Source: Arthrobacter gengyunqii (GTDB lineage: Bacteria > Actinomycetota > Actinomycetes > Actinomycetales > Micrococcaceae). Taken from it: a stretch of 64,000 nucleotides of DNA. Location of the stretch: assembly GCF_023022985.1 (NCBI RefSeq), contig NZ_CP095461.1, positions 744,001-808,000 of the forward strand. The letters run 5' to 3'. The notes under the pieces are model-generated. The model made no database searches and had not been told where the DNA came from. It was given only the letters and a program-made list of their open reading frames with translations. The position numbers and the translations under genes are program-made. Position 1 is the stretch's first letter, and every line of letters begins with the position of its first letter. Shown piece by piece: positions 1 to 64,000 of this stretch.

Positions 1-690
1 GATTCCGCCGTCATTGAACACCGCGATCCGGTCCGAGAGGGTCAGCGCTTCCTCCTGGTCGTGGGTGACAAAGACGAAGGTGATGCCGACTTCGCGCTGA
101 ATCTGCTTGAGCTCGATCTGCATCTGTTCACGCAGCTGCTTGTCCAGAGCGCCCAGCGGCTCGTCCAGCAGGAGGACCTGCGGGCGCAGAATCAGAGCCC
201 GGGCCAGGGCGATGCGCTGGCGTTGGCCGCCGGAGAGCTGGGAGGGCAGTCGGTCGGCCACCTGCGGCAGCCGGACCATCTCCAGTGCTTCGGCGACGCG
301 GCGCTGCCGTTCGGCCCGGGGCGTTTTGCGCAGCTTCAGCCCGTAACCGACGTTCTGGGCAACCGTGAGGTGGGGGAACAGGGCGTAGTCCTGGAACACT
401 GTGTTGACGTTGCGTTCGAACGGCGCCTTATTGGTGACATCGGTGCCGTGGAGTGCAATGGTGCCGCTGGTCACCGGCTCGAAACCTGCCACCATGCGCA
501 GCACCGTGGTTTTTCCGGAACCCGAGGGACCAAGCAGGGAGAAGAACTCGCCCGAGTGGATGTCCAGGTCCAAGTTCTTGACCGCGGAGAAATCGCCGAA
601 GCTCTTTGTCACCTGGGACAGGCTGATGGCGTTGCCGGAGGGAGCCTGCTCCTGGGCGGCGGTGGAGTCGGTTGCTGCACTGGCTCGCAC
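1..690 (-). CDS. potA: Polyamine-type ABC transporter ATP-binding protein (partial, 3' end outside window)
   Basis: Cytoplasmic ATPase that would power import of a small solute. The visible 230 residues hold the whole nucleotide-binding core in order: Walker A GPSGSGKT (about residue 50), the Q-loop in [10 protein letters not shown], the signature LSGGQRQR, Walker [13 protein letters not shown], and the H-loop FVTHDQEEA. PotA-family proteins run about 350-380 residues, so the regulatory C-terminal domain lies left of the window. The start is GTG at 690, eight bases after AAAGGA. The Q-loop and H-loop wording fits the spermidine/putrescine/iron CUT family; the exact substrate cannot be read. 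It is divergent from a GntR regulator at 860 across an AT-rich gap, so that protein is the likely controller (inference). Confidence 0.85.
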
Positions 691-859
691 GTTTGGTTCC
701 TTTCACTTCAGCTGGGGGGCGCCGAAGCGCTTCAGGTAGTAAAGCTATAAAACCAGATGTTATATGTAATTTAGGTCACTTCATGTAAATTTCTTGTTAC
801 GGATGCGCGGCCCGGCCTCTTGGCATCATCGGTGCCGCCAAGCTGGAAAGATCGTGTAT
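691..859. promoter_or_regulatory. Divergent intergenic region between potA-like gene and GntR gene
   Basis: This 169-base gap separates two divergent genes. Positions about 745-795 are markedly AT-rich for this genome and should contain both promoters and probably the GntR operator. I see short TA-rich hexamers on both strands but no convincing matched -35/-10 pair, so no individual promoter is called. Confidence 0.4.
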
Positions 860-1648
860 ATGCCCCAAAACACCACTCCGCAGAAACGCCTGCTCACCGC
901 TGTCTTCGCTCCGCTGGGCGACGCAGGCAAAGCCAGCCGCGTCGAAGAACGCATAGTTCAGGGGATCTCTGCGGGTGCCCTGCTCGACGGCGACAGGCTC
1001 CCCACCGAACTGGAACTGGCGGCTTCCATGGGCGTTGCCACCGTCACCGCGCGCGAAGCGCTGGCCGGGCTGCGAAACCGCGGTTTGGTGGAGACCCGGC
1101 GCGGACGTGAAGGCGGCACCTTTGTTACGTTGCCCTCCGGCGACAGATCGGAGTTGGTCAGACGCAGGCTGGCCGCCATGAGCCGGGTGGAACTGCGGGA
1201 CCTGGCCATCCACTATTCAGCGATCGCGGCCACTGCCGCGGAGCTCGCCACCGATGCTGCGGATGGTGAAGATATCGCCGCGCTCGCACACCTGCTCGAT
1301 GCTCCCATGGGCGGTAACCGCGCCGTCGGGAATTTCCTGCTCGAACTCGCAGCCTTGAGCCAATCTGCTCGGCTGACCCGTGAGTATGTCCGTCTGCACA
1401 CCGACTACGGGTCGCTGCTTGGCCTGGCCCATGCCGACCCCGCCTTCGATGCCTCCATGGTCAGCCTGTGCCGGAGCATCTGCGCCGCCATGGGCGCGGA
1501 GGATGCTTCGACTGCCCGGGCGCTCGTCCGTGAGTATGTCCAGACCTCAGTGGCCTGGCTGATCGATGAACACACCCGTCTTCACTCCTCTGCCGAAGTC
1601 ACTACGGCAGAGAACCCACACCCCGCACCCGCCAGGAGGAAAGCATGA
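860..1648 (+). CDS. GntR-family transcriptional regulator (FCD-type)
   Basis: DNA-binding regulator of 262 residues. The N-terminal winged helix (about residues 20-90) has the GntR pattern GDRLPTELELAASMGVATVT followed by ALAGLRNRGLVETRRGREGG. The rest is an all-helical ligand domain that looks FCD-like. The in-frame ATG at 794 has no ribosome-binding site; the ATG at 860 has GGAAAG upstream and starts just before the fold, so I prefer it. It overlaps the next gene by four bases (ATGA), so the two are co-transcribed and translationally coupled. Its divergent position suggests it controls the potA-like transporter; the inducer is unknown. Confidence 0.85.
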   Translation: MPQNTTPQKRLLTAVFAPLGDAGKASRVEERIVQGISAGALLDGDRLPTELELAASMGVATVTAREALAGLRNRGLVETRRGREGGTFVTLPSGDRSELVRRRLAAMSRVELRDLAIHYSAIAATAAELATDAADGEDIAALAHLLDAPMGGNRAVGNFLLELAALSQSARLTREYVRLHTDYGSLLGLAHADPAFDASMVSLCRSICAAMGAEDASTARALVREYVQTSVAWLIDEHTRLHSSAEVTTAENPHPAPARRKA

Positions 1649-2400
1649 GCATTTCCCGCAGTGAGTCCCTGCCGTCCGGAGCGGCGCCGCCCGCGTCAGC
1701 ACTGGGCAGTTTCTTTGAGAATGTCCTGGGCCTCCTTGAGGCCTGGACGCCGGAACTGGCCCTTCTCTTCGACGATCCGGCGGCGCCGCCCGATCGTCGG
1801 GACGTTGACGCCGTCGTCGAACCCCTGACCGCCTCCCTGCTGGCGCAGGAGGACTATCCGCTGGCCGGCGGCGGATTCGTGGCTGCCCATCAGGTACTCG
1901 GCGATGCCCCCTGGCACATGGCGTGGTGGCAGGGACGGAGCAAGGAACTGCTGGTGCTCTCCTCTGTGGAGTCCATGGGGGAGGCATACTCGCGGCGCGA
2001 GTGGTTTACGGTTCCGCTCGAGACCGGGGTCCGCCATGTGACCGGCCCGTATGTCGATTTCATCTGCACGGACGAATACACGGTGACCCTGACTTCCCCG
2101 GTCATCGTGGATGGCCGGGTGGTTGGCGTGGTGGGAGCTGATGTCTATGTGGAGTCACTTGAGAAAATCCTGCTGCCCGGTCTGCGCCGGCTGCATCCGG
2201 AAGCTTCCCTGGTGAACCGGGTGGGGCGAGTGGTGGTGTCAGCGGACCCGCAGCTGGCGGCCGGGCGGCTGCTGGTGGGGGACTGGCGGCACGCCGCGGA
2301 CCCGCTGAAGATGGAACTGCGCGGCGCCGAATATTTCGGTCGTCTGACCGCCGTCCACCCCTGCGGATCGTTGCCGCTGGCAGTGACCCTTCCCCGCTGA
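1645..2400 (+). CDS. Cache (PDC) sensor-domain protein
   Basis: A 251-residue protein with the PAS-like Cache fold normally seen in extracytoplasmic sensors. The diagnostic stretch is near residues 135-180: YVDFICTDEYTVTLTSPV, then GRVVGVVGADVYVESLEKILL. It has no signal peptide, no membrane segment and no attached kinase or chemotaxis domain, so it is probably a free cytoplasmic ligand-binding protein. Translational coupling to the GntR gene suggests it modulates that regulator or senses the same solute; this is inference. RBS AGGAGG lies 6-7 bases before the ATG. Confidence 0.75.
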   Translation: MSISRSESLPSGAAPPASALGSFFENVLGLLEAWTPELALLFDDPAAPPDRRDVDAVVEPLTASLLAQEDYPLAGGGFVAAHQVLGDAPWHMAWWQGRSKELLVLSSVESMGEAYSRREWFTVPLETGVRHVTGPYVDFICTDEYTVTLTSPVIVDGRVVGVVGADVYVESLEKILLPGLRRLHPEASLVNRVGRVVVSADPQLAAGRLLVGDWRHAADPLKMELRGAEYFGRLTAVHPCGSLPLAVTLPR

Positions 2401-2427
2401 ATCTCAAGCCGGCCCCGCTAGAATCGA

Positions 2428-3030
2428 ATGATGTCTCAAACGCAGCAGATTCCAGCCACCGGCGTGTCCACAGTGGCGCGCATCGTCACCGAAACGACGG
2501 CCCCGGCCGTCCTGGTGGGGATCCTCCTGCTGCTGCAGCCCCTGCTCAGTCCCGGTGTCACCTGGGTGCAGGGCATCGTGGCGGCCGGATTCACCGTGGG
2601 CTTGCCCTTCCTGATGATTATTTGGCTGAAGCGGCGCGGCGCCGTGACCGACCACCACGTGGGAGTGCGCTCGCAGCGGGCGCCGATCCTGGCGGCATCG
2701 GCGGTGTCGATTGGTATCGGCGCCCTCATCCTTTTTTTCCTGGGAGCCCCGGCGGTTCTCTTCGGCGAAATCGGCGGCGTATTTATTGGCCTTGTTCTTT
2801 GCATGGCGGCGAACTTGGTGTGGAAACTATCCGTTCATTCCGCCGTCGCCGCCTACGTCGGCCTGACGCTGCTGGCCCCCATCCCGGTCTTCGGTCCGGC
2901 GCTGGCCGTGATGTTGGCATCAGCGACGGGTTGGTCCCGGGTGAAGCTCGGCGACCACACCCCTACGCAGGTGTTCGCGGGCCATCTGGCCGGCTGCGTG
3001 GCCTTCGCCGCCGCACTGCTGCTGCCCTGA
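2428..3030 (+). CDS. PAP2-superfamily-like integral membrane protein
   Basis: Hydrophobic protein of about 200 residues with five or six membrane segments. Its C-terminal half has remnants of the type-2 phosphatidic acid phosphatase signature: KLSVHSAVA, then SRVKLGDHTPTQV. These match the PSGH and SR-x5-H blocks, but the final Asp of the SR-x5-H-x3-D motif is Gln here. It could be a lipid phosphatase or a degenerate relative. There are two adjacent ATGs (2428, 2431). A TAGAAT hexamer ends six bases before the second, so a leaderless transcript starting at 2431 is likely. Not obviously linked to the following unit. Confidence 0.6.
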   Translation: MMSQTQQIPATGVSTVARIVTETTAPAVLVGILLLLQPLLSPGVTWVQGIVAAGFTVGLPFLMIIWLKRRGAVTDHHVGVRSQRAPILAASAVSIGIGALILFFLGAPAVLFGEIGGVFIGLVLCMAANLVWKLSVHSAVAAYVGLTLLAPIPVFGPALAVMLASATGWSRVKLGDHTPTQVFAGHLAGCVAFAAALLLP

Positions 3031-3131
3031 CGCCAGCTTTGTGGGTGACCCACGCCCCTTTTGGGATACAGTCCTAACGTCCAGGCTCTTCACCTGCGCG
3101 CATAATGTCGCGAGACAACGATGGGGAATTG

Positions 3132-3629
3132 ATGGCAGTGCGTTTTAGGAAGTCCGACGGCGGCGGGCAGGCGGCGTCGAAAGCAGCGGTGGCAGCCCTG
3201 AAACTGGACGGGCACGTGACCTTCGAGGAATTGCTGGCCGTTGTCACCAAAGCCCACGGAAAGCCAATCGAGCTGCGGGACATTGACCATTCAGTGATTC
3301 CAGCCGTCACGGGGCTGTGGATCGAGAAGGACAAGAAGTCGATCATCCTGCTGCCCGCCGGTGACAATCGCCTGCACCGCACCCATGCTGCGTGCCACGA
3401 ATTTGGGCACATCCTCCTGCGCCACCAGGGCTGTGGCGGTGTGGAGACGTCCATGCCGTCCGTCTTCCAGCACGTTGGCAGCCGCAAGGGCATCAAGCGG
3501 ATGCTGGCCCGGTCCCTGGACTGGAACGAGACCGAGCGGGCCGCGGAACACGTTGCCTATCTGCTCTCCCTGGCGCTGCTGCCCCATGAGCGGGAAAGCC
3601 CCAGCGACTTTGAGCGGACGTTCATGTGA
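3132..3629 (+). CDS. ImmA/IrrE-like metallo-endopeptidase-type protein
   Basis: A 165-residue cytoplasmic protein with a zinc-protease HExxH motif (CHEFGHILLRH, about residues 89-99) and a downstream ERAAEHVAYLL helix that could supply the third ligand. This is the arrangement of ImmA/IrrE proteins, which cleave or antagonise HTH repressors. The start at 3132 has GGGGA six bases upstream; an in-frame ATG at 3105 has none. It overlaps the next gene by GTGA. It heads a four-gene unit with two membrane proteins and an EspR-like HTH protein. By family precedent it would act on the HTH protein, but no substrate can be read from sequence. Confidence 0.72.
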   Translation: MAVRFRKSDGGGQAASKAAVAALKLDGHVTFEELLAVVTKAHGKPIELRDIDHSVIPAVTGLWIEKDKKSIILLPAGDNRLHRTHAACHEFGHILLRHQGCGGVETSMPSVFQHVGSRKGIKRMLARSLDWNETERAAEHVAYLLSLALLPHERESPSDFERTFM

Positions 3630-4621
3630 CGTGGCTGCAGATCCTTCCGATCATCGTGCTCTGGACGATGGTCGCGATCCGGCTGCTGGGGCTCTGCTTT
3701 GGCTGGCGGCCGGGCATCCTGCCTGCCGTGTCGCTGGTGGCCCTGGGCGCAACCCTGAACATCGACCCGGTGTACCTGGCCGTTGATCAGTACCTGGGCG
3801 GTTGGAATCTGCTCAATCTGATGGTGCACCTGCTCATGGGACTGGGCATGACCGAGCTGAGCCGGCTGCTGCTGAGAGTCACCGGCCGTTCACACCACGT
3901 CAAAGTGCTGATCAGCATAGGGTCGGTGCTGGCGGTGGCACAGATTGTGCTCCTGCTTGTTTCGAACACCGAAGGATCCGCCGCCAGCTTCACGGACACC
4001 TTCGGCGACACCCCGACCGTTGCTTTGTACCAGGCCAGCTTCTTTGCCTGGTTCGGCATGATCACCGGCTATACGGGCTGGGAAACCCTGCGCCGGAACC
4101 GGCGGGGAGAATCGCGTCCCTTCCGGATCGGTTTCGACATCCTGTGTGCCGGCTGCATGGCCGGTGTCCTGGCGGCAGCCACAAAAATGATCCAGATCGG
4201 CCTGGAAATCGGAGGCGTCAATGACCGGGACAACAACGCCCTGGTCACCGGATACCATGTTCTGCTCGCCCTGATGATTGTGGGATTTGCGGTGGGCTTC
4301 ATCCTTCCGTCCTACGAACGCATTCGGCAGACCTTCCGGGCACGGACAGAATGCGCAAGGGACCTTGCAGCCTTGCGGCCCGTTATGGGTCGTCTGGTGC
4401 AGACGCCCGAAGGCCGCCGGTCCATGGGGGCCGCCAACATTGTCCTCGACGCCCGCGCGTCCAAGGCCCAGCTGTACCGCTGGTTCATCTTCATAGGCGA
4501 TATCCGGGTCCTGGACCCCGGCCTGCTGTCGCCGCAGGAAACCCGAATCATCGACGAGATAGGCACGAGAATTGAGCACAACAGTTCACCGGCGCAGCGT
4601 ACCGCTGCTCCTCGCGGCTAG
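3626..4621 (+). CDS. MAB_1171c-type multi-pass membrane protein
   Basis: A 331-residue protein with about seven hydrophobic segments in the first 235 residues, then a roughly 95-residue charged cytoplasmic tail (RALxPVMGRLVQ, YRWFIFIGDIRVL, ETRIIDEIG). This matches a family in actinobacteria called MAB_1171c putative transporters, which sit next to ImmA/IrrE-like and HTH proteins. No transport has been shown by anything visible here; a membrane sensor or anchor is equally possible. The GTG start lies inside the stop of the upstream peptidase gene, so they are coupled. The 3' end overlaps the next gene by about 50 bases. Confidence 0.65.
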   Translation: MTWLQILPIIVLWTMVAIRLLGLCFGWRPGILPAVSLVALGATLNIDPVYLAVDQYLGGWNLLNLMVHLLMGLGMTELSRLLLRVTGRSHHVKVLISIGSVLAVAQIVLLLVSNTEGSAASFTDTFGDTPTVALYQASFFAWFGMITGYTGWETLRRNRRGESRPFRIGFDILCAGCMAGVLAAATKMIQIGLEIGGVNDRDNNALVTGYHVLLALMIVGFAVGFILPSYERIRQTFRARTECARDLAALRPVMGRLVQTPEGRRSMGAANIVLDARASKAQLYRWFIFIGDIRVLDPGLLSPQETRIIDEIGTRIEHNSSPAQRTAAPRG

Positions 4622-5153
4622 CTGCTCCAAGATACTGCCGCCCGCCCTGGTCCTGACCGTCCTGGTGTTCCTGGCGGGGATCAAGGCGGGGCTGGGGCCG
4701 GCGGGAGTGATCCTGCTGGTGGCCGGCATCGTCGGTATTCCGGGAGTGATCTACAAAGGGGCCAAGCCCGTTTTCCGTCGCCGCGGCCTTCCGGACAGCT
4801 GGCGGACCAACATTGTGGCAGTCCTGATGCTTGTGGGCACGGTGATCTGCTGGATTATTCCCCTTGAGGCGCCGATCCCGCTCACCGTCGCGGCGTTGTT
4901 TCTCGGCAATGCAGGACTGGTGTTCTTCCGCCGCTGGCTCGATGTTTCAGCCCATGTGTCCGTTATTACCTTCGCAGTTTTGTGGGTTACGGCAATGTCT
5001 GGGGGAGCCTGGGCGTGGCTGTTGGTACTATCGCCGTTGATGATGTTCAGCCGGGTGGTCCTGCGCGAACACACCCGACGGGAAGCGTTGTCAGGCGCGG
5101 CATTGGGAGTGTCAACTTTCTGCTGTTATCTCGTAGCAATGACTTGGAGCTGA
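4572..5153 (+). CDS. Small integral membrane protein of unknown function
   Basis: I do not recognise a family. The 193-residue protein has five or six hydrophobic segments (about residues 18-65, 78-115, 125-165 and 172-190) joined by short Arg-rich loops. The suggested TTG start makes it overlap the previous gene by 50 bases; a later GTG may be the true start, since no strong ribosome-binding site is visible for either. It sits between the MAB_1171c-like gene and the EspR-like gene in one transcription unit, so it is probably a membrane partner of the former (inference). Confidence 0.55.
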   Translation: MSTTVHRRSVPLLLAASCSKILPPALVLTVLVFLAGIKAGLGPAGVILLVAGIVGIPGVIYKGAKPVFRRRGLPDSWRTNIVAVLMLVGTVICWIIPLEAPIPLTVAALFLGNAGLVFFRRWLDVSAHVSVITFAVLWVTAMSGGAWAWLLVLSPLMMFSRVVLREHTRREALSGAALGVSTFCCYLVAMTWS

Positions 5154-5158
5154 ACTAA

Positions 5159-5590
5159 GTGAACGATTTTGGTCTTTCCCCGGAACGAGCCGCCGGCATC
5201 CGGCGCGCCGAGACGCTCGCTCGAAAGATCAATCTCCTCTTGGATGTCATCATGTCCGACTCAGGCAAGCCGTATGACTACCAGGCCATCAGGGACGGCG
5301 CGCAGAAAGCCGGCTACTACCTTTCCCGCACCCGTTGGTCCCTGTTGAAGTCAGGCAAGGAGCAGGTTGTCCCGGACGAGGCACTGCGTGCCATTGCCGC
5401 GGTCTTCGACGTGGATCCGGAATATCTGCTGCAGGAGGGCGGAAAGCTGCCGGAGCGGGTTGAGGCCGAGCTGGAACTGCTCCGCAGCATGCGGCGTGCC
5501 GAGGTGCGCAACTTCGCCGCCCGCGCCCTGGGTCCTGTCGACCCGGAAGCACTGCGCGCCATTGCGAAAATCCTGGATGAGGACGAGTAG
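5159..5590 (+). CDS. EspR-like HTH transcriptional regulator
   Basis: A 143-residue DNA-binding protein with EspR architecture: an N-terminal helix that sets the atypical HTH (ARKINLLLDVI), the XRE-type helix-turn-helix (AQKAGYYLSRTRWSLLKSG, AIAAVFDVDPEYLL), and a C-terminal dimerisation helix pair (LRSMRRAEVRNFAARALG). EspR of mycobacteria is a nucleoid-associated activator that forms dimers of dimers. Here the gene is last in the peptidase/membrane-protein unit, six bases after the upstream stop, with GGAG before a GTG start. The nearby HExxH protein is the obvious candidate antagonist; that link is inferred. Confidence 0.7.
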   Translation: MNDFGLSPERAAGIRRAETLARKINLLLDVIMSDSGKPYDYQAIRDGAQKAGYYLSRTRWSLLKSGKEQVVPDEALRAIAAVFDVDPEYLLQEGGKLPERVEAELELLRSMRRAEVRNFAARALGPVDPEALRAIAKILDEDE

Positions 5591-5617
5591 TTCTTGAGGA
5601 CCCTCCCGTAAAAGTCT

Positions 5618-5646
5618 TTGACCGCCCATCGACACACTGCTATGGT
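5618..5646 (+). promoter_or_regulatory. Sigma-70-like promoter TTGACC-N17-TATGGT
   Basis: The -35 is TTGACC (5618-5623) and the -10 is TATGGT (5641-5646), with an optimal 17-base spacer. The predicted start is near 5653, inside the palindrome. The promoter points to the flavoprotein gene 300 bases downstream, but a strong hairpin at 5836 lies between. Confidence 0.6.
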
Positions 5647-5690
5647 TTCAATCATGTTTCACACATGTGTGAAACATGATTGAAACCATA
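5641..5690. repeat. Perfect 50-bp palindrome overlapping a promoter -10
   Basis: Every base of 5641-5665 pairs with 5690-5666, with no spacer. Nested inside are smaller palindromes centred on ACATGT (GTTTCACACATGTGTGAAAC). The left edge coincides with the -10 hexamer, so a bound dimer or tetramer would block transcription. The likely role is an operator for an unidentified repressor; a cruciform or an RNA hairpin are alternatives. Confidence 0.7.
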
Positions 5691-5835
5691 AGGCTGCAGG
5701 TTGGAGACGGTGGTTGACTGGGGGGTCACCTCCGTCTCCGCCTGTGCTTATGAGCGGTATATCCGAGCTGCAGGGCTCGGTGGACCACTGATTGTGGAAC
5801 ATCCGCTGCCTGTGGGGGGTCAGCGTGACGTGAAT

Positions 5836-5867
5836 GCGAAGCCAGCGAATTTTTCCGCTGGCTTCGC
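5836..5867 (+). terminator. 12-bp hairpin in the leader upstream of the flavoprotein gene
   Basis: GCGAAGCCAGCG (5836-5847) pairs perfectly with CGCTGGCTTCGC (5856-5867) around an eight-base loop that contains five T. No U-run follows, so termination is uncertain. If it terminates, the promoter at 5618 would make a short RNA of about 215 nt. Confidence 0.45.
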
Positions 5868-5954
5868 TGCGTTTGGGGCGGGTGTGGAACCGGGGGTGCC
5901 CGCGGTGGCAGCCCCGCGTGGTCGTCGTCGGCCGTTGTAGGTAGAATTCATAAA

Positions 5955-8066
5955 GTGAAACTCAATTCCTTTTCCCATCTGATGGCACCGGGCACCATCG
6001 GTCCGATGGAAGCCCACAACCGCATCGTTCTGCCCGCCATGGACATGAACGTCTCCGAGCACGGCGAGATCGAACAGACCGAGATCGACCACTACGTGGC
6101 ACGTGCCGCCGGCGGCGCGGGCCTGATCATCACCGGCGCCTGCGCCATTGCGTTCCCGCACGGCGCAGCTTCCATGAAGGAACCGGGCCTCTCCGATGAC
6201 AAGTTCATTCCAGGTCTGAAGGCGCTGGCCGATGCCGTCCACGCCGCCGGCAGCAAGCTGTGCATCCAGTCCACGCACCACGGCAAGGTAGCCCGCGTGG
6301 ACGTCGCCAACGACCGTCCGGTGCTGGCCCCGAACCAGCCGGACTACAGCTATGACATGTCCGCCCTGGCCGACAGCACCCCGACCGAACTTGGCAAGAT
6401 GGGCGCGGCCACCGCCGGCAAGCAGGTCACCTACCGCGAGATGACCGCTGAGGACATTTCCTGGCTGGTCTCCACCTGGGCCGATGCCGCCGAACGCATC
6501 GCCAAGGCCGGAGCCGACGCGATCGAGATCCACGCCGCCCACGGCTACATCCTCGGCGTGTTCCTGAACCAGCGGGACAACAAGCGCACCGACGAATACG
6601 GCGGCTCGCTGGCCAACCGCGCCCGTCTGGCGTGTGAAGTCATCAGCGCGGTGAAGGAACGGGTCGGCGACAAGCTGGCCATCCTGGTCCGTGTTGCCGG
6701 TGAGGAATACGGGCAGGAGGGCGGACTGACCCTGCCCGAGGCCGTTGAAGCCTCCAAGCTGTTTGAGCAGGCCGGCGCGGATGCCATCCACGTCACCGGC
6801 TGGGGCCGGAACCCGTTCGACAACTTCACCGACGGCCCGCTGCCCAGCAAGGTCGGCGCCTACCTGGACAACGCCGCGGAGATCAAGAAGCACGTCAAGG
6901 TGCCGGTCATCGCCGTCGGCCGGATGCTGCCGAAGGTTGCCGAGAAGGCGCTGGCAGCCGGGCAGATCGACTTCGCCGCCATGGGACGCCAGCTGCTGGC
7001 CGATCCGGAGCTGCCGAACAAGATCCGGGACGGCAAATTCGACCAGGTCCGCCCCTGCATCAACTGCTACCTGTGCGTCGCGGAGAACTTCTTCGACGAC
7101 ACCCCCTTCTGTGCGGTCAATCCGGCCCTCGGCAACGAGGCCCTGCTTCCGCTGAAGCCCGCCTCGATGACCAAGCACGTCGTCGTCGTCGGCGCCGGTC
7201 CCGCGGGGATGGAAACCGCACGGGTGCTGACCGAACGCGGCCACCGTGTCACCATCGTGGACAAGGCCGACCGGCTGGGCGGCACCATGTGGTTCTCCAC
7301 CATGACGACGCCGGACAACGAACGCCTGCTGCGCTGGTTCAAATCCGAGATCAAGCGGCTCAACATTGCTGTCAAGCTGAACACCCCGGCAACCGTTGAG
7401 ACCATCCGTGAACTGCACCCGGACCATGTCATTGTGGCAACCGGCGCCGTCCGCCCCAAGCCTGACTTCCCGGGCGGCGATCTGCCGAATGTGCAGACCG
7501 GCGACACGCTGCGCGCGATGATGCTCGGCACGGCAACGGCGGAGGAAGCGGGTGCGGTGCTCAGTACGCTCGGCAAGCTCGGCCGCCTTTCCGGCGTGAC
7601 CAAGAGCCCCGAGTTTGTCCGCCAGTTCACCAAGTTCTGGCTCCCCATGGGCAAGGACGTTGTGGTCATCGGCGGGTCCTTGGTGGGCCTGGAGCTGGCC
7701 GAGTTCCTCGCCGAGCGCGGCCGCAGCGTGACCCTGCTGCACGAGAAGCAGCAGCTTGGGCTGCCGCTGGCCATGCCGCGCCGCTGGACCGCGGTGAAGG
7801 ATTCCAAGGACCACGGCGTGCGGATCCACCGCAACGTGAAGATCACGCGCATCACGGAGAAGGCCGTGGAGTGGACCGAGGGGGAGCAGAGCTTCACCGC
7901 ACCCGCCTCCATGGTGGTTTACGCGGACGGCACGACGTCGGCTGCCCCGCTCGCGGACGAGCTGCGCGCGGCGGGCATCAGCTGCGACGTCGTTGGCGAC
8001 GCCGGTGCCGTGAACTACATCCACGGCGCCATCCATTCCTCGTGGAAGGTCAGCACCGAGCTTTAG
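5955..8066 (+). CDS. NADH:flavin oxidoreductase / 2,4-dienoyl-CoA reductase-type FMN-FeS-FAD enzyme
   Basis: A 703-residue cytoplasmic redox enzyme with the full domain order of FadH-type reductases. The N-terminal FMN TIM barrel is at residues 1-350 (HAAHGYILGVFLNQRDN, RVAGEEY). The iron-sulfur cysteines are 368, 371, 374 and 386 (C-x2-C-x2-C-x11-C; FadH-like proteins usually have C-x2-C-x3-C). An FAD-binding Rossmann motif is VVVGAGPAGMETARV, and an NAD(P) site is VVVIGGSLVGLELAEFL. The substrate could be an enoyl-CoA or another alpha,beta-unsaturated compound; trimethylamine-dehydrogenase relatives share the layout. The GTG start follows TAGAAT by seven bases, suggesting a leaderless transcript. 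A terminator at 8083 follows the gene. Confidence 0.8.
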   Translation: MKLNSFSHLMAPGTIGPMEAHNRIVLPAMDMNVSEHGEIEQTEIDHYVARAAGGAGLIITGACAIAFPHGAASMKEPGLSDDKFIPGLKALADAVHAAGSKLCIQSTHHGKVARVDVANDRPVLAPNQPDYSYDMSALADSTPTELGKMGAATAGKQVTYREMTAEDISWLVSTWADAAERIAKAGADAIEIHAAHGYILGVFLNQRDNKRTDEYGGSLANRARLACEVISAVKERVGDKLAILVRVAGEEYGQEGGLTLPEAVEASKLFEQAGADAIHVTGWGRNPFDNFTDGPLPSKVGAYLDNAAEIKKHVKVPVIAVGRMLPKVAEKALAAGQIDFAAMGRQLLADPELPNKIRDGKFDQVRPCINCYLCVAENFFDDTPFCAVNPALGNEALLPLKPASMTKHVVVVGAGPAGMETARVLTERGHRVTIVDKADRLGGTMWFSTMTTPDNERLLRWFKSEIKRLNIAVKLNTPATVETIRELHPDHVIVATGAVRPKPDFPGGDLPNVQTGDTLRAMMLGTATAEEAGAVLSTLGKLGRLSGVTKSPEFVRQFTKFWLPMGKDVVVIGGSLVGLELAEFLAERGRSVTLLHEKQQLGLPLAMPRRWTAVKDSKDHGVRIHRNVKITRITEKAVEWTEGEQSFTAPASMVVYADGTTSAAPLADELRAAGISCDVVGDAGAVNYIHGAIHSSWKVSTEL

Positions 8067-8082
8067 ACGAGTTCCGTCTGGA

Positions 8083-8119
8083 GGGGAGGCTCGGTTCATT
8101 CGGACCGGGCCTCCCTTTC
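8083..8119 (+). terminator. Rho-independent-type terminator after the flavoprotein gene
   Basis: GGGAGGC (8084-8090) pairs with GCCTCCC (8109-8115), with an inner CGGT/ACCG step, and is followed by TTT. It starts 17 bases after the stop codon of the flavoprotein. Confidence 0.7.
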
Positions 8120-8181
8120 CATTTGGGTTCCGACTCTCTTTTTGGTCCTGACTTGTCCTGCTCGGTGTCATTGCCGTGGCA

Positions 8182-8318
8182 GGAGACCCTTCCACTTGGT
8201 AAAGCAAGGCATCATCGCCGGGACACGGCCCAACCCCTCGCGGGTGGTCGATTCACCTGCGGGAAGCGAGGGGCCCTTCCGCGGACCAAACCGGCAATGA
8301 TGCTTCTCACGAAGGTCC
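8182..8318 (+). ncRNA. Candidate structured RNA (unassigned)
   Basis: Nested complementary segments form a rod. GGA...CCTTC (8182-8192) faces GAAGGTCC (8311-8318). GCATCATCGCCGG (8209-8221) pairs with CCGGCAATGATGC (8291-8303) at 12 of 13 positions. CCCCTCGC (8234-8241) pairs with GCGAGGGG (8266-8273), and GGGTG (8242-8246) with CACCT (8254-8258). The outer arms also read as imperfect terminal inverted repeats, so a small mobile element is possible. Confidence 0.35.
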
Positions 8319-8417
8319 GAAAGCCTGCTGGCGGAGGCGGGCCGGGGGCCAATTCTGCAGGGAGGTACATAGGAACAAGAACTAAATCCACCACTTTCGA
8401 ACCGTTTTCTGACTCTT

Positions 8418-8446
8418 GTCTTAGCGAGACGTTCCCCCGCTAAGAC
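8418..8446 (+). other. 9-bp hairpin in the leader of the Ltp-domain gene
   Basis: GTCTTAGCG (8418-8426) pairs perfectly with CGCTAAGAC (8438-8446) around an 11-base loop ending in CCCC. A second hairpin, GGCCCCG/CGGGGCC, follows at 8452-8474. Neither has a U-run. Confidence 0.4.
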
Positions 8447-8508
8447 ACCCCGGCCCCGTCACCGCGGCGGGGCCTCGACCAGACTCACTCGGAAAGGAAC
8501 GCACCACC

Positions 8509-9159
8509 ATGAAGATCAACAGGAAGATTGCCGCCACCGTCGCCTCTGTCGTCATCATCGGTGGAGCCGCTGCAGCAGGCGGCGAGGATGCCCCGGCTCC
8601 TGACCCCACTCCCGACGTCACCGCCGAGGCCACCGCGCCCGCTACCCCTGAGGTGTCCGAGGAGACCCAGGCTTTAATTGACGAGAGTAAGGCCCTTAAG
8701 GAACAGGTCAAGGAAGACATTGCCGCTGAGGAGGCAACCGAGCCCGCTGAACCGGCCGAGACCGGGGCCGTTGAACCGGCTGAGACCGAGGCCGCAGAAC
8801 CTGCTGAGACGGGGGCCGTTGAACCGGCTGAGACCGAGGCCGCAGAACCTGAGGTCCCGACCGAGTACAAGTCCGCGCTCCGGAAGGCCCAGTCCTACTC
8901 CGACCACATGCACATGAGCAAGGCAGGCCTGTACGACCAGCTCACCAGCGAGTATGGCGAGCAGTTCACCCCTGAAGCCGCCCAGTACGCCGTCGATAAC
9001 GTGGACGCCGACTGGAACGCCAACGCCCTTGCCAAGGCTGAGAGCTATGTGGAGACGATGGCGATGTCCCCAGCAGAGGTCTACGACCAGCTCACCAGCG
9101 AATACGGCGAGCAGTTCACCCCTGCAGAGGCGGAATACGCGGTAGCGAATCTGCGGTAG
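8509..9159 (+). CDS. Secreted Ltp-family surface protein with two Ltp repeats
   Basis: A 216-residue exported protein. Residues 1-23 form a signal peptide (MKINRKIAAT then a hydrophobic core ending AAAAGG), but there is no lipobox cysteine, unlike typical Ltp lipoproteins. Residues 25-122 are an acidic Pro/Ala/Glu stalk. It contains a 16-residue unit (ETGAVEPAETEAAEPA) repeated nearly twice, with matching 48-bp DNA repeats around 8757-8852. Residues 123-216 hold two copies of the Ltp (PF07553-type) domain, each with YDQLTSEYGEQFTPxxAxYAV. In lactococcal phage TP-J34 this family blocks superinfecting phage DNA injection; in actinobacteria the role is mostly unknown. RBS GGAAAGGA precedes the ATG. 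Confidence 0.75.
   Translation: MKINRKIAATVASVVIIGGAAAAGGEDAPAPDPTPDVTAEATAPATPEVSEETQALIDESKALKEQVKEDIAAEEATEPAEPAETGAVEPAETEAAEPAETGAVEPAETEAAEPEVPTEYKSALRKAQSYSDHMHMSKAGLYDQLTSEYGEQFTPEAAQYAVDNVDADWNANALAKAESYVETMAMSPAEVYDQLTSEYGEQFTPAEAEYAVANLR
8757..8852 (+). repeat. 48-bp tandem repeat, two copies, inside the Ltp-domain gene
   Basis: Two adjacent 48-bp units, nearly identical, encode the 16-residue stalk unit ETGAVEPAETEAAEPA. In-frame units like this are prone to slippage and would change stalk length. Confidence 0.65.
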
Positions 9160-9204
9160 CCATCGCGCACCTACACCTAACAGGAGTGGCCTGTACCGCT
9201 ACGG

Positions 9205-9246
9205 GGGCGGGTGGCTGGTTCTTCGGAATCGGCCGCCCGCCCTTTC
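9205..9246 (+). terminator. Terminator after the Ltp-domain gene
   Basis: GGGCGGGTGGC (9205-9215) pairs with GCCGCCCGCCC (9232-9242) with one G-T wobble, followed by TTT. Loop of 16 bases. Confidence 0.65.
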
Positions 9247-9348
9247 TGCGCCTCCAAGCTTAAGGATGGTGCGTAACGAACGGTTTCCCACTGCTGCCCG
9301 GCGTCCCGGCCGTCCTAGACTGGCGTCACACCGAGCCAGAAAGCAGCC

Positions 9349-10557
9349 ATGAAACGCCGAATTCCCCAGTATTCCGAGCTCCGCAACCTCGTCCAGTTCA
9401 AGCCCTTTGACCTCGACCGCCGGCGGGCGCGGCTGGCGAAGGCGACGAACGTCTGGGAACTGCGGGACGTTGCCAAGCGGCGGATTCCGACGGCGGCCTT
9501 CGACTATGTGGACGGCGGGTCGTTCGGCGAACACTCCCTGAACCGCAACCGCGCGGCGTTCGACGACGTCGAATTCGTGCCGAACGTGCTGCGCGACGTC
9601 ACGAGCGTGGACCTGAGCACCAAAATCGCCGGCACCGAGGCCGCGATGCCGGTGGGCATTGGACCCACCGGGCTGACCCGGCTGATGCATTCCGAGGGCG
9701 AGGTGGGGGGAGCGCAGGCAGCGGCCGCTTTCGGCATTCCGTTCTCGCTCTCCACCATGGGCACGGCATCGATCGAGGAACTCACCGAGACCGTGCCCGA
9801 CGCCGCGAAGTGGTTCCAGCTCTACCTCTGGAAGGACCGCGGCCGGTCCCGGGAACTGGTGAGCCGTGCGGCGGCCGCCGGGTACGGCGCGTTGATTGTC
9901 ACCGTGGACACCCCGGTGGCCGGCGCCCGGCTCCGCGATACCCGCAACGGCATGACCATGCCGCCCACCCTGACGCCGAAGACCATCCTTGACGCCTCCT
10001 ACCGGCCGGAGTGGTGGTTCAACTTCCTGACCACCAAACCACTGGGGTTCGCGAACTTCGAGGGGGAGCGGGTGTCACTGGCCGAGACAGTGAACTCCAT
10101 GTTCGAGCCTTCGCTGAACATGGAGGACCTGGGCTGGCTGCGCGAAACCTGGCCGGGAAAACTGATCGTCAAGGGCATCCAGAACCCGGCCGACGCCGTC
10201 GAGGTCTTTGCCCGCGGCGCCGACGCAATTGTGGTCTCCAACCACGGCGGCCGACAGCTGGACCGGGCTCCCGTGCCGCTGCGGATCCTGCCCGCCATCC
10301 GCGCAGCCGTCGGGCCCGATGCCGAGATCATCCTGGACTCGGGCATCATGTCCGGCGGCGACATTGTGGCCGCGATCGCCGCCGGTGCCGACTTCACCCT
10401 GATCGGCCGCGCCTATTTGTACGGGCTGATGGCCGGCGGGCGGCAGGGCGCCGAGCGGACCCTGGAGCTGCTGCGTACCGAGATGACCACCGTGATGCAG
10501 CTGCTCGGCGTCACCAGCCTCGCGGAGCTGACGCCGGAACATGTGCGGCGGGTTTAG
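9349..10557 (+). CDS. FMN-dependent alpha-hydroxy-acid oxidase/dehydrogenase (LldD-like)
   Basis: A 402-residue TIM-barrel flavoenzyme that oxidises an L-2-hydroxy acid such as lactate, mandelate or glycolate to the 2-oxo acid. Visible family marks are DYVDGGSFGEHS near residue 52, MPVGIGPTGL, the FMN-contacting FQLYLWKD, the catalytic His in VSNHGGRQLDRA (about residue 300), and the phosphate-binding DSGIMSGGDIVAAI and GADFTLIGRAYLYG. The length fits the family. It stands alone with its own -10-like TAGACT about 28 bases before the ATG, and is closed by a strong bidirectional hairpin. Which hydroxy acid is used cannot be decided from the sequence. Confidence 0.85.
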   Translation: MKRRIPQYSELRNLVQFKPFDLDRRRARLAKATNVWELRDVAKRRIPTAAFDYVDGGSFGEHSLNRNRAAFDDVEFVPNVLRDVTSVDLSTKIAGTEAAMPVGIGPTGLTRLMHSEGEVGGAQAAAAFGIPFSLSTMGTASIEELTETVPDAAKWFQLYLWKDRGRSRELVSRAAAAGYGALIVTVDTPVAGARLRDTRNGMTMPPTLTPKTILDASYRPEWWFNFLTTKPLGFANFEGERVSLAETVNSMFEPSLNMEDLGWLRETWPGKLIVKGIQNPADAVEVFARGADAIVVSNHGGRQLDRAPVPLRILPAIRAAVGPDAEIILDSGIMSGGDIVAAIAAGADFTLIGRAYLYGLMAGGRQGAERTLELLRTEMTTVMQLLGVTSLAELTPEHVRRV

Positions 10558-10613
10558 GCTCAGGCGCTGACCGGTGCCGCCCAAATCCCTCCGATTTGGT
10601 AAAAATCGACCGG

Positions 10614-10657
10614 TTTGGGAAATCCCTGCCACTGCGGAACGGCAGGGATTTCCCAAA
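10614..10657. terminator. Bidirectional terminator, 17-bp perfect stem
   Basis: Positions 10614-10630 pair perfectly with 10641-10657 around a 10-base loop. A smaller hairpin CCAAATC/GATTTGG (10581-10599) precedes it, and GTGGAGG/CCTCCAC (10658-10677) follows over the end of the minus-strand gene. It lies between two convergent genes, so it can serve both. Confidence 0.8.
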
Positions 10658-10665
10658 GTGGAGGC

Positions 10666-12060
10666 CTAAACCTCCACTGGCTCCACCGACGAAAACGCAC
10701 CGCGGTACTTCGCGCCGGGATGCCGCGGCGGCAGCCGGGCATCGCCGTCGAACAGTTTCTGGCGCAGGGTGCCGGGACGGTATTCGGTCTGGGCAAGGCC
10801 GCGGCGCCGCAGCTCCGGCAGCACCCCGTCGATGAAGTCTGTGTAGGAGCCCGGCAGGATCTGGTTGATGATGTTGATGCCGTCCACGCCGGCGTCCTGC
10901 CAGACCTCCAGCTGGTCCGCGATCTGTTCCGGAGTCCCGGCGATCTGCTGGTTGTAGGCACGGTAGCGGGCGACGTCGGCAATGGTCGGATTGCCGCCGG
11001 GCACCGAGGCGAACAGCGCCTCCAGTACTCCGCGGGCGCCGTCGGTCCGCAGGTCGCCCAGCGTGGTGTCCAGCGGCAGGCCGCCGAGGTCGACGCCGAT
11101 GCCGCCGCCGATGTGCGCGACAATCGCGTCCAGATCCAGATACTCGTCAAACTCGGCCTGTTTCGCCTTCACTTCGGCCTCGGTGGAGCCGACTACAAAG
11201 GACAGGCCGGCAAAGAACTTGATGTCCTCGTTGCGCCGGCCCAGGCTCCGGGCCAGCGCCCGGACGGAGTCGGTGGTTTTCTTCGCGTAGGCGGTGTGCG
11301 GGGCAAAGATGAACACGGCTTCGGCGTTGGCGGCGGCGAACTGCTGGCCGCGTCCGGAGCTGCCGGCCTGGAACAGTACCGGCGTGCCCTGCGGGGAGGG
11401 CGCGGACAGGTGTGGTCCGTCCACGGAGTAGCGCGGGCCGCGGTGCAGGATCTTGTGCACCCGCGCCGGATCGGCATGGATCCCGGCGGCCTTGTCCTGC
11501 AGCAGAGCGCCCTCGTCCCAGGAGCCCTCCCAGAGTTTGTAGCAAACCTCAAGGTACTCGTCGGCCCAGTCGTAGCGGCTGTCATGCTCGGCCAGCCCGT
11601 CGCCGCCAAAGTTGCGGTGCGCGTTCTCCAGCACGGACGTGACAATGTTCCACGCCGCACGCCCGTTGCTGAGGTGGTCCAGCGTGGACAGTTGCCGGGC
11701 GAACTGGAACGGATGCGCCTGCACCACGGAGCTGGTCAGCGCCAGGCCCAGATGCTCGGTCCGGGCGGCCAGCGCGGACTGCAGCACCAGCGGATCATTC
11801 GCCGGCACCTGCAGGCCGCGTTCCACATGGGAGGCCCAGCCGCCGTCGTGATTGCCGTACAGCCCGACGACGTCGGCCAGGAACAGGGCGTCAAACTTCG
11901 CCGCCTCCAGCCGGGCCGCCAGATCGGTCCACAGCCCGAGTTCGTTGAAGCGGTGCTGCTGCGCGTCGGGATGCCGCCACAAACCCCCGAGGATGTGGCT
12001 GGTGGTGTTCATGGCGAAGGCGCTCAGCAGCAGCCGCGGGCGTTGCGTGAAGGTTGCCAT
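10666..12060 (-). CDS. LLM-class flavin-dependent monooxygenase, NtaA/SnaA/DszA family
   Basis: A 464-residue bacterial-luciferase-like monooxygenase that uses reduced FMN and O2. Family marks are the N-terminal SHILGGLWRHP block, ALFLADVVG, TSSVVQAHPFQFARQLSTLDHLSNGRAAWNIV (conserved in DszA, NtaA and SfnG-like enzymes; the quoted blocks lie near residues 105-140), and FQAGSSGRGQQFAA. It overlaps the upstream DszC-like gene by one base (TGATG). Together with the SAM riboswitch at the head of the operon, this points to oxidative release of sulfite from an organosulfur compound; nitrilotriacetate-type substrates are the alternative for the family. No flavin reductase is encoded in the operon. 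Confidence 0.8.
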   Translation of the reverse strand: MATFTQRPRLLLSAFAMNTTSHILGGLWRHPDAQQHRFNELGLWTDLAARLEAAKFDALFLADVVGLYGNHDGGWASHVERGLQVPANDPLVLQSALAARTEHLGLALTSSVVQAHPFQFARQLSTLDHLSNGRAAWNIVTSVLENAHRNFGGDGLAEHDSRYDWADEYLEVCYKLWEGSWDEGALLQDKAAGIHADPARVHKILHRGPRYSVDGPHLSAPSPQGTPVLFQAGSSGRGQQFAAANAEAVFIFAPHTAYAKKTTDSVRALARSLGRRNEDIKFFAGLSFVVGSTEAEVKAKQAEFDEYLDLDAIVAHIGGGIGVDLGGLPLDTTLGDLRTDGARGVLEALFASVPGGNPTIADVARYRAYNQQIAGTPEQIADQLEVWQDAGVDGINIINQILPGSYTDFIDGVLPELRRRGLAQTEYRPGTLRQKLFDGDARLPPRHPGAKYRGAFSSVEPVEV

Positions 12061-13358
12061 CAGGAAATCGCTCCGGAGGTTGAAGGGGCAGCGGATGAGG
12101 GAGAGGTCGACGACGCCGCGGCAGCGGGCGACGGGGCGTCGCCGATGCTGTGCAGGCCGGTGGGGATGGTGCCGTTGACCAGGTAGTCGCCGACGGAGCG
12201 GGCCTTGAACGCACTGGGGTTGTGGGTGGCGACAGTGCGGGCGTTGCGCCAGTGCCGGTCCAGGCCCCTGCCCCGGCTGACCGCGGAGGCTCCCGTGACG
12301 TCGAAGAGGGCGCTCGCGGCGTCCAGGACCAGGCCGGGAACCGCCACGTGAGCCTGCTGCACGGCCAGTTCCGCGCGCAGGAATGCCTCCTCGGGGGAAA
12401 GCTCCAGGGCCGGATCAACTGCGGCGTCCAGGTCGCGGGCTGCTGCGGTGACCACGGCCTCGGCCGCGTAGACCTTGGCGGCGAGCAGACCAACGTGTTC
12501 CTGAATCAGCGGATCGTTGCGGAACAGCTCACCGGACCCGGTGTTAAAGGTGCGGGTGCGGGACTGCACCAGTTCCGTGGCGTCGCGAAGGGCTGCCCGG
12601 CCGATGCCGGCGAGGACGGCCAGCAGGAACAACTGGAAAAACGCGGGTTCCAGGGTGCTGGTGACCTGGCGCTGCAGGATGTTCCCGGCTTCCACCGGCA
12701 CGTCATTGAACACCGCGGTGCCGGTGCCGGTGAGCGGCTGCCCGAAGCCGTCCCAGTCATCGACGATGCGCACCTGCGGGGCGTCGGCGGGCACGACGGC
12801 GTACTGCCGGCCCTCCACGCCGGCGGTGCTGGCCATGACGACCACCCAGTCAGCGAAGATGCTGCCCGTGGTGTAGTACTTTTCGCCCTTCAACAGCCAG
12901 CGGCCGTCCTCCTCCCGCAGTGTGGTGGAGGTGGTGCCCAGGGCGTTGTCGGAGCGTTCGGTGGCGGCGTTGCCGAAGATCTGCCCGGCCAGGATCCGCG
13001 GAAACCAGAGCTCCCGGAACGCGGCCGGTTGCAGGGCGGCGGTCTCGCCGAAGGCGAAGTGGGAGCGCAGCAGGTGCGCCACGTTGGAGTCCGCCGCCGC
13101 CAGCTCAATCAGCAGCCGGAAGAGGTGTTCGGCGCTGACCGGGTCTCCGCCGTGCTCGGCCGGCACACGCAGTGCGGTGAAGCCGGCGTCTTTGAGCCAG
13201 CCCACCTGTTCGAACGGCAGGGTCCGGGACTGTTCACGGTCCAGGGCTCCGGCGGCGATGCGGTCAAAGACGGGACGGAAATGGGCGGCGAGGTTCGCGT
13301 ATCGGGCCTCGCCGGTGGCGGTTCGATGGTTCAGGGTGATGCTGCTGGTGCTGGTCAT
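12060..13358 (-). CDS. Acyl-CoA-dehydrogenase-fold flavin monooxygenase (DszC/SfnB-like)
   Basis: A 432-residue protein with the acyl-CoA dehydrogenase fold: N-terminal helical domain, a middle beta domain (GNAATERSDNALGTTST, WLLKGEKYYTTGS), and a C-terminal four-helix bundle (FLLAVLAGIGRAAL, HWRNARTVATHNP). The catalytic Glu of true acyl-CoA dehydrogenases is not evident, and the HWRNARTxATHNP block is that of DszC/SfnB-type monooxygenases. The last 25 residues are a low-complexity Ala/Ser/Pro tail. It sits between the importer genes and the DszA-like gene, so it probably catalyses the first oxygenation of the imported sulfur compound (inference). Confidence 0.75.
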   Translation of the reverse strand: MTSTSSITLNHRTATGEARYANLAAHFRPVFDRIAAGALDREQSRTLPFEQVGWLKDAGFTALRVPAEHGGDPVSAEHLFRLLIELAAADSNVAHLLRSHFAFGETAALQPAAFRELWFPRILAGQIFGNAATERSDNALGTTSTTLREEDGRWLLKGEKYYTTGSIFADWVVVMASTAGVEGRQYAVVPADAPQVRIVDDWDGFGQPLTGTGTAVFNDVPVEAGNILQRQVTSTLEPAFFQLFLLAVLAGIGRAALRDATELVQSRTRTFNTGSGELFRNDPLIQEHVGLLAAKVYAAEAVVTAAARDLDAAVDPALELSPEEAFLRAELAVQQAHVAVPGLVLDAASALFDVTGASAVSRGRGLDRHWRNARTVATHNPSAFKARSVGDYLVNGTIPTGLHSIGDAPSPAAAASSTSPSSAAPSTSGAIS

Positions 13359-13425
13359 GGGATTCCTTTCGGAAAGGGGAGAACGTGGAAGGAGCGTGAA
13401 AGGGGCTACGGGACAGGAAAGCTGT

Positions 13426-15234
13426 TCAGGTCCGGGACGGGGCCAGATTTCGCGGCGGGGCAGGACTCAGGGAAGGGGCCAGATCCCGGGACGCGGCGAG
13501 GTCCCGGAGCCGGTGCCCGGGGTTGGCGGCGAGGAGCCGCCGGGTGTATTCACTGGCGGGATCGGCGAAGATGGCCGCGGTGGGCCCGGTTTCGACCAGC
13601 TGCCCGCGGTGCATGACGCCGACGTCGTCGGAGACCTGTTCCACCACATGCAGGTCATGGGAAATGAACAGATAGGACAGGCCGAGCTCCTCCTGCAGCG
13701 ACTTCAGCAGCTCCAGGACCTGTGCCTGGGTCAGGACATCCAGGGCGCTCAGGGCCTCGTCGAGGACCAGCGTCCGGGCACCCGGCGCCAGCGCGCGGGC
13801 GATGGCCACCCGCTGCCGCTGGCCGCCGGACAGCTCCATCGGCCGGCTCCGTCCCAGGCGGCCGGGCAGATTCACCTGCTCCAGCAGCTCGGTCACCCGC
13901 GCCTTCTGCTCGGCCTTGGACCCAATCCGGTAGTTGCGCAACGGTTCACCGATGATGTCCGCGACGCTCAGCCGCGGATCCAGCGCGGTGTCCGGATTCT
14001 GGTAGACCAGCTGCACGCTGCGCCACAGTTCCCGCCGCGCATTTCCGGCGGTGGAGGTGACGTCGTCGCCGGCGATCCGGATGGTGCCGCCGGTGGGGTC
14101 CGCCAGCCGCAGGATCAGCCGGGCAGTGGTGGATTTGCCGGAGCCGGATTCCCCGACGAGAGCGAAGGTGGTGCCGGGGCGGACGGCGAAGGACACTGCG
14201 TCCACCGCCCGGCGTTCGGTGCCGGTGCGGGAGAAGACCTTGGTCAGGTTCCGGACTTCCAGCGCGGGCACGCCCGACGACGACGGCGGCCGGGGCCGGG
14301 AATCGTCTGACCGGTGTCCGGGGGAGGCGCCGGCGAGCAAGTGCGCTGTGTACGGGTCCTCGGGCCGGGCCAGGATGTCCAGCACCGGCCGGTCTTCGCG
14401 GATGCGGCCTCCGTTCATGACGACGACGCGCGAGGCATGGTCGGTTGCCACCGCCAGATCATGCGTCACGAAGAGGACGGCGGTTCCGTAGCTGCGGGCG
14501 AGCCGCTCGAAGACCTCCAGCACGCGGCTCTGCACCGTCACGTCCAGGGCCGACGTGGGCTCATCCGCGATCAGCAGATCGGGTTTGAGCGCGAAAGCGA
14601 TCGCGATGAGGACCCGTTGCTTCAGGCCGCCGGAGAGCTCATGCGGATACTGATGCAGGCGTTCTTCGGGACGGTCAATGCCGACCAGTTCCAGCAGCCG
14701 AAGCACCTCGCCGCGCAGCTCCGCCCGGGTATGCCGCTTTCCCTGCGGGCCCGCCTCCGGGTGCAGGCGGAAGATCTCGGCAACCTGCGCCCCGATGGTC
14801 TTCACCGGGTCCAGCGATGCTCCCGGATCCTGCGGCACCAGGCCGATCCGGCGGCCGCGCAGCCGCCGGAAGCCGCGGTCCGGCAGGCCGGCCAGATTCT
14901 GTCCGTCGAAGGTGATGCTCCCGGCGGTGATGCGGCCGGTGTCCGGCAGAAGTCCGATGATCGCCTTGGCCAGGGTGGATTTCCCGGACCCGGATTCACC
15001 GACCACCGCCACCACTTCGCCGCGGTTCACCTCGAGGTCGACGCCGCTGACCGCCGGAGCGGAAGCGTTGCCGGAGCGGGCAGGGTGGCGGCCGTACTCG
15101 ACGGTCAGACCGCGCACCGAGAGCAGGGGCCGCGCAGGGGTGTCAGCAGGGGTCTGAGCGGGGGAACCGGCAGGGGAGCCGGAGGGGGAGGGAGCGGGGG
15201 ACGAACTGGGGGACGAAGCTGTGGAGGAGTTCAT
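13426..15234 (-). CDS. Fused dual ATPase of a peptide/nickel-type ABC importer (DppD-DppF fusion)
   Basis: A 602-residue protein with two complete ABC cassettes. The N-terminal cassette (about residues 38-290) has VVGESGSGKSTLAKAI, LSGGLKQRVLIAIA and LLIADEPTSALD. The C-terminal cassette (about 310-565) has [30 protein letters not shown] and LVLDEALSALD, where the usual Pro after DE is Ala. The first 36 residues are Ser/Pro/Ala repeats and the last 30 are RDLAPS-like repeats, both unusual for the family. The start at 15234 has AAAGGA seven bases upstream. It would energise the two permeases encoded immediately upstream. Confidence 0.85.
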   Translation of the reverse strand: MNSSTASSPSSSPAPSPSGSPAGSPAQTPADTPARPLLSVRGLTVEYGRHPARSGNASAPAVSGVDLEVNRGEVVAVVGESGSGKSTLAKAIIGLLPDTGRITAGSITFDGQNLAGLPDRGFRRLRGRRIGLVPQDPGASLDPVKTIGAQVAEIFRLHPEAGPQGKRHTRAELRGEVLRLLELVGIDRPEERLHQYPHELSGGLKQRVLIAIAFALKPDLLIADEPTSALDVTVQSRVLEVFERLARSYGTAVLFVTHDLAVATDHASRVVVMNGGRIREDRPVLDILARPEDPYTAHLLAGASPGHRSDDSRPRPPSSSGVPALEVRNLTKVFSRTGTERRAVDAVSFAVRPGTTFALVGESGSGKSTTARLILRLADPTGGTIRIAGDDVTSTAGNARRELWRSVQLVYQNPDTALDPRLSVADIIGEPLRNYRIGSKAEQKARVTELLEQVNLPGRLGRSRPMELSGGQRQRVAIARALAPGARTLVLDEALSALDVLTQAQVLELLKSLQEELGLSYLFISHDLHVVEQVSDDVGVMHRGQLVETGPTAAIFADPASEYTRRLLAANPGHRLRDLAASRDLAPSLSPAPPRNLAPSRT

Positions 15235-15248
15235 GCGGGGTTCCTTTC

Positions 15249-16136
15249 TCAGAACCGGAAGCTCTGAAGCAGCTGCCGGCCGAGGGCGGCCAGCAGTACC
15301 ACGGCGGCAACGATGACGAGGCCGGGCAGGGTGGTCATCCACCAGGCGGTGCCCAGATACTGGCGGCCCTCGGCGATCAGCAGCCCCCACTCGGGTTCGG
15401 GCGGGGGCGCGCCGAAGCCCAGGAAGCCCAGCGAGGACACCACGAGGATGGCAGCGCCCAGATCCACGGCGACGAGGGACAGCACCGGGCCGGCGGCGTT
15501 GGGCAGCAGGTGCCTGCGCAGCACGGTCCAGTAGGTGCCGCCGGTGAGGAAGGCCGCCTCCACGAATTCCAGGTTCCGCACCCGCAGCACTTCGGCCCGG
15601 ACCACCCGGGCAAAGGAGGCGATGGCGGCGATGCCCACCCCCAGGCCAAGGGACACGGGCCCCGGTGCGGACGCGGTGACGATGATCAGCGCGATCAGGA
15701 AGCCGGGAACCGCGAGCAGGACATCGACCAGGCGCATGGTGACCGCGTCGGCGGCGCGTCCGCCGGTGGCGGCGAGAACACCGATTCCGGTGCCGGCCAC
15801 CAGCCCGATCAGCACGGCCAGCCCGGCGGTCAGGAACGTCTGCGAGGTCCCGTGCACCACGCGGGCAAACACGTCCCGGCCCAGGTGGTCGGTGCCGAAC
15901 CAGTGCTCGGCCGTGGGCGCCTGGAACTTTTCCTGCGGGATGCCGCTGATCGGATCCTGTCCGGTGAAGAGTCCGGGAAAGAGCGCCCAGGTGGCGATCA
16001 GGAGCACCGGCAGCAGGGACAGGGCGAGGGCGGGGCGCACTCCCGGCCGCCGTCGTCGTCGTGCCGGTGCGGCGGGCGGGTCTGCCGGGCCGGGCGCAAC
16101 GTCGCCCGGTGCTGCGGAAGGGGAAAGAAGGGTCAT
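15249..16136 (-). CDS. Peptide/nickel-type ABC transporter permease (DppC-like)
   Basis: A 295-residue membrane protein. After a 35-residue Pro/Arg-rich cytoplasmic N-terminus and a first membrane helix comes the DppC hallmark HWFGTDHLGRDVFARVVHGTS. This is followed by five membrane helices and the EAA loop EAAFLTGGTYWTVLRRHLLPNA that docks to the ATPase. It lies 14 bases upstream of the ATPase gene and 23 bases downstream of the second permease gene, in one operon. Confidence 0.85.
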   Translation of the reverse strand: MTLLSPSAAPGDVAPGPADPPAAPARRRRRPGVRPALALSLLPVLLIATWALFPGLFTGQDPISGIPQEKFQAPTAEHWFGTDHLGRDVFARVVHGTSQTFLTAGLAVLIGLVAGTGIGVLAATGGRAADAVTMRLVDVLLAVPGFLIALIIVTASAPGPVSLGLGVGIAAIASFARVVRAEVLRVRNLEFVEAAFLTGGTYWTVLRRHLLPNAAGPVLSLVAVDLGAAILVVSSLGFLGFGAPPPEPEWGLLIAEGRQYLGTAWWMTTLPGLVIVAAVVLLAALGRQLLQSFRF

Positions 16137-16159
16137 CGGGAGTCCTTGGGGAAGCGGTG

Positions 16160-17119
16160 TCAGGAGACCAGGGCGGGGGCTGAACCCTGCCGGGAGTCTT
16201 TGAGGATGCGCGGATCCAGCAGCGGGTGCAGCAGATCCACGAGGAGGTTGACCGCCACAAACACCGTGGCCGTCAGCAGCACCAGGCCCTGGACCAGGGG
16301 GACGTCCTGGGTGGTGACTGCCTGCAGGACCACCGAGCCCAGGCCTGCGCGCGCAAACACGGTCTCCGTGATCACCGAACCGGCAAAAAGCGTGCCCACG
16401 GTGATGCCCAGAATGGTCATGGCGGGACCGGCCGCGTTCTTCAGTACGTGCCGGTAGAAAATCCAGGCCGGAGAGGCGCCCTTCGCCCGGAGCACATCAA
16501 TGAACGGCTGCCGGTAGACCTGCTCCACGCTCTTGAGCAGCACCTGCGCCATGGGCGCCGAGACGTGGACGGCCAGTACGAGGACCGGCACGGCGAGGGA
16601 GAGGAAGGACCCGTCGGGGAACAGCGAAAGCAACCCCAGCCGGATGGAGAGCAGTTCCAGCAGCACAAGCCCGAGCCAGAACACCGGCACGGCGGAGAAC
16701 AGCGGCGGCAGGTTCGCCAGTGCCCGGCGCAGCACCGGCGACGGTGCCAGGGCGGCCGCCGCGACCACGGCCAGGGCGATGACGGCGGCGGTCACCAGCG
16801 CCGAGCCGGCCAGCGCCAGGGTGGAACCGATGGCGCCGCCGATGCGCTCGGTCACCGGCTCGCCCGAGGTCAGGGAGTAGCCGACGTCGCCGCGCAGCAG
16901 GGCGGCCAGCTGCTGGAGGTACTGGATGAGCAGCGGCTGGTCGTAGCCGTATTGGCGTTTCATGGTGTCGATCGCGGCCTGGTCCACCGCGGAGTCGGAG
17001 GTCAGGAAGATAGTGACCGGATCGCTGGGCAGCAGCTGCACGGCGAGGAAAATCAGGGTGTACGCGAGCCAGACCACCAGCAGTGCCTGCCCGATCCGGT
17101 GCACGAGGTAGCGGGCCAC
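16160..17119 (-). CDS. Peptide/nickel-type ABC transporter permease (DppB-like)
   Basis: A 319-residue membrane protein with the DppB N-terminal block RIGQALLVVWLAYTLIFLAVQLLPSDP (conserved in part, near residues 7-33), a large extracellular loop, six membrane helices and the EAA loop near residues 210-235 (DVLRAKGASPAWIFYRHVLKNA). The start at 17119 is two bases after the stop of the binding-protein gene. It pairs with the DppC-like protein. Confidence 0.85.
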   Translation of the reverse strand: MARYLVHRIGQALLVVWLAYTLIFLAVQLLPSDPVTIFLTSDSAVDQAAIDTMKRQYGYDQPLLIQYLQQLAALLRGDVGYSLTSGEPVTERIGGAIGSTLALAGSALVTAAVIALAVVAAAALAPSPVLRRALANLPPLFSAVPVFWLGLVLLELLSIRLGLLSLFPDGSFLSLAVPVLVLAVHVSAPMAQVLLKSVEQVYRQPFIDVLRAKGASPAWIFYRHVLKNAAGPAMTILGITVGTLFAGSVITETVFARAGLGSVVLQAVTTQDVPLVQGLVLLTATVFVAVNLLVDLLHPLLDPRILKDSRQGSAPALVS

Positions 17120-17121
17120 GG

Positions 17122-18777
17122 TTAGCCGTCCACTTTCCAGGCGCCCTGGAAGATGGGAGCGGTGCCGGAGGTGAACTCGATGTGCGTGTTGCGGTGCGCG
17201 CCGTAGACCTGGACTTCATCCCAGAGGACCAGGGAAAAGGCCTTGTCCACTACGAGCGCCTGCTGCTCGGCCGCCAGGACCTCGTCCCGTTCCGGGCCCG
17301 GGGCTGCGGCGCGCTCGGCGGCGAACAGGGCATTCAGCTCCGGGTCAGAGGTGTGGGTCATGGTGTTGTTGGCCGGTTCGAAGATGGGCCCGAGTCCGCC
17401 GTAGATGAACTGGCGGGTGCCGAAGAACTCGACGTTCGGATCGGGCATGGCGGTGGTGAGGAACGTGTTGTCGCCGGCCCGGTTGTTCAGTTTTACGCCG
17501 ATCTGCCGCCACTGCTGTTCGATCAGTTCGAAGGCCGGCTTGATGACCACCGAGTTGTTGGAGCTGGTGACCGTGATTTCAAGCTTCTCCCCGTCCTTTT
17601 CCCGGATACCGTCGCTGCCTTCCTTCCAGCCGGCGTCGTCCAGCAGTTGCCGTGCCTTCTCCGGGTCGTAGGCCAGATCCGTGCTCAGATCCACGAAGCC
17701 GGGGGCCTGGTGGTTCAGGACCGACGCGGCCAGGGTGTAGCTCTCGGAAAGCACGGTGTCCTTGATGCTCTGCCGGTCGATGCCAACCTGCAGGGCCTGC
17801 CGCACGGTGGGATCGCCCAGTTTTCCGCTGCCGGTGCGCACGGCTGCCATGTTGACGGTGAGGTCCACGCCGTCGGCCGCCAGCACCTGGTTGCCGCTGG
17901 CCGCCAGCGCCGCCTCGTCCACCGGCTGCAGGCCGCGCACCAGATCCACCTGCCCGGACTGCACGGCGCCGGCGCGGTGCGCGACCTCGGGCAGGTACTT
18001 GATGACCACGCTGTCCAGGTGCGCCTCGCCCGGGTTGTCCGCTCCGTCCGGAGCCCAGGCATAGCCGTCCCGCTTCACGAGCACGACTTCCTCGTCGGGC
18101 TTTTCCGATTCATAGACAAAGGGTCCGGAACCGGAAATGGAGGAGATGGCGGACTGTCCGGCAGCATCCTTCTGCAGGGTGGCAGGGGAGACGAGGCCGG
18201 CGGTGACGGAGGAGGTGGCGCGCAGGAAGTTGGAGTTCGGGGCCTCCAGGGTTACCTTCACCTGGTCGGCTCCGATCACTTCGGCGGTCTTGTAGCGGGC
18301 GAAGTCCACGTTCGGCTGGATCTGCGCGGCGGGAACGCCCAGGCCAAAACTGTCCAGGTTGGCCTTCACCGCCGCAGCGTCGAGCGGAGATCCGTCGCTG
18401 AAACTGACGTCGGGGCGGATGGTGAAAGTGAACTCCGTGCTGTCGGCGTTGGCGGAGAACGCGGAGGCAATCCACGGCACCAGTTCCCCCTTCTCCGGAT
18501 CAAAGTAGGTCAGGCGGTCCAGGACGCTGTTGAGCACGTTGGCTTTTTCGTAGAACCGGGCAGCCTGCGTCTGCCAGTTGTTGATGGGGGTGACCTCCGC
18601 ATAGACCAGGGTGCCGCCGGAAACGGGTTCCCCGGTACCGGCCGGCGAGTTGGCAGCTGCGGTTTCCGGACCGGATCCGCAGCCGCCCAAGGCGAGTGCA
18701 GCAGCAGCCAGCAGCGCGGCGAGGCGCGGGGCAGCGGGGGAGCGGCGGGTACGGGAAGGGGATGGGTGGGCAGGCAT
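17122..18777 (-). CDS. Family-5 extracellular solute-binding lipoprotein
   Basis: A 551-residue secreted lipoprotein. The signal peptide ends in a lipobox (LALGGCGSG, Cys about residue 33). The mature part has the cluster-C DppA-type pattern: GGTLVYAEV near residue 54, EFTFTIRPDVSFSDGSPLDA, RLTYFDPEKG, and YDPEKARQLLDDAGW. Such proteins bind oligopeptides, nickel chelates or small organic ligands. The SAM riboswitch in its leader and the flavin monooxygenases downstream suggest a sulfur-containing ligand. The Shine-Dalgarno GAGAGGA lies at 18790-18784 and is part of a predicted switching helix. Confidence 0.85.
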   Translation of the reverse strand: MPAHPSPSRTRRSPAAPRLAALLAAAALALGGCGSGPETAAANSPAGTGEPVSGGTLVYAEVTPINNWQTQAARFYEKANVLNSVLDRLTYFDPEKGELVPWIASAFSANADSTEFTFTIRPDVSFSDGSPLDAAAVKANLDSFGLGVPAAQIQPNVDFARYKTAEVIGADQVKVTLEAPNSNFLRATSSVTAGLVSPATLQKDAAGQSAISSISGSGPFVYESEKPDEEVVLVKRDGYAWAPDGADNPGEAHLDSVVIKYLPEVAHRAGAVQSGQVDLVRGLQPVDEAALAASGNQVLAADGVDLTVNMAAVRTGSGKLGDPTVRQALQVGIDRQSIKDTVLSESYTLAASVLNHQAPGFVDLSTDLAYDPEKARQLLDDAGWKEGSDGIREKDGEKLEITVTSSNNSVVIKPAFELIEQQWRQIGVKLNNRAGDNTFLTTAMPDPNVEFFGTRQFIYGGLGPIFEPANNTMTHTSDPELNALFAAERAAAPGPERDEVLAAEQQALVVDKAFSLVLWDEVQVYGAHRNTHIEFTSGTAPIFQGAWKVDG

Positions 18778-18878
18778 GAAGAGTCCTCTCAGTCAACACC
18801 GGGGAACACTGCGTTCACGCACGCTGGAGGCGTCACTGAGAAGGACTCTGCAGTGACGGACCAACGCCGGAAGTGAGT
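18778..18878 (-). promoter_or_regulatory. Translational expression platform between the SAM aptamer and the binding-protein start
   Basis: AGAGTCCTTCTCAGT (18849-18835) can pair with ACTGAGAGGACTCT (18793-18780), with a single bulge, burying the Shine-Dalgarno. A competing hairpin CGTCACTG/CAGTGACG (18858-18851 with 18838-18831) uses part of the same strand and would expose it. No U-run terminator is present, so control is probably at translation start (inference). Confidence 0.6.
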
Positions 18879-18961
18879 CCATCGGTCCTGGCATGAGCAC
18901 CGGCCCCGAAGGGTGGTTGCTGCGGCGTCAACGAGCCAGGTCTCTCAGCCGCTCTGGATGG
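18879..18961 (-). ncRNA. SAM-I (S-box) riboswitch aptamer
   Basis: Read on the minus strand, the P1 arms are CCATC (18961-18957) and GATGG (18883-18879). Between them are the S-box conserved blocks CAGAGCGGCTGAGAGACC (P2 and kink-turn), TGACGCCGCAGCAACC, and GGTGCTCATGCCAGGACC (P3/P4 core). Spacing and block order match the SAM-I class. It precedes the binding-protein gene by 100 bases, so high S-adenosylmethionine should shut the operon. Confidence 0.85.
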
Positions 18962-19118
18962 TTAGTGTCCGTACCGGAAAGGCGGACAGGACCATGGAAG
19001 CTGAGAAACGCAGACCGGGGCAAGACAATGACGCGGCATTTCCGTAAACGCCGGCAGGTGTTGTTTTATGACGCGTCTGACATTCCCGTTGTCATAAAGG
19101 GCGTCACCAACGGGATCA
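18962..19118. other. Non-coding stretch upstream of the SAM riboswitch
   Basis: No gene. It must contain the minus-strand promoter of the sulfur operon; no clear -35/-10 pair was found. An inverted repeat TTATGAC/GTCATAA (19066-19072 and 19091-19097, 18-base gap) could be an operator. The gap 18778-19118 as a whole is accounted for by the riboswitch, its platform and this segment. Confidence 0.35.
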
Positions 19119-19616
19119 CTAACGACGGCGGACGGGCCGGCGCGACGGCGGCCGGCCGGGTTTCGCCGTCGACCGCTCACCCGGCGGCAGGCCGCGCACC
19201 CGGCGCCGCCCGTCGCTGAGCAGGCGCACGCCCTCGTCCAGGGTGTCGCGCAGCTCCATCAGCGCGAACTGGTAGCGCTCCGGCTCCCGGCTGGCCCGGC
19301 GCAGATAGAGGGTGCAGGCCGCTGCCATCCGCAGGAGTACTCCGGTGTTGGCTGAGCCCCCGCGCATGTAGGTGAGGGTTTCCATAATTCGGTCACGGGC
19401 GTCCAGCACCGTGCCGCGCAGCCGGGCCTCGCCGTCGGATCCATCGACGACGCGGGGTTCGATGGCTGCCAGCGACCGCTTCAGGTGCAGGTCCATGATC
19501 AGCGCATTCAGGGCCGCCGACTCCTCGCGGCGGTCGATGCCCGCGCGGGTGCTCCAGCCCGCTCCCATGCCCACTATGAGGCCGAGGATGGGCGCGGTGA
19601 ATGCCAGCCATTCCAT
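19119..19616 (-). CDS. Hypothetical protein with one N-terminal membrane helix
   Basis: I do not recognise a family. The 165-residue protein begins with a hydrophobic helix (about residues 3-21, LAFTAPILGLIVGMGAG), followed by a helical, charged body (MDLHLKRSLAAIEPR, ARDRIMETLTYMRG, YQFALMELRDTLDEG) and a strongly basic tail rich in Arg and Pro. It is probably a membrane-anchored cytoplasmic coiled protein. It is transcribed alone; the divergent small gene at 19827 lies 210 bases away. Confidence 0.5.
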   Translation of the reverse strand: MEWLAFTAPILGLIVGMGAGWSTRAGIDRREESAALNALIMDLHLKRSLAAIEPRVVDGSDGEARLRGTVLDARDRIMETLTYMRGGSANTGVLLRMAAACTLYLRRASREPERYQFALMELRDTLDEGVRLLSDGRRRVRGLPPGERSTAKPGRPPSRRPVRRR

Positions 19617-19826
19617 GCAGGACCTCCGGACGGTGCGTTCTTCGACGGTACCTTCGGGCCCTTAACCCGGGCCAGCGTTGGGGCGGGTTCCCGAGGTGCA
19701 CAAAGGAAATTCGCCGGCCGTCAAGCCGGTCTTGAAAGCAGGGGACCGAACCTGTCCGCAATACCCTGCGCTGTGCCGTTCCGGCAGGCCTAGCGTGAAC
19801 TATTACGGGCCAAGGAGGCGAGAACT

Positions 19827-20051
19827 ATGGGCCTGATGGAAATCGAACTGGCCAAAGCGGTGCACCGGGAGCGTTTGGCGGATGCGGCCCGACAGCGGCA
19901 GCGCAAAGAGTGCCAGCGTATGGCACGGGAGCAGGAAGCTGCGGATACGGCGGATCAGCGCATCAGCCCGAAGGTGGACTGGCCAATATTCTCGCTGCGG
20001 ATTGGCGGCTTTCAACTGGTCGCATTCCGAACCGTGAGGCTCGGATCTTAA
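19827..20051 (+). CDS. Small hypothetical protein, basic and helical
   Basis: A 74-residue protein, not recognised. The first 40 residues are a single charged amphipathic helix (IELAKAVHRERLADAARQRQ), followed by a hydrophobic strand-like end (WPIFSLRIGGFQLVAF). The case for a real gene is a textbook ribosome-binding site, AAGGAGG, eight bases before the ATG, and no competing frame. Function unknown. Confidence 0.5.
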   Translation: MGLMEIELAKAVHRERLADAARQRQRKECQRMAREQEAADTADQRISPKVDWPIFSLRIGGFQLVAFRTVRLGS

Positions 20052-20199
20052 TCCTCTGCGGCTGCTCACGAGGAACTGAAGAATCCGGTGAGCCCCGGGA
20101 CGGATCAGGAACTCACCGTGGAACCGGCCGGTTCCTGCGTGTCCGCTGCCCGTATGGCCGGGCCGATCTGCTCTTGGCCGTAGGCCGTAGGGTGGATCC

Positions 20200-21165
20200 A
20201 TGCAGCCTCAACCCGTCATCGCAGTCCTGGCCGGCGCCCAACCCGTGGAAGGACTAGCCGCGCTTGAACGGCAGGCCGAGGTTCGGGTCACCGACGCTGC
20301 AGGGCTGCCGGAAGCCCTGGCCGGAGCGGACATTCTCTACCTCTGGGACTTCTTCGCCGACGGCGTCCGGCAGGCGTGGCCGGCCGCCGGATCGCTGCAA
20401 TGGATCCATGTTCCCGCTGCCGGAGTGGAGAAGCTGCTGTTCCCCGAGCTGGTGGCCTCCGACGTTGTGCTCACCAACGCGCGGGGACTCTTCGACCGTC
20501 CCATGGCCGAACACGTACTGGGTGCGATGCTGCACTTCGCCAAGGACTTCGGCCGGGCTGCGGCTCAGCGGCAGCAGAAGCAGTGGCGCCGGTACGCCAC
20601 CACCGACCTGGCCGGCGCCTCGGTGCTGGTGGCCGGCACCGGCAGCATCGGCCGCTGCACCGCACGCCTGCTGACCGCAGTCGGGATGCGGGTGCAGGGA
20701 CTTGGACGCACCGCCCGCACCGGTGACCCGGATTTCGGAACCATCCATGCCAGCGCCGACTTCGCCGCCGTCGTCGGGACCTTTGATTACGTGGTTCTGG
20801 CGGCGCCGCTGACGTCGGCAACCCGGGGAATGCTCGGCCGCGGGGTGCTGGCGGCGATGAAGCCGACGGCGGTCCTCGTCAACGTGGGCCGCGGAGCGTT
20901 GGCGGAGGAGACAGCGCTGGAGGAGGCGCTGCGCAACGGGACCCTGGCGGGGGCTGCGCTGGATGTCTTCGAGACCGAGCCGCTGCCCGGCAACAGCGGG
21001 CTGTGGGAGCTGGACAACGTGCTGATCACCCCGCACCTCTCCGGAGATGCACGAAAGCAGCTGCCGGCGCTGGCGGAGCAGTTCGCGGACAACCTCGCCG
21101 CGTGGAAAGCCGGCCGTCCGCTGATGAACGTCGTGGACAAGGAGCTGGGGTTCGTCGCCTCGTAG
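20200..21165 (+). CDS. D-isomer 2-hydroxyacid dehydrogenase family protein
   Basis: A 321-residue NAD(P)-dependent oxidoreductase with the family's two-domain layout. The nucleotide-binding motif is VLVAGTGSIGRCTARLL (about residues 142-158). The catalytic residues are Arg in LVNVGRGALAEE (about 229), Glu in VFETEPLP (about 258), and His in ITPHLSGDARKQ (about 279). It would reduce a 2-keto acid or oxidise a D-2-hydroxyacid; glyoxylate/hydroxypyruvate reductase-like activity is a reasonable guess. TAGGGT (20188-20193) ends six bases before the ATG with no Shine-Dalgarno, so the transcript may be leaderless. Confidence 0.8.
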   Translation: MQPQPVIAVLAGAQPVEGLAALERQAEVRVTDAAGLPEALAGADILYLWDFFADGVRQAWPAAGSLQWIHVPAAGVEKLLFPELVASDVVLTNARGLFDRPMAEHVLGAMLHFAKDFGRAAAQRQQKQWRRYATTDLAGASVLVAGTGSIGRCTARLLTAVGMRVQGLGRTARTGDPDFGTIHASADFAAVVGTFDYVVLAAPLTSATRGMLGRGVLAAMKPTAVLVNVGRGALAEETALEEALRNGTLAGAALDVFETEPLPGNSGLWELDNVLITPHLSGDARKQLPALAEQFADNLAAWKAGRPLMNVVDKELGFVAS

Positions 21166-21329
21166 GCCGGACGCGGGTCCGCCGGACAAATCCCGTTACC
21201 CGTTGACCCTGCACCCGCTCCGGACAAGACTGGGACGCACTGCCGGACGGATTCCCTGAGAAGAATCTCCGTCACCGAATCCTGCCGGTGAATTCAGCTG
21301 ACCGAATTCAATGGAGAAGGAAGTGCTGC

Positions 21330-22367
21330 GTGAAAGCTGTCCGGCTGCACCGCTACGGCGAGGATCCACACATTGACGAGGTGCCGGAGCCGAAGATCAC
21401 AGGTCCGTGGGACGTGATTGTGGACGTTGGAGCAGCAGGGCTGTGCCGCACCGACCTGCACATCATCGAGGGCCAGTGGGACGCGATCCAGCACCCGCAG
21501 CTGCCCTACACTCTGGGCCATGAAAACGCCGGCTGGGTGCGGGAGGTGGGTTCGGCCGTTTCCAATGTGGCACCCGGGGACACGGTCATCATGCATCCGC
21601 TGGTGACCTGCGGACTGTGTTCCGCGTGCCGGGAAGGACAGGACTCGCACTGCGAGAACGCCCTGTTTCCCGGACTGAACACCGACGGCGGCATGGCCGA
21701 GCAGCTGAAAACCAATGCCCGCGCCGTGGTGAAGCTCGATCCCGCGCTGCAGCCGGCGGACATCGCGGCGCTGGCCGACGCCGGCCTGACCGCCTACCAC
21801 GCGGTCCGCAAGGCAGCACCGCTGCTGTATCCGGGAACCCACGCCGTGGTGATCGGCGCCGGCGGGCTGGGACACATCGGCGTGCAGTCACTCAAAGCGC
21901 TCACCGCCGCGGCCATCACCGTGATCGACACCTCCGAAGCGGCCCTGGAACTGGCATCATCCCTGGGCGCGGACACGGTGCTGCGCAGCCCGGACACCGC
22001 CGCCGTGCTAGAAGCCACCGACGGCGGAGCCCATGTGGTCTTCGACTTCGTGGGGGAGCACGGCACGGAGGCACAGGGCCTGGAGACGCTCCGCAACCGG
22101 GGCAGCTACTACGCCATCGGGTACGGCGGAGAAGTGCGGATTCCCACCATCGAGCTGATCTCCCGGGAAATCTCCGTGGTGGGCAACCTGGTGGGCACCT
22201 ATCAGGACCTGGTGGAACTCATGACCCTCACGGCCCAGCGCGACATCACCCTGCACACCACCGCCTACGACCTCGACGACGCTCTCCAGGCCATCCACGA
22301 CCTCGACGCCGGCAAACTCACCGGCCGCGGCATCCTCATCCCGCCAGCAGGAGGAAGAACCCCATGA
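21330..22367 (+). CDS. Zinc-dependent medium-chain alcohol dehydrogenase
   Basis: A 345-residue MDR-family dehydrogenase. Catalytic zinc ligands appear as Cys39 (AAGLCRTDLH) and the GHENAG block. A structural-zinc loop of four cysteines is CGLCSACREGQDSHC, and the cofactor motif is VVIGAGGLGHIGVQ, suited to NAD(H). The GTG start at 21330 has GGAGAAGG upstream and fits the family N-terminus (KAVRLHRYGE). It overlaps the next gene by ATGA. It likely oxidises a primary or secondary alcohol, in the same pathway as the GMC oxidoreductase encoded two genes on. Confidence 0.82.
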   Translation: MKAVRLHRYGEDPHIDEVPEPKITGPWDVIVDVGAAGLCRTDLHIIEGQWDAIQHPQLPYTLGHENAGWVREVGSAVSNVAPGDTVIMHPLVTCGLCSACREGQDSHCENALFPGLNTDGGMAEQLKTNARAVVKLDPALQPADIAALADAGLTAYHAVRKAAPLLYPGTHAVVIGAGGLGHIGVQSLKALTAAAITVIDTSEAALELASSLGADTVLRSPDTAAVLEATDGGAHVVFDFVGEHGTEAQGLETLRNRGSYYAIGYGGEVRIPTIELISREISVVGNLVGTYQDLVELMTLTAQRDITLHTTAYDLDDALQAIHDLDAGKLTGRGILIPPAGGRTP

Positions 22368-22990
22368 CGTATCCGGCCAAATATCCCACCCTGAACGAAA
22401 CCACCCTCACGCCCGAGGCCCGCGCCATCCTGAAGCGCATCATCAAAACGGCCTTTCCGCATCCGGACTTCCCCGACGAAGCCTACGAGCGGATGACCAG
22501 CCGGATTGTCACCGAAGCCGACGCATCCACCTGGTTCCGGGTGGTCCTGACCCAGGGGCTCATTGCGCTGGGAGCCCAGTCGGAGGAACCCTTCCTGGAA
22601 CTGTCCGATGAGCGGGCGCTCGCCGTGCTGCGCCGGGTAGCCGACCTGGAGTTCTTCGGCTTCATCCGCCGCACCACTGTGCTGAATCTTTACGACGATC
22701 CGCAGGTCTGGGAAGTGCTCGGCTACGAAGGACCTTCCTTCGACAAGGGCGGCTACCTGCACCGCGGGTTCGCCGACCTGGACTGGCTGCCCACGCCGCG
22801 GATCGAAGCGCTGGTTGGTTCCGTTCCGGACACCGGACCGCTGCCGTATCCGGTCCTTCAGCCAGGCCAGCCCCGCCAACCTGAAACAGACGCCGCGGCA
22901 GGCTCGGCGGCCGCCAGAGCGGCAGGGCCGGCTCCGGAATCGGGCACCGGAGCCCAGGCATCCCAGCAGCGAGGTGGAGGAAGCAAATGA
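22364..22990 (+). CDS. Gluconate 2-dehydrogenase subunit 3-like protein
   Basis: A 208-residue protein of the family that forms the small partner of FAD-dependent GMC-type sugar/alcohol dehydrogenases. The core (residues 10-165) has AILKRIIKTAFPHPDFPD, RVVADLEFFGFIRRTTVLNLYDDPQVWEVLGYEGPSFDKGGYLHRGF (quoted blocks near residues 88-135). The expected Tat signal of periplasmic versions is missing. It has a 45-residue Ala/Gly/Gln-rich tail of no known role. Four-base overlaps link it to both neighbours, so it should complex with the GMC enzyme encoded next. Confidence 0.75.
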   Translation: MTYPAKYPTLNETTLTPEARAILKRIIKTAFPHPDFPDEAYERMTSRIVTEADASTWFRVVLTQGLIALGAQSEEPFLELSDERALAVLRRVADLEFFGFIRRTTVLNLYDDPQVWEVLGYEGPSFDKGGYLHRGFADLDWLPTPRIEALVGSVPDTGPLPYPVLQPGQPRQPETDAAAGSAAARAAGPAPESGTGAQASQQRGGGSK

Positions 22991-24612
22991 GCGAAGATAT
23001 CAGCAGTTTCTCTCCCACGGGGAGCAGGGATCCGCTGGCGGAGTCGGCGCACTTTGAGCTCGACGACGAGTCCGTCGTCGTCGTCATTGGTTCCGGAGCC
23101 GGCGGCGGCACGCTTGCCCACGAATTGGTGGAAAAGGGCGTGAAGGTGGTGCTGCTCGAAGCCGGACCGTTCCTGACCAACTCGGACTACGTGAACAACG
23201 AGTGGGAAGCGTTCAACCAGATGGCCTGGCTGGATCCGCGCACCACCTCCGGGACCTGGCGCATCGCCCGCGACTTTCCGAACCTGCCCGCCTGGATCGT
23301 CAAGGCCGTGGGCGGCTCCACCACGCACTGGTCCGGAGCCACGCCGCGGTTCAAGGCGCACGAGTTCACCGCACGCACCACGTATGGGCGGATCGACGGC
23401 GCGAACCTGCTGGACTGGCCGCTCACCCTGGAGGACCTGGAACCCTACTACGACCGCGCCGAGCGGAAGATGGGTTCCACCCATGTGCACGGCAGGCCGG
23501 CGCTGCCGGCGAACAACAACTACAAGGTGTTCGCCAACGGTGCCGAAAAGCTGGGCTACCGCCACTTTGCCACCGGCCCCTACGCCACCAACGCCGAACC
23601 CTACGACGGACGGCCGGCCTCGGTGCAGGACGGCTTCAACTTCCAGGGCGACAAGTCCGGCGCCAAATGGTCCACGCTGGTGTCCGAGATTCCCAAATCC
23701 TTGAAGACCGGACGGCTGGACCTGCGCCCGGACAGCCAGGCCGTGCAGATCACCTCCACCCCCGAGGGCCGGGTGGACGGGGTGGTGTACGCCGACGGCG
23801 ACGGGCAGCTGCATCATCAAAAGGCGCGGGTGGTGGCGGTGGCGGGCAACGCGATCGAGACGCCGCGGCTGCTGCTGCTCTCGGGCTCGCCGCTGTTTCC
23901 CGACGGGCTGGCGAATTCCTCGGGCCAGGTGGGGCGGAACTACATGCGCCACACCACCGGTTCGGTGTACGCCCAGTTCGAGGCGCCGGTGCACATGTAC
24001 CGCGGCGAGACCATGGCAGGTCTGATCGCGGACGAGTCCCGGCATGACCCGGACCGCGGGTTCGCCGGCGGCTACTACATGGAAACCATTTCGCTCGGTC
24101 CGGCATTTCTGGCGTCCTTCGTGGACCCCGGGGCGTGGGGACCGGGCTTCGCCTCCATCCTGGACGGCTACCGGCGCACCGCCGGCATGTGGATTGTGGG
24201 GGAGGACATGCCGCAGGAAACCAACCGGGTCACGCTGAACACCACGGTCACCGACCCGCTGGGGCTGCCGGTGCCCAACGTGCACTTCGATGACCATCCC
24301 AACGACGTTGCCATGCGCGAACACGGCTACGGGCAGGGCGCCGCGCTGTACGAGGCGGTGGGCGCGACGTCGGCGGTGCGGACCCCGCCGTATCCCTCCA
24401 CCCACAACATGGGCACGGCGCGGATGAGCCTGCGCCCGGAGGACGGGGTGTGCAACGGGTTCGGGCAGACGCATGACGTGCCGAACCTGTTCATTTCCGA
24501 CGGCTCGCAGTTCACCACCGGCGCGGCAGCGAACCCCACGCTGACCATTGTGGCGCTGGCGATCCGGCAGGCGGAGTACCTGTCGGCGCAGATGGCCCTG
24601 GGCGAGATCTGA
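22987..24612 (+). CDS. GMC-family FAD-dependent oxidoreductase
   Basis: A 541-residue flavoenzyme. The FAD-binding motif is VVVIGSGAGGGTLAHELVEKG near residue 34 (GxGxxG-type). Then come KAVGGSTTHWSGATPR, the substrate-binding middle, and the GMC C-terminal domain with THNMGTARM and SDGSQFTTGAAANPTLTIVA. The usual catalytic His-His/Asn pair would lie in STHNMGTA and GAAANPT. With the subunit-3-like partner it resembles bacterial gluconate, 2-ketogluconate or sugar-3-dehydrogenases. No cytochrome subunit is encoded nearby, so the electron acceptor is open. Confidence 0.82.
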   Translation: MSEDISSFSPTGSRDPLAESAHFELDDESVVVVIGSGAGGGTLAHELVEKGVKVVLLEAGPFLTNSDYVNNEWEAFNQMAWLDPRTTSGTWRIARDFPNLPAWIVKAVGGSTTHWSGATPRFKAHEFTARTTYGRIDGANLLDWPLTLEDLEPYYDRAERKMGSTHVHGRPALPANNNYKVFANGAEKLGYRHFATGPYATNAEPYDGRPASVQDGFNFQGDKSGAKWSTLVSEIPKSLKTGRLDLRPDSQAVQITSTPEGRVDGVVYADGDGQLHHQKARVVAVAGNAIETPRLLLLSGSPLFPDGLANSSGQVGRNYMRHTTGSVYAQFEAPVHMYRGETMAGLIADESRHDPDRGFAGGYYMETISLGPAFLASFVDPGAWGPGFASILDGYRRTAGMWIVGEDMPQETNRVTLNTTVTDPLGLPVPNVHFDDHPNDVAMREHGYGQGAALYEAVGATSAVRTPPYPSTHNMGTARMSLRPEDGVCNGFGQTHDVPNLFISDGSQFTTGAAANPTLTIVALAIRQAEYLSAQMALGEI

Positions 24613-24618
24613 GATGCC

Positions 24619-25785
24619 GTGAGTTCGGGCGGGAGCGACGGGAACGGGCCGCAGATCGCCGTGCTCGGCGCCGGGATCCTGGGGGTGTCCACGGCGGTGC
24701 AGCTGCTGCGCGGCGGCGCGTCCGTCACCCTGGTGACGGATGCGCATCCTGCCAGCGGGGCATCGGGTCGCTCCCTTTCGTGGTTGAACTCCGGCGGCGG
24801 CTATCCGCCGGAGTATCACCGGCTGCGGCTGGCCGGCATGGACCGTTACCGGACCCTGCTGGCGGAGAACCCCGACCTCGACTGGCTCCGGTTCGACGGC
24901 GGCGTGTACTGGGACGGCGGCGCGCTCGCGGACAGGTGCGAGGCGCAGCGGGACCGCGGATATGACGCACGGCTGGTTCCGGCGAGCGGCGTGGCCGGCG
25001 TGGCCCCCGGCCTGGACCCGGCGGCGCTGCCGGCCGAAGTGCTGTTCAATCCCGGCGAAGGCTGGGTGAGCCTGCCACACCTCATCCGGCACCTGCTGGC
25101 AGAATTCGCGCTGCTCGGCGGAACCCTGGTCACCGCAGCGGGACCGGCCTCCGTGATCGTGGAAGGAGGCGCCGCCGTCGGGCTCCGCACTGAATCCGGG
25201 GAAGTGCATCCGGCTGACGCGGTGCTGGTGGCCGCCGGCGCCGGCACTCCCGCCCTCCTTGATGGGCTGGGGGTACAGCTGCAGGACGGATCGGATCTGG
25301 CCATGCTGGTGGTGACCGAGCCCAAGGCACACAGCCTCAGGGCGGTGCTGAACACCCCGCGGGTATCCGTGCGGCCGCATCCGGGCTCCCGGCTTGCGAT
25401 GGATTCCACCTGGTATCTGGATCAGATCACACCCAACGACGACGGCGGCTGGTCGGTGGATCCGCAGGTGGTGCTGGACCTGGTGGACGAGGCCTCGGCT
25501 CTGCTTGCCGGCCACCCGCGGCTGGTGGCACAGAGCTGGCGGATCGGGTTGAAGCCGGTGCCCGGCGACGGCCGGCCCGTGCTGGGGGAGCTGACGGGGA
25601 TGCCCGGATGCTACGTGGCGTTTACCCATTCCGGAGCGACTCTCGGGTTGATTGCCGGTGAGCTGCTGGCCCGCGAGATCCTCTCCGGACGGCGGCATCC
25701 AATGCTTGGTCCATTCCGGCCGGAGCGGATGGCATGCTACGCTCCGGTGCGGGCCGGACAGGCCGGGTTCTTCGGCCAACTTTGA
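24619..25785 (+). CDS. FAD-dependent oxidoreductase, DAO family
   Basis: A 388-residue D-amino-acid-oxidase-fold flavoprotein: N-terminal AVLGAGILGVSTAVQLLRGG, ASGRSLSWLNSGG, the second nucleotide strand DAVLVAAGAGTPALLDGLG, and the C-terminal FAD contact GCYVAFTHSGATLGLIAGELLAREI. The family oxidises amines or amino acids. The GTG start is six bases after the GMC stop, so it is in the same operon as the alcohol and GMC dehydrogenases. Perhaps it acts on an amino group of the same molecule, but that is a guess. Confidence 0.78.
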   Translation: MSSGGSDGNGPQIAVLGAGILGVSTAVQLLRGGASVTLVTDAHPASGASGRSLSWLNSGGGYPPEYHRLRLAGMDRYRTLLAENPDLDWLRFDGGVYWDGGALADRCEAQRDRGYDARLVPASGVAGVAPGLDPAALPAEVLFNPGEGWVSLPHLIRHLLAEFALLGGTLVTAAGPASVIVEGGAAVGLRTESGEVHPADAVLVAAGAGTPALLDGLGVQLQDGSDLAMLVVTEPKAHSLRAVLNTPRVSVRPHPGSRLAMDSTWYLDQITPNDDGGWSVDPQVVLDLVDEASALLAGHPRLVAQSWRIGLKPVPGDGRPVLGELTGMPGCYVAFTHSGATLGLIAGELLAREILSGRRHPMLGPFRPERMACYAPVRAGQAGFFGQL

Positions 25786-25932
25786 AACACTACGCAGCCG
25801 GTGAACGGCTTTCAAGAGGAACTTCGTGCAGATTACGCATTGTTTTCGCTTGGACATGGCTCACGCGGTTTCCGTGTCACGCTTTCGAATCCAGACAGTG
25901 CCGCCTGGGCAGCCACGAATCCGGAGGACGGA

Positions 25933-26895
25933 ATGAGTCACACCACGATACCGAGGACAGTTGAAGGGTCAGCGGACAGATCCGGCAGGCAGCGGGCCGG
26001 AAAGACCAGCCTTTGGTGGGCCCTGACTATTGAACCGGAGGAGAAGGGGTCGTGTGACGGGTGGGTCAAGCATGTTGTTGCGCCGCTGAGCGCGCAGGCG
26101 CGGAACTGGGGTGCCGGCCGGGCGGGCTTCTCACGCAGCGAAGATGAGAACAGCCCCTCCCTCAACATGAATGTGGTGGCCCCCGCCGACGTTGTGGACC
26201 GTGTGTGGGACTTTGCCAACGCGCTGGCTCTCCGGTCCGGCCCGACGCTTGGCTCCGTAAAGCTTGCTCAAACCAAGGCAATCACCCCGCCATGGGCGGG
26301 AGGGCCGGTGCCACGGAAAATGGAAGCAGCACTGGCAAAGTACGGTGGCATGCAGGGTATGGAGCTGGCGGGCGATGTTGCGGAGCTTTCCTCTGACCTG
26401 GCTATTTGGGCGGTCGGCCGTTTCCCCGGCAGCAACGTGCGCTCGCCGTTGGCCGCCCTGCTGCTCTTCGACACGTGCCACAGCATGATGAGGGGGCCGC
26501 GGTCGGCTGTGTGGGCTGACCGCCGGACAGTGAGCTGGAATTACTACTGGGACATGCACCTGCGCAGCTGCACTGCTTCCTACGGCCTCCGCTCGGAGCG
26601 CGCGCACCAGACGCTGAAGGACCAGCTTGCTCCGAGGATTGTTCCTGCCCACCGGATTATGGCCGCCCTTGCCTCTGAGCCTTCCGTTGACGCTTGGCGC
26701 AAGCGCTGGGTGCGGGTCATTGATAACTACCTGTACCGGGCAGACAAGGCACGCGTTAGCCGCAGCGCTCAGCAGATGACCATGACCCAGGGCAGGCACA
26801 TGCTCAACCGCCTCGGCATCTCCGTGCGTGATGAGGCTGCCCTCGGCCAGTACGCACGTGCCTGGACCAAGGAACTTGAGGATGGCCTTGCGTGA
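25933..26895 (+). CDS. Orphan protein resembling the C-terminal domain of lantibiotic dehydratases / thiopeptide-type maturases
   Basis: A 320-residue protein. The start at 25933 has GGAGG six bases upstream; an in-frame ATG at 25801 lacks one. Its plan recalls the LanB C-terminal (SpaB_C/thiopeptide-type) domain. WWALTIEPE opens the fold, VVAPLSAQARNWGAGRAGFSRSE stands where family members have a hydrophobic-Arg/Tyr block, and KYGGMQGMELAGDVAELSSDLAI resembles the YGG-x-EG-x(n)-SS-x-hydrophobic helix. The family lyase would eliminate glutamate from glutamylated Ser/Thr. No precursor peptide, cyclase or larger dehydratase is nearby. The assignment rests on motif resemblance only, so it could be wrong. 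Confidence 0.42.
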   Translation: MSHTTIPRTVEGSADRSGRQRAGKTSLWWALTIEPEEKGSCDGWVKHVVAPLSAQARNWGAGRAGFSRSEDENSPSLNMNVVAPADVVDRVWDFANALALRSGPTLGSVKLAQTKAITPPWAGGPVPRKMEAALAKYGGMQGMELAGDVAELSSDLAIWAVGRFPGSNVRSPLAALLLFDTCHSMMRGPRSAVWADRRTVSWNYYWDMHLRSCTASYGLRSERAHQTLKDQLAPRIVPAHRIMAALASEPSVDAWRKRWVRVIDNYLYRADKARVSRSAQQMTMTQGRHMLNRLGISVRDEAALGQYARAWTKELEDGLA

Positions 26896-26920
26896 AAGGG
26901 CGCTCTGAGACAGTAAGCCG

Positions 26921-26942
26921 GACGGGGCCGCCGGGCCCTGTC
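26921..26942. terminator. Possible terminator between convergent genes
   Basis: GACGGGGC (26921-26928) pairs with GCCCTGTC (26935-26942) with one wobble. It lies between the orphan gene and the convergent arsR gene. No U-run. Confidence 0.35.
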
Positions 26943-27292
26943 TACCGCGGTGAGAGAACGGCGGCGGCCCGCTCCAGAGCACCGGGAACAATCGAGTAGT
27001 ACGCCCAGACACCCCGCTTTTCGCGGTGCAGGATGCCGGCGTCCACGAGGATCTTCAAGTGATGCGACACGGTGGGCTGGCCCAGGCCGACCGGCTCGGT
27101 GAGATCGCAGACGCAGGCTTCCTTGTTCTCCTGTGCGGCGATCAACGAGACCAGGCGCAGCCGCGTCGGTTCAGCCACGGCTTTGAGCAGCCGGGCAAAA
27201 CGCTGGGCATCTTCGGCACTGAGCGCTTCGGAAGTCAGCGGCGTGCAGCACTCTTCGGCAAGGGGATCGGCGGCGATCTGAACGGGGGTCAC
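26942..27292 (-). CDS. arsR: ArsR-family arsenic-responsive repressor
   Basis: A 116-residue SmtB/ArsR winged-helix repressor. The metal-sensing motif ACVCDLTEP (about residues 59-67) places a CxC in the recognition-helix region, as in classical ArsR, and PTVSHHLKILVDAGILHREKRG is the DNA-recognition helix and wing (partly quoted). A further Cys pair, EECC, lies near residue 14. As(III) binding should release it from the operator at 27344-27367. Start is GTG at 27292. It is divergent from the acr3 operon, the standard arrangement for self and operon control. Confidence 0.88.
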   Translation of the reverse strand: MTPVQIAADPLAEECCTPLTSEALSAEDAQRFARLLKAVAEPTRLRLVSLIAAQENKEACVCDLTEPVGLGQPTVSHHLKILVDAGILHREKRGVWAYYSIVPGALERAAAVLSPR

Positions 27293-27313
27293 CCGTCCAT
27301 TATGCTCCCCGGA

Positions 27314-27367
27314 TTGACATCCGTCGATGGCTGGGAGAATACTCAATATTGATAAACATCGATATTG
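27314..27367 (+). promoter_or_regulatory. ars operon promoter with ArsR operator
   Basis: The -35 is TTGACA (27314-27319) and the -10 is AATACT (27338-27343), with an 18-base spacer. Directly after it, CAATATTGAT (27344-27353) and ATCGATATTG (27358-27367) form an inverted repeat matching at 9 of 10 positions, the usual ArsR/SmtB operator shape. The operator covers the expected transcription start. Confidence 0.8.
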
Positions 27368-27403
27368 TTCGATACCTGCTGTCTCGAACGTCTGAGGAGT
27401 TAC

Positions 27404-28501
27404 GTGAGCACCCCCGCCACATCTACCGGTCAGGTTACTGCCCGGCTGTCGACCCTGGACCGCTTCCTGCCTGTGTGGATCCTGACCGCCATGGTGACCG
27501 GCCTGCTGCTGGGCCGGCTGCTCCCCGGCGTCGGCCCGGCCCTGGACTCGGTCAAGGTCGCCAACGTGTCCCTGCCCATCGCCGTCGGCCTGCTGGTGAT
27601 GATGTATCCGGTGCTGGCCAAGGTCCGCTACGACGAAACCTCCAAAGTGGTTGCGGACCGGAAGCTGATGGTCACCTCTCTGGTGCTGAACTGGGTGGCC
27701 GCGCCGGCGTTCATGTTTGCGCTGGCTTGGATTTTCCTGCCGGACCTGCCCGAGTACCGCACTGGATTGATCATTGTGGGGCTGGCCCGCTGCATCGCCA
27801 TGGTGATGATCTGGAACGATCTGGCCTGCGGGGACCGCGAAGCCGCCGCCGTGCTGGTGGCGATCAACTCCGTCTTTCAGGTCCTGGCTTTTGGTGCCCT
27901 GGGCTGGTTCTACCTGCAGGTGCTGCCCGGCTGGCTGGGGCTGGAAACCACAAGTGTTGAGTTCTCGTTCTGGGCCATTACGCTCAGCGTCCTGATCTTC
28001 CTGGGCATCCCGCTGCTCGCCGGCTTCCTGACCCGCATCCTCGGCGAAAAAGCGAAGGGCCGCGACTGGTACGAGGGCACGTTCCTGCCGAAGCTGGGCC
28101 CGTGGGCTCTCTACGGACTGCTGTTCACCATCGTGCTGCTGTTCGCCCTGCAGGGGGACGAAATCACCTCGAACCCGCTCGACGTCGCCCGGATCGCCCT
28201 GCCGCTGCTGGTCTACTTTGTTGTTGTGTTCAGCGTCGGCATGCTGCTCGGCAAGATCCTGAACCTGGGCTACCCGCGCACCACTACACTGGCGTTCACC
28301 GCCGCCGGCAACAACTTTGAACTGGCTATCGCCGTGGCAATCGGCACCTACGGGGTGACCTCCGGGCAGGCCCTGGCCGGCGTCGTCGGGCCCCTGATCG
28401 AAGTCCCGGTGCTGGTGGCCCTGGTTTACGTTGCCCTCTGGGCGCAGAAAAAGTACTGGCCCTCCGCCGCACCCGCCTCTCCAGAAATGACGAACCGATG
28501 A
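27404..28501 (+). CDS. acr3: ACR3-family arsenite efflux permease
   Basis: A 365-residue integral membrane protein with about ten helices that exports As(III). Family marks are FLPVWILTAMVTGLLLG at the start, ARCIAMVMIWNDLACGD (the conserved Cys of ACR3 in an R-C-I-A-M-V context), the RTTTLAFTAAGNNFELAIAVAI block near residue 295-315, and the closing GPLIEVPVLVALVYVAL. The GTG start has GAGGAG upstream. The stop overlaps the arsC start by ATGA. Confidence 0.92.
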   Translation: MSTPATSTGQVTARLSTLDRFLPVWILTAMVTGLLLGRLLPGVGPALDSVKVANVSLPIAVGLLVMMYPVLAKVRYDETSKVVADRKLMVTSLVLNWVAAPAFMFALAWIFLPDLPEYRTGLIIVGLARCIAMVMIWNDLACGDREAAAVLVAINSVFQVLAFGALGWFYLQVLPGWLGLETTSVEFSFWAITLSVLIFLGIPLLAGFLTRILGEKAKGRDWYEGTFLPKLGPWALYGLLFTIVLLFALQGDEITSNPLDVARIALPLLVYFVVVFSVGMLLGKILNLGYPRTTTLAFTAAGNNFELAIAVAIGTYGVTSGQALAGVVGPLIEVPVLVALVYVALWAQKKYWPSAAPASPEMTNR

Positions 28502-28923
28502 GCACCACCGAAACCACAACCAAGCCCTCCGTCCTCTTCGTCTGCGTACACAACGCCGGCCGGTCGCAAATGGCTGCCGCCTACCTGCGCAGCCTCGGCG
28601 AGGGACGGATCGAGGTCCGCTCCGCCGGCTCCGCACCCGCGGACGCGGTTAACCCCGCCGCTGTGGCCGCTATGGCAGAGGACGGGATCGATATGTCCGC
28701 GGAACTGCCGAAGGTCCTGACCACCGAGGCCGTGCAGGAGTCCGACGTCGTGATTACCATGGGCTGCGGCGATGCCTGCCCGATCTTCCCCGGAAAACGC
28801 TACGAGGACTGGAAACTCGAGGATCCCGCCGGACAGGGCGTGGAAGCAGTCCGGCCCATCCGGGACGACATCAAGGCCCGGATTCAGGATCTGATTGCAG
28901 ACCTGCTGCCCGAGCACGCATAG
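28498..28923 (+). CDS. arsC: Arsenate reductase, low-molecular-weight-phosphatase fold (ArsC / arsenate-mycothiol transferase type)
   Basis: A 141-residue enzyme that reduces As(V) to As(III). The P-loop is FVCVHNAGRSQMAAAYL with catalytic Cys16 and Arg22. A downstream ITMGCGDACPIFPGKRYEDWKLEDPAG block (about residues 89-115) carries two more Cys and the conserved Asp-Pro. Actinobacterial homologues use mycothiol/mycoredoxin or thioredoxin for regeneration; which applies here cannot be told. It feeds As(III) to the adjacent Acr3 pump. Confidence 0.9.
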   Translation: MSTTETTTKPSVLFVCVHNAGRSQMAAAYLRSLGEGRIEVRSAGSAPADAVNPAAVAAMAEDGIDMSAELPKVLTTEAVQESDVVITMGCGDACPIFPGKRYEDWKLEDPAGQGVEAVRPIRDDIKARIQDLIADLLPEHA

Positions 28924-28935
28924 AGGAGAACACCC

Positions 28936-30432
28936 ATGCCTGAGAACACCGAGATTTCCGAACTTCCCGTCGCCGTGATCGGTGCCGGACCCGTGGGCCT
29001 GGCCGCCGCCGCAGAGCTGCTCGAACGCGGCCTGGCCCCGATCATCTTCGAAGCCGGCGCCACGCCCGCTTCCGCGGTCGCCTCCTGGGGCCACATCCGC
29101 CTGTTCTCGCCGTGGCAGTACGACGTCGACGCCGCCGCCCGCCGCCTGCTCGCCCCCACGGGGTGGCAGGAACCCGACGCCGAAACCCTGCCCACCGGCG
29201 CCGAACTCCATGCGCAGTATCTGTCACCGCTGGCCGCCGTCCCCGCGATCGCCGACGCACTGCACACCTCCACCCGGGTTCTCGCCGTCAGCCGCGAGGG
29301 ACTGGACAAGACCCGCACCGGCGGCCGGGAGAACGCGCCGTTCCTTCTCCGGGTGGAAGATGCAGAGGGCACGATCACCGATTACCGGGCACGCGCCGTC
29401 ATCGACGCCTCCGGCACTTGGAGCACACCGAACCCGCTGGGCCAGGCAGGGCTGCGGGCCGTCGGGGAAGCCGACGCGTTTGAGGCAGGGCTCATCACCG
29501 CTCCTTTGCCTGACGTTACCGGCCGCGACCGCGCCCGGTTCGCCGGCAAACACGTCCTGGTGGTCGGCGCCGGCCACTCGGCCGCGAACACCCTGCTGGC
29601 CCTGGGCGAGCTGGCCGAGCAGGAGCCCGGCACCCGGATCAGCTGGGCCATCCGCAGTGCCTCCGCCAACGGGGTTTACGGCGGCGGCGACCTGGACGGC
29701 CTGCCCGCCCGTGGCGCGCTGGGCAGCCGGCTGCGCACCCTGGTGCAGGAGGGGCGGATCGAGCTGCACACCTCCTTCACCATCACCGGCTTCAAGACCT
29801 CCGATACCCTCGCAGTGGTCGGCACTACGCCGGAAGGTGAGAAGCAGCTGGACGTGGACCTGCTGGTTCCGGCCACCGGATTCCGCCCTGACCTGAACCT
29901 GCTGCGCGAAATCCGGCTGGACCTCGACCCCGCCGTGGAGGCACCGCGGGAACTCGGTCCGCTGATTGACCCCGAGTTCCACAGCTGCGGCACCGTGGCA
30001 CCGCACGGCGCCAAGATGCTGTCCCACCCGGAGAAGGACTTCTACATCGTGGGCATGAAGTCCTACGGCCGGGCCCCCACATTCCTGATGGCCACCGGCT
30101 ACGAGCAGGTCCGCTCCATCGCCGCAGCCCTGGCCGGAGACCAACAGGCCGCCGACGACGTGCAGCTGGTCCTGCCCGAAACCGGCGTCTGCTCCACCGA
30201 CCTCGGCGGCAGCTGCGACGCACCGGCCGCTGATGGGGCAGCGGAAGCAGTGTCCTGTTGCGGAACGGCACCTGAACCCGCAGCCGAGCAGGCATCATCC
30301 TGCTGCGGCGCTCCCGAAGCGGCACCGGAACCTGCCCCGGCGGCGTCGTCCTGCTGCAGCGCACCCGAACCGCAGTTCCTGGGTATTCCCACCGGACTGG
30401 AACACGGCCGCTCCGCGGCTCGGGAGAGCTGA
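28936..30432 (+). CDS. Ars-operon flavoprotein with cysteine-pair tail
   Basis: A 498-residue FAD/NAD(P)-binding oxidoreductase: the first Rossmann motif is VAVIGAGPVGLAAAAELL (residue 10 onward), the second HVLVVGAGHSAANTLLALG (about 208). The last 70 residues form a disordered-looking Ala/Pro/Glu tail carrying three Cys-Cys pairs (SCCG, SCCG, SCCS) plus single cysteines in VCSTDLGGSC. Vicinal cysteines of this kind bind As(III) well, so the tail may hold or deliver arsenite (inference). It lies 12 bases after arsC and directly before arsO. Its reaction is unknown; thioredoxin-reductase-like or monooxygenase roles are both possible. Confidence 0.72.
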   Translation: MPENTEISELPVAVIGAGPVGLAAAAELLERGLAPIIFEAGATPASAVASWGHIRLFSPWQYDVDAAARRLLAPTGWQEPDAETLPTGAELHAQYLSPLAAVPAIADALHTSTRVLAVSREGLDKTRTGGRENAPFLLRVEDAEGTITDYRARAVIDASGTWSTPNPLGQAGLRAVGEADAFEAGLITAPLPDVTGRDRARFAGKHVLVVGAGHSAANTLLALGELAEQEPGTRISWAIRSASANGVYGGGDLDGLPARGALGSRLRTLVQEGRIELHTSFTITGFKTSDTLAVVGTTPEGEKQLDVDLLVPATGFRPDLNLLREIRLDLDPAVEAPRELGPLIDPEFHSCGTVAPHGAKMLSHPEKDFYIVGMKSYGRAPTFLMATGYEQVRSIAAALAGDQQAADDVQLVLPETGVCSTDLGGSCDAPAADGAAEAVSCCGTAPEPAAEQASSCCGAPEAAPEPAPAASSCCSAPEPQFLGIPTGLEHGRSAARES

Positions 30433-31548
30433 TTGCCCGTCACCTCGGGGCGCAATGTTGATGTCCTGGTGATCGGGGGCGGCCAGGCCGGTCTCGCCGC
30501 AGGGTTCTACCTGAACCGGCTGCGGCGGGACGAGGCCTCGGGTCGCTCCGGTCCGGCTCCAACCTTTGCCATTCTGGACGCCAACGCGGAGCCCGGCGGT
30601 GCGTGGCAGCACTACTGGAACAGTCTGGAACTGTTCTCCCCAGCGGCCTACAGTTCCCTGCCCGGTTACCGGATGCCTGCATGGAAGGGCGAAGGCAACC
30701 CCTCCGCCGACCACGTTGCGAACTATCTTCGCACCTATGAATCGCGCTATGACCTGCCGGTGCACCGCCCGGTCCGGGTGCAGGCAGTTCGCGCGGCCGA
30801 TGGCGGCGGATATGTAACGGACACCGATCGCGGGCAGTGGACCAGCCGGGTGGTCATCAACGCCACCGGGAGCTGGAACACCCCTCAGTTCCCGCGGCCG
30901 CCCGGCAGCGACCGGTTCGCCGGACAGCAGCTGCACACGGCCGGCTACCGGGGCCCGGAGCCTTATGCCGGACGAAACGTTGTGGTGGTGGGCGGCGGGA
31001 ACTCCGGTGCGCAGATTGCCGCGGACCTCGCACCGACTGCGGCGGTCACCTGGGTGACCCGGAACCCGCCGCGGTACCTGCCCGACGACGTCGACGGCCG
31101 GGCACTGTTCGACATCGCCACCCGCCGCGTCCGGGCCCTTGCGGCGGGGGAGCCCGAGGGCGGCGGGGTCGCTTCCTTGGGAGACATTGTTGCCGTTCCG
31201 TCCGTGCGGGCGGCACGGGACGCCGGCCTGCTTGATGCGCGGCCAATGTTTTCCCGGCTCACTCCCGGCGGCGTGCAGGAGGAGGACGGGAAACAGCTGG
31301 ATGCCGATGTGATCATTTGGTGCACCGGTTTCCGGCCGGACCTGCAGCATCTGCAGCCGCTTGGCCTCACCACCCGGAACGGTGTCCCGGCAACTGACGC
31401 GTTGCCGGCCACGCGCTCAGTCGACAGCCCTGGCCTGTTCTTCCTGGGGTACGGAGACTGGTGCGGTCCGGCGTCGGCCACCCTCATCGGCGTGGGCGCT
31501 GCCGCGCGTGACACCGTGGCGGCCGTTGCGGGATCGGTGTCTTTGTAG
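30433..31548 (+). CDS. arsO: ArsO-type flavin-containing monooxygenase
   Basis: A 371-residue FAD/NADPH oxidoreductase: FAD motif VLVIGGGQAGLAAGFYL, NADP motif VVVVGGGNSGAQIAADL, and the terminal FAD block LFFLGYGDWCGPASATLIG typical of ArsO proteins. ArsO accompanies ars operons and has been linked to arsenic resistance, but its reaction is unsettled. The TTG start sits directly on the upstream stop (TGATTG) with GGGAGAG before it. The gene ends the ars operon. Confidence 0.8.
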   Translation: MPVTSGRNVDVLVIGGGQAGLAAGFYLNRLRRDEASGRSGPAPTFAILDANAEPGGAWQHYWNSLELFSPAAYSSLPGYRMPAWKGEGNPSADHVANYLRTYESRYDLPVHRPVRVQAVRAADGGGYVTDTDRGQWTSRVVINATGSWNTPQFPRPPGSDRFAGQQLHTAGYRGPEPYAGRNVVVVGGGNSGAQIAADLAPTAAVTWVTRNPPRYLPDDVDGRALFDIATRRVRALAAGEPEGGGVASLGDIVAVPSVRAARDAGLLDARPMFSRLTPGGVQEEDGKQLDADVIIWCTGFRPDLQHLQPLGLTTRNGVPATDALPATRSVDSPGLFFLGYGDWCGPASATLIGVGAAARDTVAAVAGSVSL

Positions 31549-31580
31549 CGAACCGGGGTTCTCTGCGTTAGGCTCCCGAA

Positions 31581-32096
31581 ATGGGGAATTCCAAGCGCAC
31601 ATCCGAAGAGGATTACCGGCATTATGCCCGACCAGAACCAGGCTCCAATGTGAGTTGGGTGGAGGTCATTGACGACGGCAGCGGACGAGAGACACCGGCG
31701 GACTCAGATCGGTTGTTCGATCCGGTGTCCGGGTCCGTGACGAATCCTGACCTCGGCGGGGCGGAGAACGTCGGCGTTCCTGTGCAAGTGCCGTCGGGCG
31801 CTCCCGTGGTGCACCGCAGAAATCGAAGCCTCTGGGCTGCATGGGTGCTGGTGGCGTTTGCCCTGGTAGTCGGGCTCGGTTGGCTTTTCGGGCTCCTCCC
31901 GTCGCAGTGGGACGGCAACGTGTGGGCGGCCGACGGTTCTTTTTCCTCAGCAGCCGAGACCTCATGGCTCAGCCTGGAGATGCAGATGAACCTGTCTATG
32001 GCGGGGCCGTATCTTGTTTTCGTAGGACTGCTGGGCGCCATCATCCTGCTGGCCCTGCAGGCAGTCATCTTCCGCCGGGATCCCCGGACGGATTGA
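31581..32096 (+). CDS. Hypothetical membrane protein
   Basis: Not recognised. The 171-residue protein has an acidic, Gly/Pro-rich cytoplasmic half (residues 1-80), then two membrane helices (about 86-106 and 142-163) separated by a 35-residue loop with WDGNVWAADGSFSSA. TAGGCT (31569-31574) ends six bases before the ATG and no ribosome-binding site is seen, so it is likely leaderless and not part of the ars operon. Confidence 0.55.
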   Translation: MGNSKRTSEEDYRHYARPEPGSNVSWVEVIDDGSGRETPADSDRLFDPVSGSVTNPDLGGAENVGVPVQVPSGAPVVHRRNRSLWAAWVLVAFALVVGLGWLFGLLPSQWDGNVWAADGSFSSAAETSWLSLEMQMNLSMAGPYLVFVGLLGAIILLALQAVIFRRDPRTD

Positions 32097-32157
32097 GTCC
32101 TGAGGGACAGCTCCATGTAGTTATCCGTTGTACGGCACGGCCGCGAGTCCCGTGGAG

Positions 32158-33360
32158 TCAGCGTCGGCTCAGGTCGTGCGCCGGCAGCGACCCCACCGAG
32201 GGCGGATCGGCCAGCAGCCCGGCAAACACCAGTTCGGCGGCGCCCACCAGCAGCAGATCGGTGCCCAGGGCGGCGCGGCGGATGGACACTTTGCTGCCCA
32301 GGCCGCCGATGGCGCCGGCGGCCACTCCGGACTCCAGTCGACCCGGAATAAAAGAGTCCAGGACGCCCAGGAAGCCGCCGAGCACGATGGTGCCCGGGTT
32401 AAAGATGTTCACGAAGTTGGCCAGGGCCTCCGCGAGCAGGTCCAGCTGCCGGTGGGTTTCGGCGATCAGCGCGGGGGAGTTGTCCTGCGTCATGGCGTCT
32501 TCGAGCTGGTCCTGATCAGCATGGTCCAGCCCCAAGATCGCCAACAGCCTGCCCAGGCTGACCTCCGTTTCCAGGCAGCCGCGGCGCCCGCAATGACAGG
32601 GGGTGCCTCCGGGCGTCACCACGGTGTGGCCGAGTTCCCCGGCGAAGCCCGCCGCTCCGCGGAGCGGAACCCCGCCCACTATCGCTCCGCCGCCGATGCC
32701 GCTGGCGCTGCCGTTGAGATAGACGACGTCGGATGCTCCCACCGCCGCGCCGAACAGGCTCTCGGCCAGGGAGCCGAGATTGGCATCATTTGCGGCGCGT
32801 GCGGGCAATCCCAGGCCCGCGCTGAGGGCGGCCGCGAGCGGCTCGTTGGACCACTGCAGGTGCGGGGCGAGCAGGACGGAACCGTCGGTGCTGTTGACCA
32901 GTCCAGGCACGGCTGCACCCACTCCGATTACCCGGGTCATGCCCGCCAGCTCGGTCTGCATGCCTTCGACCACTGCCTTGGAAATGTTGACGGTCTCCGT
33001 CACGGTAGGCAGGGACCCGGCGTCGTACCGGACCCTGCGGTGGACCTTGCCGCCCAGTCCCACCACGCCCACCGTGACCGCATCGACGTCGGGATGCACG
33101 GAAATGGCCGCAATGCGATTGTTCGCGTGAACCAGCGGACTGGGCCGGCCCACCCGTTTGAGGGCAGGCGGCTCCGTCTCATACGCGAGTCCCAGTTCGC
33201 CGAGTTCGGCCACGAGCGCGCCCACAGTGGAGCGGTTGAAACCGCAAAGGCGGGTCAGATCGGCACGGGAGAGCGGTCCGCGGCGGTGCAGGAGGGTTAG
33301 GACACGGGAGAGGTTCTGCGCGCGGATACTCTCCGTGCCGGAGGGGGTGCCGTTGTGCAT
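32158..33360 (-). CDS. xylR: ROK-family transcriptional repressor (XylR-like)
   Basis: A 400-residue regulator. The N-terminal winged helix is LLHRRGPLSRADLTRLCGFN followed by STVGALVAELGELGL. The ROK domain has a nucleotide/sugar pocket (GVGAAVPGLVN, ANDANLGSLAE), the ROK zinc motif CHCGRRGCLETE (three Cys plus an upstream His in GELGHTVV), and LGGFLGVLDSF. The start at 33360 is placed at the beginning of the HTH region; a longer in-frame extension lacks support. It is divergent from xylA-xylB and should repress them until xylose binds. Confidence 0.82.
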   Translation of the reverse strand: MHNGTPSGTESIRAQNLSRVLTLLHRRGPLSRADLTRLCGFNRSTVGALVAELGELGLAYETEPPALKRVGRPSPLVHANNRIAAISVHPDVDAVTVGVVGLGGKVHRRVRYDAGSLPTVTETVNISKAVVEGMQTELAGMTRVIGVGAAVPGLVNSTDGSVLLAPHLQWSNEPLAAALSAGLGLPARAANDANLGSLAESLFGAAVGASDVVYLNGSASGIGGGAIVGGVPLRGAAGFAGELGHTVVTPGGTPCHCGRRGCLETEVSLGRLLAILGLDHADQDQLEDAMTQDNSPALIAETHRQLDLLAEALANFVNIFNPGTIVLGGFLGVLDSFIPGRLESGVAAGAIGGLGSKVSIRRAALGTDLLLVGAAELVFAGLLADPPSVGSLPAHDLSRR

Positions 33361-33527
33361 GCTCTGCCGTTTCTGCCGGGAAGTTGTTTGCCTGCGTTGT
33401 TCCGGACCGCAAACCGGACCGTTTCTCAGCGTAACCCCATGTGGACGCGGATGTCCGGTTTTGTTGTGGGGAGACAGAAATATGGTGCAGGGAGGGTTGA
33501 CGGGCGCATCTATGGAAGCAGAAGGCA

Positions 33528-33573
33528 TTGACAGCGGAGCCCGGGAGCCATAAGTTGTTGTTCCCAACTAATA
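33528..33573 (+). promoter_or_regulatory. xylA promoter with overlapping inverted-repeat operator
   Basis: TTGACA (33528-33533) and TAAGTT (33551-33556) are separated by exactly 17 bases. The inverted repeat AGTTG (33553-33557) / CAACT (33565-33569) overlaps the -10 and start site, in the right place for the divergent ROK repressor. Confidence 0.7.
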
Positions 33574-33592
33574 TCGGCTTTTGGAGTGAATT

Positions 33593-34780
33593 GTGACAAC
33601 GACGCCCTCACCTTCCGACCGTTTTACCTTTGGCCTCTGGACAGTGGGCTGGACCGGCAATGACCCGTTCGGTGTTCCCACCCGCGTGGAGCTGGATCCG
33701 GTGGAGGCCGTCCACCGGCTCGCCGATCTGGGCGCGTACGGCATCACGTTCCACGACAATGACCTGATTCCGTTCAACGCCACGGCCTCCGAACGCGAGC
33801 AGATCCTCAAGAACTTCCGGGCAGCCCTGGCCGAAACCGGCCTCAAGGTTCCCATGGTCACCACCAACCTCTTCAGCCATCCGGTGTTCAAGGACGGCGG
33901 TTTCACCTCCAATGACCGCTCCATCCGCCGTTTCGCGCTGCGCAAGGTCATGGCCAACATGGACCTGGCCGCCGAAATGGGTGCTGAAACCTTCGTCATG
34001 TGGGGCGGGCGTGAAGGCTCCGAGTATGACGGCTCCAAGGACTTCGCCGCCGCCTACGACCGGATGAAGGAAGGCGTCGACACCGTCGCCGGCTACGTCA
34101 AGGAGAAGGGCTACAACCTCCGCCTGGCGCTGGAGCCCAAGCCCAACGAACCCCGCGGCGACATCTTCCTGCCCACCGTCGGACACGCCCTGGCGTTCAT
34201 CAACGAGCTGGAGCACGGCGACATAGTCGGCCTGAACCCGGAAACCGGCCACGAACAGATGGCCGGACTGAACTTCAACCACGGCATCGCCCAGGCGCTG
34301 TGGGCCGGCAAGCTCTTCCACATTGACCTCAACGGCCAGAAGTCCATCAAGTTCGACCAGGACCTGGTGTTCGGCCACGGCGACCTGACCAGCGCCTTCT
34401 TTACGGTGGACCTGCTCGAAAACGGCTTCCCCAACGGCGGCCCGCACTACGAGGGTCCCCGCCACTTCGATTACAAGCCCTCCCGCACCGAAGGCTATGA
34501 CGGCGTCTGGGAATCCGCGAAGGCCAACATGTCCATGTACCTGCTGCTCAAGGAACGCGCCCTGTCCTTCCGCGAAGACCCCGAGGTCCAGGAAGCACTG
34601 GCCACCTCCGGTGTGTTCGAGCTGGGCCAGCCCACGCTTGGCGCCGGGGAAAGCACCGCGGACCTTCTGGCGGACACCGCGTCCTTCGAAGATTTCGACG
34701 CCGACAAGGCCGCCGAACGCTCCTTCGGATTCGTCCGGTTGAACCAGCTCGCCCTGGAACACCTCATGGGCGCCCGCTAA
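33593..34780 (+). CDS. xylA: Xylose isomerase
   Basis: A 395-residue TIM-barrel enzyme converting D-xylose to D-xylulose (also glucose to fructose). Catalytic His54 and Asp57 are in [12 protein letters not shown]. Metal ligands lie in [25 protein letters not shown] and [16 protein letters not shown] (His, Asp and Glu positions conserved). The size is that of the actinobacterial class I enzyme. The GTG start follows GGAG by eight bases. It leads the xylAB operon, opposite the ROK repressor. Confidence 0.95.
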
Positions 34781-34871
34781 AAGAGATGCCTTGCTGCCGC
34801 CGGGTCCGTCACAACGGGCCCGGCGTTGCAGCGTCGAACGAGTTCCGCCGAAAACGATGAAAGGTACCGCC

Positions 34872-36278
34872 ATGGCACTGGTCGCCGGAGTGGACAGCTC
34901 CACCCAATCCTGCAAAGTGGTGATCCGGGATTCCGCCACCGGCACCCTGGTCCGCTCCGGAACCGCGCGGCATGCCGAGGGCACCGAGATAGATCCCGAA
35001 AACTGGTGGCAGGCCCTGCAGGATGCGGTGCGGGCTGCCGGCGGGCTCGACGACGTCGAGGCCGTGGCGGTCTCCGGCCAGCAGCACGGCATGGTGTGCC
35101 TCGATGAGGACGGCGCGGTGGTCCGCCCGGCCCTGCTGTGGAATGACGTGCGCTCCGCGGCGGCGGCCGAAAAGATGGTCTCCGAGGCCGGGCCCGACGG
35201 CGCTGCCTACTGGGCGGGGGAAACCGGCACCGTGCCGGTGGCCTCCATTACCGCGGCCAAGCTGCGCTGGCTGGCGGAGAATGAACCGGAAAATGCTGCC
35301 TGCACTGCTGCGGTCTGCCTGCCGCACGACTGGTTGAGCTGGCGGCTGGCCGGCTACGGCCCGGGCAGCGGCCGCGCCGGACTCGAAGCGCTGCGCACCG
35401 ACCGCTCGGACGCGTCCGGGACCGGCTACTGGTCACCGGCCACCGGTGAATATCTTCCCGCCGTGCTGGAGCAAACCCTCGGTCATGTACCGCTGCTGCC
35501 GCGTGTTCTGGGGCCGCTGGAAGCGGACCAGCGGACGCCGTCGGGCGCTGTGATCGCGCCGGGCACCGGGGACAACGCCGGCGCCGCCCTGGGTGTGGGA
35601 GCCGGAGTGGGCGACGTCGTTGTGTCCGTGGGCACCTCCGGCACCGTGTTTGCGGTGACCGAGGATCCTTCCGCCGACGCCATCGGTCTGGTGGCCGGAT
35701 TTGCCGATGCCACCGGACACTTCCTGCCGCTAACCGCCACGCTTAATGCCTCACGGGTCCTGGACGCCACCGCAGCGCTGCTGTCCGTGGACCTTCCGGA
35801 ACTGACCCGGCTGGCGCTGGCAGCACCGGACGGTGCCGGCGGGCTGAGCCTGGTGCCCTACTTTGAAGGGGAACGAACCCCGAACCTTCCCGACGCCACG
35901 GGTTCGCTGCACGGGATAACCCTGGCGAACTTCACGCGGGAGAACCTGGCGCGCGCCGCCGTTGAAGGAATCGCCTGTTCCCTGGCAGATGGCTTGCAGG
36001 CGCTGCGCAATCTGGGCATTGAAGCCCGCCGCATCATCCTGGTGGGCGGAGGGGCCCGCTCCGAAGCGCTTCAGCACGCTGTTTCCGCAGTGTTCGGCCT
36101 TCCCGTGACCGTGCCCTCTCCGGGGGAGTATGTGGCCGACGGGGCCGCCCGGCAGGCGGCGGCCGTGCTCACCGGTGCATGGCCGGAGTGGACGGCCGCG
36201 AGCGAATCCGTGGTGAAGGCAGGCGCCGCGCCGGAGGTCCTGGCGCGCTACCGGCAGGCCGCAGCCACGGCAGGGTGA
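34872..36278 (+). CDS. xylB: Xylulokinase
   Basis: A 468-residue FGGY-family kinase that phosphorylates D-xylulose for the pentose phosphate pathway. It has the N-terminal phosphate loop [16 protein letters not shown], the substrate block [42 protein letters not shown] (about residues 232-260), and the C-terminal [21 protein letters not shown] nucleotide site. The start at 34872 has AAAGGT upstream; an in-frame ATG at 34857 is less well placed. It follows xylA by 91 bases and should share its promoter. Confidence 0.92.
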
Positions 36279-36326
36279 CGTCGCCCCCTGCTCCCTGCAT
36301 GAGGTGCGTCCGGTAGGTTGGGGCGC

Positions 36327-36731
36327 ATGAAGCTTTGGGGGCAGGCAGTACTAAGGGGCGGAATTCCGCTCGTCATCATGTCGGGAATCTCCGTCGCGCT
36401 TTACGCACAGGGAGAAGCGAAGGATGGTCGTGGCACGCTGTTTGCTGCCCTTGTTTTCGGGGTGGTGTTGGCCGCATCCGTCATTTACGACGTCGAGAGG
36501 TGGACGCTCGCCCGGCAAACGGTGGTTCACTTTGCCGTGATGATCGTAACCGTCCTGCCGCTGCTCTTTGTCAGCGGCTGGTTCCCCACCCGGACAGCCG
36601 TGGACTGCTTCGCGATTGTGGGGACCTTCCTGCTGGTGGGGCTAGTGCTGTGGACAGCCGCGTTTGTGGTGTTCGGTGTGCTGGTTCCCCGGTTCCAGGC
36701 GCGGTCCACGCGTGATCGGGTGCCTCACTAA
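36327..36731 (+). CDS. DUF3021-like small membrane protein
   Basis: A 134-residue protein with four membrane helices. The QTVVHFAVM segment and GWFP motif recall DUF3021 proteins, which in Firmicutes sit beside LytTR regulators; no such regulator is present here. TAGGTT (36314-36319) ends seven bases before the ATG, suggesting a leaderless transcript independent of xylAB. Confidence 0.5.
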   Translation: MKLWGQAVLRGGIPLVIMSGISVALYAQGEAKDGRGTLFAALVFGVVLAASVIYDVERWTLARQTVVHFAVMIVTVLPLLFVSGWFPTRTAVDCFAIVGTFLLVGLVLWTAAFVVFGVLVPRFQARSTRDRVPH

Positions 36732-36774
36732 CGACCCCTTCTAGGCCGACTTAAGCCGACTTTGTGAAATTTTG

Positions 36775-36820
36775 CGAATAATTCCGGAATCCTTGTAAAA
36801 GTTCTGGAATTACGTAATTA
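36775..36820. promoter_or_regulatory. AT-rich promoter/operator region of the regulator-hydrolase operon
   Basis: Two short perfect palindromes, ATTCCGGAAT (about 36781-36790) and AATTACGTAATT (about 36808-36819), stand 17 bases apart in an AT-rich block immediately before the regulator gene. Their position fits autoregulation. Confidence 0.45.
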
Positions 36821-36826
36821 TTGGGC

Positions 36827-37360
36827 ATGGCCGAAGAACAAGATGCCGGGCGGGAAGCACTCGAGGCCCGGGTGCAAGCGCTGGAGGCGCGGCTTGGCGC
36901 CCTCGAGCAGCAGGTTGAGTCGCGGCAGCAATCGCCGGACGCAGACCCAACAGACGTCTTCTGGGCACTCAACGGACTGCGGGACCGCTACCCCGATCCC
37001 GGCGCCGTCCTTTTCGCCGGCACCGCCAGCACTGCGGGCGGTGCGCGCTATGAGTATCAATACGGACTGGAAACGGGGCATCTGCTCGACGTCGACTGGA
37101 CCCAATTCGCCGACTCGCTGGCCTCACTGGGACATCCTGTCCGGCTGGCTGTCCTGCGGGCGGTCCTCGGCGGAACGGAAACCGTGGCCGGACTGGTGGA
37201 CGATCTGGGGCTGGGAACCTCAGGCCAGATGTACCACCACATCCACCAACTGACGGCCGCCGGCTGGCTGACACCGCACGCCCGGTCCCGCTATGCCATT
37301 CCCCCGGCACGGGTCATTCCGCTGCTGGCCATTCTCACCGCTGCTTCCGGAGGTAACTGA
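36827..37360 (+). CDS. ArsR-like winged-helix regulator with N-terminal coiled coil
   Basis: A 177-residue regulator. Residues 8-35 are a heptad-like coiled coil (LEARVQALEARLGALEQQV). The C-terminal half (about 95-165) is an ArsR-type winged helix (LASLGHPVRLAVLRAVL, GTSGQMYHHIHQLTAAGWL) with no metal-binding cysteines. It is the first gene of a three-gene operon with a serine hydrolase and a membrane protein, and probably controls them. The upstream 60 bases are very AT-rich and contain ATTCCGGAAT and AATTACGTAATT palindromes, likely its operators. No ribosome-binding site is visible. Confidence 0.72.
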   Translation: MAEEQDAGREALEARVQALEARLGALEQQVESRQQSPDADPTDVFWALNGLRDRYPDPGAVLFAGTASTAGGARYEYQYGLETGHLLDVDWTQFADSLASLGHPVRLAVLRAVLGGTETVAGLVDDLGLGTSGQMYHHIHQLTAAGWLTPHARSRYAIPPARVIPLLAILTAASGGN

Positions 37361-37361
37361 A

Positions 37362-38450
37362 ATGGGAACTCAACGACGAAAGATCCTGGGGATCCTGACG
37401 GCGGCCGCGGTCCTGGCCTGCGGGCTCCTGGCCGCACCCTGGGCGCCGCGGTTGTCTTCGGACATTTCCGGGGACAGGGCCTTGGCCGAAGCCGTCCGGC
37501 CCCTGCTGCAGAAACCTGCCGACCAGGTCAGTGTGGTCTATCTTGAGGACGGCACTGCCAAGTTCGCCGGATTCGGCGCCGACGAACACACCGAGTTCGA
37601 GATTGGCTCGGTGTCCAAGACCTTCACGGCTGCTCTCTTGGCGGACGCCGTGGAGCGCGGTGAGTTGACCCTGGAAACGACCGTCGCGGACATCCTGGGA
37701 CCGGAGCTGGCCGACCCCGACGCCGAAATCGGCACAGTCACCCTTGCGGAGCTGGCGAGCCACCGCTCCGGACTTCCCCGTCTGTCTACGGATCCCGCGT
37801 CTCTGGTGTTCAGTTTTTTGGGGCCGGTTTTGCACCGTGACCCGTATCCGGCCTCACCGGCTGCGGTTCTTGACCATGCCCAGTCAGCCTCGGTGGGCGG
37901 CCGGGGCCGCGTGAGCTATTCCAATTTCGGCTACGCCTTTCTGGGACAGCTCCTCGCCAAGGCAGCAGGCATGAGTTACGCCGATCTGCTGCAGCAGCGC
38001 ATCTTGGATCCGCTGGATATGGAGGACACCTACGCACCGGTGACCGCGGACAACCTGCGTCCAGGCGCTCCGACCGGCCGCAGTGCAGGCGGACAGAGGC
38101 AGGCGGCCTGGACCGCCAACGGCACCGCTCCCGCGGGCGGAATCCGCTCCACACCCGCGGACATGGCGCGGTACATCCAGGCGCTGCTGGCAGGCGCCGC
38201 ACCGGGCTCGAAGGCGCTGGATCCGCAGTGGGACAGCGACGGTGACGGCGAACAGGTGGGCCTGGCCTGGTTCACCCAGGTCTCATCCGAGACACCGGAC
38301 CGGGCCGTGACGTGGCACAACGGCATGACCGGAGGGTTCGCTTCCATGGCCGCGCTGGACCGCGACGCCGGACGGGCGGTGCTTACCTTCTCGAATGTGG
38401 CAACAGGTCAGGAAGAAGCTGCCCTGACGCTGCTGAAGGAGGGCATCTGA
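37362..38450 (+). CDS. Serine hydrolase, class C beta-lactamase/penicillin-binding fold
   Basis: A 362-residue exported or membrane-anchored protein with an N-terminal hydrophobic signal segment (residues 9-27). Active-site motifs are S83-V-S-K86 (EIGSVSKTFTA), Y186-S-N188 (VSYSNFGYAF), and HNG near residue 319 in place of KTG. Such proteins act as D-Ala-D-Ala peptidases, esterases or, rarely, beta-lactamases. GGAGGT precedes the ATG. It is coupled to the next gene by one base (TGATG). Confidence 0.8.
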   Translation: MGTQRRKILGILTAAAVLACGLLAAPWAPRLSSDISGDRALAEAVRPLLQKPADQVSVVYLEDGTAKFAGFGADEHTEFEIGSVSKTFTAALLADAVERGELTLETTVADILGPELADPDAEIGTVTLAELASHRSGLPRLSTDPASLVFSFLGPVLHRDPYPASPAAVLDHAQSASVGGRGRVSYSNFGYAFLGQLLAKAAGMSYADLLQQRILDPLDMEDTYAPVTADNLRPGAPTGRSAGGQRQAAWTANGTAPAGGIRSTPADMARYIQALLAGAAPGSKALDPQWDSDGDGEQVGLAWFTQVSSETPDRAVTWHNGMTGGFASMAALDRDAGRAVLTFSNVATGQEEAALTLLKEGI

Positions 38451-38929
38451 TGCCTATTTCACTCATCTCATGGCTCCTCGCCGGAGTCCTTGCCGTGACC
38501 TGCCTTGCCGTGGCACGTTCGGCATGGAATCTGGGTGAGCGGGCACCCGGCATCAGCCGGATGGCACTCTTGTCCGGTCTGCTGGACGCAGCCGCCACCG
38601 CGGCGTTATTCCGGCTGGCCCTGCCCTGGAGCGCCGGAACCACGCTGCTGTGGGTGCTGGCCATGGCGGCTCTGGCAGCGGCGGTTGCCGGAGCGGTCAT
38701 CCGCTGGCCGGTGCTGCCGTCGCATGCCGGGCTGCTGGACTTCGAGGAATCCGAACCCGGCACCACGGAATCCGGCAGCCCCGAACCCGGCAGCGGAGGC
38801 ACGCTCCGGACCAAGCCGTCGCGAAAGGCGAAGAAGAAGTCCACAAAGAAGGAACCAGGACGGACGGCAGTGGCAGTGCGCGCGGGCGTGCTGGCCGCCG
38901 TCGTCGTTCTCTCCTTTGCCGTGGGGTAG
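38450..38929 (+). CDS. Hypothetical membrane protein with basic linker
   Basis: Not recognised. The 159-residue protein has helices at about 4-22, 38-58, 64-86 and 137-158; the last two are separated by an acidic then Lys/Arg-rich linker (TKPSRKAKKKSTKKEPGRT). It overlaps the serine hydrolase stop by one base, so the two are translated together and may interact in the membrane. Confidence 0.55.
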   Translation: MPISLISWLLAGVLAVTCLAVARSAWNLGERAPGISRMALLSGLLDAAATAALFRLALPWSAGTTLLWVLAMAALAAAVAGAVIRWPVLPSHAGLLDFEESEPGTTESGSPEPGSGGTLRTKPSRKAKKKSTKKEPGRTAVAVRAGVLAAVVVLSFAVG

Positions 38930-38933
38930 GCAG

Positions 38934-39905
38934 TTAGCCGGCGGCGGTCATCTCGCGCAGGAAGCGGACGGCGGCGAGGTCGTCCTCGGGACCGCCGCCC
39001 TCGTGCCCGTTGAACGGCCACGCCGTGATCTGCTTGGGTCCGGCGTAGGCGTTGTACGCGGCATACACGGTGGACGGGGGAGTGATGGCATCCATAAGGC
39101 CGGCCCTGAACAGAGCCGGAACCGTGGCCTGGGCGGCGAAGTTCACGCCGTCGAAATAGCGCAGTGTCTGCTGCGCACGCTCGGCTTCGGTACGGTGGAC
39201 GGCGAGGAAATCGCACACTTCGCGGTAGGGATACGCATCGGTGATCTGCAGGGCGCGCGGAATGTCGGACAGGAACGGCACCCGCAGCACGGCACCCCGC
39301 AGGTCCGGGCAGAGTCCGGCAACAGCCAGGGCGACGCCGCCGCCCTGGCTGATCCCGGTCACCGCCACCCGGTCCGGGTCCACCACGGTCAGCTCGCGGG
39401 CGGCCTGAACCGCCCGCACGGCATCGGTGAACAGCCGGCGGTAATAATAGGTCTGCGGATCCAGGATGCCGCGGGTCATGACACCGGGGACCTGCGGTCC
39501 GCCGCTGCCGGCGCCGTCCGGCGTGGCACCCCGGCTCCAGGAAGCACCCTGGCCGCGCGTGTCCATCTGCAGGTGGGCAAATCCGGCGCCCGCCCACAAC
39601 AGGTTCTCGTGCGCTTCGCCGCGCCCGCCGCCGTAACCGACATACTCCACCACGCACGGCAGCGGTCCGGCGGCCCTGTGCGGCACCCGCAGCCAGGCCC
39701 GCACCGGTTCACCGTTCCAGCCGGCGAACTGCACGTCGTAAACATCGATCGCGTCCAGCACCGTGGGTTCGGCAGTGACCTGCAGATCCAGCGGATGCGA
39801 GCGCGCCTGTGCCAGGGTTTCGGACCAGAAGTCGGTGAAGTCCTCCGGCCGGGTCTGGCTGCTGGTGTATCGCGCGAGCTGGTCGGCGGGCAGATCGGTA
39901 TACAT
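38934..39905 (-). CDS. axe: Acetylxylan esterase / cephalosporin-C deacetylase family
   Basis: A 323-residue alpha/beta hydrolase of carbohydrate esterase family 7. The oxyanion-side block is YVGYGGGRG, the nucleophile is in GISQGGGVALAVAG (Ser about residue 189), the acid in AGLMDAITPPSTV and the base in NGHEGGG. CE7 enzymes remove acetyl groups from short acetylated xylooligosaccharides inside the cell, as suits the absence of a signal peptide. It is the last gene of the xylobiose operon, nine bases after the GH3 gene. Confidence 0.85.
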   Translation of the reverse strand: MYTDLPADQLARYTSSQTRPEDFTDFWSETLAQARSHPLDLQVTAEPTVLDAIDVYDVQFAGWNGEPVRAWLRVPHRAAGPLPCVVEYVGYGGGRGEAHENLLWAGAGFAHLQMDTRGQGASWSRGATPDGAGSGGPQVPGVMTRGILDPQTYYYRRLFTDAVRAVQAARELTVVDPDRVAVTGISQGGGVALAVAGLCPDLRGAVLRVPFLSDIPRALQITDAYPYREVCDFLAVHRTEAERAQQTLRYFDGVNFAAQATVPALFRAGLMDAITPPSTVYAAYNAYAGPKQITAWPFNGHEGGGPEDDLAAVRFLREMTAAG

Positions 39906-39914
39906 GCGGCAAGC

Positions 39915-42299
39915 CTAGCGCGTGACCCGGACATCGCAATGCAGTCGCCGGGTGTGGTCCACCGGCCGGGTTGGTCCCGTGAGTTCCACCTGCTGCCGCA
40001 GCCTGATGTCGGTGCTGGAAACTCCGAACTGCAGTTCCAGCGCGCCGGGCTCCACAATGCGCTGACCATCGCGGCCGGTGAAGGACGCGACGTCGGCCGG
40101 CACCGTGAACTGCACCCGCGCCGAGGCTCCGGCGTCCAGCTCAACCCGGGCGTAGCCGATCAGCCGCTGCACCGGGCGGACCACGGAGGCCACCGGATCG
40201 TGCAGATACAACTGCACAATCTCGGTGCCGGACCGCCCGCCGGCGTTCGTGAGGGTCAGGCTTACGGCGGTTTCACCGTCCACCGGGAATTGCTGCGGGC
40301 CGTCCAGGACCAGGTCGGAGAACTCAAAGTTCGTGTAGCTCAGGCCGTGCCCAAATGGATAGGCCGGGGTGGGATCGATGTTGGAAACGCCGCTGGCCTG
40401 TCCCAGCGGAGCGGTCAGGTAGGTGGACGGCTGGGCGCCGCGGGCGGCGGGCATGCTGACGGGCAGGCGCCCGCTGGGGTTGGTGCGTCCGCTGAGCACA
40501 CCGGCCAGCGCCGGTCCGCCTTCCTCGCCGGGGAAGAAGGCCTGCACGACGGCGGCGGCCCGCTCCGGTGCGCTGCCCAGGGCATAGGGGCGGCCGGTCA
40601 GCAGGGTGACGACCACGGGTTTGCCGGTGTCCAGCAGGAGATCCAGCAGTTCCTGCTGCACGCCGGGCAGGGCCAGTGACTCGACGTCGCAGCCTTCGCC
40701 GCTGGTGCCCCGGCCAAAGAGCCCGGCACGGTCACCCAGAACGGCAATGACGACGTCGGCCTCCGCCGCGGCAGTCACCGCGTCGTCGAATCCGCCGGTG
40801 TCCGCGCCGTCGATGCTGCAGCCGGCCACCACGGTGAGGGTGTCCTGCGGCAGTTCCCGGCGCAGCGCCTCGGCCACGGTGGGCAGGTCAATGCCGGCCT
40901 CCACCTCGGGATGTGCACCCCCCACATGGGCGGGGAAGGAATAGCAGCCCAGGAACGCCATCGGGTTGTCCGCGTTGGGGCCGATCAGTGCAATCTTCTG
41001 CCCGGCCTGCAGCGGCAGCACGCCGTTGTTGGCGGCCAGCACAATGGCCTGCTCGGCAACCTCGGCCGCCAGCTGCCGGTTGGCCGCCGGGTCCAGCGAC
41101 ACGCTGCCGCGCAACGCATCGGCGGCGGTGTCGCTGTCCAGGCCGGCGCCGTCGTCGTCCGTCGGATGAGCCAGCGCCGCGGGGACGGGACTCCACTCCG
41201 GATCGAGCAGGCCGAGTTCAATTTTCTGCAGCAGGACGCGGTGCAGGGCACGGTCAATGACGGCGGGATCCAGCCGCCCGGCGGCGATCTCTTCGAGGAG
41301 ATGGTCCCCGAAAGCGTCAACCGTGGGCAGCTCCACGTCCACGCCGGCGGACAATGCGGCGTTGGCGGCTTCGCCCAGAGTGGCGGCGACGCGGTGCAGT
41401 TCCTTGAGGAAGGCAACGCCGAAGTAATCGGCCACCACGGTGCCGGTGAACCCCCAGGTCTCCCGCAGCAGCCCGGTAAGCAGGCCCGTGTCCGCGGCGG
41501 ACGGAACGCCGTCCGTGTCCGTGTAGGAGTGCATGACCGAGCGCACACCGGATTCCCGGACCGCCATTTCGAACGGCGCCAGGATGACGTCGGCGAACTC
41601 GCGCGGACCAATGGACACCGGTGCCAGGTTCCGGCCGGCGCGGGAGGCGGAGTACCCGGCAAAGTGCTTCAGCGTGGCCACGATGCCCGCGCCCTCCAGC
41701 CCCTGGATGTAGGCGGTGGCGACGGTGCCGATCAGATAGGGGTCCTCGCCGATCGTCTCCTCCACCCGGCCCCACCGTGCGTCGCGCACCACATCCAGCA
41801 CGGGCGCCAGTCCCTGATGGATACCCACGGAGCGCATGTCGGCACCGATGGCCCCGGCCATGCGGCGGATCAGATCGGGATTGAAGGTGGCACCCCAAGA
41901 CAGGGGCACCGGATAGGCGGTGGCACCCCAGGCGGCAAACCCGGCCAGGCATTCCTCGTGTGCCATGGCCGGGATGCCGAACCGGTTGGCTGCAACAATG
42001 CGCTGCTGCGTGCGCATCAGGGACAGGGCGCCGACGGCGGCATCCACGGGTTTGGTGCCGAAGGGCCGGGTCAGCTGGCCCAGCCCGTGCGGCAGGATCT
42101 CAGCCAGGTCAGGTGCCGGGGTCATGTCGTGCTGGTGCGGGGCCACTTCGCCGCCCTCGCTGGAGACCCCCACCCAGATGCCGAACAGCTGTGCGGTTTT
42201 TTCCCGCAGGGTCATTTCGTCTATCAGTGCATCAGCGCGGGCAGCGGCGGGAAGGGTGGCATCGCGCCAGCGGGCGCGGTCGATGATTGCATCGGTCAT
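39915..42299 (-). CDS. bxlA: Glycoside hydrolase family 3 enzyme, probable cytoplasmic beta-xylosidase
   Basis: A 794-residue enzyme with GH3 N-terminal barrel (residues 25-345, DVVRDARWGRVEETIGEDPYL in part), the KHFAGY loop (Lys211-His212), and the nucleophile Asp291 in GTVVADYFGV. It also has the C-terminal GH3 domain (ALIGPNADNPMAFLG, VVVTLLTGRPYALG) and a terminal fibronectin-III-like domain (about 690-760). There is no signal peptide, so it acts on imported oligosaccharide. Its operon and operator match the Streptomyces bxlEFGA arrangement, favouring xylobiose over cellobiose. Confidence 0.85.
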   Translation of the reverse strand: MTDAIIDRARWRDATLPAAARADALIDEMTLREKTAQLFGIWVGVSSEGGEVAPHQHDMTPAPDLAEILPHGLGQLTRPFGTKPVDAAVGALSLMRTQQRIVAANRFGIPAMAHEECLAGFAAWGATAYPVPLSWGATFNPDLIRRMAGAIGADMRSVGIHQGLAPVLDVVRDARWGRVEETIGEDPYLIGTVATAYIQGLEGAGIVATLKHFAGYSASRAGRNLAPVSIGPREFADVILAPFEMAVRESGVRSVMHSYTDTDGVPSAADTGLLTGLLRETWGFTGTVVADYFGVAFLKELHRVAATLGEAANAALSAGVDVELPTVDAFGDHLLEEIAAGRLDPAVIDRALHRVLLQKIELGLLDPEWSPVPAALAHPTDDDGAGLDSDTAADALRGSVSLDPAANRQLAAEVAEQAIVLAANNGVLPLQAGQKIALIGPNADNPMAFLGCYSFPAHVGGAHPEVEAGIDLPTVAEALRRELPQDTLTVVAGCSIDGADTGGFDDAVTAAAEADVVIAVLGDRAGLFGRGTSGEGCDVESLALPGVQQELLDLLLDTGKPVVVTLLTGRPYALGSAPERAAAVVQAFFPGEEGGPALAGVLSGRTNPSGRLPVSMPAARGAQPSTYLTAPLGQASGVSNIDPTPAYPFGHGLSYTNFEFSDLVLDGPQQFPVDGETAVSLTLTNAGGRSGTEIVQLYLHDPVASVVRPVQRLIGYARVELDAGASARVQFTVPADVASFTGRDGQRIVEPGALELQFGVSSTDIRLRQQVELTGPTRPVDHTRRLHCDVRVTR

Positions 42300-43117
42300 T
42301 ATTTTCCTCCGACCCCCATGAGGCCTTGAACAAGTGCGCGGCGCGCAAAGAGATACACCAGCAGGACGGGAATCATGGAGACGGTGACGGCTGCCAGGAT
42401 GCCCGGCACGTTCACGCCGTACTGGGTTTGGAAGTTGAACAGGCCAAGGGTGATCACCCGGTTGGACTCGGACTGGGTCAGGATCAGCGGGAGCAGGAAC
42501 CCGTTCCAGCCCTGCAGTGCGGAGAACACGGCAATGGTGGACAGTCCGCCTTTGGAGAGCGGCAGCACCAGGCGGAAGAACGCCCGGGCCGGGGTTGCTC
42601 CGTCCACTGACATGGCTTCGTAGAGTTCGGGCGTGATGTCCCGCATGGTGCCGGTCAGGATCAGCGTGCAGATGGGCAGGGCGAAGGCGGCCGTGGGCAG
42701 GATGATGCCCAGCAGGGTGTCATACAGGCCGGCGGTGTTGATCAGGTAGAACATCGGCACGATTACGGCCTGGACCGGAATGGCCAGTCCCAGCAGAAAG
42801 AACCGGAACACGAAGGTGGTGCTGCGGCCCTGGCTGCGCACAATCGCGTAGGACAGCGGCGGGACCACCAGCAGCACAATGGCCACCACGCCGCCGGTGA
42901 CAATGAAGGTGTTCAGGAAGTAGCCGCCAAAGCCCTGCCGGAATACTTCCAGGTAGTTGTCGAAGGTCAGGCTGGTGGGCACGGACAGCGGTCCGTTGGC
43001 GCTGAAGTCGCCGCGGGTCTGCACGCTGGCCGCGACCATCACGTACAGCGGCAGGGCCACGATCACCAGCCAAAGGGCTGCGGCCGCGCCGGCAATGTAG
43101 TTGGGGCGGGTACGCAT
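42299..43117 (-). CDS. bxlG: Carbohydrate ABC transporter permease (MalG/BxlG-like)
   Basis: A 272-residue membrane protein with six helices. The EAA loop (ELYEAMSVDGATPARAFFRLVLPL, near residues 168-190) contacts the ATPase. No ATPase gene is in this operon; actinobacterial sugar importers of this type are usually powered by a shared MsiK protein encoded elsewhere. It overlaps the GH3 start by one base and the other permease by one base. Confidence 0.85.
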   Translation of the reverse strand: MRTRPNYIAGAAAALWLVIVALPLYVMVAASVQTRGDFSANGPLSVPTSLTFDNYLEVFRQGFGGYFLNTFIVTGGVVAIVLLVVPPLSYAIVRSQGRSTTFVFRFFLLGLAIPVQAVIVPMFYLINTAGLYDTLLGIILPTAAFALPICTLILTGTMRDITPELYEAMSVDGATPARAFFRLVLPLSKGGLSTIAVFSALQGWNGFLLPLILTQSESNRVITLGLFNFQTQYGVNVPGILAAVTVSMIPVLLVYLFARRALVQGLMGVGGK

Positions 43118-44064
43118 CAGAGTCCTTCCATGGTGCTGCGCATTTTGTCGTAGCCGGACACCTTGACCATGATCAGGGAGATCGCGGTGGCCACGACCAC
43201 CAGGACCAGGGCCACTGCGGCACCGACACCGAAGTCGAAGCGCTGGAAGGCCTGCTCGTACATGTAGAAGGCAGTGATGGTGGTTGCGGTGCCGGGTCCG
43301 CCGTCGGTCAGGATCAGCACGGTTTCAAAGGTGGTGAGCCCGCCCACCACCATCAGGATCACCGAGGTGATGATGCTGTTGCGCATCTGCGGCAGCGTGA
43401 TGCTGAAGAACGCCCGCACACGGCCCGCTCCGTCCACCTCCGCCGCCTGGTACAGCACCGCCGGCACGGATTTGGCGGCACCCTGGTAGATCAGGGTGTG
43501 GAACGGGGTGAACTGCCACATGCCCACAAAGATGATCACGGCGATGGCGGTTGACTGGTTTCCGAACAGGTTTCCGTCGCCGAACAGCCAGCTCAGCTGC
43601 CCCGGGATGCCGAAGTTCGGATCCAGCAGGGCACGCCAGAGCACGGAAATTGCGGCCGAGGACAGCAGCAGCGGAACAAAGTAGATGGCGCTGAGCACGG
43701 CACGGTTGCGTTGTTCGCCCGCCGCCCAGACCCCCAGCAGAATGCTGATGGGGGTCTGGGTGAGGACGCCGAGCACAATGAACAGCAGGCTCAGCCACAG
43801 GCTCTGAATCATGACCGAATCCCCGGCCAGTTCCTGCCAGTTTTCCAGGCCGACAAACTTGGGATCGCCGATGCCGCGCCAGGAGCTGAAGGACAGCAGG
43901 ACGACGGCGATCAGCGGCACCACGGCGAAAAGCGAGAAGAACACCGTTGCGGGCAGGGTCCAGAGGAATCCCGGACGGGTCTTGTGTTCCCTTCCTCCCC
44001 GCGCCGGACGGTTCGCTGTGGAACCCTCCGGCGAGGCGGAACGGGGCGGATTCAGAGTTGTCAT
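43117..44064 (-). CDS. bxlF: Carbohydrate ABC transporter permease (MalF/BxlF-like)
   Basis: A 315-residue membrane protein: a basic 30-residue N-terminus, then six or seven helices, with the EAA loop near residues 210-232 (QAAEVDGAGRVRAFFSITLPQ). It forms the channel with the protein encoded next. It lies nine bases after the lipoprotein gene. Confidence 0.85.
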   Translation of the reverse strand: MTTLNPPRSASPEGSTANRPARGGREHKTRPGFLWTLPATVFFSLFAVVPLIAVVLLSFSSWRGIGDPKFVGLENWQELAGDSVMIQSLWLSLLFIVLGVLTQTPISILLGVWAAGEQRNRAVLSAIYFVPLLLSSAAISVLWRALLDPNFGIPGQLSWLFGDGNLFGNQSTAIAVIIFVGMWQFTPFHTLIYQGAAKSVPAVLYQAAEVDGAGRVRAFFSITLPQMRNSIITSVILMVVGGLTTFETVLILTDGGPGTATTITAFYMYEQAFQRFDFGVGAAVALVLVVVATAISLIMVKVSGYDKMRSTMEGL

Positions 44065-44073
44065 GGAGAGTTC

Positions 44074-45378
44074 CTAGAGTCCCTGCATGGCGGCGATGAA
44101 GCCGTCTTCATCGATGCGGCCGCTGAAGAAGTCGGCCATGGCGCCGTGAATGGCGGGGGTGGCCGAGGGCGGGTAGGCCTGGTCCCAGGAGAGCTGGAAG
44201 GAGGGAGCATTCTCCACCAGGGACAGCTGGTACTTGGCGTAGTCCGGGTTGGTGGCCTGATCCAGGAAGTCACCGGTGTTGGTGGTGGTGGGCAGGTTGC
44301 CGATCCCCACCTGCTGCTGCACGAACTCGTCGGAGTACATGAGCTTCAGGAAGTCCCGCACGGTGTCGGGGTACCGGGTGTTGGCCAGAACCGAGTAGAA
44401 GTTGTTGGTGTTGCCGACCAGGTTGGCCGGGTCGCCCTTGCCGCCGTCGACGGTGGGGAACTCGTTGTAGCCCAGGGAGTTGGCGGCGAATTCCGGAGCG
44501 GCGTCGCGGTGGGTCGAGTAGGCCCAGGAGCCCATCAGCTCAAAGCCGGCCTGACCGCTGGAGAGCAGGGAAGCGGAACCGCCGTCGGTGAACTTCACCG
44601 ACTGGTAGTTGTTGCCGAAGGCCCCGGTGTCCACCAGGTCCTTCAGCATGCCCAGGGCCTCGCGGCTTTCATCGGATTCCCAGACGCTCGGATCTCCGCC
44701 CAGGGCGGCCTCAAAGAGTTCGGGACCGGCCACGCGGTCATACACGTATTCAACCCACATCAGGGTGGGCCATTCGTCGGCGCCGCCCAGGGCGATCGGG
44801 GTAACGCCGGCGGCCTTGAGCTTCTCGACATCGGCCAGCAGGTCATCCCAGGTTTCCGGTGCCCCGTCGATACCGGCTGAGGCCAGCACCTCCTCGTTGC
44901 TGAAGAGCATCACCGGCTGGGTGCCGCGCATGGGAATCCCGTACGCCTTGCCGTCCACCACTGCGGCATCAAACACCGACGGCAGGAACGCATCCTTGAG
45001 CTGCGGATCCTCGGCGATGAAGTCATCCAGCGGCATCAGGAGGTCCGCTTCCACGTAATCCGTGATGGATCCGCCGCCCCAGTTGAAGAAGATGTCCGGG
45101 GCCGAATCGGTGTCGATGATGGTCTGCAGCTTGCTCTGATATTCAGCGCCGGGGATGGTGTCAAGGACAACCTTCACATCGGAGGTTTCGTTGAACTGGT
45201 CAACCATGGCCTGCTCCACCGTGTTGCCGGCGTCGCCGTAGACCAGGACGTGCACTTCATTTTCGGGACGGTTCGAGGCCTCGGAGCCGCCGCTGGAACA
45301 GGCGGCCAGGGACAGGCCCAGGACTACCGCGCTGGTGGCGGCGGCAGCTGGGCGGAACCAGTTGGTGGTGTTCTTCAT
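44074..45378 (-). CDS. bxlE: Extracellular sugar-binding lipoprotein (BxlE-like)
   Basis: A 434-residue family-1 solute-binding lipoprotein. The lipobox is LSLAACSSG (Cys about residue 27). The mature fold has NEVHVLVYGDAGNTVEQAMVD at the start and conserved blocks GIPMRGTQPVMLFSNEEVLASAG and ELMGSWAYSTHRDAA (quoted parts). It opens the operon, 153 bases from the divergent LacI regulator. Context with GH3 and acetylxylan esterase suggests xylobiose or a larger xylooligosaccharide. Confidence 0.85.
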   Translation of the reverse strand: MKNTTNWFRPAAAATSAVVLGLSLAACSSGGSEASNRPENEVHVLVYGDAGNTVEQAMVDQFNETSDVKVVLDTIPGAEYQSKLQTIIDTDSAPDIFFNWGGGSITDYVEADLLMPLDDFIAEDPQLKDAFLPSVFDAAVVDGKAYGIPMRGTQPVMLFSNEEVLASAGIDGAPETWDDLLADVEKLKAAGVTPIALGGADEWPTLMWVEYVYDRVAGPELFEAALGGDPSVWESDESREALGMLKDLVDTGAFGNNYQSVKFTDGGSASLLSSGQAGFELMGSWAYSTHRDAAPEFAANSLGYNEFPTVDGGKGDPANLVGNTNNFYSVLANTRYPDTVRDFLKLMYSDEFVQQQVGIGNLPTTTNTGDFLDQATNPDYAKYQLSLVENAPSFQLSWDQAYPPSATPAIHGAMADFFSGRIDEDGFIAAMQGL

Positions 45379-45405
45379 TGAACTGCTCCTTGTGAACGGC
45401 TGCTC

Positions 45406-45477
45406 CGAAAGTTTCGAAACAGTTGCCGAAAGTGGGCGGATGCCGATAGTTTAGGGGTACGGGTCTGTGATCCGCAA
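45406..45477 (-). promoter_or_regulatory. bxl operon promoter and LacI-type operator CGAAAGTTTCG
   Basis: On the minus strand, TTGCGG (45477-45472) and TAAACT (45453-45448) are 18 bases apart. Downstream, at 45406-45416, is CGAAAGTTTCG, a perfect inverted repeat about a central G. It overlaps GTTTCGAAAC (45411-45420). CGAA-N-TTCG-type sites are those described for BxlR regulators in Streptomyces. The site would act as a roadblock just after the start. Confidence 0.75.
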
Positions 45478-45530
45478 CACTTTTTCGAGAGAACGAGTAA
45501 CCTTTTTCATCCGCCCTGAGGAGACAACGC

Positions 45531-46580
45531 ATGTCCGCATCCACCCCTGCCACTCGGGTCACCCTCGCGGATCTGGCATCGGAAGCCGGTGTTTCGCTCT
45601 CCACCATTTCGAAAGTACTGAACGGACGCAGCGACGTTTCCCGCAGCACCAGGTCGAAAGTTGAGACGCTCCTGGACGAACACGGTTACCAACGGCGGAC
45701 GTCGCGCGCACCAAGCTCCCGGTTGCTGGAGCTCGTGTTCCATGAACTTGAGAGTGCGTGGGCGCTGGAAATCATCCGCGGCGTGGAAAACGTGGCCCGT
45801 GAAAACGGGCTGAGCGTGGTGCTCACGGAAAGCGGAACCCGGCACGCTCCGGGTCCGGAATGGGTGGAGGGTGTCATTGCACGCCAGCCTGCCGGCGTCG
45901 TCCTGGTTTTTGCCGATCTGCCGCAGGACTGCCGGCGGCAGCTGGAATCGCGCTCCATTCCGTTCGCCATCATCGATCCTGCCGGGGATCCGACACCTGA
46001 CGTGCCGTCGGTGGGGTCGGCAAACTGGGCCGGCGGAATGATGGCCACCCGGCATTTGATTGATCTGGGGCACACCCGGATTGCCGCAATCACGGGGCCG
46101 GAGGATGTGATGTGCTCGCTGGCCCGCATTGACGGGTACCGCAGCGCCCTGAACGCGGCGGGCCTGCCCTATGACCGGGGGCTCATCCGCTACGGCAACT
46201 TCCATGTGGACGGCGGCCGGGATCATGCACTGGAGCTGCTGAGCAAGCCGGACCGGCCCACCGCCATCTTTGCCGGCAGCGACATCCAGGCCCTGGGAGT
46301 TCTGGATGCGGCGCGCCAGCTGGGAATTTCGGTTCCCGATGAGCTGTCGATCGTGGGCTACGACGATCTGCAAGTGGCGCGGTGGTCCAGCCCCGCGCTG
46401 ACCACGGTGCACCAGCCGCTGATTGAAATGGCCGAGGAAGCAGCCCGCATGGTCCTCCTGCTGCGCGACGGCCAGCGTCCCAACAACCTGCGGCTGGACC
46501 TGGCCACGTCACTGGTGGTGCGGCAGAGCACCGGACCGGCACCGAAGGAGCTCCGTCCGCTGACTGCCCAGGGGAACTGA
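45531..46580 (+). CDS. bxlR: LacI-family repressor (BxlR-like)
   Basis: A 349-residue regulator. The LacI HTH and hinge helix are VTLADLASEAGVSLSTISKV then LNGRSDVSRSTRSKVETLL. The periplasmic-binding-protein-like ligand domain follows (HLIDLGHTRIAAITGPE, PTAIFAGSDIQALGVLDAARQLG, LSIVGYDDL). GAGGAG precedes the ATG. It is divergent from the bxl operon and should bind the CGAAAGTTTCG site at 45406 until xylobiose or xylose is present. Confidence 0.85.
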   Translation: MSASTPATRVTLADLASEAGVSLSTISKVLNGRSDVSRSTRSKVETLLDEHGYQRRTSRAPSSRLLELVFHELESAWALEIIRGVENVARENGLSVVLTESGTRHAPGPEWVEGVIARQPAGVVLVFADLPQDCRRQLESRSIPFAIIDPAGDPTPDVPSVGSANWAGGMMATRHLIDLGHTRIAAITGPEDVMCSLARIDGYRSALNAAGLPYDRGLIRYGNFHVDGGRDHALELLSKPDRPTAIFAGSDIQALGVLDAARQLGISVPDELSIVGYDDLQVARWSSPALTTVHQPLIEMAEEAARMVLLLRDGQRPNNLRLDLATSLVVRQSTGPAPKELRPLTAQGN

Positions 46581-46593
46581 GTCTGCGCGGGTG

Positions 46594-47892
46594 CTAACGC
46601 TCGGGCAGTTCGGCCTCAGCGGCTGCGGCATCGGCTTCAAGGGAGGTGTTCGTGCCCTCCAACGCGGCCGGGCCGCCCCGCCGGTACGCGGGCGTGGCGG
46701 CGGCAAGAACCAGGAACATCACGGCGCAGCAGGCGATAATGACACCGGACATGGCAAGCGCCCCGCCGCCGAACACACCCACCAGGGGGCTGACGACGCC
46801 GGCCACGCCCACCTGCAGCGCACCGATCAGAGCAGCGGCGGACCCTGCCATGTGGCCGTAATTGCCCAGCGCAATGACGGTGGAGTTGGCCGCGATGAGT
46901 CCGTGCATGGCCAGTACCAGCCAGAGTCCGGCGGCCAGCCCGAAGACGCCGCCGATTCCGGTGAGGACGATGACCGGCAGCAGCAGGGACAAGCCCAGAA
47001 TCACCGGAACGGTCACGCGCAGGATACGGGTGGGAGACACACGGTGGACCAGTGCGGCGTTCACCTGCGCGGAGATGACCATGCCCGCGCCGTTGACGGC
47101 GAACACCAGGGCGTACTGCCCCGGCGTCAGGCCGTACTCGTCCTGGAAAACAAACGGTGAACCCACCACGTAGCTCATGATGACGGCCATGCCCAGGCCT
47201 GGAATGAATGCCAGGGCAAGGAAGTGCCGGTCCCGCAGCAGCACCTTGTAGCCGCGGAAAACGCTCGGCCCGCCGCGGGTGCGCCGCCGTTCCGCGGGCA
47301 GCGTTTCAGGCATGAACCGCCAGACAATCAGCACCAGGACCAGCCCGATGACTGCCAGGGCCACAAAGACGGCCCGCCACTGCCAGATGCTGGCAACGGC
47401 CTGGCCAATGGTCGGCGCCAGCAGCGGTGCCAGCCCGATGACCAGCATCAGCCGGGAGAGCAGTTGGGCGGCATCCGATCCGACAAAACGGTCACGGATG
47501 ACGGCGATGGCCACCACGCCGGCGGCGGCATTGAAGAATCCCTGCAGGACCCGCAGCCCGATCAGGGTGCCGATGCCCGGCGCAACGGCGCACAGGAGCG
47601 AGACAATCACGTGCATGCTGATGCCGATCAGCAGCGGCAGCCTGCGTCCGAACCGGTCCGAGAAAGGTCCGATCACCAGCTGCCCGAAGGCTGCGCCAAT
47701 CAGGGTTCCGGACATGGTGAACTGGGCGGCGGCCTGGCTGGTGTTCAGTTCGGTTGCCACGATGGGCAGCGACGGCAGGTACATGTCCGTGGTGACCGCC
47801 GGAAGTGCCGCCAGCGCGCCCAGCATCAGGATGTACTTGATCCCTGGACGGTAGTTAGGGCGGCTGCCCTGGGTCCTGGGCGAAGTGCTCAA
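46594..47892 (-). CDS. Bcr/CflA-family drug-resistance MFS transporter
   Basis: A 432-residue proton-drug antiporter with 12 membrane helices. It has DMYLPSLPIVATELNTS at the first loop, the motif GPFSDRFGRRLPLL between helices 2 and 3, and the GFFNAAAGVVAIAVIRDRF block typical of Bcr/CflA (partly quoted). The acidic C-terminal 25 residues are unusual but short. It is transcribed alone; substrates cannot be predicted. Confidence 0.85.
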   Translation of the reverse strand: MSTSPRTQGSRPNYRPGIKYILMLGALAALPAVTTDMYLPSLPIVATELNTSQAAAQFTMSGTLIGAAFGQLVIGPFSDRFGRRLPLLIGISMHVIVSLLCAVAPGIGTLIGLRVLQGFFNAAAGVVAIAVIRDRFVGSDAAQLLSRLMLVIGLAPLLAPTIGQAVASIWQWRAVFVALAVIGLVLVLIVWRFMPETLPAERRRTRGGPSVFRGYKVLLRDRHFLALAFIPGLGMAVIMSYVVGSPFVFQDEYGLTPGQYALVFAVNGAGMVISAQVNAALVHRVSPTRILRVTVPVILGLSLLLPVIVLTGIGGVFGLAAGLWLVLAMHGLIAANSTVIALGNYGHMAGSAAALIGALQVGVAGVVSPLVGVFGGGALAMSGVIIACCAVMFLVLAAATPAYRRGGPAALEGTNTSLEADAAAAEAELPER

Positions 47893-48013
47893 CAGTGTTC
47901 CTTCAGAGTTTGTGGGGGAGTGAGAGGAAAGTGCTGGAAGCCAACAAAGTCCCCATTCAGCCTAGGTGCCGTCGGTGCAGGCGAACAAGGGCGAGGCACA
48001 GTGTGCTGCGCCA

Positions 48014-49003
48014 CTAACGGGGCGACGGTGGCGGAAGCACGGTGTCCAGGAACGTCTCCGTCATCAGCCGGTGGTCCAGTCCCAGCGCCACCTCGATGAC
48101 CGGCACGGGACCGGCCTCTCCGTGGTGCTCGCTTTCGCCCGGCTGCAGCCGCCGGTCCACGAGCGTCTGCCCGCGGCTGTGGCCGGACAGTTCCACCCGC
48201 ACCGGATACCGCAGCAGCTCCACCGTTTGCGGAACGGCAATCAGGCATGCGGCACCGGCGTCGCCAATGGTCACCGGCTGCGGGTCGGCTCCTCCGCCGC
48301 GCAGTCCGCCCACGGTGAGGATGTCACCGACCAGGCGGGCGCCGTCGTCATCCGCGCGGGCCAGCGGCAGGTATTGCGCGGGTTCCAACGTCGCCTGGAT
48401 GAAAACATCCAGCCCGTACATGACGGTGGGAACGCCACTGTGGATCACGATCGCCAGGGCCTCCGGGTCCTGCCACGCATTGAACTCGGCATGCGAGGTG
48501 GCGTTGCCGATGCCGGCGGAACCGCCCATGAACACGATGCGCTCCAGTTTGCGCGCCGTGGCGGGATAAGCGCGCAGGAACACCGCCACATTGGTCAGCG
48601 GTCCCAGCGCCAGAAGCGTCACGGGAACGGGAGAATCCTCGATGGTGCGGTGCATCAGTTCGACGGCGGCCAAGGTGCCGGGGGAGTGCGGGCTGCGGGG
48701 AAGCTCGAGCCCGCCCAAACCGTTGGCGCCGTGGAAGGCATGGGCGTCGCGGGGATCGTTGATCAGGGGCCGTTCCGCCCCGCGGGCCACCGGAATGCCG
48801 CCGGCGCCGGCGGCATGCAGCACGTCCAGGGTGTTGCGGACCACCTGATCGACGGCGGTGTTGCCTGCCACGCAGGTCACGGCCAGCAGATCGATGCGCG
48901 GGTCGCGGGCCAGGAACACCAGCGCCAGGGCATCGTCCATCCCGGTGTCGACGTCGGCAATCACGGCTGCGGGGAGCGCAGCGTTTGCGGGGGCGGGATT
49001 CAT
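48014..49003 (-). CDS. Inosine-uridine-type nucleoside hydrolase
   Basis: A 329-residue enzyme that splits the N-glycosidic bond of ribonucleosides. The calcium/ribose-binding motif is ADVDTGMDDALAL (residues 16-28), followed by VTCVAGNTAVDQVVRN, LGPLTNVAVFL, FMGGSAGIGNATSHAEFNAWQDPEA (part quoted) and the late catalytic-region block LMTETF. The role is nucleoside salvage. It is monocistronic, 121 bases before the MFS gene start on the same strand. Confidence 0.85.
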   Translation of the reverse strand: MNPAPANAALPAAVIADVDTGMDDALALVFLARDPRIDLLAVTCVAGNTAVDQVVRNTLDVLHAAGAGGIPVARGAERPLINDPRDAHAFHGANGLGGLELPRSPHSPGTLAAVELMHRTIEDSPVPVTLLALGPLTNVAVFLRAYPATARKLERIVFMGGSAGIGNATSHAEFNAWQDPEALAIVIHSGVPTVMYGLDVFIQATLEPAQYLPLARADDDGARLVGDILTVGGLRGGGADPQPVTIGDAGAACLIAVPQTVELLRYPVRVELSGHSRGQTLVDRRLQPGESEHHGEAGPVPVIEVALGLDHRLMTETFLDTVLPPPSPR

Positions 49004-49143
49004 CAGGACTCCGTCGGTGTTGGAATTTCAGTCTAGCCAGCGCAGCAGCGGTCGTTGACCGTGAAACAGGCGCGTTTCACACTGGGAAGAGCCCGGCACG
49101 GCGGCTCCGCCGCTGGCTCCGCCACCAGGAAGAGGCAACTTCC

Positions 49144-50085
49144 ATGGATAAGAGATTCCTCAATTACACCGACTGGCAGGACACCGCCGACACCCTGCAT
49201 CTGTTCCTTCAGATGGCCGGAAAGGTGAAGCTTGAGCGCAGCTGCAAACGCCCGGAGTGGGGCCATGTCCGTATGGACACCACCATCCAAGGCATCGGCA
49301 CCGGCATCATTCCGGCCGGGGACTGCAACTTCGAGATCTACTTCAACCTTGTCCGGCATCACGTGGACGTGCAGAACAGCCTGGGTGCGCGGGTGCGGAT
49401 GCCGCTGGCCGACGGACTCAGCGTGGCGGATTTCCACGGGCAGCTGCTGAACGCGCTGGACACCATTGGTGCGCCGACAAGAATCACCACGGCTCCACAG
49501 GAGTTTCACGATCCCATCCCGTTTGACCAGGACACCAAGCACCACTCCTATGACCGGGACGCCGTGGAGCTCTTTTTGGCGAACCTGCAGTTTGCCCACC
49601 GGTCCCTGGCCGGTTTCCTGGCCCCGATGCGCGGAAAGGTGGACATGCCGGCCTTCTGGTTCGGCACCATGGACCTCTCCGGGAACGTATTCAGCGGGCA
49701 GCCAGCACCGTATTCGGGCACTGACGTGATTGGCAGGAACGGCTTCGATGAGAAGTTCTTCGAAGTTGGATTCTGGCCCGGAGATACCAAGAATGCAGCG
49801 CCGTCGTTCTACGCATTGCCCTATCCGTTCCTGGCGGACATCGGCACGTACGGATCCCTGCTGGAACCGCCGCAGGCTTCGTTCCTGGTCCAGGAGAGCG
49901 AGTTCGTCTTCCGGCTGGAGGATGCCTTTTCCGCGCCGGACCCGCAACGGGCGGTGGTGGACTTCTGCCGTTCCAGTTTTGCCATCCTGCAGCGGCTGGA
50001 CCGGTGGGAAGACCTGGACTGGATCACTGAACCGCTGACGTACGGGCTGCAGCCGCTGCGTCCCGGCGGCGGAAAACACCCCTGA
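49144..50085 (+). CDS. DUF5996 family protein
   Basis: A 313-residue soluble protein of unknown function. It opens with YTDWQDTADTLHLFLQMAGKVKLE, and family-like blocks follow: SLADGLSVADFHGQLL-type (here MPLADGLSVADFHGQLLNAL), HDPIPFDQDTKHHSYDRDAV, and FWFGTMDLSGNVFSG with FEVGFWPGD (partly quoted). The His/Asp-rich block suggests a metal site, but no activity is known. GAGG lies nine bases before the ATG. It stands alone. Confidence 0.7.
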   Translation: MDKRFLNYTDWQDTADTLHLFLQMAGKVKLERSCKRPEWGHVRMDTTIQGIGTGIIPAGDCNFEIYFNLVRHHVDVQNSLGARVRMPLADGLSVADFHGQLLNALDTIGAPTRITTAPQEFHDPIPFDQDTKHHSYDRDAVELFLANLQFAHRSLAGFLAPMRGKVDMPAFWFGTMDLSGNVFSGQPAPYSGTDVIGRNGFDEKFFEVGFWPGDTKNAAPSFYALPYPFLADIGTYGSLLEPPQASFLVQESEFVFRLEDAFSAPDPQRAVVDFCRSSFAILQRLDRWEDLDWITEPLTYGLQPLRPGGGKHP

Positions 50086-50324
50086 CCGACCGTCCGATCA
50101 CGCTCACCCGCTGCATTGTGCTGGCCGGGGAATCTTCTTTTCTTGCCATGCACCCCAAAATGACCGGCCGGACCGGGTATCAGAGTAATCCAAAGGTTCA
50201 CCTGCAGTTTCCTTGCTTTCGCTTAATCCCCGTAGGTACTGTGGCGCCATCACTGCACGCCGATGGAGCAATGTTGCCCTCCGGATGGGAATGAATGAAT
50301 GAGGGATTTCGGCAGGGCGGACAG

Positions 50325-51275
50325 ATGAGCGCCCCTGGAGTGGCATCAACGAATACCCGCATCAGGCGGAAGAAGGCACATCCGCAGGCAGCACGCACCA
50401 CGGACAGGGGCAGCATCAAAGCGTGGTGGTATTTGCTGCCCGCGCTGCTGGTCTTCGCCGCATTCCTTTTCTATCCGCTGGGACGTTCGGTTTTCCTGTC
50501 TTTCCAGGGCAGCGACCTCTTTGGGCGTCCCTCGGGATTTGTTGGCCTGGACCAGTACCTGCGGTTGTTTACGGACCCCGGATTCCGAACCGTGATGCTG
50601 GTGACCCTGGGCTTTACCGTCCTCACGGTGGTCCCGTCCATTGTGCTGGCCCTCGTCCTTGGCTTGCTGCTGCATCAAAAAATAAAGGCGGTGCGCTTTT
50701 TCCGCACCGCCTTCGCTCTTCCTTTCGCCTATTCAGTGGCCACCGCGTCGGTGATTTTCGGCGTCATGTTCAACCAGGCCACCGGGGTGCTCAACGGCAT
50801 GCTGGCCTTCTTCGGCGTGGACCGCGTGGGCTGGCTGACCGATCCGGCGTGGGCGCTGCTGTCAGTGTCGCTCGCCACGGTCTGGATGCAGCTGGGCTAC
50901 AACCTGCTGGTCCTCTCCGCGGGCCTCGGCGCCGTGTCCGAGGACATCGTTGAGGCCGCACGGCTCGACGGCGCCCACGGATGGCGGATGCAGCGCTCCA
51001 TCATCATGCCGCTGCTGACCCCGCAGCTCTTTTTCCTGCTGGTCACCGGAACCATCCACGCCCTGCAGAGTTTTGGCCAGATCCACATCCTCACCAAGGG
51101 CGGCCCGCAGGACAGCACCACCACGCTCGTCTACTCAATCTACGAACAGGCGTTCGCCAACAACAATTCAAACTTTGGCTACGCCTCCGCGCAGGCCGTG
51201 GTGCTGCTGATCATCGTGGTGGTGGTGTCGGTGGTCCAATTCGGCATCCTGGAGCGGAAGGTGTTTTACCGGTGA
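50325..51275 (+). CDS. ugpA: Carbohydrate/glycerol-phosphate ABC transporter permease (UgpA-like)
   Basis: A 316-residue membrane protein with six helices. The EAA loop is EDIVEAARLDGAHGWRMQRSIIMPLL (about residues 205-230), and the ending HILTKGGPQDSTTTLVYSIYEQAF is typical of MalF/UgpA permeases (blocks quoted in part). An in-frame ATG at 50295 is an alternative start; 50325 has GGGCGGA five bases upstream. The stop overlaps the next gene by four bases. No ATPase is encoded in the operon. Confidence 0.82.
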   Translation: MSAPGVASTNTRIRRKKAHPQAARTTDRGSIKAWWYLLPALLVFAAFLFYPLGRSVFLSFQGSDLFGRPSGFVGLDQYLRLFTDPGFRTVMLVTLGFTVLTVVPSIVLALVLGLLLHQKIKAVRFFRTAFALPFAYSVATASVIFGVMFNQATGVLNGMLAFFGVDRVGWLTDPAWALLSVSLATVWMQLGYNLLVLSAGLGAVSEDIVEAARLDGAHGWRMQRSIIMPLLTPQLFFLLVTGTIHALQSFGQIHILTKGGPQDSTTTLVYSIYEQAFANNNSNFGYASAQAVVLLIIVVVVSVVQFGILERKVFYR

Positions 51276-52195
51276 GCCGCACAGCAACTCCCTCGGCCGC
51301 CGGCGCCAACGCCCGCACCGGTTCCGGAGCCCGTGCCCCGCAGGCAACAGCCGGCACACCGCGGCGCAGCCGCCGTCCCCTGACCCTGGGCCGTGTCCTG
51401 ACGTATCTGGCGCTGACAGCCGGCGCCGTCGTCGTGCTTTTTCCCGTGTACTTCGGTTTTGTGGGGTCCTTCATGGGCCCGGGAGACATCAATTCCTACC
51501 CGGCGTCGCTGTGGCCCTTTGGCGGTTTCCGCGCCGAGAACTTCACCGGCGCCCTGAACAGCATTCCGCTGGGCCGGCAGTACGTGAACTCGGTGGTCAT
51601 GGCCGGCCTGATCACGCTGGGTCAGCTGGTCACCTCCATGCTGGCCGCGTACGCACTGGTGTTCCTGAAGGTCCGCTGGCGCTCGTTCTGGTTTGCGTTG
51701 TTCCTGTGCAGCATGATGGTGCCGTCCGAGGCCATCATCATCCCCAACTACCTGACGATGAGCTCCCTGGGACTGATCAACACCACGTCCGCTCTCGTGC
51801 TGCCTTTCCTCGCCCACGGGTTTGGCATCTTCCTGCTGCGCCAGGCGTTCCTGTCCTTCCCGGTGGAGCTGTGGGAGGCGGCGCGGATTGACGGTGCCGG
51901 ACACTTCCGTTTCCTGATCTCCGTCCTGGTGCCGCTGTCCAAGCCAACGCTGGCGGCCCTGGGCATCTGGTCCTTCCTGTCGGCCTGGAACATGTACCTC
52001 TGGCCGCTGCTGGTGACCCAAACCCCTGAGATGCAAACCATCCAGATTGGCATCACCCAGCTGCGTTCAGCGGACAACTTCAACGCCGGGCTGGTTCTTG
52101 CGGGAACGGTGCTGGCCATTATTCCCACCCTGCTGCTGGTGATTTTCGGCCAGCGGTTCATTGTCCGCGGCCTTACCGCCGGTTCGATCAAATGA
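51272..52195 (+). CDS. ugpE: Carbohydrate/glycerol-phosphate ABC transporter permease (UgpE-like)
   Basis: A 307-residue membrane protein. After a 40-residue Ala/Arg-rich N-terminus come six helices with the EAA loop VELWEAARIDGAGHFRFLIS and the LSAWNMYLWPLLVTQ motif shared by UgpE/MalG proteins. GTG start inside the UgpA stop (GTGA). It forms the channel with UgpA. Confidence 0.82.
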   Translation: MSRTATPSAAGANARTGSGARAPQATAGTPRRSRRPLTLGRVLTYLALTAGAVVVLFPVYFGFVGSFMGPGDINSYPASLWPFGGFRAENFTGALNSIPLGRQYVNSVVMAGLITLGQLVTSMLAAYALVFLKVRWRSFWFALFLCSMMVPSEAIIIPNYLTMSSLGLINTTSALVLPFLAHGFGIFLLRQAFLSFPVELWEAARIDGAGHFRFLISVLVPLSKPTLAALGIWSFLSAWNMYLWPLLVTQTPEMQTIQIGITQLRSADNFNAGLVLAGTVLAIIPTLLLVIFGQRFIVRGLTAGSIK

Positions 52196-52241
52196 CCGCA
52201 CGACCATATTCGACTGCGAAAAACCGATGAAGGGGAACCAC

Positions 52242-53639
52242 ATGCGAACCATACGACGACGCCGATTCCTGCCACTGGCGGCCGGAACCGCGGCCCTGGC
52301 CCTAGCCCTGTCCGCCTGCGGGTCAGGCGGCGGCGAGACGGCAGATGACAGTGCGGCACCGCCCGCCGATGTCCTGGAGGAGGCCGACGGCGTGACCGAG
52401 GTCAATTTCTGGCACTCCATGGACGGCACCAACGGCGAGACGCTGGACGCGCTCATCACTGAATTCAATGCTGCCAATGAGGGCAAGATTGAGGTCAAGA
52501 GCGTCTACCAGGGTGACTACGACGCCACCATCACGAAGTACAAGGCGGCAGTGCAGTCCAACAGCACTCCCACCATGGTGCAGATCTACGACATCGGTAC
52601 CCAGTTCATGATCGATTCCGGGGCGGTGCTGCCCACGCAGGTCTTCATTGACCGGGACGAGTACAACGTGTCCGATCTGCAGCCCAACATCGCGGGTTAC
52701 TACTCGATCAACGATGAGCTCTGGTCCATGCCGTTCAACACGTCCATGCCCGTGCTGTACTACAACAAAACCCTGTTTGAAGCAGCAGGACTGGATCCGG
52801 AAACGGCGCCGGAGACCCTGGACGAGGTGGGCACGGCTGCGGAGGCGCTGTCGAAGGTCAACGGCGGCCCGGCGGAATTCGGATTCAACGCCGCCATTTA
52901 CGGCTGGCTCCTGGAACAGGAAATTGCTGCCAGCGGTGAGCTGTACTGCGGACCGGACAACGGCCGCAGCGGAGAGCGGGCCACTGAGTACACGCTCAAC
53001 AATGACTCCGCCGTGGAGTTTGTCGACTGGTGGAAGGACCTGGTGGCCACCGGCATCGCGGGCAACACGGGCCGGGCCACGGCCGATGCGCAGAATGCCT
53101 TCAAGACCGGAACCATCGGCATGACGCTGGAGTCCACGGGTGCCCTGCGGGGAATGCAGCAGGCGGCCGAGGAGCAGGGCTTTGAACTGGGCGTGGGGTT
53201 CTACCCCAAGATTGAGGAGAACGATTCCGGTCCGATCATCGGGGGAGCCTCGCTCTGGGTCTCCGGCGAGGGACACTCCGATGCGGAGAAGGAAGCCTCC
53301 TGGCAGTTCATGCAGTTCCTGGCCGAGCCGGCCACCCAGGCCACCTGGCACACCGGCACCGGATACTTCCCGATTTCCAAGGCTGCCCTGGATGAGCCCA
53401 AGGACGTGGAGTGGCGCGAGCAGTATCCGCAGTTCGATGTTGCCGTGCAGCAGCTGGAAGCCACGGAACTGACCTCGGCAACCCAGGGCTGCTCGGCCGG
53501 TTCGATGCCGCAGGCACGCAAGGCGGCAGAGGATGCCCTCGAAGGGGCGCTGCTGGGCGGTGACAGCAAGACCGAGCTGACAGAGGCGGTCACTGAGCTG
53601 CAGCGGGAAATCGAAAGCTACAACAGCTCCGTTCAGTAG
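52242..53639 (+). CDS. ugpB: Extracellular solute-binding lipoprotein (UgpB-like)
   Basis: A 465-residue lipoprotein with lipobox LALSACGSG (Cys about residue 27). UgpB-type blocks are VNFWHSMDGTNGETLDALI, STPTMVQIYDIGTQFMIDSG, MPFNTSMPVLYYNKTLFEAAGLDP and GTGYFPISKAALDEP (partly quoted). These are those of sn-glycerol-3-phosphate binding proteins, though related sugar importers share them. The start at 52242 has AAGGGGA seven bases upstream. A very stable hairpin follows the stop. Confidence 0.82.
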   Translation: MRTIRRRRFLPLAAGTAALALALSACGSGGGETADDSAAPPADVLEEADGVTEVNFWHSMDGTNGETLDALITEFNAANEGKIEVKSVYQGDYDATITKYKAAVQSNSTPTMVQIYDIGTQFMIDSGAVLPTQVFIDRDEYNVSDLQPNIAGYYSINDELWSMPFNTSMPVLYYNKTLFEAAGLDPETAPETLDEVGTAAEALSKVNGGPAEFGFNAAIYGWLLEQEIAASGELYCGPDNGRSGERATEYTLNNDSAVEFVDWWKDLVATGIAGNTGRATADAQNAFKTGTIGMTLESTGALRGMQQAAEEQGFELGVGFYPKIEENDSGPIIGGASLWVSGEGHSDAEKEASWQFMQFLAEPATQATWHTGTGYFPISKAALDEPKDVEWREQYPQFDVAVQQLEATELTSATQGCSAGSMPQARKAAEDALEGALLGGDSKTELTEAVTELQREIESYNSSVQ

Positions 53640-53647
53640 GGACCGGC

Positions 53648-53708
53648 AACGCCGGCAGCGGGGCGGGTTTTCCCCGGGACGGGAAACCGGCCCCGCTGCG
53701 CCGGCGTT
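53648..53708 (+). terminator. Long hairpin after the ugpB-like gene
   Basis: AACGCCGGC (53648-53656) pairs with GCCGGCGTT (53700-53708) and AGCGGGGC (53657-53664) with GCCCCGCT (53690-53697), leaving a two-base bulge. The loop itself contains GGTTTTCCC/GGGAAACC. No U-run, but the stem is unusually stable. Confidence 0.6.
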
Positions 53709-53754
53709 AGGCGGCAGGCAACCAGACGAGCGAAACAATCCAAGGAGGATTCGC

Positions 53755-54618
53755 ATGGCACGACCGGTGGCGGCCACGGACGGGCAGCGGAAGATACTTG
53801 CAGCCCTTTTGGACAACATCGGCTATGAAATCATGCCGTTTCCCTCCGCCAGGACCAAGGTAGTGGCGGACGTGCCGGCGAGCATTCCGCTGACCATTAC
53901 GGCAACGGGCGGCAAGGGGCTGGAACCCACGCTGGACACCGCTGTTTTCCTCAGCGGCAGGGGCTACTCGGTGGCGCCCCACATCCCGGCACGGCTGGTC
54001 CGGGACGCCAAAGAGCTCAACACCCTGGTGCGCCGCCTGGAAGCTGCGGAGATCGACCGGATCTTCGTCATCGCCGGCGACGTTGAGGAGGCGGCAGGCG
54101 AGTTCCCCGACGCACCGAGCCTGCTGCGCGAACTCAAGAGCCAGGGACATCACTTCACTGAAGTGGGAATCGGCGGCTATCCGGAAGGCCACGGCTCCTT
54201 CAGCAACGAGGTGATGCGGCAGGCACTGCGGGACAAGGCACCCCTGGCCACGCGGATCCTCACCCAAATCTGTTTCGATGCCACAGCTGTCCTGGAGTGG
54301 GGCGCGGACATCCGGCAGGACGGAGTGGCTCTGCCGGTCTACGTGGGCATGCCGGGGCCGGTGAGCCGGCAGCGGCTGATCCGGGTCTCCGCCGGGCTCG
54401 GGCTGGGCCAGTCGGCCAACTTCCTGAAAAAACAGCAGAACATGGTGCGCCGGTTCTTCAGCCCGTCCGGCTACAAGCCCACGCAGCTCATCCGGGGACT
54501 GCTTCAGGGGCTGCCGGGCAGCGACGCCAACATCAGGGGATTCCACATTTTCACCTTCAATGACCTGGCCTCCACCGAGGCCTGGCGGCGGGAACTGCTG
54601 GCCCAGGCGCGGGGATAA
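53755..54618 (+). CDS. metF: Methylenetetrahydrofolate reductase family protein (MetF-like)
   Basis: A 287-residue flavin-dependent TIM-barrel protein, expected to reduce 5,10-methylene-THF to 5-methyl-THF. Supporting blocks are the early strand YEIMPFPSARTK (the E of the family EFFPP position is shifted), ATGGKGLEPTLD, IFVIAGDVEEAAGEFPDA, EVGIGGYPEGH, TRILTQICFDATAVLEW and GFHIFTFNDL. It is divergent from housekeeping MetF and may serve one-carbon catabolism. It lies 115 bases after the ugp-like operon, beyond a hairpin, with its own AAGGAGGA ribosome-binding site. Confidence 0.75.
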   Translation: MARPVAATDGQRKILAALLDNIGYEIMPFPSARTKVVADVPASIPLTITATGGKGLEPTLDTAVFLSGRGYSVAPHIPARLVRDAKELNTLVRRLEAAEIDRIFVIAGDVEEAAGEFPDAPSLLRELKSQGHHFTEVGIGGYPEGHGSFSNEVMRQALRDKAPLATRILTQICFDATAVLEWGADIRQDGVALPVYVGMPGPVSRQRLIRVSAGLGLGQSANFLKKQQNMVRRFFSPSGYKPTQLIRGLLQGLPGSDANIRGFHIFTFNDLASTEAWRRELLAQARG

Positions 54619-54702
54619 AGGGACGCCGACGGCGATTGGCCTCCGCCCGCGCGATGCTGACATACTGTTGGCAAGACCCACGCGGAAGGTAAGCGCACCA
54701 CC

Positions 54703-55158
54703 ATGACCCCCCGAAAACTATTCACCACCCTCGCCTTTGCGGAGGCTGTGACGTGGACCCTGCTCATCGCCGCCCTGGTGGCCAAGTACGGCTTCGACAA
54801 TGAGAGCTTCACTCCGATCGCAGGCGGCCTGCACGGGTTCGTGTTCCTGTCCTACGCCGCGGTCACGCTTTTTGTTTGGGCCAACCAGAAGTGGCCGGCG
54901 CGCACCGGCATCCTGGGCGTGGCGCTCGCCGTCATTCCGTGGGCGACCATTCCCTTCGAACGCTCGGTGGACCGCCGCGGGCTGTTGGACGGCGGCTGGC
55001 GCATGGCGCCCGGCGGCGAGGAGCCCGCCAACCCGGTCGACAAAGCAGCTGCCCTGGTGCTCCGCCGCCCGGTGGCCTCTGCCCTCGTCGCCCTGGTCGC
55101 CGTAGCCGTGGTCTTCTTGGTGCTCCTCATCCTGGGCCCGCCCATTCCGAAGGGCTGA
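54703..55158 (+). CDS. DUF3817 domain membrane protein
   Basis: A 151-residue protein with four membrane helices. The start (LFTTLAFAEAVTWTLLIAALVAK), GGLHGFVFLSYAAVTLF, and GVALAVIPWATIPFE are DUF3817 hallmarks (quoted in part). A cytoplasmic segment and a final helix (about 125-146) follow. Function unknown. GGAAGG precedes the ATG. Confidence 0.75.
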   Translation: MTPRKLFTTLAFAEAVTWTLLIAALVAKYGFDNESFTPIAGGLHGFVFLSYAAVTLFVWANQKWPARTGILGVALAVIPWATIPFERSVDRRGLLDGGWRMAPGGEEPANPVDKAAALVLRRPVASALVALVAVAVVFLVLLILGPPIPKG

Positions 55159-55191
55159 TCCGGGCAATTTGCACCGCAACAACGCCAAAGA

Positions 55192-55227
55192 GAGGCGGCC
55201 TTCCCGGTGGGGAAGGCCGCCTCTTTC
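55192..55227. terminator. Bidirectional rho-independent terminator
   Basis: GAGGCGGCCTTCCC (55192-55205) pairs perfectly with GGGAAGGCCGCCTC (55210-55223) around GGTG. AAAG precedes and CTTTC follows, so U-runs exist in both directions. It serves the DUF3817 gene and the convergent epimerase gene. Confidence 0.88.
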
Positions 55228-55262
55228 GTGTCGGCGTTCCCGACGTTAGGGGGGTTGCACCT

Positions 55263-56126
55263 TTAGGGGTGCCGGATGCCCGTTCCGGCGAGCACGGCCC
55301 GGTAGCCCTCACGGAACGTGGGATAGGCGAACTCGAAGCCGGTGCCCCGCAGCTTCGCGTTGCGGAGCTTCCGGTCACCGCCGCGGCTGGAGGTGCCGGT
55401 GCCGGCCGGCTCGGCAGCGGGCAGTTCCCGGTCCAGCTCCGCGGCCAGGAACCGCAGCACCTCTGCCAGATCCACGGGCTCATCATCCACGCCCACATAC
55501 AGCGGTTCCGGCTCCGGTACACGCGTGGTCAGGTGCACTATCGCGGCGGCGGCGTCGTCGCGGTGGATGCGGTTGGTCAGCTGCGGCACGGCCGGAACCA
55601 CGGCGGTGCCGGCGGTCACCGAATCAATCAGCCGGGTGCGGCCCGGGCCGTAGATGCCGGACAGCCGGAGCACGACGGCGTCGGGCCGGCGCGCGTGCAG
55701 CAGTTCCTCCGCTTCGAGAATCACGGCACCGGTGGCGGATGCCGGCGCCGCCGGAGTGTCCTCGTCCACCCAGCCGCCCCCGGCATCGCCGTACACCGCG
55801 GTGGAGGAGACAAACAGGATCCGCCGCGGACGCACGCCGTCGCGCTCCAGCGCATCCAGGACGTTCGCGGTGCCGTCCACATACGCGGCGCGGTAAGCGT
55901 CTTCGCTGCGCCGGTCGGCGGCCACGGCAATGACGACGACGTCGGTGTCCGCCGGAATGCGCGGCAGGTCACCGCTTGAGCCGGTCAGGTCAGCGGCCTG
56001 GCCGGTGATCGGGGCAGGAATTTTGTCGGGGGAGCGGCGCCATCCGAGCACGGAAAAGCCGGCCGCGGCGAACCGCAGGCCGGCTTCAGTGCCCAGATCA
56101 CCGCAGCCGGCGATCAGGACAGTCAC
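55263..56126 (-). CDS. NAD(P)-dependent epimerase/dehydratase-like (SDR) protein
   Basis: A 287-residue atypical/extended SDR: nucleotide motif VLIAGCGDLGTEAGLRFAAAG, FVSSTAVYGDAGGGWVDE (Ser and Tyr of the active site region), and LRLSGIYGPGRTRLID (arginine-rich substrate block). The expected catalytic Lys after Tyr is not evident, so catalysis is doubtful; YeeD/YeeZ-like proteins share this pattern. It is the last of three minus-strand genes. Confidence 0.7.
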   Translation of the reverse strand: MTVLIAGCGDLGTEAGLRFAAAGFSVLGWRRSPDKIPAPITGQAADLTGSSGDLPRIPADTDVVVIAVAADRRSEDAYRAAYVDGTANVLDALERDGVRPRRILFVSSTAVYGDAGGGWVDEDTPAAPASATGAVILEAEELLHARRPDAVVLRLSGIYGPGRTRLIDSVTAGTAVVPAVPQLTNRIHRDDAAAAIVHLTTRVPEPEPLYVGVDDEPVDLAEVLRFLAAELDRELPAAEPAGTGTSSRGGDRKLRNAKLRGTGFEFAYPTFREGYRAVLAGTGIRHP

Positions 56127-56133
56127 GGGGAAC

Positions 56134-56835
56134 CTACTCAGCCAGGGCGGAGAGCACGGCCTTGGCCACGTCCTCGCTGGACTGGGGGTTCTGGCCCGAA
56201 ATCAGGTTCCGGTCGCGGACCACAAAGCTGGTCCAGGCCGGGCCGGACTCTATGACGGCGCCCTTGTTGCGCAGCACGTCCTCGCAGAACCAGGGGGTGT
56301 TTTCTCCGGTGCCGCCGCCCATTTCCTCTTCGTCCGTGAAGACGGTGAGCCTGCGGCCGGCAAAGACGAAGTCGCCGTTCTCGGTCTCGGCGCTCAGCAA
56401 TCCTGCCGGGCCGTGACAGAACGGAGCGATGATCTTTCCGTCGTTGTCGGCTGCAATAAGGATTCGGCCCAGGTCCTTGTCAAAAGCCAGGTCCGCCATC
56501 GGGCCGTGCCCGCCCGGCATGACAACGGCGTCGTACTCAGCGATATTCGCGTCCGCGAGGGGCAGGGGGTCGGAGAGTTCAGCGTCGATGAAGGCGAGGT
56601 AGTTGGTGAAGGCCGCGGCCTTCTCAGCGCCGCCGGCCTGCGACGGATCCAGGCTGACCGCGTCCACGGTGGGCTTGGTGCCGTTGGGGGTGGCGATGCG
56701 GACGGTGTGCCCGGCGTCGCGCAGGACACGGTGGGACTCCGCGAGTTCCTCGGCCCAGAAGCCCGTGGGGTGCTCGCTGCCGTCCTTCATGGTGAGGGAA
56801 TCGGCTGCTGAAACGACCATGAGGATATTGGCCAT
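56134..56835 (-). CDS. DJ-1/PfpI family protein (Hsp31-like, type 1 glutamine amidotransferase fold)
   Basis: A 233-residue protein. The nucleophile elbow is APFCHGPAGLLSA (Cys about residue 139, followed by His), with the acidic partner in VVMPGGHGPMADLA and SLTMKDGSEHPTGFWAEEL at the start, as in Hsp31/YhbO-like glyoxalase III or deglycase proteins. It probably protects against reactive carbonyls. It lies seven bases before the epimerase gene and shares the strand with an aldo/keto reductase, which fits a carbonyl-stress group (inference). Confidence 0.78.
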   Translation of the reverse strand: MANILMVVSAADSLTMKDGSEHPTGFWAEELAESHRVLRDAGHTVRIATPNGTKPTVDAVSLDPSQAGGAEKAAAFTNYLAFIDAELSDPLPLADANIAEYDAVVMPGGHGPMADLAFDKDLGRILIAADNDGKIIAPFCHGPAGLLSAETENGDFVFAGRRLTVFTDEEEMGGGTGENTPWFCEDVLRNKGAVIESGPAWTSFVVRDRNLISGQNPQSSEDVAKAVLSALAE

Positions 56836-56897
56836 GGGGAGTTCTCCTTTGAGAGGGGATGGGAGGTGGGGGGTGCTGCGGCCTGCCGGTCAGAGAC

Positions 56898-57770
56898 TTA
56901 TTTGCCGGCGGCGTCGAGCTCCGCGAAGGTGGCGTCGTCGAGCACCAGATCCGCGGCGGCGAGGTTTTCCTCAAGGTGCGCAATGGAGCCGGTGCCGGGG
57001 ATCGGCATCATGACCGGGGAGCGGCGCAGGAGCCAGGCCAGGGCCACTTGGGAATCGGTGGCGTTCAGGCGCTTTGCGGCTTCCGCCACGGGGCCTCCGG
57101 GCTGAGCCAGCTCGCCGGCGGAAATCGGGGCCCACGGGATGAAGCCAATGCCGTTGTCCTCGGAGTACTTCAGGACGTCCTCGGAGGAACGGTCGGTGAG
57201 GTTGTAGCGGTTCTGCACGGTGGAGACGGTGAAGAACTTCGCAGCCGCTTCCAGATCCTCGACGGAAACCTGGGACAGGCCGAGGGCCTTCACCTTGCCC
57301 TCCTGCTGCAGGTCGCGCAGTACGGCGAACTGCTCGTCGCGGTCCACCTTGGGATCAATGCGGTGCAGCTGCAGCAGGTCCAGCGAATCGACCTTGAGCT
57401 TGCGCAGCGACAGTTCGGTCTGCTGGCGCAGGTACTCCGGGCGGCCCACCGGCACCCAGGCATCCGGTCCGGTGCGGACAAAGCCCACCTTGGTGGCAAT
57501 CCGGACGCCGTCCGGGTAGGGGTAGAGCGCTTCGGCAATGATCTCTTCGCTGATGTTCGGGCCGTAGGAATCAGCGGTGTCGATGAAGTCAACGCCCAGC
57601 TCGACGGCGCGGCGCACCACGTCGACGGCGGTGCCGCGGCTTTCCGGCTCGCCCCAGACCCCGGGTCCCACAATCCGCATGGCGCCGAAGCCCAGGCGGT
57701 GCACGGTGCCCAGGTCCAACAAATCGATGGTGGAGGACAGGGCAGGTGAAGTTTCCGTCGTATCAGTCAT
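56898..57770 (-). CDS. Aldo/keto reductase
   Basis: A 290-residue NADPH-dependent TIM-barrel reductase. The catalytic tetrad can be placed as Asp in DFIDTADSYG with Tyr four residues later, Lys in ATKVGF, and His in LLQLHRID; the cofactor end is MPIPGTGSIAHLEENLAA. It would reduce aldehydes or ketones. It is divergent from the ring-cleavage operon starting at 57942. Confidence 0.82.
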   Translation of the reverse strand: MTDTTETSPALSSTIDLLDLGTVHRLGFGAMRIVGPGVWGEPESRGTAVDVVRRAVELGVDFIDTADSYGPNISEEIIAEALYPYPDGVRIATKVGFVRTGPDAWVPVGRPEYLRQQTELSLRKLKVDSLDLLQLHRIDPKVDRDEQFAVLRDLQQEGKVKALGLSQVSVEDLEAAAKFFTVSTVQNRYNLTDRSSEDVLKYSEDNGIGFIPWAPISAGELAQPGGPVAEAAKRLNATDSQVALAWLLRRSPVMMPIPGTGSIAHLEENLAAADLVLDDATFAELDAAGK

Positions 57771-57830
57771 GTAGGCGTCAACAAGGGCCGTGAGGGGGTT
57801 TATTCCTCAGCACCCTGATAAACGCGGCAT

Positions 57831-57844
57831 GCGACAAACGTCGC
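57831..57844. promoter_or_regulatory. Inverted repeat between divergent aldo/keto reductase and ring-cleavage operon
   Basis: GCGAC (57831-57835) and GTCGC (57840-57844) flank AAAC. It lies about 60 bases before a TAGGCT -10-like hexamer (57891-57896) serving the ring-cleavage operon. It could be an operator; the regulator is not in the visible part of the cluster. Confidence 0.35.
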
Positions 57845-57941
57845 GGATCAAACAGGTCAGGCTGCCCATGCCACGGTGTCCGGGCAGACATAGGCTCACC
57901 AGACAATGAGCACCACCACCCGCCAATCAGGAGGAGGCACA

Positions 57942-58298
57942 GTGCCGTCCCACACTCCGCGCATTGAGGGCACCCACGTCTACGACACCGAATCGAGCAA
58001 CCGGGGACGTGCCCTGAACAGGATGTTTTTCTCACTCAAGGATGCGGCTAACCGCGAAAAATTCAGCGCGGATGAGCCGGCTTACTGCGACGCCTACCAC
58101 CTCAACGAGGAACAGAAGCGGGTGGTCCTGGAACGTGATTGGAAGCGGATGACGGAGATCGGAGCGTCGATTTTCTACGTCATCAAGCTTGCGGCCATCG
58201 ACCGGAAATCCATGCAGGACCTGGGTGCAGTCTTTACCGGCATGACCACCGAAGAATTCACTGCAGAGCTGATAGCAGGAGGACGGAAGTTTGGCTGA
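57942..58298 (+). CDS. ligA: Extradiol ring-cleavage dioxygenase, LigA (alpha) subunit
   Basis: A 118-residue small subunit of the protocatechuate 4,5-dioxygenase type. The all-helical LigA body is LNRMFFSLKDAANREKF, YHLNEEQKRVVLERDWKRM, with the terminal DLGAVFTGMTTEEFTAELI segment (blocks quoted in part). It closes over the active site of LigB. The GTG at 57942 is chosen because AGGAGGAGG lies just upstream and the length matches; an ATG at 57906 has none. It overlaps ligB by eight bases. Confidence 0.88.
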   Translation: MPSHTPRIEGTHVYDTESSNRGRALNRMFFSLKDAANREKFSADEPAYCDAYHLNEEQKRVVLERDWKRMTEIGASIFYVIKLAAIDRKSMQDLGAVFTGMTTEEFTAELIAGGRKFG

Positions 58299-59178
58299 GA
58301 TCATTTGGGGTCTTGCTACCTCACACGTGCCGTCAATTGGGGCGGCGATGGACAACCACAAAACAACCGACGACTACTGGAAGCCGCTTTTTGACGGTTA
58401 TGCGCCGGCGCGGGAGTGGATGGCCGATCATGCTCCGGACGTTGCTGTCATTATTTACAACGACCACGCGAATGCTCTGGACATGTCCATCATTCCGGCC
58501 TTCGCGATGGGAACCTCGGATCACTACGCCGTTGCTGATGAGGGCTACGGTCCCCGCCGGGTTCCCAACGTCGTCGGAGCACCCGAGCTCTCGGAGCACC
58601 TGCTGGTGAACCTCATGGATGAGGGCTTCGACCTCACCGTTCTTCAGGACCTCGACGTCGATCACGGCCTGACCGTTCCGCTGTCCGTCTACACCCCGGA
58701 CCCGGGGGAAGCCTGGCCGTGTGCCGTAGTGCCCATCCTGGTCAACGTCCTGCACTATCCGCAGCCCACGGCACAGCGCTGCCTGGACCTTGGCGAAGCC
58801 CTCGGGCGTGCCATCCGGTCCTACCCCGAGGACATCAAGGTTGCTGTGTTCGGGACCGGGGGCATGTCCCACCAGCTCTCCGGAGAGCGGGCGGGCCTTA
58901 TTAACGAGGAATTCGACCGGAACTTCCTGACCCGGATCGAGAAGGATCCGCAGAGCCTCGCCCAGATTTCCCGGGAAGACTACATCCGTGAGGCGGGTTC
59001 GGAAGGCATCGAGATGATCATGTGGCTGGTCATGCGCGGGGCAGTGGGAGACGACATCCGCCGGGTCCACGACACCTACCATGTGCCGGCCTCGAACACG
59101 GCAGCGGCGCTCGCCCTGTTTGCCACCCCCGAGGGCGATGCGGACAGCAGTGAACAACAGGGAGCCCTCCATGGCTGA
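58291..59178 (+). CDS. ligB: Extradiol ring-cleavage dioxygenase, LigB (catalytic beta) subunit
   Basis: A 295-residue type-II extradiol dioxygenase. Iron ligands are expected at His12 (ATSHVPSIG), His59 (IIYNDHANALD) and a Glu near residue 240; the acid-base His is in GGMSHQLSGE. The TTG start follows AGGAGGACGG. With LigA it should open protocatechuate between C4 and C5, or gallate to 4-oxalomesaconate. The accompanying genes fit gallate at least as well (see findings). Confidence 0.88.
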   Translation: MAEIIWGLATSHVPSIGAAMDNHKTTDDYWKPLFDGYAPAREWMADHAPDVAVIIYNDHANALDMSIIPAFAMGTSDHYAVADEGYGPRRVPNVVGAPELSEHLLVNLMDEGFDLTVLQDLDVDHGLTVPLSVYTPDPGEAWPCAVVPILVNVLHYPQPTAQRCLDLGEALGRAIRSYPEDIKVAVFGTGGMSHQLSGERAGLINEEFDRNFLTRIEKDPQSLAQISREDYIREAGSEGIEMIMWLVMRGAVGDDIRRVHDTYHVPASNTAAALALFATPEGDADSSEQQGALHG

Positions 59179-60574
59179 TCTGCCTTCAGCCGGTGTACCG
59201 GCAGGGGCGCTGTCCGGCAGCGCGGGCGGGGGCACGGCGCTGCCCTCCATGAAGGAGCGGCAGAAAGTACTGGGTGCCAGCCTGGTGGGCACGGCCATCG
59301 AGTGGTACGACTTCTTCATTTACGGGTCGGCGGCGGCCCTCATCTTTGGGCCCCAGTTCTTTCCCACCGAAAACCCGATGGCCGGAACACTTGCCGCTTT
59401 TGCCTCCTTTGCGGTGGGCTTCCTGGCCCGGCCCCTGGGCGGTCTGATGATGGGGCACTTCGGAGACCGGATCGGGCGCAAGTCCATGCTGCTGGTCTCC
59501 ATGCTGCTGATGGGCATCGCCACGGTGGCCATCGGGCTGCTTCCCACGTACGCCACGATCGGCATTTGGGCGCCCATCCTGCTCGTGACTTTCCGGCTGC
59601 TCCAAGGCATTGGTGTCGGTGGCGAATGGGGCGGCGCGGTGCTCATGGCGGTGGAATATTCGCCGACCAACAGGCGGTCCTTCTACGGATCATTCCCGCA
59701 GATGGGGCTGCCGGTGGGCATCATCGGAGCCAACGTGGTGTTTGTCATTGTCACGAATATCCTGGCTCCTGAAGCCTTCCAGTCCTGGGGCTGGCGAGTG
59801 CCCTTCCTCTTCAGCGCGGTCCTGATCCTGATTGCCCTCTGGATGCGCCTGAAGATCGAAGACTCGCCGGCGTTCAAGGCGGTGAAGCAGGATAAGAAGG
59901 ACGTCAAAGCTCCCATTCTGAACCTGTTCCGGAACCACACGGGCACCGTTCTCCTCGCAGGCGTTGTCTCTATCGCCGCTCCGGCCATCGGCTACCTGTA
60001 TTCCGTCTACATGCTGTCCTACGGAACCAGTACCCTGGGGCTCGAACGAAACACCATGCTGATGCTCATCATCTTCGGTGCTGTGTGCCATCTGGTGACG
60101 ATTGCCCTCGGCGCGGTGCTGGCCGACAGATTCGCGCAGAAGCCGGTCTTCCTCTGGGGAGCGGCGCTCCTCACCGTCTGGTCCTTCCCCTTCTTTTGGC
60201 TCGTGGACACCGGCAGGCCCCTGAACATTGCCCTTGCCTTTGCCGTGATCCTGCTGGGCCAGTCGCTGATGGCAGGGCCGCAGGCCGCCCTGATCGCGGA
60301 GCTCTTTCCCGCTGAAGTCCGCTACAGCGGCGCCTCCACGGCGTACCAGATCGGTTCCATCCTGGGCGGCGGTTTCATGCCCCTCATCGCCACCGGGCTG
60401 TACGCGGCTTTCAATTCGTCGACGCCGATCGCCGTCTATCTGCTTCTCATGGGCCTGATCAGCTTTGCTGCGATGGCCGTGCTCAAAGTGGGGCGGTACC
60501 CCGCCTCCGCTGATGCCGGCGAGGTGCCGGGAGCAGAACCCGAGCAGCTGCGGGCACGGGGAGGCCGGGCATGA
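59171..60574 (+). CDS. MHS-family MFS transporter, probable aromatic-acid uptake
   Basis: A 467-residue symporter with 12 membrane helices. Metabolite:H+ symporter marks are GTAIEWYDFFIYG, GHFGDRIGRKSMLL and RLLQGIGVGGEWGGAVLMA. The start at 59171 has GGGAG upstream and overlaps ligB by eight bases. Its place inside the ring-cleavage operon suggests it imports the aromatic acid. Confidence 0.85.
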   Translation: MADLPSAGVPAGALSGSAGGGTALPSMKERQKVLGASLVGTAIEWYDFFIYGSAAALIFGPQFFPTENPMAGTLAAFASFAVGFLARPLGGLMMGHFGDRIGRKSMLLVSMLLMGIATVAIGLLPTYATIGIWAPILLVTFRLLQGIGVGGEWGGAVLMAVEYSPTNRRSFYGSFPQMGLPVGIIGANVVFVIVTNILAPEAFQSWGWRVPFLFSAVLILIALWMRLKIEDSPAFKAVKQDKKDVKAPILNLFRNHTGTVLLAGVVSIAAPAIGYLYSVYMLSYGTSTLGLERNTMLMLIIFGAVCHLVTIALGAVLADRFAQKPVFLWGAALLTVWSFPFFWLVDTGRPLNIALAFAVILLGQSLMAGPQAALIAELFPAEVRYSGASTAYQIGSILGGGFMPLIATGLYAAFNSSTPIAVYLLLMGLISFAAMAVLKVGRYPASADAGEVPGAEPEQLRARGGRA

Positions 60575-61272
60575 GCAATCTTGTCCTGGTGCCCGGAGCC
60601 TGGCACGGCGGCTGGTGCTGGCAGCGGGTGGTGCCCGCCCTGCAGGAAGCCGGGCACCGGGTCTATACGCCCACGCTGTCCGGTGTCTCGGACCGCGCGC
60701 ATCTGATCAGTCCGTCCATCGGAGTGGAGACGCACGTCGAAGACATCGTCCGGCTGATGGAAACGTACGATCTCGACAACGTCACCCTGGTCGGCCACAG
60801 CTATGCCGGCCAGGTCATCACGGGTGTGGCCGACCGGGTTCCGGACCGGTTGGCCCGACGGGTGCATCTGGACGGCTTCATCGGCGACGGACGCCCGGCG
60901 ATTGACCTTCTTCCCGACAGTGTGGCGCACCATTACCGGGAGTCGGTCGAATCCGCCGGGTTCGGCTGGCTGATTCCCCCGAGGCCGCTGGAAAAACTTG
61001 GCATATCGGAGGCCGCGGACCATCAGTGGCTGGCGCCGAGGCTGACCCCGCATCCGTGGAAGACGTATACGGACCCGCTGCTGCTCACCGGAGCCTATGC
61101 GGACGTGCCCGGAGTCTTTATTGAATGCGTCGCCTGGATGCGGGTTTTCGAGTCTTTTGCCCGCCAGGCCAGCGCGGACGGCTGGGAAACCCACGAACTG
61201 GAGAGCGGACATGAGGCGATGGTGACTGCGCCCAAGGCCCTGGCATCGGTACTGCTGAAGATTGTCGGCTGA
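60571..61272 (+). CDS. Alpha/beta hydrolase
   Basis: A 233-residue esterase-fold protein of the EstC/methylesterase-like branch: oxyanion block LVPGAWHGGWCWQRV, nucleophile Ser80 in LVGHSYAGQVI, and terminal His in LESGHEAMVTAPKAL. It overlaps the MHS permease gene by ATGA. Within the operon it may release the aromatic acid from an ester such as methyl gallate, or hydrolyse the pyrone lactone that LigI would otherwise handle; both are inference. Confidence 0.78.
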   Translation: MSNLVLVPGAWHGGWCWQRVVPALQEAGHRVYTPTLSGVSDRAHLISPSIGVETHVEDIVRLMETYDLDNVTLVGHSYAGQVITGVADRVPDRLARRVHLDGFIGDGRPAIDLLPDSVAHHYRESVESAGFGWLIPPRPLEKLGISEAADHQWLAPRLTPHPWKTYTDPLLLTGAYADVPGVFIECVAWMRVFESFARQASADGWETHELESGHEAMVTAPKALASVLLKIVG

Positions 61273-61299
61273 GCTCAGCCTCCGAGGGAAGGAATAGTC

Positions 61300-61578
61300 A
61301 TGGAATTTTTGGTTCGATTCGAAACGGCGCTGCCGGACTCGTTCACAGCAGAACAGGTTGCCGGGCTCAAAGAATCTGAGCGGGAGCGGGCCATGGAACT
61401 CCGTAAGGACGGAGCGTTGAAGCGGCTGTGGCGCGTTCCGGGGCGGCGCGCCGTCGTCGGGCTGTGGGAAGCGGCGGACGCCACCGAACTCCACCACGCA
61501 CTCTCTTCCCTGCCGCAGTTCCCCTGGATGGACGTGCAGGTCGAACCGCTGGCCACCCATCCCCAGGAGCAGGGATGA
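61300..61578 (+). CDS. Muconolactone Delta-isomerase-like protein
   Basis: A 92-residue ferredoxin-like-fold protein with the MIase start MEFLVRFETALPDS, ERERAMELRKDGALKRLWRVPGRRAVVGLW and LPQFPWMDVQVEPLATHP (blocks quoted in part). True muconolactone isomerase belongs to the ortho-cleavage catechol branch, which is absent here. In this operon it is a candidate tautomerase for a ring-cleavage product. RBS GAGGGAAGGA. Confidence 0.8.
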   Translation: MEFLVRFETALPDSFTAEQVAGLKESERERAMELRKDGALKRLWRVPGRRAVVGLWEAADATELHHALSSLPQFPWMDVQVEPLATHPQEQG

Positions 61579-62318
61579 CCTCAGCAGGCGGGCAACTCCC
61601 CGGCCGGGTCGTGATCGTCACCGGCGCAGCGGGCGGGCTGGGCAGGGCCATCGCCCAACGGTTCGCGGATGAGGGCAGCACAGTGGCTGTCCTGGACATC
61701 AAGAAACCGGAATCGGCGCTGGGAGAGGGCGAACACTTCTTTCCGTGCGACGTGACGGTGAAACCGGAGGTTGACCGTGCGGTTCAGGAGATAGCCGCGC
61801 GCTTCGGCGGGGTGGACGTGGTGGTCAACAACGCCGGGCTGCTCAGCGGCCGAGGGAGCTTCCAGGACGTCACCCCGGAAGAAATGCACCGTTACTTTGC
61901 GGTCAATGCGGTGGCGCCCCTGATTGTCACCCAGGCCGTTCATCCGCATCTGTTGGAGAGTGCCTTCCGCGGGCGGGTGATCAACGTTGCCTCCCGCACC
62001 TTTTTCACGGGCAACGCCGGCCAGGCGGCTTACATTGCATCCAAAGGGGCGCTGCTGGGGCTGACCAGGGTGCTCGCCAATGAGCTGGGGGAGGACCGCA
62101 TCACCGTCAACGCGATTGTGCCGGCTCAGGTTGCCACCCCGGGGACGACGGCGCATTCCGGCCGGGATGTCTTTTCCTCCACCATGTCCCGGCAAGCCAT
62201 CCGGGAGTTCGTCACCCCGGAGGCTTTCGCCGGCCTGGCCCTGTTCCTTGCCTCAGCCGACGCTGCCCTGATCACGGGGCAGACGATGATCTGCGACGGC
62301 GGAGGCCTCATGAGGTGA
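61575..62318 (+). CDS. Short-chain dehydrogenase/reductase
   Basis: A 247-residue classical SDR: cofactor motif VIVTGAAGGLGRAIAQRF, NNAG in VVVNNAGLLSG, and active site Ser (NVASRTF), Tyr-x3-Lys (YIASKGALLG). It overlaps the isomerase-like gene by ATGA. It could take the place of LigC, which oxidises the protocatechuate cleavage product, although LigC belongs to the Gfo/Idh/MocA family; otherwise its role is unknown. Confidence 0.82.
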   Translation: MTSAGGQLPGRVVIVTGAAGGLGRAIAQRFADEGSTVAVLDIKKPESALGEGEHFFPCDVTVKPEVDRAVQEIAARFGGVDVVVNNAGLLSGRGSFQDVTPEEMHRYFAVNAVAPLIVTQAVHPHLLESAFRGRVINVASRTFFTGNAGQAAYIASKGALLGLTRVLANELGEDRITVNAIVPAQVATPGTTAHSGRDVFSSTMSRQAIREFVTPEAFAGLALFLASADAALITGQTMICDGGGLMR

Positions 62319-62376
62319 AGCAACCTTCGATCCCCAATGCACACCAGAGAGTTCCCACGACAGGCGGCAGCAACCC

Positions 62377-63102
62377 ATGACCCAGCAGAAACAATCCCTT
62401 GTAGTTTTCAGTGCCCACTCCGGTGACTTCGTGTGGCGGGCGGGAGGGGCCATCGCCCTCTCCGCTTCCCGGGGCGACGACGTTCACGTCATTTGCCTGA
62501 GTTTCGGCGAGCGGGGCGAATCCCAGGGCCTCTGGCGCAGGGAGGGCATGACCCTTGACGAGGCAAAACGGATTCGGCGGGAAGAGGCAGCGCAGGCGGC
62601 GGAGACCCTGGGCGCCGACATCGATTTTCTGGATCTGGGGGACTACCCGCTTCGGGTCGATGACGCGGCCTTCAGCCGCGTCGTTGAACTGCTGCGCCTG
62701 TACAGGCCGGACACCATCATTACGCATGTAGCGAATGACCCGTACAACCGGGACCACAACTTGGCGCATGAGACCCTGCTGCAAGCACGGATGGTGGCAC
62801 AGGCCATGGGACACCTCACTGACAACCCTCCGATCGGCGCGCCGCAGGTGTTGATGTTCGAGCCCCATCAGCCGGAGATGTGCGGCTTCTCGGTGGATCT
62901 TCTCCTTGACATCACTGAGGTTTTTGACCGCAAGCAGGCAGCGATGAAGTGCATGGGCGCCCAGGACCATCTGGTGGATTACTACACGGAGCTGGCGGGC
63001 CGCCGCGGCGTGCAGGCCGTGCGCAACGGCGGCGCGAAATCCATCACCCACGCGGAAGCCCATGCCCGCCTGTTTCCGGTGGTTGGGAGTGAACTGATAT
63101 GA
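62377..63102 (+). CDS. galB: PIG-L/LmbE-fold 4-oxalomesaconate hydratase (GalB-like)
   Basis: A 241-residue zinc protein. VVFSAHSGDFVWRAGGAIAL carries the AHxxD metal motif, and HVANDPYNRDHNLAH supplies the third ligand. The block is the one seen in GalB of Pseudomonas putida, a hydratase unrelated to LigJ that makes 4-carboxy-4-hydroxy-2-oxoadipate. It overlaps the aldolase gene by ATGA, so they act in sequence. Confidence 0.83.
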   Translation: MTQQKQSLVVFSAHSGDFVWRAGGAIALSASRGDDVHVICLSFGERGESQGLWRREGMTLDEAKRIRREEAAQAAETLGADIDFLDLGDYPLRVDDAAFSRVVELLRLYRPDTIITHVANDPYNRDHNLAHETLLQARMVAQAMGHLTDNPPIGAPQVLMFEPHQPEMCGFSVDLLLDITEVFDRKQAAMKCMGAQDHLVDYYTELAGRRGVQAVRNGGAKSITHAEAHARLFPVVGSELI

Positions 63103-63779
63103 GCCACCGGATTGTACGGACAACGGCAGGCCCCGACCGCGAAACTCTGGCTGCCCTGGGACGGCTGGGCGTCTCCACTGTTCACGAAGCAATGGGCCGC
63201 CGCGGACTGGTGGAACCCGTGCTGAAACCGATCTACCCCGGTGCCCGCATCGCCGGGCGGGCGGTGACGGTGCTGAGCCATCCCGGTGACAACCTCATGA
63301 TCCACGCCGCCATCGAACAGTGCGGGGAGGGCGATGTGCTGGTCGTGACCACTACGTCCCCCTCCACAGACGGCATGTTCGGTGACTTGTTCGCTACGGC
63401 ACTGATGGCCCGCGGAACGGTGGGACTGATCATCAACGCCGGTGTTCGGGACGTGGCCGACCTGACGGCCATGGGGTTCCCGGTCTGGTCCAAAGCGGTG
63501 CATTCCCAGGGCACCAACAAGCTGAACCCCGGGTCCATCAACGTTCCGATCATGCTGCCCGGCATATCCGTGCTGCCCGGAGACGCCGTCGTGGCCGACG
63601 ACGACGGCGTCCTGATCGTTCCGCTGGCGGAGGCTGCGGATGCCGCGGTCAAGGCGCAGCGGCGCCAGGACAACGAGGCCGAGAAGCGTGAGCAGTTCAG
63701 GGCAGGGATCCTGGGACTTGATCTGTACGATCTCCGGCCCAAGTTGAAGGAGCTGGGAGTGGAGTACGTGGACCAGTAG
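63099..63779 (+). CDS. ligK: 4-carboxy-4-hydroxy-2-oxoadipate aldolase (LigK/GalC, RraA-like fold)
   Basis: A 226-residue class II aldolase that splits CHA into pyruvate and oxaloacetate. Marks are VSTVHEAMGRRGLVEP, the pyruvate/metal block INAGVRDVADLTAMGFPVWS (Arg and Asp of GVRD), and GDAVVADDDGVLIVPL. It ends the visible ring-cleavage operon and is followed by a strong hairpin. Confidence 0.9.
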   Translation: MSHRIVRTTAGPDRETLAALGRLGVSTVHEAMGRRGLVEPVLKPIYPGARIAGRAVTVLSHPGDNLMIHAAIEQCGEGDVLVVTTTSPSTDGMFGDLFATALMARGTVGLIINAGVRDVADLTAMGFPVWSKAVHSQGTNKLNPGSINVPIMLPGISVLPGDAVVADDDGVLIVPLAEAADAAVKAQRRQDNEAEKREQFRAGILGLDLYDLRPKLKELGVEYVDQ

Positions 63780-63806
63780 CCATCGGACGCCGAAGGCGCT
63801 GCGCCG

Positions 63807-63837
63807 GCTGCCCGCGGCCGTGCCCGCCGCGGGCAGC
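63807..63837 (+). terminator. Terminator-like hairpin after the ring-cleavage operon
   Basis: GCTGCCCGCGGC (63807-63818) pairs perfectly with GCCGCGGGCAGC (63826-63837) around a seven-base loop. No U-run follows. Confidence 0.55.
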
Positions 63838-63921
63838 ACACCGGGTCTTGTACTGTTGCCATGGGTGTGATGTGGAACACGAACCAGGGTCGGAGTGAAT
63901 GGCCGGAGTAAATGGCCGGGG

Positions 63922-64000
63922 GTGAAAGGGGAGGGTGTGCGGAGCGGAAATGCGGACCTGTGGCCGGTGGGCCTTGCCCTCATTGATGACAGCGGAAAAG
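63922..64000 (+). CDS. Start of an unidentified gene, cut by the right edge
   Basis: An open frame runs off the window with no stop. Candidate starts are GTG at 63922 and GTG at 63937. GGGGAGGG lies between them, too near the second to be ideal. The visible end reads NADLWPVGLALIDDSGK. The position after the ring-cleavage operon would suit its regulator or another pathway enzyme, but too little is visible to say. Confidence 0.35.
   Translation, partial: MKGEGVRSGNADLWPVGLALIDDSGK

Follow-up and report, generated by a model that had tools for sequence, protein, structure and literature searches.

The operon, the palindrome and the promoter

The window, by which we mean the whole 64-kb stretch of DNA that was analysed (G000:C1:744001-808000), came from the single-contig genome of Arthrobacter gengyunqii (G000, 3.69 Mb). 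Between positions 3105 and 5590, four genes overlapped or nearly abutted each other (Table 1), and we read this arrangement as one operon that is closed by a regulator gene directly before a long palindrome. The product of the first gene scored 12.7 bits against Pfam PF06114, under the cut-off of 22, and 20.3 bits (E 7.5e-5) against the PADLOC capP model; a sequence search for a related solved structure found none. The second product did not reach the curated cut-off of 100 for NF042915, nor did the ptsH-linked protein (29.1 bits). Both assignments were thus resemblances, with scores under the curated cut-offs.

Table 1. Features of the locus, with their positions in the window.
Feature	Position	Strand	Basis or detail
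ImmA/IrrE-like (M78) metallopeptidase candidate, first gene of the operon	3105..3629	+	HEFGH motif read from the sequence
MAB_1171c-like multi-pass membrane protein	3626..4621	+	NCBIfam NF042915, 58.6 bits, E 5.3e-16
Second small membrane protein	4572..5153	+	ORF; longest frame overlaps the preceding gene; family matches all sub-threshold
EspR-like XRE-type regulator, candidate repressor	5159..5590	+	phmmer, AlphaFold, Foldseek
Promoter TTGACC-N17-TATGGT	5618..5646	+	TTGACC 5618-5623, spacer 17 nt, TATGGT 5641-5646
Palindrome, candidate operator	5641..5690	.	50/50 self-complementary, zero spacer, 25/25 pairs
Half-sites	GTTTCA 5645-5650, GTTTCA 5656-5661; TGAAAC 5670-5675, TGAAAC 5681-5686		sequence
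Predicted stand-alone small RNA, ~215 nt	5653..5870	+	fold and conservation
5' G-run hairpin	5703..5739	+	GGGGGG 5720-5725; equivalent in 14/18 same-genus loci
Conserved 3' module, model R1	5798..5873	+	83.2 bits; in 18/18 loci
Parts of the 3' module	5804-5825; 5836-5867	+	GUGGGGGG hairpin; terminator-like hairpin
Flavoprotein gene, possible leaderless-type start signal of its own	5942..5957	+	TAGAAT, 7 nt, GTG

The regulator was a protein of 143 aa with no match in Pfam or NCBIfam at the default threshold. Its residues 16-128 aligned with EspR in phmmer, where the chains 4ndw, 3r1f, 3qf3 and 3qwg gave E values from 6.5e-4 (the best) to 1.1e-3. The AlphaFold model had a mean pLDDT of 84.8, and its top 15 Foldseek matches were all EspR chains, at a TMq of 0.46-0.56 that indicated a loose global fit. 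An HTH and a C-terminal helical region could both be aligned to EspR, which places the protein in the EspR-like group, and the similarity was modest.

It had previously been noted from the sequence that a 50-bp perfect palindrome sits on the -10 element of a strong promoter. Recomputation confirmed that 5641-5690 was self-complementary throughout and spacer-free, and that TATGGT formed its left edge. The two hexamers of the promoter stood within the 16-18 nt spacing of a sigma-70-type promoter. As DNA the palindrome read GTTTCAATCAT GTTTCACACAT GTGTGAAACAT GATTGAAAC, with two half-sites spaced 11 bp on each side of the dyad, so that the four half-sites made two 11-bp direct pairs placed face to face. 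This spacing, though suggestive only, would fit a candidate operator for a dimer-of-dimers binder.

The next longest perfect palindrome in the window was 22 bp, and by our own arithmetic, which assumed ~65% GC, the chance of a perfect arm of 25 pairs was ~1e-14 per position. The core TCACACATGTGTGA occurred only once in the 3.69-Mb genome when at most one mismatch was allowed. The earlier note had asked whether the palindrome could be a fold-back artefact of the assembly. This was unlikely because the flanks were unique on both sides and the element recurred, diverged, in 17 other same-genus copies. Among all these copies only that of the window was perfect, while the remaining 17 matched at 10-22 of the 25 pairs. 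A once imperfect palindrome may recently have been corrected by template switching, which would account for the perfection. Since the symmetry was not conserved across loci, it seems that selection acts on the half-sites rather than on perfect symmetry. The microRNA hits on the palindrome in Rfam (E up to 10) appear to be fortuitous, as could be expected of a perfect hairpin.

Distribution and variation of the candidate operator

We found the core TCACACATGTGTGA, with at most one mismatch, in 17 of the 29 genomes of the genus, which were exactly those with an orthologue of the regulator (at least 89% identity; 18 loci in the 17 genomes), and in none of the 12 others. The palindrome-locus RNA followed the same pattern, so that regulator, core and RNA either co-occurred or were all missing. 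Aligning the intergenic region in relatives, as had been proposed for the palindrome, therefore gave an element that was kept and diverged in 17 genomes, and a locus that was absent from 12. There was one core per regulator locus. A single extra copy with one mismatch, the only one among the 29 genomes, was located at G004:C5:184424-184437.

All 18 loci had the same order, namely the stop codon of the regulator gene, the core CACATGTGTG, and the G-hairpin and terminator module. TTGAC at the identical 17-nt spacing from the -10 was additionally present in 16 of them, the -35 being diverged in G026 and G023b. Loci sharing both the operator and its flanks included those of A. zhaoxinii, A. citreus, A. 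koreensis and A. gandavensis. For two more distant regulators (L121 and L122, 75-78% identical) no such site was found within 10.4 kb, and beside paralogous regulators of 47-54% identity (L049-L058) no comparable palindrome was found. In a plasmid locus (L206, AP024663.1, 3420-3460) the gene of an EspR-like paralogue had a separate palindrome behind it, TTGAAACATG-N8-CATGTTTCAA, which hints that a half-site may be shared within the EspR-like family.

The palindromes of the 18 loci were compared in a gap-free alignment anchored on the core. Paired bases filled 79.0% of the cells, and both sides had changed in 10 of the 25 pairs. The covariation score was 0.194, in comparison to 0.109 (sd 0.013) for shuffled alignments, of which none of 500 reached the observed value; when the partners were slid by 1-3 columns, the score was at most 0.116. 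Such paired changes would also fit an RNA stem. The outer half-sites provided further information on this point. On the left, the outer TCA was in register in 17 of the 18 loci (the exception was G026). On the right, 11 loci had it in register and three (G019, G020 and G021) had it displaced by a single base; G027, G028, G023a and G023b lacked it. Similarly, in six distant downstream sites (L106, L108, L110, L112, L118 and L205) the left outer half-site was missing and the right one kept in every case, and the downstream site of the plasmid locus L204 had the left outer half-site and lacked the right one. Losses on one side only are more in keeping with DNA half-sites than with an RNA stem.

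Moreover, six distant loci (L108, L110, L112, L118 and the plasmids L204 and L205) had a related site also at the start of the operon, immediately ahead of the gene that encodes the HEFGH motif. In these operon-start sites the left outer half-site was missing in all six and the right one was kept in five. Sites at both operon ends were thus also present on a plasmid of Paenarthrobacter ureafaciens (L204, NZ_CP101183.1) and on p232, a conjugative plasmid of Arthrobacter sp. Rue61a (L205, NC_018532.1), where HEFGH was encoded ~300 nt past the operon-start site. Because related sites flank its operon in these six loci, the EspR-like protein is the likely binder of the palindrome. The window's own operon was not preceded by any match to TCANNCATGNNTGA, and autoregulation was therefore not suggested there. 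Thus, the four half-sites, the co-occurrence of core and regulator, and the sites at the other end of the operon all support the earlier proposal of a double operator.

The predicted RNA and its sister copy at ptsH

The 218 nt from the predicted start to the hairpin had a folding energy of -113 kcal/mol (z -8.4), to which an arm of the palindrome contributed; the 3' part alone (5788-5870) had a z of -4.2. Across the loci, the predicted RNAs were 122 to 312 nt long. The 12-bp hairpin that had been reported to end at 5867 was found with arms 5836-5847 and 5856-5867. It was followed only by short T stretches (CTGCGTTT in the window) and was conserved with paired changes. In an alignment of 28 RNA copies, 8 of the 20 predicted pairs showed one double change or more. 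Of the distant sites, those of L108, L110, L118 and L205 had a visible G-run hairpin behind them, and none was found behind those of L106 and L112; our models did not recognise the RNA above noise in L106, L108, L110, L112 and L118.

A known identity for the transcript was rejected since no Rfam family matched at its own cut-off: with E up to 10 all matches were under the curated values, such as Ms_IGR-8 (19.9 of 44 bits) and Scr2736 (16.2 bits against a gathering cut-off of 43). A description of this small RNA was not found in the openly accessible literature either, and the small RNA with G-run hairpins is apparently undescribed.

The 3' module of 78 nt was present at a second site in all 29 genomes of the genus, before a convergent ptsH gene (R1, at least 76.7 bits), whereas R1 had a palindrome-locus copy in 17 genomes (18 loci). 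In G000 this sister copy was located at C1:124331-124408 (L002:1510-1587, L124), between a pair of genes for an HTH-type regulator and a membrane protein and the convergent ptsH. Of the two upstream genes, one encoded an HTH-like protein of 243 aa and the other a protein of 244 aa that matched MAB_1171c weakly. In all 29 genomes the HPr motif of ptsH was on the opposite strand, 324-405 nt past the hairpin, and the motif of the upstream regulator was found in 24 of 29 within the stretch examined. No gene follows the sister copy on the same strand, so that a free small RNA is its best reading, and this reading extends to the RNA predicted in the window. Thus, one genome had two distinct regulator/membrane-protein pairs, each beside a copy of the same RNA.

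Another genus of the family (g32) had a matching gene order and hairpin, with an entirely different terminator. Both the regulator and the HPr motifs were present in all six g32 loci that matched our search expression; three further loci were read for the hairpin alone. The terminator-like hairpin of g32 (L093-L096, L101 and L104) had a conserved tip, GTCCATTAGAACGGGTGGAC in most copies.

The rows of our alignments were 18 palindrome-locus and 10 of the 29 ptsH-locus copies (A1), 20 ptsH-locus copies (A2) and 19 of 33 listed hairpins (A5), and the models R1, R2 and R3 recovered their own training rows by construction. With E at most 0.01, R1 matched in 67 of 245 family genomes. Thirteen non-genus R1 loci were read, and the convincing ones were all from g32 and had the hairpin (L093-L096, L101, L104). 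R2 matched 8 of 396 genomes of the order, belonging to two genera, and R3 matched 13 of 396 genomes of the phylum, namely our own, 10 of genus g144 and 2 weakly. From its Scr2736 matches, g144 was taken to be Streptomyces. On these results, a wide class of GUGGGGGG hairpins was rejected.

The Rfam family Scr2736 (RF02831) was detected in 41 of 394 genomes of the class and had no match in our own genome. Its similarity to the RNA described here was in the layout of the hairpin: 5 bp, 3 further pairs, the loop GUGGG and one bulged base. The Scr2736 loci (L153-L182) had GUGGGGGG loop hairpins with covarying stems, several loci having two. When 19 hairpins chosen from both groups were anchored on the loop, 94.7% of the cells were standard pairs and 30 cells were double-changed. 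On the other hand, R2, which was trained without Streptomyces, scored no higher than 13.1 bits there (E at least 1.7); in the 11 of 30 Scr2736 loci tried it matched at the RNA in 5, none above noise. Additionally, no such operon adjoined in the three loci whose frames were listed (L153, L177, L182). The resemblance may consist of a shared motif that is possibly convergent. The 6C RNA (RF01066) is likewise a small actinobacterial RNA with homopolymer runs in its hairpins, but the runs here are of G, not C. There was no match to 6C above the gathering cut-off in our own genome, and a 6C RNA or an anti-6C sponge was rejected on this ground.

A wider picture can be put forward only tentatively. 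The Micrococcaceae might carry an undescribed class of G-run-loop RNAs, a mirror image of 6C, each serving as the dedicated output of a switch that consists of a membrane protein and an XRE repressor. One copy would be core and ptsH-linked, and the other would belong to an ImmA-type module that also occurs on plasmids. Scr2736 of Streptomyces would then serve the same kind of function, and the GUGGGGGG loop would be a seed or a protein-binding site that they have in common.

Proposed switch, alternatives and related systems

With a probability of roughly three in four, we propose that the palindrome is a cooperative multi-half-site operator of the upstream EspR-like regulator, that it silences a small RNA of ~215 nt ending at the 5867 hairpin, that the peptidase and the membrane proteins release the repressor, and that the RNA acts in trans. 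Judging by the comparative evidence, the bound regulator would cover the -10 and the start site and so keep the RNA silent. The genes present in the operon, and analogy, suggest that the membrane proteins and the ImmA/IrrE-like peptidase most likely sense a signal and release the repressor, upon which the RNA would be made. Given the conservation of the loops, it would presumably act in trans through its exposed G-run hairpins, either on C-rich RNA or through a protein. A search of four genomes for the candidate target GACCCCCCACR gave 9 matches, 5 in the RNA genes themselves and 4 elsewhere, in comparison to 11 for the backward control. One match in our own genome (L151) was looked at, and none of the matches was proposed as a target.

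Alternatively, the transcript might serve the flavoprotein gene as a 5' leader or attenuator, with the 5867 hairpin as a conditional terminator. This gene is on the same strand, its GTG at 5955 is 87 nt from the hairpin, and it followed the RNA in 5 of the 18 loci (the window, G024, G023a, G003 and G022). However, in A. zhaoxinii (L107) a different gene on the opposite strand lay behind the RNA, and further loci had other sequence there, yet the module was kept; the gene behind the sister RNA was convergent as well. The TAGAAT string that had been pointed out seven bases before the GTG was indeed at 5942-5947, and an identical TAGAAT-7-GTG preceded the same gene in G024 and G023a, which makes a leaderless start of its own plausible and further speaks against a leader. 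We therefore regard this reading as unlikely. Elsewhere in the window, a near-perfect 44-nt inverted repeat past the FMN_dh gene (10614-10657) was probably a terminator. It is still less probable, indeed by a wide measure improbable, that the product is a leaderless micro-peptide that begins at ATG 5654, seven bases past the -10 (a 9-codon frame, 5654-5683). A start codon was present in all 18 loci (17 ATG and 1 GTG) and the 9-codon frame in 11, but frame lengths varied from 9 to 60 codons, and the start and stop codons both lie within half-site sequence, which means that the constraint on the operator alone can explain them.

Two other readings concern the palindrome itself. The operator might be read by another regulator, such as that of the ptsH-linked module, since similar TTTCAT and TGTG elements occurred ahead of the ptsH-linked RNA. 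This is quite unlikely given that only the 17 genomes that have the EspR-like gene had the core, while the motif of the ptsH-linked regulator was also found in 9 of the 12 others, and that in distant loci the EspR-like operon had a site at either end. The chance is slightly smaller again that the palindrome is no DNA operator and instead forms a 5' stem that stabilises or regulates the transcript. An 11-bp stem would open the RNA at the predicted start, and the paired changes suit it too. On the other hand, the outer left half-site precedes that start, the outer half-sites were kept or lost on one side, and the operon-start sites of the six distant loci were built alike.

The double operator and the stand-alone RNA that had been proposed from the sequence thus appear to be the best-supported readings, the latter since the 3' module was conserved, the following gene varied and the sister copy faced a convergent gene. 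What this analysis adds is a likely repressor, sites on either side of its operon, relatives carried by plasmids, and a conserved RNA whose sister copy belongs to the core genome. Both the switch and the role of the G-run loops become testable in Arthrobacter strains, which are easily grown.

The regulator was similar in sequence and fold to EspR of Mycobacterium. EspR is reported to bind cooperatively as a dimer of dimers, with a preference for TTTGC[TC][GA], and to occupy two motifs in inverted orientation at its own promoter (PMC3315491). In comparison to these TTTGC-type motifs, the half-sites here were of the type TTTCA, and in distant loci there was also a site at the regulator's own operon. 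Moreover, EspR is described as a nucleoid-associated protein with hundreds of sites, whereas the core of the window's candidate operator occurred once in the genome.

ImmA-ImmR, IrrE-DdrO and CapP-CapH are modules in which a protease relieves repression by an XRE-type repressor, and such repressors are known to govern mobile elements as well as genes for DNA repair and defence. The operon described here similarly combined genes for a metallopeptidase-like and an HTH protein. It differed from these modules in that two membrane proteins were encoded between them, and any cleavage of its repressor is putative. Instead of a set of genes of the above kinds, the apparent output of this proposed XRE/peptidase-type switch was a conserved small RNA.
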